From: Rhizophagus irregularis
Taxonomy: Eukaryota; Glomeromycota; Glomeromycetes; Glomerales; Glomeraceae
DNA: 64,000 bases
Assembly (NCBI RefSeq): GCF_026210795.1
Contig: NC_089429.1
Span: 1,736,001-1,800,000, forward strand
Reading direction: 5' to 3'
The notes under the pieces were generated by a model. The model worked only from the letters and a program-made list of their open reading frames with translations, did no database searches and had not been told where the DNA came from. Made by a program: the position numbers and the translations under genes. The stretch's first letter is position 1. Each line of letters begins with the position of its first letter. Below are positions 1 to 64,000 of the stretch, one piece after another.

Positions 1-1018
1 ATATAAGAAGTAGCTAATAAAGATGCTACCATGTAAAGATTCTTTGGAATTTTAATTATTTTTGAATTTATCTAATAATTTACATGTCTCACTATTATTA
101 TTCACGATATATAGGTTAAAGTTTCATTTCTTATTTTAAAATTTAATGATGGTAATTTTGTGATTATTTTATTTGATATCTCAATATTTCATGTAAGTCA
201 GTATAAATAATTAAATCTTATTTATATTGTTTATAATATCATATTTATATTATAATTTATTCATTAATTATTGGATAAACTTGAATGGAATCGCAACTTA
301 TCTTATATTATACTAATAGATATAACAACAAAATATCGTATAAATTATAATCAATTAATCGATCAATTATATCTTTGCTCATATAATATCATGTTATTTA
401 AAAATCGATTCCATAAAAAAATAAAGGGATTTTTTTTTTAGTATCTTTTATATTATTAAATTAATGATCACTTTTTCTTTGTATTTTTATTAAATTCATT
501 GTAATCTTTATTTGAATTTTTTAATTGTATATTGCTTGTCATTGTCTCATTGAATTCATTGTATTATTTGAACTTTTTAATCGTGTATTGTTTGTATTGT
601 TTAATTTTTATTATTATTATTAAATTTTTCTTTATACTTTTTTGAATTCATTAAATTTTTTACTCGTGTAATGTATTGTAATAATATAAACTGTTATTTC
701 ATTTAAATTATTGTTATTTATAATTTTATATTTTAAATATATATTTTAAATATATATAAAACTATCTTTTCATTATAAAAAGATCATTATCTATTATAAT
801 ATTATAAAATCATATAACAAATTCATGATTTATATGATAGTTCGCTCAATTTATTTAATACCAAATACATACGTTCCAATTATATTAAAAAGTGTTTATT
901 TAAAAATCGCGAGACAGAAGTAAAAAAAATTGATGACTTTTCTTATACCTACATATGTTTTAGATAATTTTGAAAACAGTTGTGTAAAACAAACACCAAA
1001 TTTATTTTATTCAGAATT
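1..1018. other. AT-rich intergenic DNA
   Basis: No open reading frame of useful length and no recognisable domain on either strand. The stretch is A/T-rich with short homopolymer runs. It ends where an AGGGATGG terminus of an inverted-repeat element begins. Confidence 0.6.
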
Positions 1019-1230
1019 AGGGATGGGCAACAGTTCGGTCATGGTCGGTCATAAGTGATGCAGTTGGAACTGTCCCAATGAATTGGCCGGCATATAGTGG
1101 ATTGTGACCACAGTTACGGCAAAACCATGTGAAACTCAATGTGCCGATAATGTTATTAATGCCGTAACTTTTACTGTGGCCAATGACGCCGCCGTAGAGT
1201 ATAAATAGTCTAAGTAGATAGCATAAAATA

Positions 1231-1996
1231 GAGGTTTGGACCGGTTAAGCTTAACCGGTTAATTAACCGGTTAAAACATTTGTTAACTGGTTACAGCAAA
1301 TTTCAAAATATACGGGACACTTGAGAAATTTGATTGTCGGGTTGTCGGGTAGCCGGGTTACTCGGCAGTAGGTTGTTTATTAGAAAAGTATAAATAACAC
1401 GTGACGAGTATAATGAATAGTAGTATATCAGATTATATAATAACCTACTGCCGGCTACCCGACAACCCGACAATCAAATTTCTCAAGTGTCCCGTATATT
1501 TTGAAATTTGCTGTAAAAAACAATTTTTAACCGGTTAAATTATCCGGTTAAATTATCCGGTTAAATTAATCGGTTAAATTAATCGGTTAAATTAACTGGT
1601 TAAAATACTGAAAAATATTTGTAATTCTGGCCAAATTTACAGTGCCGGCCAGAATTATAAATCACGGGACTTCAGATAAAAGTTTAGCCACCAGGTTAGA
1701 TACTAACGACGAGGTGGTGGAATTTTTGTGTTATATAAAATTCATAATGCGGGCCAAAATTCATAGTGCCGGCCAGACAATTTGGCCTGAATTTCGTCTT
1801 TCAGCTAAAGTTTCGTTTCGATTAGTTAGAGTTTTGATCTGGCCTAATTTTGGCCGGGATTAAAAATATATTTGATGCTAATCCTGGCCGAATTTTAATG
1901 CTGGCTAGGATTGAGTTTTAACCGGTTAATTAACCGGTTAAAGGTTTGGTTAACCGGTTATTAACCGTTAAGACTTTTTGGACCGGTTCCAACCTC
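1231..1996. mobile_element. MULE-like non-autonomous foldback element with 12-bp TSD
   Basis: The ends are imperfect inverted repeats: GAGGTTTGGACCGG at 1231, and the complement of GAGGTTGGAACCGG ending at 1996. The same 12 bases, TAGCATAAAATA, flank both sides at 1219-1230 and 1997-2008. Subterminal zones are filled with AACCGGTTAA-type short palindromes. The core is a long inverted repeat (1292-1377 against 1441-1514) around a short AT loop. Target duplications of 8-12 bp are typical of Mutator-like elements, so that class is inferred. No transposase is present. The element sits inside the larger AGGGATGG-ended complex. Confidence 0.6.
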
Positions 1997-2577
1997 TAGC
2001 ATAAAATAGTTTAATAGTATACATGGCTTAACAGTATAAATTTTTTAAATCTCTCGAATTTGTTATAAAAATTTAAAGTTTCCGTACTGATTTTAGATAA
2101 CTTCTTTGATTATAAATTTCACGGAACAATAATTTTAATAGTAATGAAAGTAATGAAGGAGAAAAAGAATGAATAATTAGAATGATATGATATATTATAA
2201 AGTATAAAATAAAGTATGTAAATATGTTGCACATATACTGTTGTATCAGTTCTTTACGCTTAAAAATATTAAGCAATTTATATGGTTAGGTAGCAGAAGG
2301 TTTATTAGTGTATAATTAATCAATGTATTAAACAATGTATCAAAATTATCCGATCAGACGTGTTGTATAGCGCTGTACGTCGGCATATACTTCCAAACAC
2401 GAATAAAGGATTTCACTTGATTATCACTTTATAATTTTAAAAATAAAACTTTATTTATTCCCTCTTATTACAACAAGAAAATTGACCTATATTTATAATA
2501 AATTATACATATACGAAGAAATTTAATATATTTACTATGTATAATATGACTAACATGTTCAATACGTTGATCATAAC

Positions 2578-2649
2578 CAACATGTTAATTAGGTTCGACA
2601 TGTTAATCATGTTCGGCATATTAATTATGTCCGACATGTTAATCATGTT
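2578..2649. repeat. 18-bp tandem repeat, four units
   Basis: Four consecutive imperfect 18-base units of the form CGACATGTTAATCATGTT start at 2578, 2596, 2614 and 2632. Units two and four are identical. A degraded fifth unit follows. CATGTT and AACATG motifs make each unit partly palindromic. No coding sense is apparent. Confidence 0.7.
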
Positions 2650-3601
2650 AAACATTTGCAACATCGATCAATTTCGGAGTGGCACATGACGATCACATGA
2701 CAATACCAGTTACGGCGCATTTACCAGTTCTAATTTGCCGTATCTTAAAGAGTTGTAACTAAGTTGTGTTACGGCTCATCCCAATTTGATCGAGTTCTAA
2801 CTGCATCTCCAGTCAGAGACTCTTTGACCGACCGACATTTGACTGACCGTTCTGACCGGCCTGCTAAAAGTGGGGTTTGTTTTTTATTTACAGCTGATTT
2901 CATAATATACGGGATACTTAGCAAATTTTTAAAGAACTCGGAAATATTTGGTAAAGCTTGATATAAAATAAAAATTATACGCTAATTTTGGAGTACTATT
3001 CCATGAATGGTGGTATAATTTTATCTTATTTTGAACTTTACCGAATATTTTCGAGTTCTTTAAAATTTGCTAAGTATCCCGTATTATGAAATCAGTTTGA
3101 TATAAACTATTTTATTTTGTTAATAAAATTTTAATTTTATATTGATATAACTAAAATAAATGTAAGAAATGCTTTATCTTAAACTAAAAGGGAGAAATAA
3201 ATAAAATATTAAATAATAATAATAATAACAAATAAGTATTATGAATAGAATAAAAGATCTCTATTAAATAAAACTAAAAAAATGTAACAAAGGCTAAAAT
3301 CGTAATACAGTAAATGATTATGCAATGGAACGATAGGATAGTAAAAAATTATCTAATTCTAATCAATTTTTAAATTGTAGCACAATAAATAAGAAATTAA
3401 AAAATATAACGGTGGAAAATAGTTAAAATTATTTTATTAAATTGTTATGCAGATGACAAACGAAAAATCAAAAAATGCAATAATTAAACCAATAGTAATA
3501 TGACATGAATAACACTTAAAAATCGGTCAAACGGTCAGTCAAACGGTCGGTCAGCCGGTCGGTCAAATGACTGATATCGGTCCGGACCGTTGCCATCCCT
3601 A

Positions 3602-4132
3602 TTTAGGATTGAAGTTTTTAAGTAAAGATGAATAATATGTGAAATTTCAAAAATCAACAGAAATATGTGGAAGCAGATGTCAAAGGAGAGCAAAATACCG
3701 TATCAACTAAAGGATAATTGTTATTTAGGTCAGTTATCTCATATTACTATGTATTAGCATAATAATAAAATTATTGGATAATAACAGAGTTTATTGAAAA
3801 TTGCATGAACGGTTCTGTCAAACAGATAATATTATTATTGGATGATTTAAACTATATAATAGTTTAATGCGGTACTACCACAGTAAAAAAATTTTAAGTG
3901 GAATTTTTAATCTTATATTTATTTATTTTTTTTTTTTGATTTTTGCTCAACATTAAAACTGACATTTTTAAGCTATTAATTTTGTCTAAAAATAGGATTT
4001 ATAAATATTAAATATGAAATAAGAAAAAAAACTAAAGACTGTTAAAACCACTCCAAGTAATAAATATTGGGAACTAAAATTTTTATATTTTACGGCTTTA
4101 TTTAAAAAGTTAAATCTAAATTATATAAATTT
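3602..4132. other. AT-rich spacer downstream of F-box gene
   Basis: Nothing recognisable. It is the 3' flank of the F-box gene read leftward from 5806 and should hold its polyadenylation signals, but the A/T richness prevents picking one. Confidence 0.5.
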
Positions 4133-5806
4133 CTAATCTATTTCTTTTACAAAATTTATAAAGTCATAAATATCAATGAATAAATCATCATAATTTAGAA
4201 CTTGAATAGAATAAAATTCAAATTCTTCTACTACTTCTTTTAAAGAAAATAAATCTTCATATTTTCCATAAAAGGATTCTAAAATAGATAAATATTTAAC
4301 TCTTTTCCTTTTCACAATATATTCTCTTATATAAGGGAAAATATCTTCATTTTCATTTTTCTTTATATTACTGATTAATAATTTTTTAATAAAAGTATTT
4401 TGAGAATTTTTCAAGAATACTTCAAAATCACTTGTATTAATTGTAAGACTCAAATTCAAATATTCTAAATTAAATGGAAGAATTTGTCCTAAATTTTGTA
4501 ATATAATTGAACTAAAATGATTATCATAACCAACATCAAGGGAATCAATTAAAAGATAATTAAGATTTTGAGAAATATTTTCAATTAAATTAAAAAATAA
4601 ATAAATACTTTGACTATCCATCCAAGTAGGACCCAAAAATTTAATTTTACTACAATATTTTATAATTAATCGTAGTAATTGTTGTGATTCGTAATTTATA
4701 ATTCCAAAATATTCTAAATAACTACCAGATTTTTGTATTAATAATTCTAATGATTCATCAATTTGTAATACTTCATCCAAAAATAAGGATTTTAATCTAA
4801 GTGGTTTAGTAACATTATTAATTTGTTGAATAAATCTAGAATTTAGAGAAAGACAATAAATAATATGAATTGATTCTAAAACATTCAATTGATTAAAAAC
4901 TTCAGTTAAAACAGTTATATTTTTAAAATCAACATAATAAAATATAATTGTGTTTAACGTATTTAAACAATTAGGACTTTGTAATGATAATAGTGAATAG
5001 TGCAAGGGGAAATCATTAAAACCAAGTAAAAGCTTTCTAAGATTTTTTTGAGAATTAATCATTTGCGATAAATGTTTTTCAGTCATTTGATAATTATTGT
5101 TACATGATGTAAATAGAAAATAAAGTGATGAAATTGAATTACAATTTGAGTGAAGAAAGATTAAAAATTTCATTATATTTTCGGTCGTTGTATTAAAATC
5201 TAGTTTAAAATCTTTAATATTACAAATGAATTTTGGATTTTGTAATATTAATTCAAAAATCTCATCAAAAATTTCAAATTCTTTACGTGCGATCATTGTA
5301 ATTTCAAACTTATACAAATTTACTTCATTCTCAATGAACGTTAAAAATAATAATCTACAAATTAATTTTGTAAAGATTAACATTTGTGAGGATAAATTTG
5401 TACTTTGTATGGAAGCTCTGAGATATTGTGATTTAGTTGTTATCATCCCAACAGCTGTAACCCAATTTTCAATAGAATTACTAATTCTTTGTGTATCTAA
5501 ACATTTAATAAAACTAGGATAATTAAATAATATATTTGAAGGGAATAAATCATTACTAATTCCATATTCATTTAATTTTAATTTATCATAATCATTTAAA
5601 TTATGTAAATAAATTTCAATAAAGTGATAATTTTTAGGAAATTTAATTGAAAATGGATCTTCCCATAATAAAGGAATTGCTAAACGACACCATAATCTAC
5701 TAACTAATGCACATGAATGTAACGATTTGTAATCATAACGAAAATATTGTACAACTTCGTTTATTAACTCAGGTAAATCTCCTGAAAATAATTTTGAACA
5801 CGCCAT
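4133..5806 (-). CDS. F-box/LRR-like protein (557 aa)
   Basis: Likely substrate receptor of an SCF (Skp1-cullin-F-box) ubiquitin ligase. The N-terminus, residues 1-55, is an F-box: MACSKLFSGDLPELINEV, then LHSCALVSRLWCRLAIPLLW, matching the LP..(L/I)...(I/V)..YL / L..C.LV.R.W pattern. The remaining 500 residues have recurring leucine/isoleucine-rich segments such as LNVLESIHIIYC and LEYLNLSL, as in degenerate leucine-rich repeats that would bind the substrate. No signal peptide or membrane segment is seen. It is a single uninterrupted exon. The MACSK start is shared by four paralogues in this window. About 100 bases upstream is the TTTGT-N3-ACAAA box, and between it and the ATG is a CTCTTT-rich pyrimidine stretch. 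The F-box call is strong; the substrate is unknown. Confidence 0.9.
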   Translation of the reverse strand: MACSKLFSGDLPELINEVVQYFRYDYKSLHSCALVSRLWCRLAIPLLWEDPFSIKFPKNYHFIEIYLHNLNDYDKLKLNEYGISNDLFPSNILFNYPSFIKCLDTQRISNSIENWVTAVGMITTKSQYLRASIQSTNLSSQMLIFTKLICRLLFLTFIENEVNLYKFEITMIARKEFEIFDEIFELILQNPKFICNIKDFKLDFNTTTENIMKFLIFLHSNCNSISSLYFLFTSCNNNYQMTEKHLSQMINSQKNLRKLLLGFNDFPLHYSLLSLQSPNCLNTLNTIIFYYVDFKNITVLTEVFNQLNVLESIHIIYCLSLNSRFIQQINNVTKPLRLKSLFLDEVLQIDESLELLIQKSGSYLEYFGIINYESQQLLRLIIKYCSKIKFLGPTWMDSQSIYLFFNLIENISQNLNYLLIDSLDVGYDNHFSSIILQNLGQILPFNLEYLNLSLTINTSDFEVFLKNSQNTFIKKLLISNIKKNENEDIFPYIREYIVKRKRVKYLSILESFYGKYEDLFSLKEVVEEFEFYSIQVLNYDDLFIDIYDFINFVKEID

Positions 5807-5898
5807 TATTTTAAGAGAAAAGAGAAAAAGAGAAAGAAGTTCCCGAAATTAAAAGTGAACTTCAAAATATGGTTAATTTATTATCTGAATATCGGGAC

Positions 5899-6021
5899 GG
5901 CAATTCCGTTTGTCGCACAAATTATTTTTGCATATTTGCACATGACGATACATGATCGGCTGTTTCAAAAAAAAAAAATAAAAAAAAAATTTTTTATTGT
6001 GCGACAAATATCGGAATTACC
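5899..6021. promoter_or_regulatory. Inverted repeat in F-box promoter, with TTTGTGCGACAAA box
   Basis: Two copies of a GGYAATTCCG / TTGTCGCACAA sequence face each other at 5899-5921 and 5997-6021, separated by A/T runs. In the sense of the gene that starts at 5806, the proximal copy reads TTTGTGCGACAAACGG about 103 bases before the ATG. Nearly identical boxes lie at similar distances upstream of two other F-box paralogues (17609-17621 and 33019-33031). It could be a regulatory site carried along with gene duplication, or the TIRs of a small element. Confidence 0.5.
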
Positions 6022-7117
6022 TAAAGTATGATGCTGATCGGAATTGGAACCGACAAAAAACCTTAACGGGCTAAAACCGATATTTAATCCGGATAAAGTT
6101 AACCGATAATTAACCGATCTACGCCTTAACCAACAACTACAATGAGTTTAAAATTTTATTGTATGCCATACAAAATTATTTTAAACTTTATTTTTTTTTT
6201 AAAAAAAAGTATTACTATTGAGTTTTATCATTTTTTGTTTCATATATATATATTTTATGTCATTTATACAAAATGGAGTTACGATATATTAAGTATTATA
6301 TATAGATAAAGAACATTATTTTGTAATTTGAAAAAAAAAATTATTTTAAGTATTTACCGTAATTAAGATATTTATTTTATTAGCAAATTAAATACCTATA
6401 CTATATATGTATTAAATTTCTTTTAATAACAATAACTTTCATGCAAATAAAAATCTATTTGTCATAAAAATCATTTATGAGTAAAAAACTATAAAAATTT
6501 TATTTACAACCCTATAAAAAATGTTTGTCCGATAAATATTCGGAACGGGGCCAATTTTCCGGATACTCGCACGCTATTATACAATATTTGTCACAATTTA
6601 ATACAAGATGCGGAGATTGAGAATTTTTAAAAAAACGTACAAATCATGATGAATGTCCAATAAATATCAGGTAAATATTCGGAACGGAGTTGATTTTCCG
6701 AACAAAAAACCGAACAGTGTTTGGACAATATTTTTATAAGGCAAGTAAATGTTAATAACAAGTGAATATTACAATTCGTCACAATTATTATTATTTTACA
6801 ATAAGAGCGAAAGGTAAAAAAAGCTGTTAAAGCCCATTATTTTGATAATAATACTTGGATAAGACAAAGAAATTTTATTCGTCACTAACTTAAAATTGGT
6901 TACAAAATAATAGCTCAAATTATTTAGTTAAAGCTGTAAATATTAATTCTTATTAATTGTAATTAATTTCAATCATGAATTACATTACTCTTCATTTATT
7001 CATAATAATTTTCACTTCCACTATTATTATCTTCCAACTCACTTTCATTATCAATGATATTTTCTAATCAAAATTAAACAATCTTTAGTTCCCCCTATTA
7101 ATTACATTCGAAACCGA
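6022..7117. other. AT-rich intergenic DNA with decayed repeat motifs
   Basis: Degenerate TTAACCGATAATTAACCGAT motifs at about 6040-6120 resemble the AACCGGTTAA elements at 1.2-2.0 kb. Two related segments with AATATTCGGAACGG and TTTTCCG occur at about 6525-6570 and 6650-6720. No coding region is supported. Confidence 0.4.
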
Positions 7118-7290
7118 ATTAAAGATGGTCATTGATCCTAAAAGACCGTGGTCCTACGGTCTTATACCTTAAAAAGACGGACCGGTAAGTCTAGGTGGAG
7201 GACTGCGGTCTTTCAGTCCTGTATCACATACAATAAGACCATCGGCCTTTAAGAACCACAGTCTTTTTAAGACCGATTGATCTTTTTTCT
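7118..7290. mobile_element. Small MITE-like inverted repeat
   Basis: A roughly 170-bp GC-richer patch. Its left part (7120-7172, with AAGACCGTGGTCCT and GGTCTTAT) aligns with the reverse complement of its right part (7235-7288, with GACTGTGGTTCTTAAAGG). No open reading frame. It resembles a miniature inverted-repeat element, but I cannot find a clean target duplication. Confidence 0.4.
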
Positions 7291-7327
7291 TTTTTTTGCA
7301 AGTAAAAAATTTTTTTTAGCTTTAAAT

Positions 7328-7559
7328 TAAGGCCATACAAACTTGATTTTATGGTTTTCATAATATAAAAATTTCATCAATAACCCGGCAACCCGGCTTT
7401 TAATTTTTTTTTTCAAAAATTTTATATGTGAAATTTTTTTTCAATTTTTAAAAAATTCTCACCCGGCATAGTAACAATATAAAAAATTTTTTTTAAGACC
7501 TAACAAAAACTGACCCGGCCGGACTATGAAAACCATTTTTACCACTTTGTGTCGCCTAA
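7328..7559. mobile_element. MITE of the TAAGGCCA family
   Basis: The left end is TAAGGCCATACAAACTTG, followed by ATGGTTTTCATA. The right end is the complement of TTAGGCGACACAAAGTGG, followed by ATGGTTTTCATA. CCCGGC motifs lie just inside both ends. The termini resemble TAAGGCCACGCAAACTAA of the larger element at 37981-38853, so both probably belong to one family. Confidence 0.5.
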
Positions 7560-8756
7560 CTATTACATAAACCAAAATTTTTTCCCTGTAAAAAAAGTCG
7601 ATCCGTTTTTTATATTCCGTCTTTTTTTCCATAAAAGGCTCATATTTAGCCTTATATCACGGAATTTATCAAATTATTGTGAATGGATCCATGAAAGGCT
7701 CATTTCTTACGGAGTTTTTATAGAAATAATGGATAAAATTTTTTATAGGGTTTTATTGAATAAAATAAAATAAATTTAATTGTAAAATATTTTTTCACTA
7801 AAATAATCTATAGATTTTTATTCATATCTCTTCTTATATTTTTTGTTTACATAATTTATCATGTATATTGATTACTCTTTAATCACAATCATGTGATATG
7901 TGATGATTACATGATTTATGCAGAATTTTTTGAACCCTATAAAAAATTTTTATCCGTATATTTAAAAAATTCTGTGAAAATAAAATTCCATCCGTTCTAT
8001 AAAAATTCTACTGTCATGTGCGTGATCATATAAATATTGTCACTCACCCATTTTCGTGTAGTACTAAGTACATTTTAAAAGACAAGTGCCGCTATGATTT
8101 TATTAAGTGACTACCATTCTAATTATAACTGAGAAACATTCATCTTTATTAGAATGAATTGATATATTTAATAAATCTTAACATTATTACATAAAAAAAT
8201 ATATTATACAAATCAATCATCTGATATAAATTCCAGATTGTTTTTACATATTTGCAAAATATGCAAATGGAAGCATTTGGATATATTTATTTGAACATTT
8301 AGTAGTAAGTAATAGAAAAATAAAGTATATATAATATTATATATTTTCATTTTATGTTATTATATTTTAACAAATGTGAAAGCTAAAAAATAACATTACT
8401 ATCATTGGATTCCTTTTATTAAGATGAATTTAATAATGGCAAATTTTAATAAAACCTAAAACTGATAAAATAAGAAACTTTTTTTATGATTTTTATATGG
8501 TTAATAAGCAAATCCTAATATAATATATACGCAAATTATTTTTCATTTACATAAGCAATGGTAATACTATATGTAATATATAAGTATAATAAAATATTAA
8601 TATAATTTATTTTTCAATTTGTACTTTACTTACTAATTTCTAATTTTTGAGCATATTAATATATAATTTGTACAGTATTAATTATTATATTTATTGAACT
8701 GTTATTGAATAGGGTTTCCTAAAAAAGCTAGTATTATAAATTTGTTACTTGCTAAG
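7560..8756. other. AT-rich intergenic DNA with an inverted repeat
   Basis: A GGATAAAATTTTTTATAGGGTT segment near 7731 recurs inverted near 7931-7953, a spread of about 220 bp. Nearby segments (about 7570-7640) resemble sequence around 57375-57430 (TTCC-TGTAAAAAA..GTCCGT), suggesting another dispersed repeat. The rest shows nothing recognisable. Confidence 0.4.
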
Positions 8757-10624
8757 CTAAATCTTATTATATGTATAATTAGTTATTATTTCCTCAACAG
8801 GTCTCCACAAAATACGATGAAAGCCAATTACTAAGATAACAAATCCTTTTAACTTATTAGGATCTGATTTAGTTATTTTAACACGTTCATCAAATACCCC
8901 TGAACTGGAATAATTAATGTTTTTTCCTTTTGAAATTGTTTTCATATACAATTTCAATTGGCTTATCCCATTATTTAACACTTCACCTATTTGACCAATA
9001 TACATATGTTCTTTTTAATAAAGATTCTTCATCTTCCTTTTCAAGCATTTTATCAAGAATTTCCAGTTCATTTGCATTAAAATTATTTACCTGATTTTCT
9101 ATTAAGCCAATTAATGAAATACATTTTAATTCTAAACTAATATTATTAACTCCTGTTTTACCTAGAACAAAAATATCTGAAAAACCAAACCGGCCTGATC
9201 CTTTTGGCTTTTTACCATTTATTACTAATGCAAGTTCTGGTATACAATATTTTAATGGCAAAAAGTTTTCTATAATCGCCTGAATTACAGGCTCATTTGT
9301 TGAGGATAGAGACATTCGTGATCTTGTCAATAAAAAGGTTTTCAGAGTTTTAATAAAAGGTATAATATTACCTTCAATAAGACTTTCATATGCTGAAGCA
9401 ATAAGAAATGCATTATCAACAAACTGTCTATATACTACATTATTTTTATTTTCCTCTAAAATTTGGCATTGTTTTTTCCAGTGTTCTAGTAAATAAAATT
9501 AAAATATAGTAATTTAATGTATTATTAAATATAATTAATTATAATTTAATAAAAAGTGATGACTTACCACTTTCTATATCAGCATCATCTCTTACTCTTT
9601 TCAGTTCATCTCTTTGTTTAACTTGATGAGTAATTTTTTCAATCCATTTTTTATTAAAAACAGATTCTAATACTTCACCTAAATAACAAATCTCACTTCC
9701 AGCCTCATTATATGTATAACAATTATGAAATATTAGACGAATATCTTTTTCAAATCCTTCTAAACTTTTGTATTGATTATTTTTTAATTTTAAATTTATA
9801 GTAGATAAATCCATTGGATGCTTTATAATCATATCTTTCTTTTTAATACATTTAAATGGAAGAGCACAAGTTTTATTTTCAAGTTCATGAAGAATATCAT
9901 AACAAAAATTAATAAGTTCAATATCCTTTTGTTGAGATGTTTTAGAAAAATCTTTAGCAGAAACCTTGGAACAAGAAGCAATAGTAGGGACTAGATTTCT
10001 TTTTCATATTCTTTGATAATTTCTTGCCAGAATGATTGTAATATTTTCCTATGTTGTAAACGTTCTGTATTTACCTAATAAGAAGCATATGTTAATAGTG
10101 TGCCAAATTTTTATTTAATGGTGAAAGAAGGTACATAGCCAATTCCTCCTCCAGAATTAGCAGACTTTACCAATGACAAAATTAGGATGCCTGAATTGAA
10201 AACTTGGGTTGGTTACCAAGCGAACAAATCCAGTAATTCTCCTAAGTCAAACCAGGATGTATTCCTCGACTCGCTTAGGAGTTACCCCAACTTTGCAAAA
10301 TAAAAATAATTACACACCTTCTCTTTTAAGACCTCCTGATCAAAATTCAACTTTTCTGATTCTTCCAAAAAGTGAGTAGCCCAAGCATTGTCAAGATTTT
10401 TCCAGTTATTTGAGAATGTTGAAGTAACAATAATATTATGATATAAATCCAAAAATCCACGATATGATGATTTACTACCTCGCTCCTTTAAGTAAGAAAT
10501 AAGTTCTTAAAGGTTAAAAGATTGATTAATAGCTGATATTACAAGTCAAGTCAAAATATTACAAGTCATAATACTATTTATGGGAATTACCATTTTGGCC
10601 AGGATAGTTCTTTGATATACTCAT
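8757..10624 (-). pseudogene. Bromodomain plus PD-(D/E)XK nuclease-like protein, four exons, two frameshifts
   Basis: My exon model is 10591-10624, 10318-10505, 9568-10074 and 8757-9485, with GT-AG introns and matching phases (G|AA = Glu at two joints). Exon 1 begins MSISKNYPGQN. Exon 3 carries a bromodomain: ELINFCYDILHEL, then IIKHPMDLSTI, KDIRLIFHNCYTYN and EVFNKKW-like VFNKKW. The conserved Asn of HNCYTYN is present, and the ZA loop before IIKHPMD is short. Exon 4 holds GFSDIFVLG..ISLELK, the D...ELK core of PD-(D/E)XK nuclease folds, followed by GEVLNNGISQLKLYM and GFVILVIGFHRILW. Reading frame is lost near 10007 (stop after KEYEKEI) and near 8995. It may be a young pseudogene, or the sequence may contain indel errors. 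The bromodomain suggests acetyl-lysine binding on chromatin. Nuclease function is inferred from the motif only. Confidence 0.65.
10239..10281. repeat. GC-richer hairpin inside intron 2
   Basis: CTCCTAAG at 10239-10246 pairs perfectly with CTTAGGAG at 10274-10281. The surrounding 10140-10310 stretch is clearly richer in G+C than the rest of the intron. On the minus strand the loop contains GGTTTGACTT, loosely like a Pol III B box. It could be a SINE fragment, but this is not convincing. Confidence 0.3.
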
Positions 10625-11479
10625 ATTGAAAAATCTTTCCAATAAATTCACAAAATTAATAAATTGTTAAAAAAATAGTAATATAAATTGTTAGGAAAAT
10701 GACAAAAGGAAATATAATATTTAAGAGAGATAACCAATAAATTCACAAAATTAATAAATTGTTGAGAAAATAGTAATATAAATTGTTAGATATGTATAAA
10801 TATTTAAAGATAAACAAATATTTTTAGATAAACAAATATTTCATACAGTATATGGGGGAAGGTATCTTAAATATAAAAAAAATATCCTGTAGATAGTATG
10901 ACTTGGATTGACGTATTGACATGATTAATCAGTCACAAACATCAATAGTTAATATGATGAAAAAAGTGTATGCATTAGTCATAATGTTTATTAATCTAAT
11001 TAATAGAATATTGGGTTTATGTTATATCATTATGACTAAATTAAACAATATCTCAACCCTTTTTCCGTCAAAATTCGATCAGATGCATTCATTTCATCAT
11101 TCGGATAATTATTTGTATAATAAATCTAAATTAAGATTACAACTAAGAAGCATAAATTTATGATGTATTACTCATAATTATGAAACGTTGTAATAGAAAA
11201 TGTTTAAATCTATCAAATGTTACATATTAAAACACATTGATTTTATTAAATATTATGCATTAGACATTTTATGATTCTTAATTTTCTTTTTTTTATATTA
11301 GTTTGTTAAATTATGATTCTAATTTATGCAATGTGAGCCATATTTATCTAATAAAATTTAACTTTTTTTATTATATGCAGTTTATAATTTTTTGTAATAA
11401 TGGGTGATTAACAAATGTATTAAACTTTCATAAATGTGAGTCATTATTTCATATAAGGAAAATTTTTACAACCAGTGAT
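10625..11479. other. AT-rich intergenic DNA with a short direct repeat
   Basis: The AATAAATTCACAAAATTAATAA segment with TTGTTARR-AAATAGTAATATAAATTG occurs twice, at about 10638-10695 and 10736-10790, as a direct repeat. Nothing else is supported. Confidence 0.4.
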
Positions 11480-12672
11480 TTTTGTCATATTGCATGATAG
11501 AGAATGAGTTCAATAACGTACAATTGTCGTTCCACCCAATGCTTTATTTTATCCCAATCATTTTTGCGTATAAGAATCCATCATTATATACAGGAGCAGC
11601 CAAATTTCTAAGTTCGTGCCATTTTTTACAAGCTTGTAAAAGATCCATCTAAAATAAAGGAAAAAAGTTATCAAGAGACCAAATTTACTCGACTTTTCTA
11701 ACCACAAATCTTTACTTCTTGGCTAAATAAATTGGAAATAAGCGGCTCAATTTCGTAATGATAGGTATTCCTGACCACTCCAGGTCTTCTTTTAATTAAC
11801 TCGGTCCACTGCCTATTATTAAATTGACCTTTTATTTTTGAAGAATGCGAAAGATTTATAATAAAACTGTGGGCTGGGCTAAAAAAATATAAGCAGAAAA
11901 TTAGTAGCAGTAAAGATATCGTTGACCAATTACAAAGACTTACTAGGTTGTTTCTTTTGCGCAATATTTCTTCAAAAGAGGTAATAAGAAAGATGAATCT
12001 AAGTAAGATTCGTTTGATGACACATAGATGAATATGGTCTAGATTCGGCTCTTTCTATGTCTTCATCGCCTTCATCATCGTCCTCCCGCTCTTTAATTGA
12101 GAATTATTTATAAAACGAGTGCTAAGGGTTTGTTGAATGGGTTCTTGTACCTACGTAAATGTTTCGCGATCAATCACATATTTAACTTACTCTCCAATTG
12201 TCATTTTCGCGGTTTTTTCATTGCCCTTCTTACTTACGACTGAGTTCAATTCTCTATGAATTTCTGTATTCGTTCTGATAGACCTCGTCACGAATCAATT
12301 TCCGTCAAAAATACACAATGATTAATGGCGAATCTTTTGAAGGCTTATGGTTAAAACATGCCACTCTTTTCTCTATTAGCCATACATTCCAATCCGAATC
12401 ACACTATTCCATGAAAAAACTAGATGTTAAAGTACTATTATTTTTCAATACACTTTAAGCAAAAACATTTAAACGCAAACATTGGTGGTTTTTTTGACGT
12501 TTTCTAGTTTCGATACTTTATCCAGGTCTTCACATAAGCCGATAATTTGCTCAAGAGTTTTTCCATAATTTTCGATCGCGTGTTGGTTGTATAAAACGAT
12601 TGGTGTTGGATTGTTGCACGAGATCATCCAATCAATGTTTCGTTGTTTTTTTGTTACGCGTGAAGATGACAT
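11480..12672 (-). pseudogene. Decayed gene of unknown function with acidic segment
   Basis: Coding-like pieces follow one another on the minus strand but change frame. The 12469-12672 piece opens with ATG (MSSSRVTKKQRNIDWMIS). Then come 12180-12290 (LSERIQKFIEN, VVSKKGNEKTAKM), about 12085-12150 (QEPIQQTLSTRFINNSQLK), and about 12010-12110 with the acidic EREDDDEGDEDIERAE. About 11698-11985 holds SSFLLPLLKKYCAKETT, a 57-base spliceable GTAAGT...TTTAG intron, then FIINLSHSSKIKGQFNN. About 11515-11650 has MDLLQACKKWHELRNLAAP and DWDKIKHWVERQL. I do not recognise the family. Several single-base frame changes imply a pseudogene. The hydrophobic stretch a naive translation gives at about 11880-11940 is most likely intron, not a membrane segment. 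Confidence 0.4.
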
Positions 12673-14109
12673 CTCGGTAAATGGAAATTCTAAAAAAAAT
12701 CATGTTAATTGCATTGTTTGATAAAAGGCAGGTAATAACCACTGAAGTGTGCACAAGGCCGGCCATCCACTGGATGATGACTTGCCATTATTGGATTCCG
12801 ATAGAACACAGCCTACTGCTGAAGCGTCCTTCTTTCTTACAAACTATTGATAAAATTTAAGAGTAATTTACGTGGCTTACCTCGTTCGAAGAAGCTTATA
12901 TTATGTTTACACTTTACAGTTACGAAAGAAGAAGTATAAAACAAAAAATTTCTACTCAGAAGTTTTTTTTGTAAGTGTATCTGTAATCAAACTGTTTGCA
13001 AAAAAAAAGAAAAATCACAAAACGGTTTATAAGAATATTTCGTAATTTTATATTACGGAGAATGTGACTGCATCGGTTACAACATCACGTGCGTGGCGCA
13101 ATAGATTACGAGTGTTGTTGGGGTGCGGGGCGCTGTCAACTAATTAATGTTAATAAGGTTTTTATTGGTCATTAATTAATATATATCAAATTCGGGAATT
13201 TTCTGTCTTTTATTAGAAAAATTTTTAAAATTCGATAACTTCTGCATTTAATTAGAATTCAATAAATATTAAAAATTTAAAGAATAATTAATAACTTAAA
13301 GAATAACATAATATCTCGCTTTTTCAAAAAAATACTAAAAAAAAAACTTTTTATCTTATGGAAATGTATTCAAGAGTAAATACTTATTATTGGCGAAACT
13401 TAAATAATTTTTTATTAGAAAAAACTTCTATTACATGAAAGTTGTAATTGTTTGGGATACTTTTGCTGAATTTTGAAAAAAATAGTGAAAAGAATTCAGA
13501 GTTATGAAGATGGGGGATTACATTAACCTTAATGGGAAACTTCTTAGAAAAATTTATTTAATAGCCAATATGACAAGAAAAAAATATTCAATAGTAAATT
13601 TTACTATATATAACCAGATATAGTTTGTTAAACTATGCTGACAGCGCATTCCAGAGTGTTGTGGTCAGGGACCAATATGTAATGCTGGTGATTACGGCCA
13701 TCCTTACACCGGTCCAGATGTTTATCCTGGACCAATCAAATTTAATTGGCTAATTTATTATAATACTTACAATATTTTTATAACATAAGAAAATATAAAT
13801 ATAAAATCTTGCGAATACCAGATGATCATGTAGGAATGATTGGAAATTTCAAATTGGAATTGGATAATAGTAAAAGTAGTGGGAATTACTAGTGCAGAGG
13901 CCAAAATTTGATTTGAATGACCTAGTTGAGACCGCTGTTCATTTACTAGATATTCTAGACAAGAATAACTTAGCTTTTTAATTTTTGATCGCATGTGATG
14001 AAAGTTCTAAGTTTGAAACTTTTGCAAGAAACATCTTCTGAGATCAAAAATCAAAAAGCCAAGTTTAAACCTTTTGCGGAAACATATTCTGAATATGAAG
14101 TAAAAAGGA
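12673..14109. other. Intergenic region
   Basis: There are GC-richer patches at about 12730-12830, 13065-13145 and 13630-13740, the last with short inverted GG(T/A)CCA motifs. No domain or convincing reading frame was found. They may be pieces of old repeats or of the neighbouring decayed genes. Confidence 0.35.
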
Positions 14110-16200
14110 CAAAATGAATTCCCAAATTTTCATGGTCTTCGTGATTATTATGCTCTTCTGACTCTTAAAAATATTCATTTAGCATTAGCAAGAAATTTTG
14201 GCGGTTTCAAAAAACATACCGAAACATGTTTGGAATATTTTAAAGCTGTTATTAAAACTTTAATGAATACAAAGTTGAACATACGAACAAATACCCATCA
14301 GCATTTTAATAAATGAAAATCTTACAAGCGAAGATTTTTTGCATTTAATGGCGATAGGAAAAAGTGATTTTATTGCAAATATTTTGACGTATCAATTACG
14401 TGAAATGAATTTTAATCCAGTGTAATATTGGGATCACAATTTTCCGGAAGAACTTCTTATAGTATATTGATTAGAATAATGGTAAGTGTATTTTACTTTT
14501 TTTTAAAAAATAATCAAATAATTTATTAATCCATTTTATTCAATTATAGATGTGCGTAACATCATAATGATATAGCAGATTACAGTACTTCCAAGATATA
14601 TTACATGAACAAAATGCTAATACTAATCCGATGGACATTTAATCATAGTTAACATGTTTTCAGCACAAATATCACAGTTTGCTTAAAGAATGTAACTTCA
14701 AAATGTTTATTTTTTGAAACTAACTTTAAAAACCGAGAATCAATTTCGAAAACAAATTAAAAAATTTTGGCTCGTGTCAGATTACGAATTATTAATATTA
14801 CAATGTGATACCACTACTGTAAATTTAGAATGTATCAAATTAGCCAAGTTCATTATCGAACAAATCCTTACTAAAAGTACAAGAAATTATGCTATTAAAA
14901 ATAAACATGCTTGCATTATTCTTCATCTCTTTTAACTTTATGTGCGGATGGAAACAAATTACAATCGAAACATTAAAACAAGAAAGTCCTTTATCCGTTT
15001 TGTTAGAAGGCAATTTATGTAACTACTTATCCATTTGAAGATATTGAAACAAAGAAATGTTATGGTGTCTACTATCCAAACAATGTTAAATCTCATGTGA
15101 AGTAAGTATTGCTGCTATTTTAGTGAAGAAAAAGTGAATTTGTTTGGATATAATAAAGCTTTAATTATTTAAACTTTTTATTTAATTAGATATTTAAATA
15201 GAAAGATCTTGAACATCCAAACTTCGTAAAAAAATAAGAACGCAAGAATAGTTGAAAATAAAAACCAAACAAGATTGGTAATATCAACAAAAAATTATTA
15301 TACTCGTATTCTTCATTTTCTATTGCTTTACAAGCACACATCCGTACATTGGTTCATCATACTATTACTAAAATTTTATGCTCTATAGAGCGCCTAGGAG
15401 CTACAAAAACATTTCTTATTCATGACTTACTAGAAGCTGAAAATGTCAATACGACGCGTACAATTTCTTAATTTCTGGCAAGATATATTTATGGATAATA
15501 AGATTGTTGATATCAACATATTTGCAGAACCTAAGCCGGATGGATATGTGATGACCGTTAGTGGTCTTGATTTACAATTGGATAATTTTTATAATATTAG
15601 AAGTTGTGTATTTCCATTTTCATTTTACTTTATGAAGCAAATTGATAACTTTAAAACTCTATACGAAGAAGAAATATCATTACTTAGAAAAAATAGAGAA
15701 AATATAGGTCCTTCTACTAGAAAATTATTGGAGCACATTAACGAAGATTACATTAAAGAGTTTATTAATAAAGTATTTAATTCTATAACACTATTAAGGA
15801 CGTCTCCATTTGGAATAAGCCTCAGATTTATATTTCAAGGATTTTGTCAATATAGTTTGCAATAGTAAATCTTCATCTAATAATTCTTCCTCTAATGAAA
15901 TTCCCTCTTCTTCTGTATGCTATCATACTGCTTATTCAGCTCACTATTTCCAGTGATGGCTAGACATACCTATTGCTTCAGTCATAAAAGATATCTCTGT
16001 ATTATCCTATGTTTTTAAATGTAAAATTAGTAACGAGAGAGTCTTAAACCCTATTTTATTGCATACATTTTGGTGGGAACATGCTAGTTCTACCTAAGAA
16101 GCATGTCAAATTATTTCACATGTGTCCTTATATTATTATAATTATACTTGTGACCTTACAAATGAAAAATTTTAATGATTACCTTGTAGGCGAAGTTATC
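14110..16200 (+). pseudogene. RNF213-like AAA+ ATPase/E3 ubiquitin ligase relic
   Basis: The translated fragments run in order along the plus strand and read like part of the giant RNF213/mysterin family. They include FHGLRDYYALLTLKN and ALARNFGG at about 14121-14205, LTSEDFLHLMAIGKSDF with ILTYQLREM at about 14315-14415, and LLILQCDTTTVNLECIKLAK with KHACIILHL at about 14795-14930. Later come VHHTITKILCSIERLGA at about 15350-15405 and DNKIVDINIFAEPKPDGY, FPFSFYFMKQID and YEEEISLL at 15443-15865. Weaker pieces run to about 16200. Many stops and frame shifts interrupt it, and at least one intron with GTAAGTG near 14480 is plausible. In the known family these segments belong to the AAA+ motor and the adjoining region. 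Neither the first exons nor a RING finger is present here, so this is an internal remnant. Confidence 0.6.
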
Positions 16201-17608
16201 AAAGTACTTATAATTTTATATTATCATATTTATTTATGTAGTCCTAATCTTTTATAATTGTATTTAAAGCCACATAGTTGTTAAAGAATCATGACAAACC
16301 AAAAGAACACTTATGGTTAAATAATGTTCGCCAAATTCAAGTCATTGGAAAAATTATACTGGGGAAAAAACTGAAATTATGCCAAAAACGTGGCAAGATT
16401 TAATAATAATACGATTGGAATAATAAATAAATTTTATAATTAGAAATAAAAACCTATAAAATCTTCGCCGTTTTAAATTTGGTTGAAACTGCGGTTTGTC
16501 GATCAATTATAATAAAAAGACCGAAAACTTTAATAAAGCATCACGTTTCAGTCGTTTCACATATTAACATATAAAAATATTTTGATTAACATATCATGCT
16601 AAGCCACTCCTATATTACTTTTATTATTTTTTTTTATTTTCGTAATGTTTTAATGTGAGATTACTAGCGTTTCAACTCCAGATATAATGGGAGTATAATA
16701 GCAGCCCCTCACTGAAACTGTAACTTCACACTAAATATTATTGTTTTTTTTTATTTAACTGGAGTATTTAACTGAAAATACTTATTAAAAAATAATAAAG
16801 CACTTGCCAGTATTTTAGATTGCAAAGTTTAACATTATTTTAAAAGGTAAACTAAGTTTATTATTATATTGGCTATACTGTATAATATTAGCAAGTAATA
16901 ATTACTGATTTTTATTCTTATTCACTTTATTATAGACCATGTTGGATAAACAAGATATTTTTATATGCAGCTAGAGATAAATATTTATATCTATAGATAA
17001 ATGCGGTGGGTACTTGGGTCAGGGCAATTTTTGGATTGTGATTAGAAAAAGATTTGTTTCTTTCAAAAATTAAAAAATTATTTAAATTACAGATTAACAG
17101 AACACTAAGATTTTGATTTTTTTTTTTTAAAAAAAAATCATCATAATTATATAAACTTTAAATCTTTAAATAAAAAATTATTCAAATCAAATTACAGATA
17201 ATTGAAATATTATAAAAAATAGTAATTATTATTTTTAAATGGTTGGTGAAATTTTCTAATTATTGTAAGGTTGTAAAAGGCATAATGTTGAAATTTTTTC
17301 TTTTGAACGTTTGAACGCGAAAAATTATTATGTGTTTAAATTTCATTGGCTGATCATTGTTGATCAACATGTGACGTAAGTGTTTTCGGTATTTATTATT
17401 TTTATTTATAATTTAATCAGTTTCAACTAAATCGAAAACAGCGATAATAATTAATAATTATTTGTTATAAATTTATTAAATTTTATTGTCTTTTGTTATA
17501 TGATTTTTGTTGAAATAAAAAAATTTTGCGATTTGTCCGAAGTTACATGCAACGCTAAATCCTTACGCCTTATATTGCAGATCATGTATTGAATATGCAA
17601 AAAAATGA
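16201..17608. other. AT-rich intergenic DNA
   Basis: No supported gene. The first 250 bases may still hold eroded RNF213-like sequence (LWLNNVRQIQVIGK near 16310). The rest is A/T-rich, with homopolymer runs and no clear repeats. Confidence 0.4.
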
Positions 17609-17721
17609 TTTGTATGACAAACAGAGCAAGTTGTGGCATTTAATAAATTAGCCAAATTTGACGTTTTTTAATCTCGGAAACTCCTTTCTCCTTTCTCCTT
17701 TCTCCTTTCTCTTTTCTCTTT
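17609..17721 (+). promoter_or_regulatory. F-box promoter: TTTGT-N3-ACAAA box and CTCCTTT repeat
   Basis: TTTGTATGACAAACAGAG lies 104 bases before the ATG at 17725, matching the boxes before two paralogues. Just upstream of the start, 17681-17721 is a pure pyrimidine tract made of consecutive CTCCTTT heptamers. The paralogue starting at 5806 has a shorter CTCTTT-rich tract in the same place, so the tract has expanded here. Confidence 0.55.
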
Positions 17722-17724
17722 ATA

Positions 17725-19341
17725 ATGGCATGTTCGAAAATTTTTTCAGGAGATTTACCTGAGTTAATAAACGAAGTTATACAATATTTTCGTTATGATT
17801 ATAAAACATTACATTCATGTATATTAGTTTGTAGATTATGGTGTCGTTTAACAATTCCATTATTATGGGAAGACCCATTTTCAATGAAATTACCTAAAAA
17901 TTATCATTTTATTGAAATTTATTTACATAATTTAAATGATTATGATAAATTAAAATTAAATGAATATGGAATTAGTAATGAATTATTTCCTTCAAATACA
18001 TTATTTGATTATCCTCGTTTTATTCAACATTTAAATACATTTAAAATTAGTAGTTCTGTTGAAAGTTGGGTTGTAACTGTTCATACTTCAACAAATTTAT
18101 CAGATTCACAAATATCAAACTTTACAAAATTTATTTATAAATCATTATTTCTAATATTCATTGAAAACGAAGTAAATTTACATAGTTTTAAAATTATGAT
18201 GCTTAATGATATAGAATTTGAATATTTTGATGAGATTTTTGAATTATTCTTACAAAATCCGAATTTAATTTGTAATATCAAAAATTTTAAAATTGATTTT
18301 GATAGAGTAACTGATAATTTAACAACATTTTTAAGGACTATCTACTCTAATTGTAATTCAATTTCGTCTATTGATTTTCAATTTATATCATATTATGATT
18401 ATTATTATCCAATGATTGAAAAAAATTTATCACAAATAATTGAATCTCAAGTAAACCTTAAAAGTATCACATTTGGTTATAATTGTCCCTTCTTATACCA
18501 TTTATCATTATCATTAAAAAGTTATAATTGTTCAAACACGTTAAATACAATTATATTTTGTTCTATTAATTTTAAAAATATAGATGTTTTAAGTGAAGTA
18601 TTTAATCAATTGAATGTTTTAGAATCAATTCATATTGTTTATTGTTATTCTCTGGATTCTAAATTTATTCAACAAATTAATAATATTACCAAACCTTTTA
18701 AATTGAAATCTTTATTTCTACATTCTATATTACAAATTGAACCATTAAAATTGTTGATACAAAAATCCAACAATTATTTAGAAAATTTTGGAATCACAAG
18801 TAATAAACCACAACAATTACTACAATTGATTATAACACATTGTAGTAAAATTAAATATCTGGGTCCCATTACTAAATTGAATTATCAAACTGTATATTCA
18901 TTATTTAATTTAATTGAAAATATGGCACAAAATCTTAATTACCTTATGATTGATGATTTTACTTATATGAACTGTCATATTGGTCCAATTATATTACAAA
19001 ATTTGGGACAAATACTTCCTTTTAAATTAGAATATTTGAATTTATATCTTAAAATAAATAAAGATGATTTTGAAGTATTCTTAAAAAATTCTCAAAATAC
19101 TTTTATTAAAAAATTGTTAATTAGAAATAAAAATAAAGAAGGAAATAAAGATATTTTCCCTTGCATAGAGAAATATATTATGAAAAAGAAAAGAGTTAAG
19201 TATTTGGCTATTGATTCTTTTAATGTAAAATATGAAGATGTGTTATTCCTGGAAGGAAAAGTTGAAGAATTTAAACTACATGATATACAAGTATTAAATT
19301 ATAATGACTTGAATATTCAAATTTATGATTTTATAAGTTAA
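17725..19341 (+). CDS. F-box/LRR-like protein (538 aa)
   Basis: Intact single-exon paralogue of the gene at 4133-5806; the two share most residues of the first 100. The F-box spans about residues 1-55: MACSKIFSGDLPELINEV, RYDYKTLHSCILVCRLW and IPLLWEDPFS. Downstream it has repeated leucine-rich segments, including FNQLNVLESIHIVYC, KLKSLFLHSILQI and LEYLNLYLKI, and a conserved C-terminal block KNSQNTFIKKLLI...KKKRVKYLAI. The role is inferred as substrate receptor of an SCF ubiquitin ligase. No introns, signal peptide or membrane segment were seen. Confidence 0.9.
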   Translation: MACSKIFSGDLPELINEVIQYFRYDYKTLHSCILVCRLWCRLTIPLLWEDPFSMKLPKNYHFIEIYLHNLNDYDKLKLNEYGISNELFPSNTLFDYPRFIQHLNTFKISSSVESWVVTVHTSTNLSDSQISNFTKFIYKSLFLIFIENEVNLHSFKIMMLNDIEFEYFDEIFELFLQNPNLICNIKNFKIDFDRVTDNLTTFLRTIYSNCNSISSIDFQFISYYDYYYPMIEKNLSQIIESQVNLKSITFGYNCPFLYHLSLSLKSYNCSNTLNTIIFCSINFKNIDVLSEVFNQLNVLESIHIVYCYSLDSKFIQQINNITKPFKLKSLFLHSILQIEPLKLLIQKSNNYLENFGITSNKPQQLLQLIITHCSKIKYLGPITKLNYQTVYSLFNLIENMAQNLNYLMIDDFTYMNCHIGPIILQNLGQILPFKLEYLNLYLKINKDDFEVFLKNSQNTFIKKLLIRNKNKEGNKDIFPCIEKYIMKKKRVKYLAIDSFNVKYEDVLFLEGKVEEFKLHDIQVLNYNDLNIQIYDFIS

Positions 19342-20612
19342 GTTGATTAATTATTTTGTGCAATTTATATTAACATGATAAGTAAAATTAGTTATATGTA
19401 CTATATATATCAATATATGGAATGTAGATTTTATTATTGATATAATACTTTGTGATAAGGTGAGATTCATTAAAAAATTAAAAATCTTAAATTTAAATTC
19501 GAGTGTAACAAAAGAGTAGTCTACTTATATATTGCTATAGTTTATGTTATATATCAATTATTGGATTAACAATAAATATATTATTACAATATCATCGTAT
19601 TATTTTCGTTTTTTTTAATGGCAAATTGGCAATTTCATAAAGTAAATTAATTTAATTATTAGAATGATCCTAAAGTGTTTATAAAAATTCAATTCAATCA
19701 TACACTAACGAACTTATTTGTGATTTTTTTTTAAAAAAAATAATAATAAATGTGAAATAAATTTATAAAATTTCTTGAATCAACTCAAATGGGTACTAAA
19801 TTAAAATCAAAACTTGCCTAATAATAAATTATCATATACTAGCTTTTCCCTTTTCCGCTTTAATTAAACTCTAAACAAGGTTGTTCATTAAACTAGTGAA
19901 ATGGACCGCTGTGAATCTGGAATATGATACTCATTTACTATTATATTATAGGAAATAACCCGATAAATTATATATTACACATACTATATAGGATAGAGCA
20001 AGATTAGGAAGGTAAGCAGGTGGATATGACTGAATCTAACAGTATAAAGTGCTGCTTTATAATATATATAGTGTGAAATTTGATCAACTATACTGCAAAC
20101 CGTTGCATAAAAATTTTGTATTTGTCTGTTCATTATTTTTTTTGTAAAAATCAGAATAAAATACTTTATTATTTTTTTTAACTAAAAATTAAATTTTTTT
20201 ATAAATTTTAATAGTAATCACTTATTTTTTTTGTTAACATTTTCATTATAACATTTCAAAATTTACGAAATAATTTTATTTATTTACAGTATTCTAATAA
20301 ATACTAATATTTGTTTATATTCTTTTCCATTTAATATGCATCATTTTTCAAAATAATTTGTCATCTTGAGAACATGGTATAAATAATTTCAAATACCCTT
20401 ATTAATATATATGTAGCATTTAAATTTAGATATCACAAATTCAAAATTTAATACGTCAAATTTGACTATTTCTGTGTTATAACTATTATTAATAAGGTAA
20501 TTAATAATATTATTAGTTCGAAGGGTTTGTTTCATAATAAATCCTGTTATCTATCTGTTAATATTATTAATATTAGCATAATATGAGACAACTGAAAATG
20601 TATACTAGTTTT
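19342..20612. other. AT-rich intergenic DNA
   Basis: This is the 3' flank of the F-box gene followed by A/T-rich sequence. No gene or clear repeat is seen up to the TA dinucleotide that precedes the large inverted-repeat element. Confidence 0.5.
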
Positions 20613-20614
20613 TA

Positions 20615-21780
20615 TGGCAAGCCGAGTTGGACAAAATTATCATTGTGCGATAAAAAATCAAGCATGGCTAGACAAAATGTCACCCCGTGTCTGACATTTT
20701 ACCTGTTTATGCTTGATTTTCATCTGTCCCGTGCTTGATATTTATCTGTACGACTGTACGTCTGTACGTGCTATCTTGATGTTTATCTATCATGTGCTTG
20801 ATGTTTATCTGATGTATTATCTGTATGCTTGGTGCTTGGTATTTTTATCTGTCCGTGTTTGAGTCTGTACTTGATGTTTTTGTCCAACTGTATTTGATTT
20901 TAATTTTATCTTGTCAAAATTGGTTTCTTTGTCAGCACAGGGTGATATTTTGTCAATCACATGTTTTTTAAGTTTAGCATAGTTTTTACATGAAGTATTT
21001 TTTTTCATTTTATTGACTTTTTTTTAATAAAACAATTTTTTTAGAGAATTTTTATTTTTATTATAGGCAAAGGCTTGTTTGATAAAATTCTTTTGGTTAA
21101 TAAAAAGACTTTTTTTGATAAAAAATTTACATTTCTGAGTTTTTTTTTCGATAATTTCGTTAAAAAATTTAAATTTTATTGGAGAATTTTTAATAGGATT
21201 TTTTTTTTTTTGGACATATCTTTTGATAGAGAATTTCGTTAAGAATTTTTTTTTTAATAGGAGGGAATTTTCCTTGATAAAGAATTTCTTTTGGGAATTT
21301 TTTTAATAGGTGAAAGTATTTTTTGACGGAGAATTTATTAGAGAATTTTTTTTTTAATAGGGGGATTATTTTTGATAGAGGATTTATTAAAGAATTTTTC
21401 TTTAATAGGAAGATAAATAATTTCGCTGAGAATTTTTTTTTTTTGATAGGAGGGAAGTTTTTTTTTGATAGAAATTCTTTTGAGAATTTTTTTTAATGGT
21501 AAGAATCTTTGAATTTTTTTTAATAGGGAAAATGTGTTTTTTGATGGAAGATTTTCGTTAGAAATTTTTCTTAATCGGGGATATTTTTTTTGATTGAGAA
21601 TTTCATTAGAGAATTGTTAAGTTTTTTTATTTTTTTGATGGAGAATTTTGTTAGAAGTCTCAATAGAAAATTTTATTGAAAATAGTTTTTTTTTAATAAA
21701 GGTATCGAGAATTTTGGCTTGAAAAATTTTTTTTTTTTTTTTTAATAAAGAATTTCATTAGAGATCTTTTTTTATAAAAT
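20615..21780 (+). repeat. Left terminal inverted repeat, internally repetitive
   Basis: This arm starts TGGCAAGCCGAGTTGG. Several CTTGATRTTTATCTGT units follow to about 20900. From about 21010 it is a degenerate array of 30-45-base cassettes of the type GAGAATTTTTTTTTAATAGG. Its partner is the A-rich arm at about 25690-27015. For example, the GGAGGGAATTTTCCTTGATA segment near 21260 matches the complement near 26235-26255. Confidence 0.6.
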
Positions 21781-21883
21781 TAAAAAAATATTAAATTACA
21801 TTAATAAGATTAAGATAAAATTAAAAAAAACTATGATAGAATCCTAAATAGCATAGTAAATTTATATACTAGTAAAGCTCCAC

Positions 21884-21985
21884 ACACATGAGCCGAGCTG
21901 GCTTGCAAGCCAAGCCATACTTAATAAATTGGCTTGATGCTTGACAAGCCAGCTCGAAAAAGCTTGAGCTGGCTCGCTTACAAAG
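21884..21985. repeat. Compact GC-rich inverted repeat
   Basis: GAGCCGAGCTGGCTTGCAAG near 21891 is matched inverted by CTTGAGCTGGCTCGC and GCTTGACAAGCCAGCTCG at about 21937-21980. It would fold into a strong stem with an AT loop. It is probably a relic terminus of a separate element. Confidence 0.45.
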
Positions 21986-22889
21986 TAATAAAATAAAAAT
22001 TAATTATTAGTATTTTTTTTTTTGTTTTATTTGTTTCATTTTAATAATTTCAGATTTCTAGAATTTATTTTATGGTATTTTTTTTTTAAAAAAATTATCT
22101 TAATTTATTTAATAATTTTCTTTAGTTTGGTATTTTTTGATTCCATTTTAACTTTAATTTTTAGTATTTTTTTTTTAATTTAATATTTTTTTAATTCCAT
22201 AAAAATTTTTTTACAAATTTCTTATTATATAATCATATAATATTCATATATCATAAATTAAAAGTTTTTAAAATAATGTTAACTTTAAAAAAGTATATAG
22301 CAGAAATTTGTTTGAAGTGTTTTTTCTTTTTATTAATAATATTAAATAATTGGCATAAAAACATGAAAATCTACTATTTTAAATACTTTAAATATATATA
22401 AATAAAAATTGGGGATTGCTAAACGACTAAACGTCGCCTAAGCGATCATCGCCTGGGTTTTTTTTTTCAAAAGCCATGATGTATCTAATTTCGATCTGTT
22501 ATTATTGCAAAAGATATTTTTTAAAAATATTTTGCAAACATATTTATTCAAAATAATCTTATTTAATGAAATTTTATTTGCTAATATTAAAATTTAAGTC
22601 ACACATTTACGATTTTAAAGAAAAAAATATTTTTATTGAATTGTACAAATAAAAGAAACAATAACAAGGAGAAAGATGCTAATAAAAAAATGAAATAACA
22701 ATAAAGTAATGACAAGTCACATAATGTAGTATGCAGAAATCCTATGATTATGCTGAGTTTATTACAATATGAAACATTTCTTATAATATATTTTAATTTT
22801 ATTTAATTAACTTACATCAATTAACCACTTTTAGTATTATTATTGCTTTTGACTCATAAATATTCACTTATAAGTATCAGTTTAATTAT

Positions 22890-23508
22890 TATAACATTAG
22901 TAAATTGCTTTATTAGTTAGTTAGAGAAGTTTCTTGAAATTTACATAGTTGATGAATCATATAGACACATGGAACTTATACGAAATAGCAATAGAAAGGT
23001 TTTTACAGATAATTGCAATGAAAAAAGGACAATTGATTGATTAATCATATTAGTATAATAGGATAATATTGATAAGTTCAAACTGTCATGTGTGAAAATG
23101 TAAACATATATAGGGCAATATTTTCTTTAGAATAAAAGTTGTTAACACCTGAGTAGATCTAACAGAGAGTTTAGATTGTGTTATCTGAAGTATTGTGTAT
23201 TTGTGTTTTTATATGATTTGTTTGTTAGTTTTTTTTTTGCAGTAACTTTTTGCATGTTTTACTTGTTTTACCTTTGTATTTGTCATTATTTGTTTGATAG
23301 ATTTTTATTTTTAAGAAACTCTTACATTATTTACCAGAATCATACTTTCATTATTAATTTTCTATTGGGAATTATTAGTGATACTCCCATATTTCATTAC
23401 AAATTATTGAAACACCTATAATTTTACTATTTGACTTTTTTACCACAACTGTTCAATTTGATATCTCTGACGTTAGTTATCACTCCAGACTAAATCAGTA
23501 ATAACATT
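22890..23508. other. Possible LTR fragment
   Basis: TATATAGGGCAATA near 23108, followed by an AATAAAA-containing leader, looks like an LTR core promoter. The block ends AGTAATAACA just before TTTGGTGGCTTGGTACTAG, a layout like an LTR end (CA) and a primer-binding site starting TGG. The gag sequence next to it runs in the opposite direction, so in that orientation the boundary would be the TG start of a 3' LTR. I cannot find a second matching LTR. Confidence 0.3.
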
Positions 23509-23544
23509 TGGTGGCTTGGTACTAGTTTAAATAGTGCTATTGGC

Positions 23545-25190
23545 ACCCTTTTGGGCCAACAATTGCTGTACTAAGAGTGCTATTAAATCATTGCTATTGG
23601 AATTCAAGTTATTTGTACTGTTTGCATTCAAAGGTTGAGTAGATTGAGCAAGTTGAGGTTGCTGAGATTGTTGATTCAGTACTGTTGCAGCTATACCACC
23701 ATTACCACTTCTATTATTATTTCTTTGTGGACAAGTCCTACTAATGTGTCCTGGACTCCTGGTTCTCTACATATATAGCAAACAATAGGTGATCTATTTC
23801 CTCCTGTAGTACTATTACTATTATGCCACTTCCATTATTACTATTACTGTTGTTATTATTTCTATTCCATTGAGAGTTATTATTTCTGCCATTATAGTGA
23901 GATCGATTTTCTGCTTTTTCTTTAATTTCATTCTTGATTTCTGAAACAGACTTTGAAAGTTTCATTATCATTTTGTCAATTGAGTGGTCTCCAACTGAGC
24001 ACTATTGTCATAGTTGCTTACGTTTTTATTCTTCCCAGCCATAAGAGTCATCTTACATCTCTTTGCTCTATCTATTGCATTTTGAAATGTTCCATCATGT
24101 GTCGATTGTACCATTATGTACAGATCTCAAGTAAGTCCTGAGATAAACTTCTGAGTTTTCTGGGCTTCATTATATCCTTCTACTCTAGTAAATAACTTTT
24201 GCAAAACAGAAACACAATGCTCAACTGTTTCATCAGATCCTTGTACTCTTTACTCTAATTCAATAGTCCATACTTCAATCATTGCTACAGTTAGAAATCT
24301 TCTTAAAAATCTATCCTCAAAATTGTTAACATTTCCATTAAAACCTTGCAACCCAAAGTAGTAACAAATCCTGGATTATCTTGCTTTAATGATTGATACC
24401 AATCAGCTGCAGTAGATCTTAGATAAGCTGGTAATACTTGCAATTTTTGAACATTATTCCAACCATTGGCTTCAGAAACAGCATTATAATCTCTAAGCCA
24501 AGCAACAGGATCTTGCTGATTTTCTCCACTAAAAGTTGGTAAAAATGCTCCCCAACTTTGCTGATTCTGCTGGTTTTGTTGATTTAAAAATTGTTGGATG
24601 AACTGGGCCATCTGCAACATATTATTTCTTTCCAAAAAGTTACCATTATTAACATTGTCATTCTGATTGTTGTTATTATCTCATGGAACTGGATCTCAAA
24701 CTTGTTGCTGAAACAATCAATTGTTCTGATTCTGTTGAATTTGTTGATCCTGAAATAATGGTAGATCTTATTATTGTTGCTGAACCATTTGATTATTCTG
24801 TTTCTGTGGAATTTGTTAATCCTGAAATAATGGTAGGTCCTGTTCTTGTTGGATTCTTTGTTCTCCTTCCATTGGGTTAGATAAAGCTGATATAGGTTGT
24901 AAAAGTGGTATATCTTGAGGTATCTGTAGGTCAAAAATTGGCTGATCTTGTGGTAAAACAGGCTGATTTGGTTCTTGCTCTGTTGGAAAGGTATTTAATC
25001 CATCTAAGTTTAGAAAGTCCAATCTTTCATCTTCTTCAGATGATAGATCACCATTTTTTCCTTCAGATTCAGAAACTACTAAGGTATCTGTATTCTCTTC
25101 CCAAAGTTCAACAAATGGTCGAGGTGACTGCTGCAGAATTTCTGATTTTCCCTCCAGAGTTCTTGATTGCTCGTATAATTATTGATAAAA
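23545..25190 (-). pseudogene. LTR-retrotransposon gag, broken
   Basis: Minus-strand fragments in order encode a retrotransposon gag. An acidic, Gln/Pro-rich leader at about 24816-25185 includes LWEENTDTLVV and LDFLNLDGLNTF. The retrotrans_gag core at 24303-24635 includes FLPTFSGENQQDPVAWLRDY and LRSTAADWYQSL. An Asn-rich linker leads to a CCHC zinc knuckle, CYICREPG-HISRTC, at about 23730-23795. After it, a Gln-rich tail ends ANSTI near 23545. The W-R-Y-N pattern of the core fits Ty3/gypsy-type gag. The frame changes at least three times. The zinc knuckle is split by an 8-base repeat of CCAGGAGT/CCAGGACA. No protease, reverse transcriptase or integrase follows. Confidence 0.6.
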
Positions 25191-25337
25191 ATTTAAGAGA
25201 TTATAGAAGGGTCTGGCCTTATATCATGTGACTTGTTCAATCTTCAACTATTTCCATGGGTAACCCTAACAATAAATTTTAATTAATTCTATCTTAAGCA
25301 AAAATTTTGGTAACATAAAAAAGAATAATGAGAAGTG

Positions 25338-25690
25338 ATAAGAAACAAAAAGGAGAAATAGGACATTATGAGAGATGAAAAGTAGTGATGGGAGGCGAAA
25401 AAAAATGATGGGAGACAAAGAGGAGTGATGGGCAACAAAGAGGAGCGATGGGAGATAAAAAGGAGTGATGGGAGACGAAAAGAAGTGATGGGAAGATTAA
25501 GAGGATGATGGGAGACGAAAAGAAGTGATGGGAAGATTAAGAGGAGTGATGGGAGACGAAAAGAAGTGATGGGAAATTAAGAGGAGTGATGGGAGATGAA
25601 AAGAAGTGATGAAAAGGAGTGATGGGAGATGAAAAGGAGTAAAGGAACGATGGGAGATGAAAAGAAGTGATGGGAAGATGAAGAGGAGTA
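25338..25690 (+). repeat. 20-bp purine-rich minisatellite
   Basis: About 17 imperfect copies of a 20-base unit, AGTGATGGGAGACGAAAAGR, run head to tail. Some units are variants with GGAAGATTAAGAGG. The strand is almost purely purine. The repeat borders the right inverted-repeat arm of the 6.4-kb element. Confidence 0.75.
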
Positions 25691-27015
25691 AAAATTTATT
25701 AAAATTGTAAAATTTAATAAAAAATTTTCCAACAAATTTTTATCAATTTTTTATAAAAAAAAGAACCCTAATGAAATTCTTTATTAAAAAAAAAATTTCG
25801 AACTAAAATTCTCAATACATTTATTAAAAAAAAACTATTTTCAATAAAATTTTCTATTAAGATTACTAAACAAAATTCTCCATCAAAAAAATAAAAATTT
25901 TTCAATAAACAATTCTCTAATGAAATTCTCAATCAAAAAAAAAATATCCCCGATTAAAGAAAAATTTAAAGATTCTTACCATCTTATTAAAAAAAATTCT
26001 CAAAAGGATTTCTATATCAAAAAAAAAATCTCCCCTGTTAAAAAAAAGTTTACACTAACGAAATGATCTATCAAAAAAAAAAAAAAAAAAAAAATCTCAG
26101 CGAAATCTATTAAAGAAAAATTCTTTAATGAAATTCTCTATCAAAAACAATCCCCCATTAAAAAAAATTCTCTAATAAAATTCTCTGTCAAAAAATACTT
26201 TCACCTATTAAAAAAAATTCCCAAAAGAATTCTTTATCAAGGAAAACTCCCTCCTATTAAAAAAAAATTCTTAACGAAATTCCCTATCAAAAAAAAAAAA
26301 TCTCATTTGTTAAAAAAATTTTCTAACGAAATTATCTATCAAAAAAAAACCTTCCCTATTAAAAAAATTCTTCAAATAATTTTTTACAAAAAAAAAAATT
26401 CTCAATTCTCAATCAAAAAAAAAAATTCTCTCCTGGTAAAAAAAATAGTTCCAACAAATTATGTATATGTCAAAAAAAAATCTCATTAAAAAAAAAATTT
26501 CTCCAATAAAATTTCTATCAAATAAAAGTTTTTAACGAAATTATCCATCAAAAAAAAACTCAGAAATGTCCCTATCAATGAAAAAAATTTTCTAACGAAA
26601 TTTTTATAAAAAAAATCTACTTATTAAAAAAATTCACAAAGAAATTCTTTCAAACAAAGCCTTTGCCTATATTAAAAATAAAAATTCTCGACAAAATTTG
26701 TTTATAAAAAAAAAAAAAATATTTTTTAAAACTACGCTAAACTTAAAAACATGTGGCCGACAAAATATCTGTGCTGACAAAGAAACTAATTTTTTGACAA
26801 AGATAAAATTATCGAGTATAGTTGGATTAAATCAAACACGGAAAAAACATCAAGCACAGACGGACAAAAATATCAAGCACAGACGTAAAGCACGGATGGA
26901 TAAAAATGTCAAGCATGGTCGGATAAAACCATCAAGCACGTACAGATAAATATCAAGCACGGACAGATGAATATCAAGCATGAACAGGTAAAATGTCGTC
27001 CAACTCAGCTTGCCA
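25691..27015 (-). repeat. Right terminal inverted repeat, A-rich
   Basis: Complement of the left arm at 20615-21780: cassettes of CCTATTAAAAAAAATTCTC type up to about 26700, then the TGTGCTGACAAAGAAAC block, then ATCAAGCACGGACAGATAAA-type units, ending CAACTCAGCTTGCCA. Confidence 0.6.
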
Positions 27016-27141
27016 TAGATAATGTATGAATTCGATCAGAACAGAAATGATCGACGTAAATTTACATCATAATTGCGACATTACATGCAATGTCAATCAA
27101 TGAAATGATTATGTATAAATGACAAATGATTAGGAAAATCC

Positions 27142-27148
27142 TATAAAT
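27142..27148 (+). promoter_or_regulatory. TATA-like box of F-box gene
   Basis: TATAAAT lies 55 bases before the ATG at 27203, in the only 187 bases left between the end of the 6.4-kb element and the start codon. A CTTTCCTTTTCTACTC pyrimidine stretch follows. Assignment is by position and motif only. Confidence 0.4.
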
Positions 27149-27202
27149 ACTTTCCTTTTCTACTCTTAAAAAAATAATTTTTAAAAAAAAAATTTTTGAA
27201 AA

Positions 27203-28525
27203 ATGTCAAAGTTAAATAGTGATATTCTTTATCAAATTTTTCAAGAACTGAATAATGGTTCACTATTTTCTTGTTTATTTGTTAATAAATATTGGTTTAA
27301 ACTTGTAGTTCCAATTTTGTGGAGTCATCCTTTTGAAAATGTGTATGGTAAAAAATGGTCATCATTAATAAATATTATCATTTTACACTTATCAGAACAA
27401 TCAAAAATGTTCTTAGAAAATGAAAATGTCATTATATTTGATCGAAGTCAAAGACTTTCATTTAATTATGTTAGTTTTTGCAAATATATTATTGATCTTA
27501 AATTAGAAACTCGTTATAGATTTCATCATAAGCCAGAATTATTGGATCAAGAACTTCTTAAACTTTTTATTAGTGAATGTACATCTATTAAACATTTAGA
27601 TATATGTTCATTAGATTATCCAATTCATGATTTTCCAGGAGCAAATAATTGTTTTTCAAACCTACGAGAATTGATTTGTACAACAAAACAATCTGCATCT
27701 CATTTATATGGATTGGGTCAAATATGCAGATTAATAGAAATAATTAATATAGATTTAACATGTGCCAATTCTGGACTTGCAGAATTAATTAAGATGCAAA
27801 AACAAATTAAACATGTAATCTTAAATATTAAATATGAGTGTGAAATGATTATTCACGCTTTAGAAAAACATATTCATTCAATATTACATATAAGATTATG
27901 TAAGTTTAATGATAGTTTTTCTCCCATATACGTTCTTTTTCCAAAACTAGTTAATTTACAATCCTTTGAGTTTAATTACGTTAATTGCCAAACATTAGAG
28001 AAATATTTGATGAGTGGATTTTATTTTAACCTTCAAGTACTTGACTTACATCATGTATCACTCTTAATAGCTAAAAATATTATACAAAATACTGATAATA
28101 AACTTTGGAAAATTAAAATCAGGGCAATTGATTATGACCATTCAATAGAATATAATCAGGCGATATGTAATTGCTGTCCAAATATAAAATATGTTACTGT
28201 ATTCTTAAATAATAATCTGGATGACTTAAAGAATTTGTTAGTCAATTGTCAACGCTTGGAGGCATTAGATGTAATTGTACAAGAAAAAGAAGATAATTTT
28301 TTGGATTTATTGGTTAAATTGGCTCCAGTAAGTTTATACAAGATTCATATTAATAGGGAATGCTTTACTATTGAATCAATTAATTCATTTTTTAGTAATT
28401 GGGGGGACAGGAAAACTTTACATTTATATGATCATAACAGTAATTGGCGTAGATTTGTTAAAAGTAATGAGACAGAAGGAGTTATTGGACATGAATATTG
28501 TTATGGTTTCTGGGATTATGAGTAA
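27203..28525 (+). CDS. F-box protein of a second subfamily (440 aa)
   Basis: Single-exon gene. The N-terminal F-box, residues 1-45, reads MSKLNSDILYQIFQELNNG, SLFSCLFVNKYWFKLVVPILW. It lacks the MACSK..SGDLPE start of the neighbouring family, so it is a distinct subfamily. The rest is leucine/isoleucine-rich, with LRR-like segments such as ECTSIKHLDICSLDY, FPKLVNLQSFEF and CCPNIKYVTVFL, and two Trp-containing motifs near the C-terminus (FFSNWGDRKTLHLY, NSNWRRFVKS). It has no membrane segment. Likely a substrate receptor for an SCF ligase, acting in cytosol or nucleus. A transposable element ends 187 bases upstream, so its promoter is very short or partly element-derived. Confidence 0.9.
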   Translation: MSKLNSDILYQIFQELNNGSLFSCLFVNKYWFKLVVPILWSHPFENVYGKKWSSLINIIILHLSEQSKMFLENENVIIFDRSQRLSFNYVSFCKYIIDLKLETRYRFHHKPELLDQELLKLFISECTSIKHLDICSLDYPIHDFPGANNCFSNLRELICTTKQSASHLYGLGQICRLIEIINIDLTCANSGLAELIKMQKQIKHVILNIKYECEMIIHALEKHIHSILHIRLCKFNDSFSPIYVLFPKLVNLQSFEFNYVNCQTLEKYLMSGFYFNLQVLDLHHVSLLIAKNIIQNTDNKLWKIKIRAIDYDHSIEYNQAICNCCPNIKYVTVFLNNNLDDLKNLLVNCQRLEALDVIVQEKEDNFLDLLVKLAPVSLYKIHINRECFTIESINSFFSNWGDRKTLHLYDHNSNWRRFVKSNETEGVIGHEYCYGFWDYE

Positions 28526-30241
28526 ATAAGTCTATTAAATTATCAAAGGATAAAATTTCATATTTAGTAATAGTAGTTATTAAATAATTTTCAGTCAGGT
28601 ATATAATTATAGATTATGATTATTTAAACTTGTCTATTAATATGAGATTTAGCCATTTAATTTGGTGTGGTAGTAGTAGATTCTTCTTATTAAAGCATCA
28701 GTATAATACATATTTACATACTAAACATGCAAATATCATTTATCTAATTATACCTGAAATTTTTTATAGTTCTCCGATATATATCAGATATGATTATCGA
28801 TTTGTATGATTTATTAATAAAGGCTAAAAATTTAAAATTAAAAATGCAATTAATAAATATCATTATTATCTTTTACAATATCGATAATTTCTTTAATTTC
28901 TTTTTGCAAATTGTCCTATTATTGTCGCAAAGAAAAATTAAGAACATTATAAAAATATTTTTACTTTTTAGATAGAACACTAATGTTATACATGATCATA
29001 GAGGCCTCTCCCATAATTGTATTTAATTGATATGAGATTCACTTGTTCAATTATTAAACGTAACTTTATCAGCATATATTTTATGATTTTATTTTCATTT
29101 AGTTATCAAAAGAAACAAACTACCCAACTATCTAAAAGCAAAGCACAAAATTCTCAAAAATACCAGGTCTTCAGTAACCTACGACCGGACGTATAAGATT
29201 TAGTTATTATTTAGTATTTTTCACTTTAATATTAACTAACGAGTGGATCGAGAATCAGCTTTCTACAGAATCATGTATGATAGAATTTCTTGTCAAAATA
29301 AGCACTTCTATACCTACTTTGGACAAATTAAACCTTTATAGTTGCGACTAGTATTTTAGAGAACATTCTTAATTGTATATAGAAAATATTAGTAGAAAAA
29401 AAAGGAAAAAATTTTTATGCATGGATAGATCTTTTCATAATAGCACATACTGGCAGCACATATTAAATTATTAGTAAAATGTTGAAAGCTCATCTGCGCT
29501 TCTGCGGTTATCGTTTATGAAATCCCCCATAAATATATAAAGTGTGGTAATTTTCAAACATCTATCTCCTTTTTTCCTTATAACTAAAATAATTAATAGA
29601 CATGTATCAATTGTATCATACACGATATTAAATTCCAGAGGTATATAATTGTTATGAGGAAATTATTTAATAAAATCACGTGAACACGAATTTAATTAAA
29701 AACGGGCGAAAATTTTACAATTTCTCACAAACTATGAGTTTGATTGAATACATTCAAAAATAATGCAAGTATACATCTTATGTACAGGATTCGTTAACAA
29801 GACATATTCAATAAATGATTTTAGACATAAAATTTAATATTTATGGATTTTTTTGTCTAACCTCTCCTTTTTTTAATATCAAAACATGTTGATTTAAAAG
29901 AAAAAGTATGCTTATAATAAAAATAGCGTCATTAATAAAAAATTTATTTAAATAAATGATTTTTTTGATATAAATTTCTTCAATAATTGTACTATTAACT
30001 TTCTTCAAAGTTTCGCAAGTTAATATTTATTTAAAGATAGCAACGAAGAGAATTTACCTTAGAGAATTCGTAGCCTATGTTTGACTTCTTAAGTCAGTTT
30101 TTAATAAAAAAAATTTACTTGTATTATACCTTTCTAAAGTTTATTTAAAGTCAGAAATTCTGAAAAGGTTTACCTTAAATCGTCGATTCAGGATGACGTG
30201 AAATACTGTACCTTATAATTACGAATAAAATTATTATCATA
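28526..30241. other. Intergenic, with a possible LRR-gene relic
   Basis: A plus-strand stretch at about 29240-29350 translates as NEWIENQLSTESCMIEFLVK and continues ISTSIPTLDKLNLYSCD before a stop. It looks like a leucine-rich F-box gene fragment. The remainder is A/T-rich with no supported gene. Confidence 0.35.
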
Positions 30242-30245
30242 TTAA

Positions 30246-32723
30246 CTAGAGTAACTTGGTAATTATTAGTGAGTTATAATCATTATACTGTCAGATTGAC
30301 TCGAAAATTTTGGGTCGGGTCATCAAACATTTTTATAATTAAATATAAAAAAAATTGATTTTTTTATTAAAAACGTCAGACTTGACGTTTTCATGATTAA
30401 AAAATCATTTTTTACGTTAGATTTGATTAAAAATCAAAAAAATTGATTTTTTTGGTTAAAAATGTAAGACTTGGCGTTTTTGTAATTAAAAAATCAAAAA
30501 AAAAATGATTTTATTAATTAAAAATGTCAGACTCGACGTTTTTGTAATTAAAAAATCAAAAAAATGTTTTTTTTAGTTAAAAACGTCAGACATGACATTT
30601 TTGTGATTAAAAATAAAAAAAAATGTCAGACTTGACGTTTTTGTAATTAAAAAATCAAAAAAATGACTTTTTTAGTTGAAAAACGTCAGGCTTGACGTTT
30701 TTGTAATTAAAAAATCAAAAAAATGACTTTTTTAGTTGAAAAACGTCAGGCTTGACGTTTTTGTAAATAAAAAATCAAAAAAATGACTTTTTTAGTTGAA
30801 AAACGTCAGGCTTGACGTTTTTGTAATTAAAAAATCAAAAAAATGACTTTTTTAGTTAAAAAATGTCAGGCTTGACGTTTTGGTAATTAAAAAATCAAAA
30901 AAATGACTTTTTTAGTTAAAAAATGTCAGGATCGACGTTTTTGTAATTAAAAAATCAAAAAAAAATGACTTTTTTAGTTAAAAAACGTCAGACTTGACGT
31001 TTTTGTAATTAAAAAATAAAAAAAAATGACTTTTTCAGTTAAAAAGCGTCAGACATGACATTTTTGTGATTAAAAATAAAAAAAAATGATTTTTTTAATC
31101 AAAAACGTCAGGCTTGACGTTTTTGTAATTAAAAAATCAAAAAAATGACTTTTTTAGTTAAAAAACGTCAGACTTGATGTTTTTGTAATTAAAAAATCAA
31201 AAAAATGACTTTTTTAGTTAAAAAACGTCAGACTTGATGTTTTTGTAATTAAAAAATCAAAAAAAAATGATTTTTTTAGTTAAAAACGTCAGACATGACA
31301 TTTTTGTGATTAAAAATAAAAAAAATGATTTTTTAATTAAAAACGTCAGATTTGACATTTTTATGATTCAAAAAATCATTTTTTATGTTAGATTTGACAA
31401 TTTTGTAATTAAAAATCAAAAAAATTGATTTTTTTAGTTAAAAACGTCAGACTTGACGTTTTTGTAATTAAAAAATCAAAAAAAATGATTTTTTAATTAA
31501 AAACGTCAGACTTGATGTTTTTGTGATTAAAAATCAAAAAAATATTGGTTTTTTTTAATTAAAAATGTCAGACTTGATGTTTTTGTGATTAAAAATCAAA
31601 AAAAATATTGATTTTTTAATTAAAAACGTCAGACTTGGCATTTTGTAATTAAAAATCAAAAAAATATTGGTTTTTTTAATTAAAAACGTCAGACTTGACG
31701 TTTTTGTAATTAAAAAATCAAAAAAAATGATTTTTTTGATTAAAAATGTCAGACTTGATGTTTTTGTAATTAAAAAATCAAAAAAAATGATTTTTTTGAT
31801 TAAAAACGTTAGACTTGACGTTATTGTAATTAAAAAATCAAAAAAAATGATTTTTTTGATTAAAAACGTCAGACTTGACGTTTTTGTTATTAAAAAATCA
31901 AAAAAATGATTTTTTTAATTAAAAAACGTCAGACTTGACATTTTTGTGATTAAAAAATAAAAATCAAAAAAATATTGGTTTTTTTTTAATTAAAAACGTC
32001 AGACTTGACGTTTTTGTTATTAAAAAATCAAAAAAAAATGATTTTTTTAATTAAAAACGTCAGACTTTGACATTTTTGTGATTAAAAATCAAAAAAATAT
32101 TGGTTTTTTTAATTAAAAACGTCAGTCTTGACATTTTTTGTTAAAAAAATAAAAAATAAAGAAAAAACGTTTTTGCGTTATTTTTTTTATAATTTTATAT
32201 GGAAAAATGCCAAAACGTTTTTTTCTTAATAGTAATGCAAAAAAAAAAGTTTTTGGCATTTTTTTTAATAATATTATATGAAAAAACGCTGAAACGTTTT
32301 TGTTACAATTTTTTTATTTTTTTGCAATATTTTATGAAATTTTAATGATCAACAAAAAAATGAAATTATGCAAATATTGAATGATGCAACAATTTAACAG
32401 GGACTTTTAGTGGCACAGGAAGAGTTTTTGCGAAAAGTTGGCATTAGAAGTTTTTTTCATTGTCATTGTCATTGTCATTTACATAAAGTTATATAAGATT
32501 AATCTGAGAGTTTTTTACCAAAAAGGAAATTTTTTTATAAAAAGGGAAATGATTTTCAATTTCGAGGCAATTCAGCAGGTGTTTTAATAACAAATTGAGA
32601 AATGATTTCCATAGAAAATCTCGTGACAAAATTTATAATAAATTTAAAATAAATGATCAACAAATGATCAACAAAATCGTTACTAGTTTTATAAAAAACG
32701 CCCAATAATATCTTTTTATTGTT
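30246..32723 (+). mobile_element. TTAA-flanked satellite-bearing element, copy 1
   Basis: It begins CTAGAGTAACTTGG and ends TTTTTATTGTT, with TTAA on each side (30242-30245 and 32724-32727). The layout is a unique head of about 90 bases, a tandem array at about 30335-32150, and a unique tail of about 570 bases. The tail has AAACGTTTT-rich sequence and a short ATTGTC hexamer repeat at 32458-32490. A second copy lies in reverse orientation at 50991-54243. There are no matching terminal inverted repeats and no real reading frame. Short apparent proteins such as the one at 31667-31909 are only translations of the array. Shared ends in two places show that it moves or was copied as a unit. Confidence 0.7.
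30335..32150 (+). repeat. Tandem array of about 60-bp alternating palindromes
   Basis: About 30 units, each made of two back-to-back inverted repeats. One is AAAAACGTCA-GACT-TGACGTTTTT with ten-base arms. The other is an AATTAAAAAATCA ... TGATTTTTTAATT type. Unit length varies from about 52 to 66 bases. At 30660-30960 several units are nearly identical at 60 bases. The CG dinucleotides of the first palindrome are often replaced by TG or CA. Confidence 0.8.
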
Positions 32724-32727
32724 TTAA

Positions 32728-33117
32728 ATCGGTCAAAAATGAAAATTGTGACAAAAATGAATTTTTATAAGTTTTACTGTTTGTAAAACTTTAATTAACA
32801 GAATCGTATAATTTATTTTTAAAAATCAACAATAATAACGAATAAATTTTTTTTAAACCGGAATTATCAAAGCGTTAAAAAAAACAGCCTATTCCATTTT
32901 AGGCTTTTTAGACGTCAATCGTCGATCCTTTCATCCATATTTTTTTGTTATGATACAATATTAAATTTGTGATAAACGGATTATCGTTCCGAAATTAAAA
33001 TTTACCATATATTTTTTTTTTGTGCGACAAATAGAGTTACGTAGGTATATAATGATTTTCAATATTTTGTTGAGACTTTGAAGTATCCTTTTTACCCTTT
33101 TCTTTCATTCTACAATA
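32728..33117 (+). promoter_or_regulatory. Upstream region of frameshifted F-box gene
   Basis: It contains TTTGTGCGACAAATAGAGTT at 33019-33038, 87 bases before the ATG at 33118. This is the same box found before the F-box genes at 5806 and 17725. A CTTTTCTTTCATTC pyrimidine stretch precedes the start. The satellite-bearing element ends about 390 bases upstream of the ATG. Confidence 0.5.
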
Positions 33118-34764
33118 TGGCATGTTCAAAACTATTTTCAGGAGATTTGCCTGAATTAATAAGCGAAATAATATATTATTTTCACCATGATTATAAAACA
33201 TTGCATTCATGTATTTTGGTTAATAGATTGTGGTGTCGTTTAGCAATTCCACTGTTGTGGGAAGATCCATTTCTATTCCTACCAGAAATTGTAATTTTAT
33301 TAAATTTTATTTGTATAATTTAAATGATGTTGATAAAAGAAAATTAAATGAATATGGAATTATTTATGATTTATTTTCTTCAAATACATTATTTAATTAT
33401 CCTCGTTTTATTAAATGCTTAAATATAGATAAAATCAGTTTTTCAGTTGAAAAATGGATGGCAACTAGAACTTTAATAACTGGAAAAAATCTTGCTATAC
33501 AATCTATTTTTAAGTCATTATTCAAAACATTTATTGAAAATGAAAATAATGTAAATTTGCATACCTTTGAAGTTGAAATTAAAACAAATCCTTGTAATAG
33601 TAATTTTAATACTACTTATGAATTAATTTTACAAAATCCAAATTTCTTACATAATATTAGAAAATTTAAAATCTTATATTATCATTCAATAATGGAAATA
33701 TTTGAAGCAAATTTCGATTCTTTTCTAAATCTTCTATATTCTAATTGCAAATTAATTTCTTCATTTCATTTTGAATTTAGTAATAATGTATTAATTGATA
33801 AACAGATTTCTCAATTAATCAATTCACAACAAAATCTAAAAAAAATTATAATCAAGAGCATCTTAGTTCATCATATTATTCATTCTTATCATTAAAAAGT
33901 CATAATCATTCAAATACTTTAAGAATAATTGTTTTTTGTCGTGTCAGTTTTATAAACATGATTGATTTAGGTGAAGCAATTGAACAGTTAAATGTTTTAG
34001 AATCAATTCATATTTTATATTGTAGTACTTTATATTATTTTATCAAACAAATTATTAATATTACTAAACCTTTTAAATTAAAATCTTTATTTATGAATAA
34101 TAACTCATTAGAAATCAATTCTTTAAAATTATTGTTGGAAAAATCTGGTAATTATTTGGAAAATTTTGTACTTAATTCAGTTACATATAATGAAGAAAAA
34201 AGTCAATTACTTGAATTACTTATAAAATATTGTGCAAATATTAGTTTTCTTGATTTGATGGGACTTGATCATCAAAATATTTTTTTAGTATTTGGTTTAA
34301 TTGAAAATATTGAACAGAATTTAAATTATCTTTCTATTGATATTCTTAATTATTCTAATCATCATTTATGTGATGATGCTTTACTTAGTTCAATTGTATT
34401 ATTAAATTTAGGTCAAATTCTTCCCCATAAATTAGAATACTTAAATTTATCTCTTAAAATTAATCCAATTGATTTGAAAGTATTTTTAGAAAGTTCTCAA
34501 AATACTTTTATTAGAAAATTATTAATTAATGATGCAGATCAAAAAGAAAGTAAAGAAATTTTACCTTATATAAAGGAATATATTATGAAAAAGAAAAGAG
34601 TTAGATATTTAGCTATTTTAGGAAATTTATCTGGAGAAGAAAAAAATTTAATTACTTCAATAGATGAAATTAAAGAATTTGAATTATATGATATTAAAGT
34701 TCAACATTATGATAATTTATTTATTCAAATTTGTAATTATATAAATTTTTTGAAGCAATATTAA
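33118..34764 (+). pseudogene. F-box/LRR-like gene with two frameshifts
   Basis: Paralogue of the MACSK family: MACSKLFSGDLPELISEI, HHDYKTLHSCILVNRLWCRL and AIPLLWEDPF. Frame is lost just after EDPF at about 33272, where one T seems missing compared with the paralogues. The second frame, from SIPTRNCNFIKFYLYNLND, runs to about 33852 (NSQQNLKKII). A second one-base shift then leads to the last frame with LNVLESIHILYC, LEYLNLSLKI and KKKRVRYLAI, ending at 34764. The product would be about 548 residues if frame were kept, matching its relatives. Everything else is well conserved, so this is a recent pseudogene or contains assembly indels in homopolymers. Confidence 0.75.
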
Positions 34765-35474
34765 ATTAGTATTAAATTTTGTTCATTGTAATAATTAATA
34801 AAGTTATTTTTTTTTATAAATTTGACTTTACATTTGTACATATGTAGTATTAAATATATTCAATTTAAGTTATAGCATTATTACTCTAAAAAAATATTGT
34901 TCAACAAACCTTGGAAATTTGGGTTTAGGTTGCTTGTTTTTTTATGAGAATAAGACATGTCAAATGTTGATTATCATGAATAGACGAACCATCATGAAAA
35001 ATCTTAACTGTTTAACCAAAGTCTTAACCAATTAATTAATTATAAATGAATGGACTTAGCCCACATTATACTTAATTTTTTCTAGAATTATATTTAATTT
35101 TGGCCAAAATATAAACCCAACCACAACATTTATGATATATTTCTTTTATCTATTTAATCAAATACATTCTTATTTTACATTTCAAAAAAAATCATTTTCA
35201 ATTTTTAATACATAATATATAAAGACTAAATAATATTGTAATTGTAAATTATAAATAAAAATAAATAATAATTTGATGTTATTTCATTTCTAATAATGAA
35301 ACAAATTTTATAAAATAAAATTATTTAATATAAAGTATTGTATATTAATATATAATAAAAATATCTACCTTATTTTACATTGAACTTTTTTTTATTTTCA
35401 AGTTTTGTGAAGTATCTCCATACAAAAAAGAAACTTTTTCATTTTTGTCTGGTTTTAATTTTTTGTTACTTTGG
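34765..35474. other. AT-rich intergenic DNA
   Basis: 3' flank of the F-box gene. Nothing recognisable beyond A/T-rich sequence. Confidence 0.5.
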
Positions 35475-36010
35475 TCAGCAGATGTTGAAAAAGAAGACCT
35501 TATAGATGTTATTAAAATAAATATTCATTTCTAAGTCTTCTAATTTGTAGTTGATGAGTAATTTTCCTAATAATTTGGACACCATTTGGGCGTTCCAAGA
35601 TTCTTTTTGCGTGATAGCCCAAAGTTGGTTATGTTCTTGGGCTTGGGCTTCTTGAAGGATTCCAAATTCATTCAAATTCACAACATCCAATTTCTTCATC
35701 CTTCAAAAATATTAAAAATATTAAAAGTTTTTTCTGCAATTGTTGCATAGTGCAGTGTCATCTTATGTTTGTATCTGAGTAATTTGTTTGGAGTTGGCAG
35801 TTAATCTAATAAGAGTTGTCCTAGATAAAGAGTTAATCATGGCCAATTGTGTTTCTTTGTGATATATTGACTTTGTTATAATTTTTGAAATTGTGTTTCT
35901 TCTAAGTATGGTGGCAGAAAAAAATTAACCTCTTCTGGCTTATTTTGTTGAACATTTAAAATTTCTGAAAAGTCTATTTTGTTTTTGAAAGTTAAAATTT
36001 TTCATCAACT
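35475..36010 (-). pseudogene. Short coding relic of unknown origin
   Basis: The minus strand gives coherent but frame-broken peptides: KIDFSEILNVQQNKPEEVNF and LPPYLEETQFQKL (about 35895-35990), ETQLAMINSLSRTTLIRLTA (about 35770-35850), and an ATG-started piece at 35475-35699 with NEFGILQEAQAQEHNQLWAI and QMVSKLLGKLLINYKLED. I do not recognise the family. Its position beside a hAT-like fragment on the same strand suggests transposon origin, but this is a guess. Confidence 0.35.
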
Positions 36011-36049
36011 TGTCCATATCTTCTCATTATACTTTTTCATTTTGCTGAT

Positions 36050-36620
36050 TATAGTTAATCATTTAGCTGATTAGATTTGTTTATTTTTGATATTATTTTT
36101 GTATTATTCATCATATTTTACCATATAACTTTGCTATTTTTAGATGCTTAAATTAATTTTTCATATATTATTATTTTGAGATATTTTTTTTTATTCTAAA
36201 AATACCTTTTTCCCTTTTTTCAAACTTTCCAGAAATATCTTCACACATCATGATATTTTGATTTTGTCTGATTTTGTGTTTTTCATGTAATGTCTTTTTA
36301 TGATTTTGTTTTATCTGTTCTCAGTGTGTTCTTGTGTCATGCTTTTCATTATATAAGGACTCAATTTTCCTTTCCTTTTTCTCCTTACTTCCATATAATA
36401 TCTTGCTCTGCAAAACTTTATTGGACTTTGGCTTTATTCATTTAGTGTTTGACTAACTGGGTGTTGTAGCTTTTCTTTCATTTTTCCAATAAAGCAATTC
36501 GTGTTATAATAGTCTAAAAATACTTTCTTCAAGAGACAATTTCCGAATATTCAAGAAGAAAATCATAACCTTTGACAAGAAATTTTGACTCTGACTGAGT
36601 TTGGTGTGCTACAGTATGGG
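36050..36620 (+). other. Possible solo LTR
   Basis: It has a TATATAAGGACTC promoter-like site near 36352, then a CTTTTTCTCCTTAC stretch and a CAATAAAGC polyadenylation-like signal near 36488. It ends before TTTGGTGTGCTACAGTATGG, which resembles an LTR-to-primer-binding-site junction. No internal retrotransposon genes follow. The left end is not defined. Confidence 0.3.
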
Positions 36621-36639
36621 ACTTTAAAAATAAAAACAA

Positions 36640-36860
36640 ATACAATAGCAGATACAATTGGAGGAAGAGCTTTTCCAGAAGAATGCAGAGTATCTGTCCT
36701 CATGGTGTAAAGTTCTCATTTTCTGTAGCTTTGAGAGTAGCAAGAACTTGTTGTGCTGCTAAATTAATTATGTGAGCCAAACAATAATGAACATGCTTAT
36801 CATCACTGTCAAAATGAATATATCTTTGAGAAAGATCAAAAAAGAGTCATGGAATGCATA
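36640..36860 (-). pseudogene. hAT-like transposase fragment
   Basis: The minus strand translates DLSQRYIHFDSDDKHVHYCL, then AHIINLAAQQVLATLKATEN. The C(L/F)AHxxNL motif is the hallmark of hAT-superfamily transposases, just after the first catalytic region. A stop codon follows within a few residues. The rest of the transposase is missing. Confidence 0.5.
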
Positions 36861-37033
36861 AAGTAAAGTTATTTACCAATAAATGAAATCAATTGTGAAA
36901 GAGAAAAATTAGCTGCAAAAGAACTTTACTATCAAACAAAAAATCCTTCAAAAAATTATGGCATCAGTATTAATGAGAAGGAAATATAGTACATAGTTTG
37001 TATGCTTCTTTTTATTCAACTTGATGAATATAG

Positions 37034-37723
37034 TGGGTATATAGCAAACATGTATTGTATGGTTAGCTTTGTATGTATTGTATTATTAAAACTTTTTAAT
37101 GTATGTAATGTATGGTCTTTTTCAATTATGCATGTATTGTATGATAAATGTGGTAATTTCATGTATTTTATTACCAAATATAACTATTTCACATTTTTCG
37201 TTATGATTGTGTACTGGCTAAAACAATTCAACGTGTATTATTATAATCTTTTTTTTCTTTTTATTTAAAAATAAATATTTCTACCATGTTTATTACTTTT
37301 CATTTAAAAAAATTTAAAATAAATATTTCTATCGCGTTTTTATTACTACAATTTCTTTCTTTTCATTTAAAATATTTATTATTATGTCTAAAGTAAATTC
37401 TATTATTCTTTCAGATATTGAGACTATATCTGATGATGAAACTATATCTGAAAATGAAATTTAATTCCTTATGAGTCATCATCTATAAATATTGTAAATA
37501 TTTGCATTATCTCTAGCAATACATTAAGAAATATTTATTTTATTTATAATGAAAAATAAATTTTTTTTTTTGTAAATCCTAATCTTTATGTATGGCGAAA
37601 ATAAGTATGCCATACATAGCAAACGTTCATTTTAATATCCATACATGTATGGACACAATCAAAAATACATAAGCATACAATACATACAACGTTAAGCATA
37701 CACTACATGTTTTATAATCACCT
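37034..37723. mobile_element. hAT-type MITE with 8-bp TSD
   Basis: GAATATAG flanks both sides at 37026-37033 and 37724-37731. Subterminal inverted repeats contain AACATGTATTGTATGGTTAG on the left, facing the complement of AACATGTAGTGTATGCTTAA on the right; GTATGTATTGTAT is shared. Eight-base duplications are characteristic of hAT elements. No transposase is encoded. Confidence 0.5.
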
Positions 37724-37980
37724 GAATATAGTTGGTCCTTTTCATTTTCCAGTCCATAATTGTTTTCTTTATAGTATAAAACTTTTGTTTCCAATAGAAT
37801 AATTTATTTATTGGCATATTTTTCTATCATGCTAGTCTTTTTGTTTTTATTGAAAGTTAAGGATTTGGTAAATCAAATTTATTATTAAATCATTAGCAAG
37901 TTTCCACAAAGATTCTTTTCTTGATTTAATACAGCTCAAACTTCTCTAATTAAAGACATATGCTGATAATAATATGATTG

Positions 37981-38853
37981 TAAGGCCACGCAAACTAATA
38001 TTTTCAGTTCACTTCACCCGGCCGGGTCACTTTTTCAAAATTTGACCAAAAAATTTTTATATGTAAAAATTTTTTTTCACGTGATTTCAAGTGATTTTAT
38101 TGGTTAAATCTTAATTATTATGAATAGTACTTTAAAATAAATTTTCGACATAATCTTCTGTGGATAAATTCTTTATATTTAGATATTATAGACTCAATTA
38201 CATATGATCGAAACTTATTTTATTACAATATATAAACCCTTCATACAATTTTAGTTAGGACAAATTTTATTTACATTTAATTTTATAGGTCTCTTTACCT
38301 TTCGGATGGGCGGGTTTCACTTTTTGTTTTTCTTTTTTCCCATTTGAAAGGTTAGCGTAGTCCTAGCTTTTTGAATAGATAGTTCGAAGGGTGAGGTCCC
38401 GTAGGGATTAACGTCCAAAATTCTATACACGTATATTAGTAGTAGATCATGTAAATGTTGTCTTTCTTTTATTTGTAATAGTTTTGGTGTACCACTCTTC
38501 TAGTAATAAAATAAATAAAATAATAGTACTTTAAAATCTGCTTCCCAGAAATTAGATGACAAACATGAAATTGATATATCATTAAAAAAATCCTTCATTT
38601 TTGTCTCTTTTTCAACTGGTAAACCTTCCCAATCTTTAAAAGTTACAGAGTTGTAACTTATTCGTACATGTATGATAGGCATTTTTAGAAACAAACTGGA
38701 ACGATTATCTTCGAAATTCATCTAATTATAAACTAGTAAGTCACGTGACTTATAATAAAAATTTTTTATTAATAAAAAATAAAACCCGGGTCCCTGGGTC
38801 AATTTTAAATTTTAATGTTACGTGAACCGAAAATATTAGTTTGCGTGGCCTAA
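37981..38853. mobile_element. TAAGGCCACG-family TIR element with nested LINE
   Basis: The left end TAAGGCCACGCAAACTAATA and the complement of TTAGGCCACGCAAACTAATA at the right form inverted repeats of about 30 bases, with TTTTCRGTTCAC following. CCCGG(G/C) motifs lie inside both ends. The body carries a minus-strand frame at about 38500-38721 with MPIIHVRISYNSVTFKDWEG, of unknown function. A LINE tail has inserted at 38139-38521. Without it the element would be about 475 bp. The 232-bp element at 7328 has related termini. Confidence 0.6.
38139..38521 (+). mobile_element. 5'-truncated LINE, perfect 16-bp TSD
   Basis: AATAGTACTTTAAAAT stands at both borders (38123-38138 and 38522-38537). The insert ends in an A-rich tail, TAATAAAATAAATAAAAT, as target-primed reverse transcription leaves. 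Only 3' untranslated-type sequence remains. The perfect duplication implies a young insertion, and it is younger than the TIR element it interrupts. Confidence 0.7.
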
Positions 38854-40645
38854 AGTAACCTCTTTGATCTTATATGAATGATATTTGTTTTTTGAATTTT
38901 CCCTATTCATGCAAGTTCCACTAATTTAGGAATTACACTAAATTTTATTAAAACCAAAATTAAATTAACAGATGAAACATATTGCAATAAATTTTTTAAA
39001 TTTGAATTATTATAAAAAATGTCTTATCATTTCTTATTTATGAATATGCCAATATTTGTATTATTATTCAAAAAAATTGAAAGTGAGTGAAGGTTCTGAC
39101 TTTTAATACTCAGAAAGCTATTAAATAAAATGTCATTTTTTTTTTCAAGTAAAAAAAAATTTTTTTTTGTATGGAAAAATTTAAAATTTTTAAATTAGGT
39201 GAATTAGAGAATAATCCATTATTTTATAGTACTTTTAGAGAATTTGTTCTCATTTAGTCCTAAGTTTTTTTTTATGTAAGAAAGTGATCAACTCATCCAT
39301 ACTATACTTTTAGATGACAATTGTGTCATGATAGGAGTTATTATATTTATTCTGCAAATCAATTATTGTGCTAGTCAATCATGTATGATAAAACTGTAAT
39401 AACAAGTCTAGCAAAAATAGATTTTGGTAAACTTATATATTTTTTATTCTATTTCATATTCTTTATATTAGCTTTTTATATTCTAACTTAATTATTTCCA
39501 TAATTTTTTATGGTATTGCCCACTATTCAGTAAATTTTCATCATTATTAATAAGTGGTAAAATTAGAAGTTTCTTGAATGGACTTTGTTATTGATATATG
39601 TAAGTTATGCAGCTATGATTTTTTTATGCCTAGTAAGTATATTCATAATGTGATTAAATTCATTGATGACATAGTATGTCCTACTCTTAATGTAAATTTC
39701 TAAATACTCAATTCCTTTATTGTGAATTGATGTATGTATTTCAAATAAACATTGCTAAATGATGGGTATAGTATGTTATTAACTGAAATCTTTTAAAAAT
39801 AAATTAATAATAACAAGTAAAATTTGATAAATTACATAATTCATTATACCAGGGTATCATTAAATTTATCATTAAGTTCTTTACTATTGAGTATACTCCT
39901 GCTTAATGGGCAAAATAATTCATCTCTGAGATAATAACATTATAGCTAGTTGTAAAAATAGTCATGTTATTTGGAATAAAGCAAACAATAATCATTATAC
40001 TAACATCTTGTAAATATTTGTTCAAATAATTACTATTTAAAATCCTATATTATCATAATAATGTATTTTTACATTTATTTATAATTTGGATTTTTGACTA
40101 AAATTACAACATTTGGTAGCAAAATTTCAGAGTATTCTAATGGTATTACTAATATAGTCATTTTGGAAGGTAATTGATCCTTAAACTATGCAAGTATAAG
40201 ATTTCATAGTTGAATTACTTTATTTTTTTCTTTGGTCTTTGTATTTAATATAATAATCTATATTTTTTATAGACATGTTCTCATTATCTTCTATTATATG
40301 TCCTAAATAGATTGAGCACCACTATTTTTATCTTAAATCATTGAAAATATCATCATATCATACTTATTATAAGCTGAATTGTTCTTATATTGTTTAGCCT
40401 ATAATATTAGAAATTCAATTTATATTAAATGTTTATATGCAGTTTATCTATTAAAGTTTTCTTTATATAAAAATTATTATTCATTTCATGTCTTCATTAT
40501 AATGAAATTTCTGGCATTAGATTTCCATAAATATATTAATTAAGTATTTTTTCTCTATTTTCTTTATATCTATAAATCTCCTTTTCTTTTATCTCTACTT
40601 TGCATATATATTTCCACTAACCCATCATTCCCATTGAATAATATA
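38854..40645. other. Decayed repeat DNA, possible old LTR
   Basis: No intact gene. ACAACATTTGGTAGCAAAAT with TTTCAGAG at about 40107-40130 resembles an LTR end followed by an initiator-Met-type primer-binding site (TGGTA-C-AGAG) as in Copia elements. Plus-strand peptides after it are full of stops. Assignment is weak. Confidence 0.25.
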
Positions 40646-40942
40646 TTAACATTTTGTTGTAAGAAATAATTTCTCTAATTGTGTGCAACTTGAAAAAATA
40701 TTGGTCATTTCTTCCAAGTTTTTATGGTCAACATCCATAGTTAACTTTATTAATTTTGGGCAATAGTTTGATATTGCCTTAATTAACTTTCTATTAAGCA
40801 ACATCTTTATCTTGAATAATTGCCCAAGCACACCAAATACAACATGATTATTATAGCTAGTATCACCAATCTCCATTGCGCGTAAAATCTGCACGTTTAA
40901 ACAATCTCTCAGCTCTCTTATCAGGTTCATAAGATATTTCAA
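40646..40942 (-). pseudogene. F-box/LRR C-terminal fragment
   Basis: A 98-residue frame contains NRKLIKAISNYCPKLIKLTM and NLEEMTNIFSSCTQLEKLFL, typical leucine-rich repeats of fungal F-box proteins. There is no F-box and no C-terminal part, and the frame opens in AT-rich sequence. It is therefore a fragment of a subfamily different from the MACSK group. Confidence 0.55.
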
Positions 40943-42332
40943 CAGTTTTTATTATATATTTAATAATATCTTATATTTTTACACCCACTCATGGATTAAA
41001 ATATTAAGAAGAAATGGGTTTTTATCAGTGACTACTGATTCATACTTTTTCCTTCTGCTTTTCTTATCAACTTTTTTTATATAATATATACAATACAATC
41101 AAAGGTATTTAAAATACTAAGAAAGCTTATATTCTTTTAACTAATCCATTCAATATACTTTATAGCAATAAAGTATGAGATGTACGCATTTTCTATATAT
41201 ATTGATTGTTCTCATTCCGTAGTTTTTAACTATATTTGGGTTTACCAATGCCTAGTAATGGCTGGCTACTATGAGACAGTTGAGTTAAACTTTATGATTT
41301 CTGGACATACTAATTCATTTAATCAGATATGTTCCCTTAGCTTATATTATTAAATAAGATGTATGAATTCCATCGTGTTTTTATGTCAATTTATAAAAGC
41401 AATATATTATATTTTAGCCATTCTCATTTTGGAATATAGGTTGCTTTTATGTTTTCATCTTATTTTTAAATCCTATTATATCCATTTTATTCTGAATTTT
41501 GTAGCAAATCTCTCATAACTTGTAAAACTGAATTGTCATTTACTTCACCTTTGATAATGTTGTTTGCTTAATCTTTGATTACCTTTCTTAAATGGTTATA
41601 TTCATGATGAATATTTATGAATTGTTGGATGCCAAAAACATGTTTCCAATTTGTTATTATAATATGTGAATATATTATGTTATCATTTATAATTTTTATA
41701 TTCTAAACGATTTGTCATCTCATTTATGAAGATGTTTACCCAGTCCCGGAAAGTACCTAGAAATTTTACGCTATTTTTCTGGCGCACTTTAAATTATTGT
41801 AAAATTGCCTACTTTTATTAAAGATGGTGTAAAATCAGAAAATGAGGCTATTAAAGTTATATTCTATAAAATATAATATATGTTATAAATATTATAAATG
41901 TAAGAGAATCCTTATCCTATATTTTTAGGCAAATGGATAATCTTGTATGAAAGAGGAAAGAAATTTCATTTGTTTAAGATAGGTGAGTGTCAGAAATTCC
42001 TCCAAAGATGACATTTTTGAGTTTAAAAAGGTGTGTCTCCAGATAGGGTTTTGTGAGAGTTAAGTGAATCCAGAAAAGTGTTAATATGATCAGTTAAGTG
42101 ATCTAATTTGTTTTCAATTTTGGATTGGGCAGAGTTAGTGACATTGAATTCCTATTATCTGGCATCCATGTGTATAGAACAATAAATAAGGCTGTGATAT
42201 AATTCTTTAAGTTTAGAATATTGTTTTAGAAAGATGCCCACCATAATAGGAAATGAATGTACACTAAGAAATGCTAATATTAATAGCCCTCTAAATAATA
42301 CAATCTAATTTATTAACATATAAGAGCTGATC
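40943..42332. other. Transposon graveyard (DUF7869-like and unknown relics)
   Basis: Plus-strand peptide TVELNFMISGHTNSFNQ at about 41278-41340 resembles the (L/F)xxGHT motif of a transposon-borne domain (DUF7869 type). A minus-strand peptide, AQSKIENKLDHLTDHINTFL, then DSLNSHKTLSGDTPF, lies at about 42030-42135. Both are short and frame-broken. Confidence 0.3.
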
Positions 42333-42521
42333 TCAATTGTAATATACTATATAAGAGCTAATACAAACTATAGCTTTGCTAATATTCTGAAAGAGTAGCC
42401 AAAAAGGATGATTGTTAAATGCTGCAATACCTGTTGGCGCAAGTATGAGTATAGATGATTTAATTAGACTCAATTCCGGCCACCTTATTAATGTCATTTT
42501 ACCATACTTCAATTCTTTCAT
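42333..42521 (-). pseudogene. PIF1-like helicase relic
   Basis: The frame includes SSILILAPTGIAAFNNHPFW. APTG(I/V)AAFN is the conserved motif just after the Walker A region of PIF1/Helitron helicases. The surrounding minus-strand sequence up to about 42960 has further coherent peptides (FNKQLKKDFVDNLHNKESRE, NNPPMKIRANVVIRNIRR) that may belong to the same or another element. Confidence 0.5.
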
Positions 42522-43589
42522 TTGAGATTTACTGTAATTAACTTCAATTAGTTTGATCCTATTGATTCTAAAAGAACTTCACAAACTTTCTTTGATCTGC
42601 TAATCCAGTAGCTAGTGTAGTAAAAGATTATAATATATACATTATAGTAATGGTGATATTATGGATCCATTTTTCAGGTTGATGGAGATCTCGTTGCTAA
42701 CTTAATTATAAAGTATGGACATAGTGCAACTTTTTTACTTTTTGAGACTTTTGAGATTCTGAATGTCTTCTTATATTTCTTATAACAACATTAGCTCTTA
42801 TTTTCATAGGAGGATTATTCAGTTCAATGGTCTAAAATTCACGTGATTCTTTATTGTGTAAATTGTCTACAAAATCCTTCTTAAGTTGCTTATTAAAAGA
42901 TTCAGCAAGATTGGCCCTTTTTATTTGTATTTCTTCACCAAGATCAGTAAGAATTGAATTTGGTAATAATAATAATATAATATAGTTGGTTTATATTATT
43001 AAAAACACATAAAAAAAGTTTTAACAAAGCTTATGATTATTATGCATCAGTGTGTTCATTTAAATATGAATTTTGAAGAATGTAATGAATTTATAAAATT
43101 ATATTAGATTATAATAAGGTATTTTGACGTTCTGACAAGTAAAAGACCATTAATTTATATTGCAATGTAATAATATTATGTATTTAATAGTGAAATTTAC
43201 ATATTTAAATATTTAATCTATTATAATTGTTTAAAATATGTATAAAAATATTTCCTTTATACAACTAAAGGAATTAAAAGGAAATATTTATATAAATGTA
43301 TAAAATTTTTTTATCAGTTATGAGTCTAAAATCTGTTTCTTTGGTATTGGTTTAAATAAAAAAATTAAATTTCACAATCTGTGCAACTATGATCATCAAT
43401 ATCAGAGAAGGCTTTGTATCCGAAACAAGCCATATAATATATTATAATATATTAGCAGATGATTATTTTTTTTTAATCTTATCAAATAAATAAATGCTTG
43501 AAATTTGATTTTATTCATATAATCTTATTTTTTATTGATAAATTGAAATAAATATGTTTAATGATATATCACATATTCAACAATAATCT
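42522..43589. other. AT-rich region with minor transposon relics
   Basis: Minus-strand peptides at 42640-42960 continue the helicase-like relic. From about 42970 on, the sequence is A/T-rich with no supported gene. Confidence 0.35.
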
Positions 43590-44100
43590 CACCAAAGTTT
43601 TGTGGCTTTAAACAAATTTCAAAGCCCAAATTATCATATGATTGACAAATAATTAAAAATTTGGCTTAAAAATTTTTGTGTTGCTTCACATTAATACTAA
43701 GCAATATATATTTATTTAGTTAATAGTTTCATGATATTTATGGCTTTGCCCAGAATTTGGAAAACAAATATTCATGATTCAAATAATTTAAAGTTTTGTG
43801 GCTTCATCTGAAGTTTCATAGCCAAATTACCATGTGATTGATTAAAATAATTAATTAATATAATTTGGTTATGTTGTACTTTTCAATATTTTTCGTATTA
43901 TATTTGATAGAGTGAATTTATTTACCGCACCCCTCCTTAAAATGGCAAATGATAAACATAAAAATATATATAAATTTGTAACGCAGGGTGCGGTGAATAC
44001 ATTATTTCTATTTGATATTCTAAATTTTTAAGACAAGTTTCGCTTAAAGTCCTGTGACCTTGCCCAAAGTTTCAACTAGTACTTTACAATTGAGATGTAA
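43590..44100. repeat. Diverged direct repeat
   Basis: AAAGTTTTGTGGCTTTAAAC with AGCCCAAATTATCATATGAT (about 43595-43660) recurs as AAAGTTTTGTGGCTTCATCT with AGCCAAATTACCATGTGATT (about 43788-43850). More distant echoes lie at about 43735-43760 and 44038-44075. Spacing is near 190-200 bases. No coding function is evident. Confidence 0.45.
43920..43999. repeat. 80-bp mini inverted repeat
   Basis: TTTACCGCACCCCTCC at the left and GCAGGGTGCGGTGAA at the right are inverted copies around an A/T-rich loop. The GC-rich ends in a strongly AT background suggest a minimal MITE or a small structured RNA. No target duplication is obvious. Confidence 0.4.
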
Positions 44101-44557
44101 ATATTTTACCTGAAGTTTTAAAAATCCTAGTGATAATGACATAGTTAAAAACTCATTTAAGCAATTAATTAATTTTAATATTATATTTATTTATACAATT
44201 TATACAGGTTTTATGGCAGAAATACATAATAAACAATATAATCATATTCTATATATTTAATTAGTGAATATAGGTACACTTAAATATCATTTGATCAACG
44301 GAAATCAAGTTTAAACGTTTCGACCCTAACTTTTGACGGCAATAATTTGTAAGTTACTTCCACAAATATATAACTGACGAATATTCTATAATGTAGATGG
44401 GATATTAATAAACACGTACAGTATGAAAAGTTTGCTATATTAAAACTCTCAATCTGAATTGTCGGTTTTAGTATGTTTTCCTATTTATTCAGAAATAAAT
44501 TTAAATTAATATGTTATATTACTATAAACATTATTATTGTACGAGCATAAAAAAATT

Positions 44558-47021
44558 TCACTTACTACTGTTCTGAGTTTTGAAATTTAATTCTTCAATA
44601 TTACGCTTTCTTGAAGAATTTGTAGTTATAATTGTTACCAATTTACTCAATGGTTTACTAAAATAAGCATTTTGACGCTGAGAATTAAAGGAATTTTGAA
44701 CGGAACTTATATTGTTTGTAGACAAACTACATAAAAATAAATATTTTTTTATTTTCAACAATGTCATTAATAATTTTTTTAGTTATTATAATTACCTTTG
44801 GATATTATTTATATCAAATTCATATTCTTTTGTAATATATTCTAAAGAATTATAAAAGAAATTTAAATTAATAAATTTAATGGAACAGATTAAATTAAAT
44901 TAATATACCTTGTTTCAAATTAAATAAATTTCTTGACGAAAAATCTAGAGTTAAAGATTTGGAAATAAGTGAACTTAAAGCTCTACTTGTAAAGACTGTT
45001 TTGGGATGAGATTTCTCAATAGACTCGGGTCCAAGTTTCTTTGATCGTATTAATTCTAATCTCATCTTTTCAGCTTGATTTATAGTTTCAATTGAATCAG
45101 CTGAATCTACAGGATCATTAAAAGGGATTCCAGAATAAACCCATTCACTAGTTAGTTGATACCATTTGGTAACAGTACAACAAACTTCGCGAATATCTGG
45201 TCTTTTTAAAGGATTAGAATCCCAGCATTTTTTCATTAAATTAGCATACCATTCGGGTGTATCATTTGTAATTTCAGGTCGTTTTCCATCAATAATTTCA
45301 TAAATAAGATTAACGTTATGTTCAACATTAGCGAAAGGTTTATAACCTGTCGTAAGCTCCCACATAATCATACCCAAACTATATATATCGGATTCTTTTG
45401 AAAATTTAAAACATTTAAATACTTCCGGCGCGATATAGGGGATCACTCCATATATTCCATTATTAGATAAAGTACTGTTTGCAGATTGTGATAATCCGAA
45501 GTCTCCAATTTTCCAACATTTTAATCCATTAGCTAATCCATATTTCCGTAAATTTGAAAATAATATATTTCCACCATGAATATCTCGATGTACAAAATTA
45601 TTTCTGTGAATAACTTGAAGTCTAAAAAAAATTAGTAATTAATAAAACTCAAGTGTTAAATAATAAGTTAATGTACTAAAAATATAAATACCCAGACGAA
45701 ATATCCGTTAAAGTCGTTATTTTCTGTTGCCATGTAATATTTGCAAAATATTTTTGTAAGTAATCCCATAAACATCCACTTTTTGCATATTCCATTATCA
45801 GCATATACTCTTTTGTTAGTGGATTTTGTGAAATACCATAACAACCAATAATGTTATTGTTGAAATCGTAAAGATAATAAAGTGATTTTAACTACCAAAA
45901 TATAAATAAGTCAATTAATATTAAAAAAAAATAAGTTGCAAATATGTTAATATTACCTCATTTAAAACGTATTTGACGTATTTGCTGATATTTTGTGAAT
46001 TAGATATTTCTTTTACAGCAACATCAAGATCATGTGTACCGTCTGACCAAATTGCTTTATAAATAATACTAAATCCTCCTTCTGCTATTTTTTTAAAATT
46101 TTTAATTTGAGAATATGGAATCCACTCTATTATTTGTTTTTCTGTACTAAATAAGTTTCTAATAAACAAATATACATTTAACGGATTTAAATTTGTATCA
46201 TTATTCACATAATTAGCAATTAAACGTTGATTATTGCTGTCAATTCTTGTAGAAGCAAGGAATTCATCTATAATATAATTTCCACTAATTATATTTGTAG
46301 TATCAATATTAATAAATGATACTCTTTTACATTTCTTACATTGAGACTGATCTGTAATTCCAAAAATAATATTTGTTGTCAAACAATACCTACATCCAGT
46401 ATAAATTGTAAAGCAACATGAACACCACTTTTGACAATAGTAAGATTCTGATACTTGGTTTACATATTTTAGTTTTCGTGTGCAAACTACACATTGTGTA
46501 TAATTATCCCACCATGGTAAATGTAGAATAGAAATAGGCTCTTTATTCAAAGTTGATTCTACCCATCCAGGAGAAATTTGATAACAACCAGACCGCTTAT
46601 CATATAATTCAAAGCCTTTACTAATATAATGAACATAACTCTCTGAAAAAAAGAATTCGTTGGTTGATAAATTATTTGGGATTACTTGTCTAAAATATAA
46701 AATCTCAGAGCAATATTCACACCATTCTTGAATGTTTCTTGTATAAAAATTGTTTCTAATTGCTTTATGTTCAGTGCACTGAGAATTATTTGTACTTATA
46801 TTTACATCTAAGTATGTATTATTGGTTGTATTTTTTGTATATTGAATATGCCAATATAAACAATTTTTGCAATATTTTTGTTCAAATTTAAGTGTCATGG
46901 AGTATTTATTTGCACAATAATTACATTTATCTTCATTATCCTTAAAAGGAATAAACAATACAGGTACGGGACTAGATTTTAATCCTGGCGTAGGGTCAAA
47001 TGAATTATTATCTGTGTTCAT
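44558..47021 (-). CDS. TKL-like protein kinase with Cys-rich N-terminus (730 aa, five exons)
   Basis: Spliced model: 45957-47021, 45692-45891, 44909-45621, 44796-44841 and 44558-44726. All introns are GT-AG and the phases close to one 730-residue frame. Residues 1-290 hold CxxC pairs (CNYCANKY, YCKNC, EWCEYC, CVVCTRKL, CSCCF, CRYC, CKKCKR), probably zinc ribbons. The kinase domain spans about 310-580: glycine loop IAEGGFSIIYKAIW, lysine in VAVKE, hinge EYMLIMEYAKSG, catalytic loop HRDIHGGNIL, IGDFGLSQ, PYIAPEVF, SDIYSLGMIMWEL and NPLKRPDIREV. All catalytic residues (K, D of HRD, D of DFG) are present, so it should be active. The tail is Ser/Asn-rich with a basic NSSRKRN patch. Such kinases are greatly expanded in Rhizophagus; the target is unknown. 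Confidence 0.85.
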
Positions 47022-48505
47022 ATTGTTGTATCTAAAGTATTCTCAAGAATTTTAAGAAATGATCATTAAAATTAAAAAAACAACGTTTATTTATAATTTA
47101 TCAATTCTTTCTTAAAAGAAGTCTCGAATTCTATTTAGAAAGTTGGAAATTTCTATGCATGTTGTTGATCCGTTGTTATGCACGAATTTCAAGTGATTTT
47201 TATATAATAGGAAATTATTAGTCAATCATTTCATTTCTCAATAAGTTTTTTTAAAAAAAAGAAGATTCCAGTTAAAGTCAAGTTGTGCAAATCACATGCA
47301 AGCTTAACAAAGAACTTCATCTCACAAACGTCAGATTACATCATCGCATAACTAGAACATCCTCAACTATATTTACGGCTTCTAATTAAATAACATTAGG
47401 AGAGCCATAGTCATTTCTCTAACTTAGTACATTTAGGATTATGATTTTCTACCATTTTTTTCACCTTGTAGGAGATTCTAATCATAAGCAAAGGAAAAAC
47501 AATTCAGCTATAGAAATGTATAATAATATGATTAGGAGGCTCGATAATAGTTATAGCTTTCGAAAGATAATTTAATAGAGTTTTATTTCAATTTTATCTT
47601 TTTCTATCTTCCTCATTGTACTAAATAAATAAATAAATAAAGTAATATTAAAAGGTTAGAAGTTAATGAAAGATGACATCATGTTAGTTTATAATATAAA
47701 ATATCAAAAGATGCACAATATTTACGTACGCAAGTAAAATAAAAAAAAAGAAAATCGGTATGATTAAAAATTAAGATTAAAAAGAAAAGTAGGAATAAAA
47801 AATTTCTTGAACATGACAATATAATTTTATCAAAAAATATCCGATTATACAACAATTTGTGATAGAAAATTAACAATGTTCTTTAGGAAATATGGAAAGA
47901 AAATTTGACGAATAAAAGATTACAAATGAAAACTTTAACACATAAACAAACGTTATAAGAATACAAGTGTCAATTTCAAAACTTTATCTAGCGTTAGTAA
48001 GAAAAATACTTATCAATACTATTAATTAAATCATTTACTTTGTCAGTATATATTTATAGTTATAATAGTTATAATACGAAGTTGTTTTGATTAATCGCAC
48101 TAATAGACTTGTCTGTTATCGCCAAATGTATTGATTAGACATAATATTTTACTTCATATCTATGTCTTTTACCCTATCGTAAAAAAAAATGTTCCAGTTA
48201 ATGTTTTACGAAGTATGTTTTGTCTTGTTTAAGCAAATAATTTATGTTAAACTAAAAGGTTTGAAATCCATAAAATAATTAAATATTATGTCCGGTCTTA
48301 ATCACACGCAATGTGATTGAAGTGTCCTTTGGCATGATGAATTATAAATAAGAAGCAAACGCTAATAGAAGAGATATACTAAAACTGTATTTCTCATATG
48401 TATAGAATAAAAATTTCAACATGATTTAGTATTTTTATTCTACAGCGCAATATTAATAAATTTTATGCAATTAGGAATGCAAATTAATATATTCTATATA
48501 TTTAG
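47022..48505. other. AT-rich intergenic DNA
   Basis: 5' flank of the kinase gene, then A/T-rich sequence. A ccTATCT/AAATAAATAAATAAA tetranucleotide run is at about 47622-47640. No gene is supported. Confidence 0.5.
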
Positions 48506-48511
48506 GGTTAC

Positions 48512-48641
48512 GGTACATTTCGCCGAAAGGACGTTTCGCCCAAAAATAGGGCCAACATTACAACATTATGTAGAATTATAAATAACTCAGGCCAGAGATT
48601 ATTTTTCGGCGAAATGGCTTTCGGCGAAATGTCCCGATACC
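48512..48641. mobile_element. MITE with CATTTCGCCGAAAG termini
   Basis: The left end GGTACATTTCGCCGAAAGGA and the complement of GGGACATTTCGCCGAAAGCC at the right flank about 60 bp of ordinary sequence. A second, diverged left-end copy, GGTTACGGTACATTTTAGTG, follows at 48649, so another partial element may lie beside it. Confidence 0.55.
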
Positions 48642-49322
48642 ATATATGGTTACGGTACATTTTAGTGAAGTGATGTTTCTTATGTAATACAACAAAGCTA
48701 TTATTAGGCTCGAAAGTATACTGGCCGCGGCGATGGTTATCACTATGCATATTTGCTAGTTATTATTTTTATATCAATCCTCGTATTGATATATCAGTAC
48801 TATATAAATATATAAATAGTTTGTCATATAGTTCGTATGAATATATTAATAAATAAATTCTAAGGATTTAGAAGTACTTTGAATTTTATTTAAGGTCAAT
48901 TTTTAACGTTGCCTTTTAAAGGACCCAGAAAAATATATATAGGGTCAGGTGATGAAAAAAATTTTTTACTATAATAGGAAATAAAATTTTGACTGGTATT
49001 ATCAAAATTATCTAAAAAAGGTAAGAGTTATAATTTTTTTAGTTCAAAATACGCAAACTTTACTTATTGTTAATTTGTTATAATCTTTACATATAATTTA
49101 AACTGACTAAATTCTTTATTTAAAACTTTGACAAATTATGGTTTGATAATCAACATTTACAAGGAATATTAAGTTCACTACTCTTTGTTTATTAAGTAAT
49201 ACTTAGTATTTATACAGTAATAATAGTAAAAAATCTTTTTTACAATTTACATTGCGTTATTTCAAATCTTTCATTTACTCATTTTTTATTATCATGATTA
49301 ATAAAATATATTTATTTACAAA
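48642..49322. other. 3' flank of duplicated F-box unit A
   Basis: From about 48850 on, the sequence parallels 58690-59027. Shared blocks include TTCTAAGGATTTA, ACATTTACAAGGAATATTAAG and TTTTTACAATTTACATTGC. This shows that the duplication extends beyond the coding region. Confidence 0.55.
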
Positions 49323-50954
49323 TCATAAGAATTCATAACCAATATAATCCGTTTTTATATTTTCACCGTCACCAATACATAAATCATCATAATCTTTAAC
49401 GTGAATACCATAAAATTTAAATTCTTTCACTACATTCTTATAATCAAACAAATCTCTCTTTTCACGTCTTTTGTAAAGATCTTTCATAGCTAAATATTCG
49501 ATCCTTTTTTCTTTCATAATGTATTTCTTAATATGAAGTAAAATATCTTCACTTTCAAAAGTATCATACGAATTTGCTGGATTTCCGATTAATAATTTCT
49601 TAATAAAAATATTTTGTAATTTTTTAAATAATACTTTCGAACCTTTTGCACTAAAATTATGTTCCAATTTTAAATATTCTAACCTACGAGGAAGAATTTG
49701 TTCTAAATTTTCTAACATAATTGATTCAAGTTTACGATTAGGTCGGATTAAATAAATAGAAAGGTAATTAAGATTTTGTTGAACATTCTTAATTAAATCA
49801 AGTGCCAAATAAATATATTTATCATTTTTAAATAATATATCTAAAAATTTGATCTTGTCACAATAAATTTCCAATAGTTTATATAATTGTAGCATATATT
49901 CACTATTATATAACTTAATTGTAATATTTTCTAAGTAATTACCCGACTTTTGTAATAATAACTTTAATGATTCAATTTGTAATTTAGAACGTTCATCTAT
50001 AAATAAAGATTTTAACTTAAACGGTTTAGTCAGATTAATAATTTGTTGAAAAAAAGTAGAATCTAAAGAACTACAATAAAGAATATGAATAGATTCCAAA
50101 ACATTTAGTTGTTCAAAATTAACTTTCAAACTATTTAATTGAATACAATGAAATGTAATTGTTTTTAAGGTATTTGAATAATTAGTAACATTTAAATTTA
50201 AATTACTATTAAAAGAATAAATTTTTCTGAGATTTTGTTGTGAATTAATCAATTTGAATAGACAATCTTTTTCAATGTAATTATATGATAAAGAATGAAC
50301 ATAAACTGATGAAATTGAAGTGCAATTAGAGTAAAAATATTTTATAAATGATGATAAATAGCTATCTTTTTGATAACTTAAACGAATACTTAAATTTTTA
50401 ACATTACAAATGAATTTTGGATTTTGTAGGATTAACTGAAGGGCTGTATTAAAGTAATCATCATAACACTGAATTATAAGATTAGAGATTTCGAGTTCAA
50501 AAGTATGTAAATTAACTTCATTTTCAATAAATATTTTGACTAATAATGAGAAAATAAAATTTCGCAATATAACATCAGTTACATCACATAAAAAATTTTT
50601 AATAGCCCAGGATTCAATAGAATTATAAACTTTAGGTATAGATAAACATTTAATAAAACTAGGATAATTAAATAATGTATTTGAAAGAAACGATGAACCA
50701 GTAAAAAATCGATATTCATTTAATTTTATTTTATCACCATCATTTAATTTGTGTAAGCAAATATTAATAAAATGATAATTTTTAGGATATTCCTTTGAGA
50801 ACGGGTCCTCCCACAATAATGGAATTGCCAAACGACACCATAATCTATTAACTAAAATACATGAATGTAATGTCGAAAAGTCATTTCGAAAGTATTGTAC
50901 AATTTCATATGTTAATTCAGGTAGATTTCCTGAAAATATTTTTGAACATGTCAT
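49323..50954 (-). CDS. F-box/LRR-like protein (543 aa), tandem copy A
   Basis: Intact single-exon member of the MACSK family, here starting MTCSKIFSGNLPELTYEI. The F-box core FSTLHSCILVNRLWCRLAIP is conserved. Leucine-rich segments follow (FEQLNVLESIHILYC, FKLKSLFIDERSKLQI, LEYLKLEHNF), with a C-terminal block KKYIMKEKRIEYLAM. It is closest to the protein at 59028-60620: both have FRNDFS in the F-box, and the flanks are homologous. Only about 36 bases of its native 5' flank remain before the satellite-bearing element at 50991. The homologous distal promoter lies beyond that element at 54255. Expression may therefore be altered. Role inferred: SCF substrate receptor. Confidence 0.9.
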   Translation of the reverse strand: MTCSKIFSGNLPELTYEIVQYFRNDFSTLHSCILVNRLWCRLAIPLLWEDPFSKEYPKNYHFINICLHKLNDGDKIKLNEYRFFTGSSFLSNTLFNYPSFIKCLSIPKVYNSIESWAIKNFLCDVTDVILRNFIFSLLVKIFIENEVNLHTFELEISNLIIQCYDDYFNTALQLILQNPKFICNVKNLSIRLSYQKDSYLSSFIKYFYSNCTSISSVYVHSLSYNYIEKDCLFKLINSQQNLRKIYSFNSNLNLNVTNYSNTLKTITFHCIQLNSLKVNFEQLNVLESIHILYCSSLDSTFFQQIINLTKPFKLKSLFIDERSKLQIESLKLLLQKSGNYLENITIKLYNSEYMLQLYKLLEIYCDKIKFLDILFKNDKYIYLALDLIKNVQQNLNYLSIYLIRPNRKLESIMLENLEQILPRRLEYLKLEHNFSAKGSKVLFKKLQNIFIKKLLIGNPANSYDTFESEDILLHIKKYIMKEKRIEYLAMKDLYKRREKRDLFDYKNVVKEFKFYGIHVKDYDDLCIGDGENIKTDYIGYEFL

Positions 50955-51237
50955 AGTGAAAAAGAGGAGTGTTATGTTTTAAAATTTTAAAACAATAAAA
51001 AGATATTATTGGGCGTTTTTTATAAAACTAGTAACGATTTTGTTGATCATTTTTGTTGATCATTTATTTTAAATTTATTATAAATTTTGTCACGAGATTT
51101 TCTATGGAAATCATTTCTCAATTTGTTATTAAAACACCTGCTGAATTGCCTCGAAATTGAAAATCATTTCCCTTTTTATAAAAAAATTTCCTTTTTGGTA
51201 AAAAACTCTCAGATTAATCTTATATAACTTTATGTAA

Positions 51238-51335
51238 ATGTCAATGACAATGTCAATGTCAGTGACAATGTCAATGTCAGTGACAATGTCAATGTCAATG
51301 TCAATGTCAATGTCAATGTCAATGACAATGACAAT
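51238..51335 (-). repeat. Hexamer microsatellite (TGTCAA)n
   Basis: About 16 copies of AATGTC / AATGAC / AGTGAC hexamers. The corresponding place in the other element copy (32458-32490) has only about five. The alternating Ile-Asp peptide it encodes is an artefact. Confidence 0.8.
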
Positions 51336-51659
51336 GAAAAAAACTTCTAATGCCAACTTTTCGCAAAAACTCTTCCTGTGCCACTAAAAGTCCCTGTTAA
51401 ATTGTTGCATCATTCAATATTTACATAATTTCATTTTTTTGTTGATCATTAAAATTTCATAAAATATTGCAAAAAAATAAAAAAATTGTAAAAAAAATGT
51501 TTCAGTGTTTTTTCATATAATATTATTAAAAAAAATGCCAAAAACTTTTTTTTTGCATTACTATTAAGAAAAAAACGTTTTGGCATTTTTCCATATAAAA
51601 TTATAAAAAAAATAACACAAAAACGTTTTTTCTTCATTTTTGATTTTTTTAACAAAAAA

Positions 51660-54150
51660 TGTCAAGACTGACGTTTTTAATTAAAAAAACCAATATTTTT
51701 TTGATTTTTAATCACAAAAATGTCAAAGTCTGACGTTTTTAATTAAAAAAATCATTTTTTTTTGATTTTTTAATAACAAAAACGTCAAGTCTGACATTTT
51801 TAATTAAAAAAAACCAATATTTTTTTGATTTTTATTTTTAATCACAAAAATGTCAAGTCTGACGTTTTTTAATTGAAAAAATCATTTTTTTGATTTTTTA
51901 ATAACAAAAATGTCAAGTCTGACGTTTTTAATCAAAAAAATCATTTTTTTTTGATTTTTTAATTACAATAATGTCAAGTCTAACGTTTTTAATCAAAAAA
52001 ATCATTTTTTTTGATTTTTTAATTACAAAAACATCAAGTCTGACATTTTTAATCAAAAAAATCATTTTTTTTGATTTTTTAATTACAAAAACATCAAGTC
52101 TGACATTTTTAATCAAAAAAATCATTTTTTTTGATTTTTTAATTACAAAAACGTCAAGTCTGACATTTTTAATTAAAAAAAACAATATTTTTTTGATTTT
52201 TAATTACAAAATGCCAAGTCTGACGTTTTTAATTAAAAAAACCAATATTTTTTTGATTTTTAATCACAAAAATGTCAAAGTCTGACGTTTTTAATTAAAA
52301 AAATCATTTTTTTTGATTTTTTAATAACAAAAACGCCAAGTCTGACGTTTTTAATTAAAAAAAACCAATATTTTTTTGATTTTTATTTTTTAATCACAAA
52401 AATGTCAAGTCTGACGTTTTTTAATTAAAAAAATCATTTTTTTTGATTTTTTAATAACAAAAATGTCAAGTCTGACGTTTTTATCAAAAAAATCATTTTT
52501 TTTTGATTTTTTAATTACAATAATGTCAAGTCTAACGTTTTTAATCAAAAAAATCATTTTTTTTGATTTTTTAATTACAAAAACATCAAGTCTGACATTT
52601 TTAATCAAAAAAATCATTTTTTTTGATTTTTTAATTACAAAAACGTCAAGTCTGACATTTTTAATTAAAAAAAACAATATTTTTTTGATTTTTAATTACA
52701 AAATGCCAAGTCTGACGTTTTTAATTAAAAAATCAATATTTTTTTTGATTTTTAATCACAAAAACATCAAGTCTGACATTTTTAATTAAAAAAAACCAAT
52801 ATTTTTTTTGATTTTTAATCACAAAAACGTCAAGTCTGACGTTTTTAATTAAAAAAATCATTTTTTTGATTTTTTAATTACAAAAACGTCGAGTCTGACA
52901 TTTTTAATTAAAAAATCATTTTTTTTTGATTTTTTAATTACAAAAACGTCAAGTCTGACGTTTTTAACTAAAAAAAATCAATTTTTTTGATTTTTAATTA
53001 CAAAATTGTCAAATCTAACATAAAAAATAATTTTTTGAATCATAAAAATGTCAAATCTGACGTTTTTAATTAAAAAATCATTTTTTTTTATTTTTAATCA
53101 CAAAAATGTCATGTCTGACGTTTTTAACTAAAAAAATCATTTTTTTTTTGATTTTTTAATTAAAAAACGTCAAGTCTGACGTTTTTTAACTAAAAAAATC
53201 ATTTTTTTTTTGATTTTTTAATTAAAAAACGTCAAGTCTGACGTTTTTTAACTAAAAAAGTCATTTTTTGATTTTTTAATTACAAAAATGTCAAATCTGA
53301 CGTTTTTAATTAAAAAAAATCATTTTTTTTATTTTTAATCACAAAAATGTCATGTCTGACGTTTTTTAACTAAAAAAGTCATTTTTTTTTGATTTTTTAA
53401 TTACAAAAATGTCAAGTCTGACATTTTTTAACTGAAAAAGTCATTTTTTTTGACTTTTTAATTACAAAAACGTCAAGTCTGACGTTTTTTAACTGAAAAA
53501 GTCATTTTTTTGATTTTTTAATTACAATAACGTCAAGCCTGACATTTTTTAACTAAAAAAGTCATTTTTTTGATTTTTTAATTACAAAAACGTCAAGCCT
53601 GACATTTTTTAACTAAAAAAGTCATTTTTTTGATTTTTTAATTACAAAAACGTCAAGCCTGACGTTTTTCAACTAAAAAAGTCATTTTTTTGATTTTTTA
53701 ATTACAAAAACGTCAAGCCTGACGTTTTTCAACTAAAAAAGTCATTTTTTTGATTTTTTAATTACAAAAACGTCAAGCCTGACGTTTTTCAACTAAAAAA
53801 GTCATTTTTTTGATTTTTTAATTACAAAAACGTCAAGTCTGACATTTTTTAACTAAAAAAATCATTTTTTTTTATTTTTAATCACAAAAATGTCATGTCT
53901 GACGTTTTTAACTAAAAAAAACATTTTTTTTATTTTTTAATTACAAAAACGTCGAGTCTGACATTTTTAATTAATAAAATCATTTTTTTTTGATTTTTTA
54001 ATTACAAAAACGCCAAGTCTTACGTTTTTAACCAAAAAAATCAACTTTTTTTGATTTTTAATCAAATCTAACGTAAAAAATGATTTTTTAATCATAAAAA
54101 CGTCAAGTCTGACGTTTTTAATAAAAAAATCAATTTTTTTTATATTTAAT
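51660..54150 (-). repeat. Tandem array of alternating palindromes, expanded
   Basis: Around 40 units of the same two-palindrome design as 30335-32150, on the opposite strand. Units at 53580-53820 are nearly identical 60-mers, whereas the outer ones are diverged. This is typical of an array growing by unequal exchange or replication slippage in its middle. Confidence 0.8.
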
Positions 54151-54254
54151 TATAAAAACGTTTGATGACCCGACCCAAAATTTTCGAGTCAATCTGACAG
54201 TATAATGATTATAACTCACTAATAATTACCAAGTTACTCTAGTTTAAACAAGAA

Positions 54255-54370
54255 AAAAAAATTTATATAATTTTCGGAGCTAGTTATTCCGAATTTCCGA
54301 ACACAACAGACCAGCTGATCAAATATTTGTAGATCCACTACCACGTGATCTGTATTTCTGGCCGTATAAA
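54255..54370 (-). promoter_or_regulatory. Displaced distal promoter of F-box copy A
   Basis: TATATAATTTTCGGAGCTAG, ACACAACAGACC, CAAATATTTGTAGATCCACT and CACGTGATCTGTAT match, in order, the sequence directly upstream of the sister F-box gene (60675-60770). Here they lie more than 3.2 kb from their gene because of the element inserted at 50991-54243. Confidence 0.6.
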
Positions 54371-54403
54371 AAATAATGACCTACATTAGACATCGGGTTC
54401 CAC

Positions 54404-57095
54404 AAAAAAAACTCTTTCCCCTTTTTTTATTTTGTTAGTATTCCGCAGTAAAAGCGTTAAGTTTCTCATTTTCAGTTTTCTAAGAAAACTTCAAGGGGGA
54501 GGAGGCCCTAGCGGGCGCCTCTGTCGCATACGAGGTTTTTCGTTCTTATTATACCCAAACTCAAGGGACTATGTCTACTTCTTCTCAAAACAAAAATGTC
54601 GTTTGTCATATTGACATAGACTTCTCCTCTAACACCTATCATGGTTTCAAATATTGTAATGACTATCAAGTCAATAGTGACCATTATGAAGATTACCTTC
54701 CTTGTAACGACATAACGACACCCTTCATGAAGATAATTCTTCTCCCAGACTTCCTTCCGTTACTCATAATATTCCTTTACAAAATGATAATTCTTTTCTC
54801 ATTTCGTTCAAGAAATTTCACGTGGTCAAAATTAAAAAATCAGGTTCACGAATTTAGACGTTCAAAAAGTTTCTTTTTGAGATTGCTGATCAAATTCCGG
54901 ACACCAATCAAATTCACTTAATGATACACACAAACGACTATCTCATGTCAACTAAACCAATTAGTTATAACAAACTCAGCTTTCAAATTAGCAAAGTCCT
55001 TCAGCATTTTTTTTCAGCACAAAGAGTTATTCCTTGACGTATTCAGTCGAAATACTTTAAATTAATTAAGAAAAAACTATTGGAACAGATTACATTTATT
55101 AAATCACGTGAATCAAATCTGATGAATTTTTCATATAAGAAATATCGTTTTCACTTTGGAATTTTTATCCTCTGCAATCATACAATTGTTGATAAACACC
55201 TCCCTGGTTTTAAATCATTTTGTACAGTTCCAAGTCCTATCGTTATGTCACAAAATAGGCATGGATGTGGTATTCACTTTCACCAAAACAATCAAACTAT
55301 ACTAGGTTTTAAAGTACGAAAAAATACATCTTTTATATGGTGATCTAATGAAGACGCTCCGGTCGTAATCTAATCTCACCCAATCCTGGGAAACAGAACA
55401 AATCTACACACGCAAACATACTACACCATCGATGGAAGTATAAGGAAACTAAAACCATTACTCTCTTCGAACAGGTATTTCTTATACGTCGCATTATTCA
55501 GCATGCAACACGTCTGATATCTTTAAGACAGGTCATCATCATATGTATAGCTGGCAACTTGCGAATTTCCAACTTGCACGCAGTTCCAACCCTGTACCGC
55601 TAAAAGACAAAAGACGCGTTTTGAGCGTTCCTGTCACAGAGTGTTCAATAATAGGGTTATTTGACCTGGTACCGAATATACTGATTCACAGAAGTTAAAC
55701 ACGGCTTGTAAATATGGTTTTTTTTTACAGAATCCCAAAAAATCTACAAAAGGATTGGTCACCTCTCTACAAAAAAGCTCGTATTGCTCCTCTTATTGAA
55801 GACTATCCATTCAATATTCCTCATGGCTTTATGGCACCTTTACCTCAGCCTGAGGTTGGTATCGATAATTTATTAGAATCAGTGGTTGATATGGCTATGA
55901 TTATTGAACCTACAAAAGATGACTTAGTAGTTCATACAGTTTCTCCATACTGTCCAGTGCCAGATATATTTATTCCTCATAAATATCGAAACATCATCCC
56001 GCCTAATCCATTATTTGACGATAACGACTCTTTTATTACTCCCGGGTCACAAGAATGGTTCACCTTTATGTACAATTTAGAAAAGAATATGTCTCAAGAA
56101 GATCGTGCGATAGCTATAGAAGCTATAGTTTACGAAAAACATGTCGATCTCAGAAGACTGTTGGAAGATAATGAACGCGAAAGACTCAAAAAAGAGCAAG
56201 ATGCAATCATTCAAGCTCACGATGAAGCGCAACGATTAAAGAACGTACAACAAGCCTTATACCATGGCACGACTCCGAAATATTTGCCTTGGCGCACTGG
56301 TCTTTCAAACAAACTTACAAGTTATTTCATAGTGATCAATCTCGCAAACGAGACGCTCACCTTTATTATCATAAAACACGTCCTCAGTCGTCAGGGATTC
56401 TCTATAGTCACAAAAGTTCTATGAGTAATTTTGGAGTGAATTATAATCATTCTCTTTTACGTTCACATTGATATACAAATGAACCTCGCAGCTCAGTATA
56501 TGCAGATATACATTCTCCTTACACTTTCGATGACAGCAAATTAATAGAGTCACGCCCTAACAAACGTGACGTAGATCACAATCGTGATCCCTATGATCTC
56601 ATTTATCGAAAACCATCCCGTCAAGATTCTTTATCCGTCTTTGACTCCACGGTGGCAGGTTCCGTTAAATAGTTACAAATTGGTTTCTTTATTAGTTTTA
56701 TATATTTTATATTTTTTTCTTTTTTTAGGAGTCATATATATTTTCTTTTTTTTTTCATATATTTTTTTATATAGTTTTATCTATTTCTAGTTTGGTTATT
56801 ATACCTATAGGATACTTATTTTTTAAACAATTAGAATAGTGTGAACCATTCCACTTCTGACAGTATTTACAAGTGGCGACTTATGTCGAAAGAAAAATAC
56901 GGATCTTTTTTTTTAATTAGGTTGTTTCTGTTTAGAGTCGGGTTTTCTCTAAACAGCTCCCTTTTTTAATACTAGTTAGGACCTGTCTTTGTAAGTCTAG
57001 GTGAAGTTCTATATTGTACCTCATTTTTTTACTTTGTTAATTTATGATCTTCAATGTAGTCCTCCTGGCTAGCCATAAAATAAAATAAAATAAAA
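54404..57095 (+). mobile_element. LINE-like retrotransposon remnant with ORF1 only
   Basis: It is flanked by TAGACATCGGGTTCCAC (54387-54403) and TAGACATTGGTTCCAC (57096-57111), a 16-17-base target duplication. It ends in a (TAAAA)n tail at about 57074-57095, which indicates target-primed reverse transcription. A first protein is readable in pieces, but no reverse transcriptase or endonuclease motif is seen. It is either a non-autonomous derivative or has lost ORF2 by internal deletion. It has inserted into other repeat sequence within the promoter-side flank of F-box copy A. Confidence 0.65.
54571..56672 (+). pseudogene. LINE ORF1-like protein, frame-broken
   Basis: It starts MSTSSQNKNVVCHIDIDFSS at 54571. 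Further pieces are at 55080-55343 (FHFGIFILCNHTIVDKHLPG) and 55714-56330 (QKDWSPLYKKARIAPLIEDY, with a charged helix LEDNERERLKKEQDAIIQAH that may be a coiled coil). The last frame, from 56289, reads through one TGA at 56469-56471 to PYDLIYRKPSRQDSLSVFDS and ends at TAG 56670-56672. At least three frame changes and one stop are present. It is assigned to ORF1 by its position within the element, not by a recognised domain. Confidence 0.45.
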
Positions 57096-57111
57096 TAGAC
57101 ATTGGTTCCAC

Positions 57112-57689
57112 GAACCAGTACGAGTCAGACCGTTCTGACATTCATAATTCCGGCCGGAATTATATGATCATTCCCTTTTTTTTTTTTGGAAATATGTAAC
57201 GTCACGTGATCAGGTTTAGCTAAACTGACTTTCTGAGTTCAGCGTCGACTCTCCGTTCGTTCCACTTGAGCTGCTCGGCTCGGCTCAAAAATGGTTCCTC
57301 CAAAACCGACTTGAGTCACTCAATTTGGAAGTTTTTCCATCCCTATCTATAATCACGCGTCCTCAGCTTCAAACCCCTTTTCCTTGTAAAAAATATTGGT
57401 CCGTGTTATCATTCCATGCTTTTTTCCGTGAATGTATCATTTTCACGAAATTTTTATTGAAATTACAGAGAAATAATGGAAATTATACTTTTCGTCAAAA
57501 TGACAAAATACTAATTAAATTTATTTTGACAGACGTAATGTATTTTGACAGACGTAATTAATTTATAGTAATTTTATAATAAATAGTGAATTGGTCCGTT
57601 TGCCGAAATATGACGTAATTAATTAGCGGAGAAGTATAATGGAAATATTCGGATAGAAATTTTTTATATGGTTTTGTTCTTTTGTTATT
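57112..57689. other. Repeat sequence beside the LINE
   Basis: Not found in the sister unit. It holds GGCTCGGCTC and CATCCCT-ended sequence near 57270-57344, resembling AGGGATGG-type element ends. It also has a direct repeat of TATTTTGACAGACGTAAT at about 57520-57558, and sequence similar to 7570-7640. It probably belongs to an older element that the LINE interrupted. Confidence 0.35.
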
Positions 57690-59027
57690 TTCTGCTCCAC
57701 TTAAACTTTAATAAGAAATAAATATTCGTAAAAAAGTAGTAATTAACAGTTAAGGAATAATATAATGTTCTCATTTATATTAAAAGAAGCAGTAATAATT
57801 TTATTTTTAAACAACAAAGAATACTTAAATTTTCTTTGTACATTCAACAAAATGCTGCAATTCCAACAACTGTCAAAAAATAATATTGATCTACCGCGTG
57901 AAATATATAAAAGTCTTGTTGATTATGGCCTAAATAAATAACGATATTAGGCAAAAGTTAATGCATTATTGGTGAGTTGAATTTGAAAGAACATGGAACA
58001 AGCATGATGAAGATTCTTTTTTTTTTAGTAAAAAGGTGGCTTTTGGAGAAGTCCTATTAAATTATATTTCAAAAAGAAATCCAAAGATTTCTTGGATTTT
58101 AACTAAGCTATGGAATACACTGTCAAACTCAGTTCAAAATTCGTGAGATTAGAAATATGATTATTTAAAATGCATCTATTAAATTGTATCTACTAGAATA
58201 CTAGTACATTTTTTAGTGCCAAATATTTTATGAAATATTATATTTACTTAGTACACCTATTTATTAAAAATTTCATACCTATTTATATAAAAAAAATTAA
58301 CACTTAAATTAACATACTTATTTATAAAGTATTACATTTTTTAATATATTTATTAATTTTTTTTTATTTTTTATAAACTTAATAATATCAACAATTCAAA
58401 GTTCAAATATAAGAGTTTTGCTAGACTATTGATTAATTGAAACAATAAAAATTTGTGGCAATGGTATATAGACCGTAATTATAATGACTTTCTGATTCAA
58501 TTAATAAAGATGCGTGTCTTGAATTAGGTTTTTTCATAACTGACAAAGATTTCGCTCATATCTCTGCTGCCCAGTGCGTATAGAACAATATTAAAATGCC
58601 ATTGTGTTTTTAACTAACAAGCAATATGAAAGCCACATCAAAGGACGCTTAAATCGTGTTATTGGAACCAGACATAATATTTAATTCTTAAATTAAATAA
58701 TTCTAAGGATTTATATATATATAACATTACTTTGAATTTCCATTTAAGGACAATTGTTAATGTTGTCTTTTAAAACTTTGCAAATAAGTAATAATGTTTC
58801 TTTCAAATTTATAAATTATTAGAATGCAAATGCTCACAAATTATCATTTACAAGGAATATTAAGTTTGCTACTTTATTTATTACATACTACTTATCAATA
58901 GTAATATTCAAAAATATACTGTATTAAAATTTCTTTTTACAATTTACATTGCATCATTTCAAATAATTTCATTTATTCATAATAATAAAAATATAATATT
59001 TTATTTGCAAATCATAAAAATTCATAA
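57690..59027. other. Junction between duplicated F-box units
   Basis: 57690-58070 matches 60815-61065 (AAGAAATAAATATTCGT, AATTAACAGTTAAG, TGCATTATTGG, GGCTTTTGGAGAAGTCCTAT). It is the far 5' flank of unit A. 58690-59027 matches the 3' flank of unit A (48850-49322) and so begins unit B. The A/T-rich stretch between them shows nothing recognisable. Confidence 0.55.
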
Positions 59028-60620
59028 TTAATACATTTCACTTATAAAATCATCAACTTTAATACATAAGTCATTATAATCTTTAACTTGAATACCATGA
59101 AATTTAAATTCTTTTACTTCATTTTTTAAATCAAACAGACCTTTACAATTCTTATTATTCAAAATATTATCGATAGCTAAATATGTAACCCTTTTTTCTT
59201 TCATAACGTATTTTTTAATACAAGGTAATAACATTTCTTCACTATTTAGATATTTCAGATTTTTGATTAATAATTTCTTAATAAAAATATTTTGTGAATT
59301 TTTAAAAAAAACTTCCAAATCATTTATATTGTATTTAAGCTCTAATCTTAAATATTCTAATCTATAAGGAAGAATTTGTCCTAAATTTTCTAATATAAGT
59401 TTAGAATTTATGATTAATTGTAAATGAAGATAATTAAGATTTTGTTGAATATTTTTAATTAAATCCAATACTAAATAAATATTTAGATCTTCTTTCAAAC
59501 CAAATATACTTAAAAATTTGATATTGTTACAATAAATTTTGAATAATTCATATAATTGTAACTTATTATCTATTGAGTTAATTCCAACATTTTCTAAGTA
59601 ATTACCAGACTTTTGTAACAATAATTTTAATAATTCAATTTGTAATAAAGAATTATCATATATAAACAAAGATTTCAATTTAAATGGTTTAGTTAGATTA
59701 ATAACTTGCTGAATAAAAGTAGAATCTAAAGAACAATAATAAAGAATATGAATAGATTCTAAAACATTTAGTTTTTCAAACATTTCATTAAAATTAAACC
59801 TCGATAACCGATTTGCAGAAAATATAATTGTTTTTAAAGTATTTGAACAATTAAAAAATTCTACATTATTTAAATAGTAACCATTAAAATAAAAAAAAAT
59901 CTTTTTGAGATTTTGTTGTAAATCGATCAGTTTGGATATATCTTTTTCAACAGGATTTCTTAATGAATCAATATAAAGTGATGAAATTGAAGTGCAACTA
60001 ATATATAAACATTTTATAAGTGATGTTACATTATCATAATAATTATAACAAAGTAAATAAATTTTTAGGTTTTTAATATTACAAACAAAATTTGGATTTT
60101 GTAGGATTAATTGAATGGTAGAATTAAAGCAATCACTATTTATTTTATTTAAAGTACGATCGTCGAATTCAAAAGTATGTAAATTAACTTCATTTTCAAT
60201 AAATATTTTGATTAATGCTAAGAAAATAAGATTTAAAAATCTCACAAAGTTTGAATCTATTTTATTTGCAGCCCATGATTCAATATAGTTGCATACATTA
60301 TATGTATCTAAACATTTAATAAAACTAGGATAATTAAATAGTGTATTTGAAGGAAATAATGAATAAGTACTAATACAATATTCATTTAATTTTATTTTGT
60401 CATTTTCACTTATTTTATGTAAGTAAATTTCAATAAAGTGGTAATTTTTAGGTAAATTCTTTGAAAATGGATTCTCCCACAATAATGGAATTGCCAAACG
60501 ACACCATAATCTATTAACTAAAATACATGAATGTAATGCCGAAAAGTCATTCCGAAAATATTGTATAATTTCATTTGTTAATTCAGGTAGATCTCCTGAA
60601 AATATTTTTGAACATGCCAT
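59028..60620 (-). CDS. F-box/LRR-like protein (530 aa), tandem copy B
   Basis: I place the start at 60620 (MACSKIFSGDLPELTNEI), because every paralogue here begins at this residue. An upstream in-frame ATG at 60668 would add 16 residues with no counterpart. The F-box, residues 1-55, includes FSALHSCILVNRLWCRLAIP and LLWENPFS. The LRR-like body has EKLNVLESIHILYYCSLDST, LKSLFIYDNSLLQIELLK and LEYLRLELKYNI, and a C-terminal KKYVMKEKRVTYLAI. It is the closest relative of 49323-50954. The 5' flank is uninterrupted: TTCCTCTTATTCACT just before the ATG, then ACACAACAGACAAAT about 91-105 bases upstream. Confidence 0.9.
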   Translation of the reverse strand: MACSKIFSGDLPELTNEIIQYFRNDFSALHSCILVNRLWCRLAIPLLWENPFSKNLPKNYHFIEIYLHKISENDKIKLNEYCISTYSLFPSNTLFNYPSFIKCLDTYNVCNYIESWAANKIDSNFVRFLNLIFLALIKIFIENEVNLHTFEFDDRTLNKINSDCFNSTIQLILQNPNFVCNIKNLKIYLLCYNYYDNVTSLIKCLYISCTSISSLYIDSLRNPVEKDISKLIDLQQNLKKIFFYFNGYYLNNVEFFNCSNTLKTIIFSANRLSRFNFNEMFEKLNVLESIHILYYCSLDSTFIQQVINLTKPFKLKSLFIYDNSLLQIELLKLLLQKSGNYLENVGINSIDNKLQLYELFKIYCNNIKFLSIFGLKEDLNIYLVLDLIKNIQQNLNYLHLQLIINSKLILENLGQILPYRLEYLRLELKYNINDLEVFFKNSQNIFIKKLLIKNLKYLNSEEMLLPCIKKYVMKEKRVTYLAIDNILNNKNCKGLFDLKNEVKEFKFHGIQVKDYNDLCIKVDDFISEMY

Positions 60621-61065
60621 AGTGAATAAGAGGAAAAGGAGAGAATGTTTCTGTTTTAAAATTTTCAAACAAAGTTATATAATTTTCGGAGTTAGTAATT
60701 CCGATATTGAACACAACAGACAAATATTTGTAGATCCCACTACACGTGATCTATATATTTGGCCTGTCCGGCGTCCGCACTCAACTTCAAAACATTTTTG
60801 TTGGTTTTCCGTTTTTTCTTTAAACTTTAAAAAGAAATAAATATTCGTCAAAAAGTAATTAACAGTTAAGAAAAAATACAATGTTTCATTTATATTAAAA
60901 GAAGTAACAATAATTTTATTTTTTAAAAGAAAGAAAAATTATCATTGTACATGATCTACTTCCGCGTGAAATACTGAATATCAATATTGGGCAAAAGCTA
61001 TGCATTATTGGTTAGTTGAACTTTTTTTCTGCAAAAAAGATGGCTTTTGGAGAAGTCCTATAAAA
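60621..61065 (-). promoter_or_regulatory. Uninterrupted promoter region of F-box copy B
   Basis: It contains, in gene orientation, the shared blocks AATATCGGAATTAC, ATTTGTCTGTTGTGT and ATCACGTG, which the sister unit holds partly at 54255-54370 and partly at 57690-58070. ATTTGTCTGTTGTG lies where the other paralogues have TTTGT-N3-ACAAA and may be its diverged form. Confidence 0.45.
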
Positions 61066-62736
61066 TTCTGGTTTTTATGCTTCATACAAGAAAAGGAGGT
61101 GTAGCTATTCAGTATCATTTTCTTAATATTTTACTAATTCCAATAAATAATTTAGAATATTTATAAAAGACCTTTTTTTAAAAAAAAAATTAGTAACGCG
61201 TTTATTAATTATGCTCATATCTGATTATACAAACACCTAGAAAATAATATAAAATATATTACCCTCTATAACTAACCGATCTATTCTAAAATTGTGATAA
61301 ATTTAAAAATTAAAATTTGTTAATTTTCAAAAATCTATCTTGTGTATATATTTATAAAAGACCCAAAATCTTTGAAGGTGATAATTTACTTGAAGATAAT
61401 GGCTCACAAGTTTATGAGAAATTGTATGACAGGCTAATTAACACAACGGAAAAATATTTGGTTCTTAAAGGCAATGTTTGAAATGTATCGTTAATCTTTT
61501 ATCTAATTAGATTATACTGTATTTATTTTAATTGGGATAGACTAACGAAGCAAGGGAAATTTAAGATGAGTAAAAGAGATTGAAAACAATTTTAAACCAA
61601 TGGATTACATTATATAACGCAAACGACATGTCTTGAACATTAAGAGATGATGCTCAGCAGGTCAGGTGTGAGAGTACCAAAATAATGTTTTTACCAATTT
61701 AACTTTTAAATATTTGTAAAATTTAAACTCTAAATAATTTGTATTGACACACTATAATGTACAATAATATTTACTGTGCATGATAATTTCAGCACTTAAT
61801 TAACCAAGGGAGTTTTCACCAATTAAGTGGTTTAAATTTTTAATGAATTTAGAAACATTCAGAATTTGAATTATACTAAGTTAGTTTAACGAAAATTTCC
61901 TTATTTTTTTTTGTAATGACATTTAACATTTGACATTTTTCATTGTAAAATGCTTTATTTTTTATAAAAAATTATTACATATAAATCTGTAAATTTATTT
62001 TCAACGTAATAATATCATCATCAATAAATTTCAATGGTTGGTAAAATCAAATGTACTATATTAATTCATTATAAATCAATATAAGCCTAAATTATAAGTA
62101 AAACCGTTATAACAGCTATTTTCATCGAAAATTATTTATCTGTTATTGATAAAAAATGAAAAAAAAAATCGTAATGTTAACTTTTAAATAAAATTTGATT
62201 ATTACAATAAATACTTCATGAGACTTTTATTCAATAACAACTTCAATAAATAATTTCAAAATATTGTAGTTAATTATTATGTTAGTATATATTGTATGAA
62301 GGTTTGATAAAAAAAAAAAAGAATTTCTAATTCTTTTATTTTAAAATACGCTTCACAGTTAAGTAAAATTTTTCTCAAATAATTAAATCCTCAAATTTTT
62401 TTAATTTTTTTTCATTACCCATATTAGGCTATAACAGCTATTAATTCCTTCATAATTTCTATAATTTGTACGAAAATAAGAAATGTCAGATGAGATGATA
62501 ATCAGTTTCGAAACAATATTTTTTTTGTACGAAGTTTATATTGTACAATTACTAAATTAATAATGGCGTTTGCCTGTTTGTCTAAAAAAAATTTTTTTAT
62601 TTGTAGCATTTCATTATTTGTGTAATAGTTAATGTGGTATCACAACTGTCACATAATAAAAGGTCAATCAGCGGGTTTAGCGGTTACACCATTTTTTCGA
62701 TTGTTTACAAATTATTAAACACACTTCATAATAATT
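61066..62736. other. AT-rich intergenic DNA
   Basis: No gene, repeat or element recognised. It forms the 5' flank of the kinase starting at 62737. Confidence 0.5.
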
Positions 62737-64000
62737 ATGTCCACTATTCGAAGAGAACTAATAAGTGCAGCACTTAATAGAGCATTTACATCTCTTGACT
62801 ATAGCATGATCAATAACTTTCATGAAGATTATGAATTTAGGAAACAAATACTTCTTGCTGATAATTCTCTTACAGAAGAGGAAAAAACTGAAGCAATAAG
62901 ATTAAATAATAGAGATTATGATCGAGATAAAATTAAGTATAATTCAGGGACAAGAAGAGTTTGTGAAAATTGTAACCAAAAATGTTTAGCTACATTATAT
63001 TGTGAATTTTGTGTTCAAAATTATTTAAAAGTTAATTTATCAAATTGGACATCTGGAAATAATGATATTGATAATTTAATAAAAAATTGTCAAATGGAAA
63101 CACTTAGACCAAATGTTATTATTGAATGGATCCCATATAATAATTTACAAAATATTGAATATCTAACAAGAGGCGGTTTCTCTAAAATTTATATAGCAGA
63201 TTGGATTTATGGAAGATATGAAGAATGGGATTCTAAAGAACGAAAATTAATAAGATTTGGAACAATTAAAGTAATACTTAAACAATTAGAAAATGTTGAA
63301 AATGCAAGTCAAAGTTGGTTTGAAGAGGTTTGTAATCTAAAAAAATTTGATATTTTCTCTATTTATAAGAAACTAAAATTTAAAATCATCCTTTATATAT
63401 AGGCTAAATCACATTTAACAATAAGTAACAAATATGCTGAGATTGTTCAATGTTTTGGTTTAACACAAAATCCATCAAATGGAAATTATATGCTTGTTAT
63501 AAGGAAATGTGATGTAAATTTAAGAGAATATTTACAACAAAATCATAATCAACTTATATGGAATGAAAGAATTAAAATTACTTTTTTAATAATTAATGCA
63601 CTTTATAATATTCATGAAGAAAATTCAATTCATAGAGATTTGCATTCTGGAAATATATTATATTCACAGTTTAATAATTCCTGGCGTATTAGTGATCTTG
63701 GATTTTGTGGTCCTGCAAATAGATCATCAACAAGCATTTATGGAAATCTTCCTTACATAGCTCCTGAAGTTATTAATGGAAAAGGCTATACTTTTAAATC
63801 TGATATTTATAGTATTGCAATGCTTATGTGGGAAATTTCATTTGGACAGCCTCCATTTATGAATTATGAACATGATTGTATTTTTGCAATTAATATCATT
63901 GATGGTATAAGACCAAAAATTATATCAGAAATTCCTTCCGAATTTAAAAGTCTAATGGAATAATGTTGGGATGCTAATCCATTAAAAAGGCCTGATATTA
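62737..64000 (+). pseudogene. TKL-like protein kinase with in-frame stop, cut by window end
   Basis: Exon 1 is 62737-63327 and exon 2 starts at 63403; the 75-base intron runs GTTTGT...ATATAG and is in phase. The N-terminus, residues 1-125, is helical, with a small Cys cluster CENCNQKC..YCEFC. The kinase domain follows: TRGGFSKIYIADW, IKVILKQL (lysine present), YMLVIRKCDVNLREYL, IHRDLHSGNIL, ISDLGFCGP (DLG in place of DFG), LPYIAPEVI, SDIYSIAMLMWEI. At 63961 a TAA interrupts FKSLME*CWDANPLKRPDI, where relatives such as the kinase at 44558-47021 have an uninterrupted LM-KCWDSNPLKRPDI. The reading sense continues after the stop to the window edge. The stop would remove the last helix of the kinase fold, so I class it as a probable pseudogene; a sequencing error or RNA-level fix cannot be excluded. 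Confidence 0.7.

Follow-up and report, generated by a model that had tools for sequence, protein, structure and literature searches.

A satellite-carrying element of Rhizophagus irregularis with features of a non-autonomous, TT-inserting Helitron and a probable Rep-Helicase partner

Canonical Helitrons (Helitron1) are marked by a 5′ TC, a 3′ CTRR and insertion between A and T. Insertion at TT is a trait of Helentrons, whose gene-bearing partners encode an AP endonuclease domain in the Rep-Helicase (Rep-Hel) protein. The non-autonomous Helentrons known as HINE or DINE-1, including Cg_HINE of the Pacific oyster, are described in the available portions of two reports as having a 5′ module, a microsatellite, a satellite-like array and a hairpin-bearing 3′ module, and as inserting at TT with no long target duplication (PMC4067079, PMC7492417). 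By the authors' account in the available text, no partner could be assigned to the oyster elements (PMC7492417). Helitron2, as described in the accessible parts of work on Chlamydomonas and on FoHeli of Fusarium oxysporum, has a Rep-Hel protein in which no endonuclease was found, small hairpins at the ends and a T-rich target, with contexts of TTTT|T/C or TNAT|T (PMC3627910, PMC5148889). Circular intermediates in which the ends are joined have been reported for a Fusarium Helitron (PMC5148889). Repeats reported as unclassified make up 32% of the Rhizophagus genome (PMC8647823, available portion), and Helitrons are mentioned in the available portions of two Rhizophagus transposon papers, where a family like the present one is not among them (PMC8647823, PMC11075540). 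Likewise, the titles and abstract openings of open-licence literature on Rhizophagus satellite DNA, fungal palindromic Helitron arrays and LINEs targeting Helitron microsatellites held nothing alike.

The element described here occurs twice, in opposite orientations, in a 64,000-nucleotide window of R. irregularis DNA, which lies on contig C1 of the 146.7-Mb, 32-contig assembly that was examined. It is very probably a non-autonomous, TT-inserting Helitron, similar to Helentrons and Helitron2 and with its parts arranged as in HINE, in which Rep-Hel ends surround a palindromic 60-bp satellite. This reading is favored because the copies have exact common borders, a TT at the site, an empty site, the ends of a Rep-Hel element and near-identical sequences. 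The preliminary description of the locus, made from its letters alone, knew of no described transposon class with this design, but Helentron-type HINE/DINE-1 elements with a central satellite array have been described, at least in the portions of the reports available (PMC4067079, PMC7492417), and the satellite-carrying design is thus already known from animals. Here, however, the same genome also contains a probable gene-bearing partner, and retrotransposons occupy one fixed spot in some copies. The parts of the element are collected in Table 1.

Table 1. Features of the element in the window and sites of LINE insertion (positions are those of the window unless a locus is named; copy 1 reads 5′ to 3′ on the minus strand).
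Feature	Position	Strand	Remarks
Copy 1, very probably a non-autonomous Helitron, 2,480 bp	30246..32725	−	Borders from 30 left and 28 distinct right ends
Target dinucleotide TT, 3′ side (plus strand: AA)	30244..30245	−	TT in 30/30 copies
TT on 5′ side: either the target TT repeated or T's belonging to the element	32726..32727	−	TTAA-AACAAT in 27/28 distinct 5′ ends; empty site has one TT
3′ terminal 35 bp, last bases CTAG, common to Rep-Hel elements	30246..30280	−	88.6% over 35 bp to C17 and C6
Small subterminal hairpin with arms of 6 bp, 29 nt from 3′ end	30275..30287	−	
Satellite array, ~29 units of ~60 bp	30366..32145	−	Per unit: CG-containing palindrome and A/T palindrome
Block with a long imperfect hairpin, array on one side and 5′ module on the other	32160..32300	−	DNA fold −31.6 kcal/mol, z = −5.4, 0/200 shuffles as good
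5′ module common to Rep-Hel elements	32346..32727	−	83–98% to C17/C6/C14, 90% to L067, with gaps
Hexamer microsatellite, CATTGT on plus strand; LINE site in long copies	32458..32479	−	
5′ terminal hairpin CAATAA-7 nt-TTATTG	32703..32721	−	Identical in C17 Rep-Hel element
Copy 2, 3,254 bp, ~40 units, orientation opposite to copy 1	50989..54242	+	
LINE sites	32458-32479, 51232-51336 (window); L060, L054, L035, L032, L010, L069-L076		Hexamer array of copy 2 (51232-51336) longer than that of copy 1

The two sharply bordered copies reported in the preliminary description were both recovered. For copy 1, its left border was exact, with CTAG starting at 30246, while the right border lies two to four bases beyond the 32723 given there, at 32725 with an AA pair at 32726-32727. 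The termini are CTAG at the 3′ end and TTAAAACAAT at the other. Copy 1 has no gene, its longest listed ORF being 80 aa with a TTG start, and it lacks conventional terminal inverted repeats, both as originally claimed. The longest exact inverted matches between the ends were 6–7 bp, which 74–77% of shuffles reached, and comparison with shuffles likewise revealed no asymmetric terminal or subterminal inverted repeats above chance in the element. Hairpins are present at both ends, although on folding the stability of the 75-nt 3′ end and the 67-nt 5′ end did not exceed that of shuffles.

Read on the minus strand, all 30 left ends examined (of 40 listed) consist of GTTACTCTAG, then TT, then variable sequence, so that CTAG|TT occurs in every copy examined. 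At the 5′ end 29 rows were read, 28 of them distinct (L017 and L041 are one copy) and four (L064–L067) from elements with a partner-type 3′ end; in each, variable sequence is followed by TTAA-AACAATAAAAAGAT, except in L042, which deviates by a few bases. Since TTAA is nearly constant there, it is mostly part of the element. An empty site is supplied by C2:5279556-5281150, a copy that lies inside the array of another one. When its flanks are joined with a single TT, they agree with uninterrupted arrays in 135 of 136 positions, whereas a second TT gives rise to two gap positions. The single TT in the empty site indicates that the element enters at TT: judging from these junctions, either the TT would be duplicated, or the element would go in between the two T's and carry one T on either side, or it would go in ahead of the TT and bring its own TT. 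Apart from the target dinucleotide, nothing is duplicated at the site of this one nested copy. None of 12 other joined flanks yielded a further empty site among the loci examined.

A search of the genome for Helitron_like_N gave 90 matches, one subgroup of which has the ends of the window element. At C17, C6 and C14, Rep is found ~11 kb downstream of the right-end module, the coding strand has the expected direction, and the elements span 14.6, 14.5 and 14.7 kb, respectively, from the 5′ end to CTAG. As far as ...ACCCTAG the C17 element is 99.7% identical to that at C6, and the likeness is lost shortly thereafter; their last 35 bp match the end of the window element at 88.6%, and the 5′ modules of all three match that of the window element over ~385 bp at 83–98%, with gaps. 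A different small hairpin sits in the Rep-Hel element at the same distance from the 3′ end as the one in copy 1. Across up to 230 bp of the 5′ module, L064–L067, which comprise three Rep-Hel elements and one short relative, are on average 98.4% identical to 24 right-end loci (range 97.8–98.7%). The open frame is 1,370 aa at C6 and shorter at C17 (863 aa) and C14 (871 aa). In the 1,239 of 1,370 aa of the C6 frame that were analysed, Pfam found PF14214 Helitron_like_N (2e-16) and PF05970 PIF1 (1.8e-26), i.e. the Rep and PIF1-like helicase in one protein that mark the Helitron superfamily, and no AP endonuclease domain; these 1,239 aa match the solved Helraiser transposase over the helicase only. 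Judged by its ends and its coding capacity, the Rep-Hel element with the open 1,370-aa frame is probably the partner of the gene-less element, which appears to keep the 5′ module and 3′ terminus of this ~14.6-kb element with the palindromic 60-bp satellite between them. The Rep-Hel protein would nick at the element ends and, as the ends and the family suggest, copy the element into TT by rolling-circle transfer, and each transposition would disperse a ready-made satellite array.

The partner-type 3′ end gave 36 matches, 34 of them nearly full-length. Since this is more than the number of Rep-Hel copies observed, additional short relatives like L067 at C20 (4.9 kb) are likely. The array of the window element was absent from the C17 Rep-Hel stretches examined. 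At C12, an array-type left end lies 4.3 kb beyond the helicase frame of a Rep-Hel copy, in the expected orientation and with a diverged array (80–86%), and this copy could be a Rep-Hel element that itself carries the array; it was left uncounted, there being no match to the 5′ module of the element in the 10 kb examined (L059). The C17 Rep-Hel element (L061 2265-3236 and 3856-4221) has a ~185-bp tandem array of its own in the 5′ region, matched in L067, and also an ORF with a Myb/SANT-like domain.

The subclass of the element is mixed: a CTRR-like 3′ CTAG is combined with a TT target, no endonuclease was found in the analysed C6 frame and inverted repeats do not exceed chance. TT insertion, and a microsatellite and central tandem repeats between end modules, are Helentron and HINE traits; unlike HINE/DINE-1, the element ends in CTAG, shows no subterminal inverted repeats above chance, is associated with a partner in which an endonuclease was not found, and lives in a fungal host. 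It resembles Helitron2 in a T-rich target, in a Rep-Hel protein with no endonuclease detected and, their stability relative to shuffles aside, in small terminal hairpins. It differs from Helitron2, as far as the available text describes that group, in its target context and in asymmetric terminal inverted repeats that do not exceed those of shuffles. With canonical Helitrons it shares a Rep-Hel partner, a subterminal 3′ hairpin and a CTAG, present in 30 of 30 copies, that fits CTRR followed by T. These likenesses, together with the partner lacking a detected endonuclease, could be taken to mean that the element is a Helitron1 derivative and not a relative of Helentrons or Helitron2, and, if its start is placed at TTAAAAC, the preceding base is indeed A in 17 of 29 rows. 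We consider this derivation unlikely: the element begins with TTAA-AACAAT in 27 of 28 distinct 5′ ends and not with TC, the base before TTAA varies (T in seven and G in five of the 29 rows; G in the nested copy), so that A|T is not the rule, TT is constant, and the microsatellite and central array are HINE-like.

The array itself was confirmed by Tandem Repeats Finder, which returned a period of ~60 at 30429-32160 and 51637-54059. As the preliminary description had it, the core of the unit is a AAAAACGTCA-GACT-TGACGTTTTT palindrome plus an A/T palindrome, both more or less perfect. Non-overlapping perfect palindromes with arms of at least 8 and loops of up to 8 numbered 22 in positions 121-1900 of copy 1 (el1), the CG type accounting for 10; 50 dinucleotide shuffles averaged 4.9 and reached at most 12. 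For arms of at least 10 the count was 13, compared with an average of 0.8 and no more than 3 in the shuffles (n=50). A single unit folded as DNA gave z = −3.7, in agreement with the hairpin potential originally proposed. The bZIP/CREB-type half-sites, said to occur dozens of times, are present in the element (ACGTCA 20 times, TGACGT 13 times), but motif counts found the full CRE, TGACGTCA, nowhere in it, and the reading of the array as a set of CRE/bZIP sites was rejected.

The excess of palindromes over shuffles, the presence of 2–23 unit motifs within ~1.6 kb at all 18 left-end loci scored (12 loci on the other strand were left out) and the recurrence of the array in a second Helitron-like family (below) are what one might expect if the array worked for the transposon, with its hairpin chain serving as origin, terminator or decoy (in small-RNA silencing, for instance) and its palindromes under selection. 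Such a function is nonetheless quite unlikely. Array length varies widely, with paired copies from 1.57 kb, and the array is missing from the C17 Rep-Hel stretches examined. Moreover, changes in the CG-palindrome stems are not compensatory: among 608 stems, taken from related copies and some overlapping loci, the pairs were C-G 310, C-A 208, T-G 76 and T-A 14, the T-A double change being rarer than the ~33 expected under independence, and selection on the stems was rejected on these counts. Most likely the array is a passenger that grows and shrinks through multi-unit duplication or slippage, a process that the inverted symmetry of the unit may help. As a passenger, its inverted symmetry would be a property of the satellite, not of a conserved folded product.

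A genome-wide search for the element's ends, which the preliminary description had proposed, returned at least 40 copies of each. For the left 120 bp there were at least 40 matches over 119–120 bases at 98–100%, plus one partial (40 of 50 candidates scored), and for the right 195 bp at least 40 at 98–100% (40 of 88 candidates scored). Of the 40 left ends listed, 30 can be matched to a right end, also listed, that has their orientation; ten left and ten right ends stay unpaired among those listed. The pairs span 1.57–5.6 kb in 24 cases, the 5.6-kb pair containing a nested copy, and 10.2–11.4 kb in five; the single 27-kb pair may contain further inserts or have come about by chance. The 5′ modules of 24 loci averaged 99.4% identity over 276 pairwise comparisons (lowest 98.3%), and because of this near-identity the transposon was apparently active recently.

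Differing borders, or a longer duplication, would have spoken against a discrete element. The borders proved common to the copies examined, L042 excepted, and the flanks differ between copies, apart from an identical 18-bp flank at L037 and L053. Some copies may therefore have been duplicated together with their flanks, but that the satellite merely resides in a segmental duplication is highly improbable and was ruled out by the exact borders and the otherwise differing flanks. The TTAA on both sides of copy 1, first raised as a possible target or its duplication, could also suggest a TTAA-specific, piggyBac-like cut-and-paste element, a reading whose likelihood is negligible and which the flanks ruled out, given that TTAA stands beside CTAG in 7 of 30 copies (by chance in copy 1), the filled and empty sites differ by two target bases only (one empty site) and the ends belong to a Rep-Hel element.

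Returning to the Helitron, all five of its 10–11 kb copies carry an insert at the hexamer microsatellite, (CATTGN)n, at el1 ~2209-2239 (L032, L035, L045, L054, L060). These long copies had been considered as partners, but the two that were partly read held no Rep-Hel: the C5 copy contains a LINE and the C19 copy another insert. One LINE family accounts for four of the five (RVT_1 was read in the C5 copy), while the C19 insert is a different, poly-T-ended one at the same spot (L058), with a 503-aa ORF that has no Pfam match. Twelve genomic 3′ ends of the LINE were found at up to two mismatches, and eight of them lie at the hexamer of the element, seven judged by context and C19:3577323 by its junction alone. 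Of the others, two are located next to a related module, at a CATGTT/CATGTA hexamer, one is at a short TTAATG repeat and one has no hexamer. The LINE bodies are 93.6–96.0% alike and the adjoining Helitron modules 99.6–100% (modules from three of the four copies); the lower identity of the bodies favors independent insertions over one insertion carried along. The LINE thus apparently targets the hexamer microsatellite of the element by independent insertion, and such a seeming preference of a LINE for a single microsatellite within a DNA transposon is noteworthy in its own right.

The satellite is also found elsewhere. A search with the array unit gave at least 666 matches (40 of 198 candidates scored), and nine loci among the matches listed lie outside left/right end pairs, among them C4:522k, which is 4 kb away from a left end in the list but on the opposite strand. 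The four examined (L077–L080) have another 5′ border in common, which reads TTAACACCCAAGTAGG in three of them and TTTTCACCCAAGTAGG in the fourth, and their flanks differ. A 47-bp stretch in three of the four matches the 5′ module of the window element at 91–94%, and in L077 it is followed by a TGTACA hexamer repeat. Behind the 5′ part of all four comes the 60-bp satellite of the window element, flipped relative to the 5′ side. We infer that these loci represent a second Helitron-like family, the 3′ ends of which lie beyond the stretches examined. It is conceivable, if rather doubtful, that the palindromic satellite is a mobile cassette passed between Helitron families, here found in either orientation beside related 5′ modules with hexamer microsatellites, its hairpins perhaps resembling end signals and so favoring capture, and that the adjoining microsatellite serves as the landing site of a target-specific LINE, making a three-layer nest.

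With the carrier and a probable partner in one genome, it becomes possible to test where the array came from, how TT is targeted and how satellites are dispersed. The family itself may account for a little of the unclassified repeats of Rhizophagus, given as 32% of the genome in the available part of the source (PMC8647823).

Two further observations concern the surroundings of the element in the window. The 5′ border of copy 2 and the start of an ORF on the minus strand (49323-50954), which we take to be F-box-like, are ~30 bp apart, which places copy 2 at the expected position of the promoter of this ORF. Finally, ~49-bp tandem arrays occur at 21182-21615 and 26106-26371, ~5 kb apart, and their units look like mutual reverse complements.
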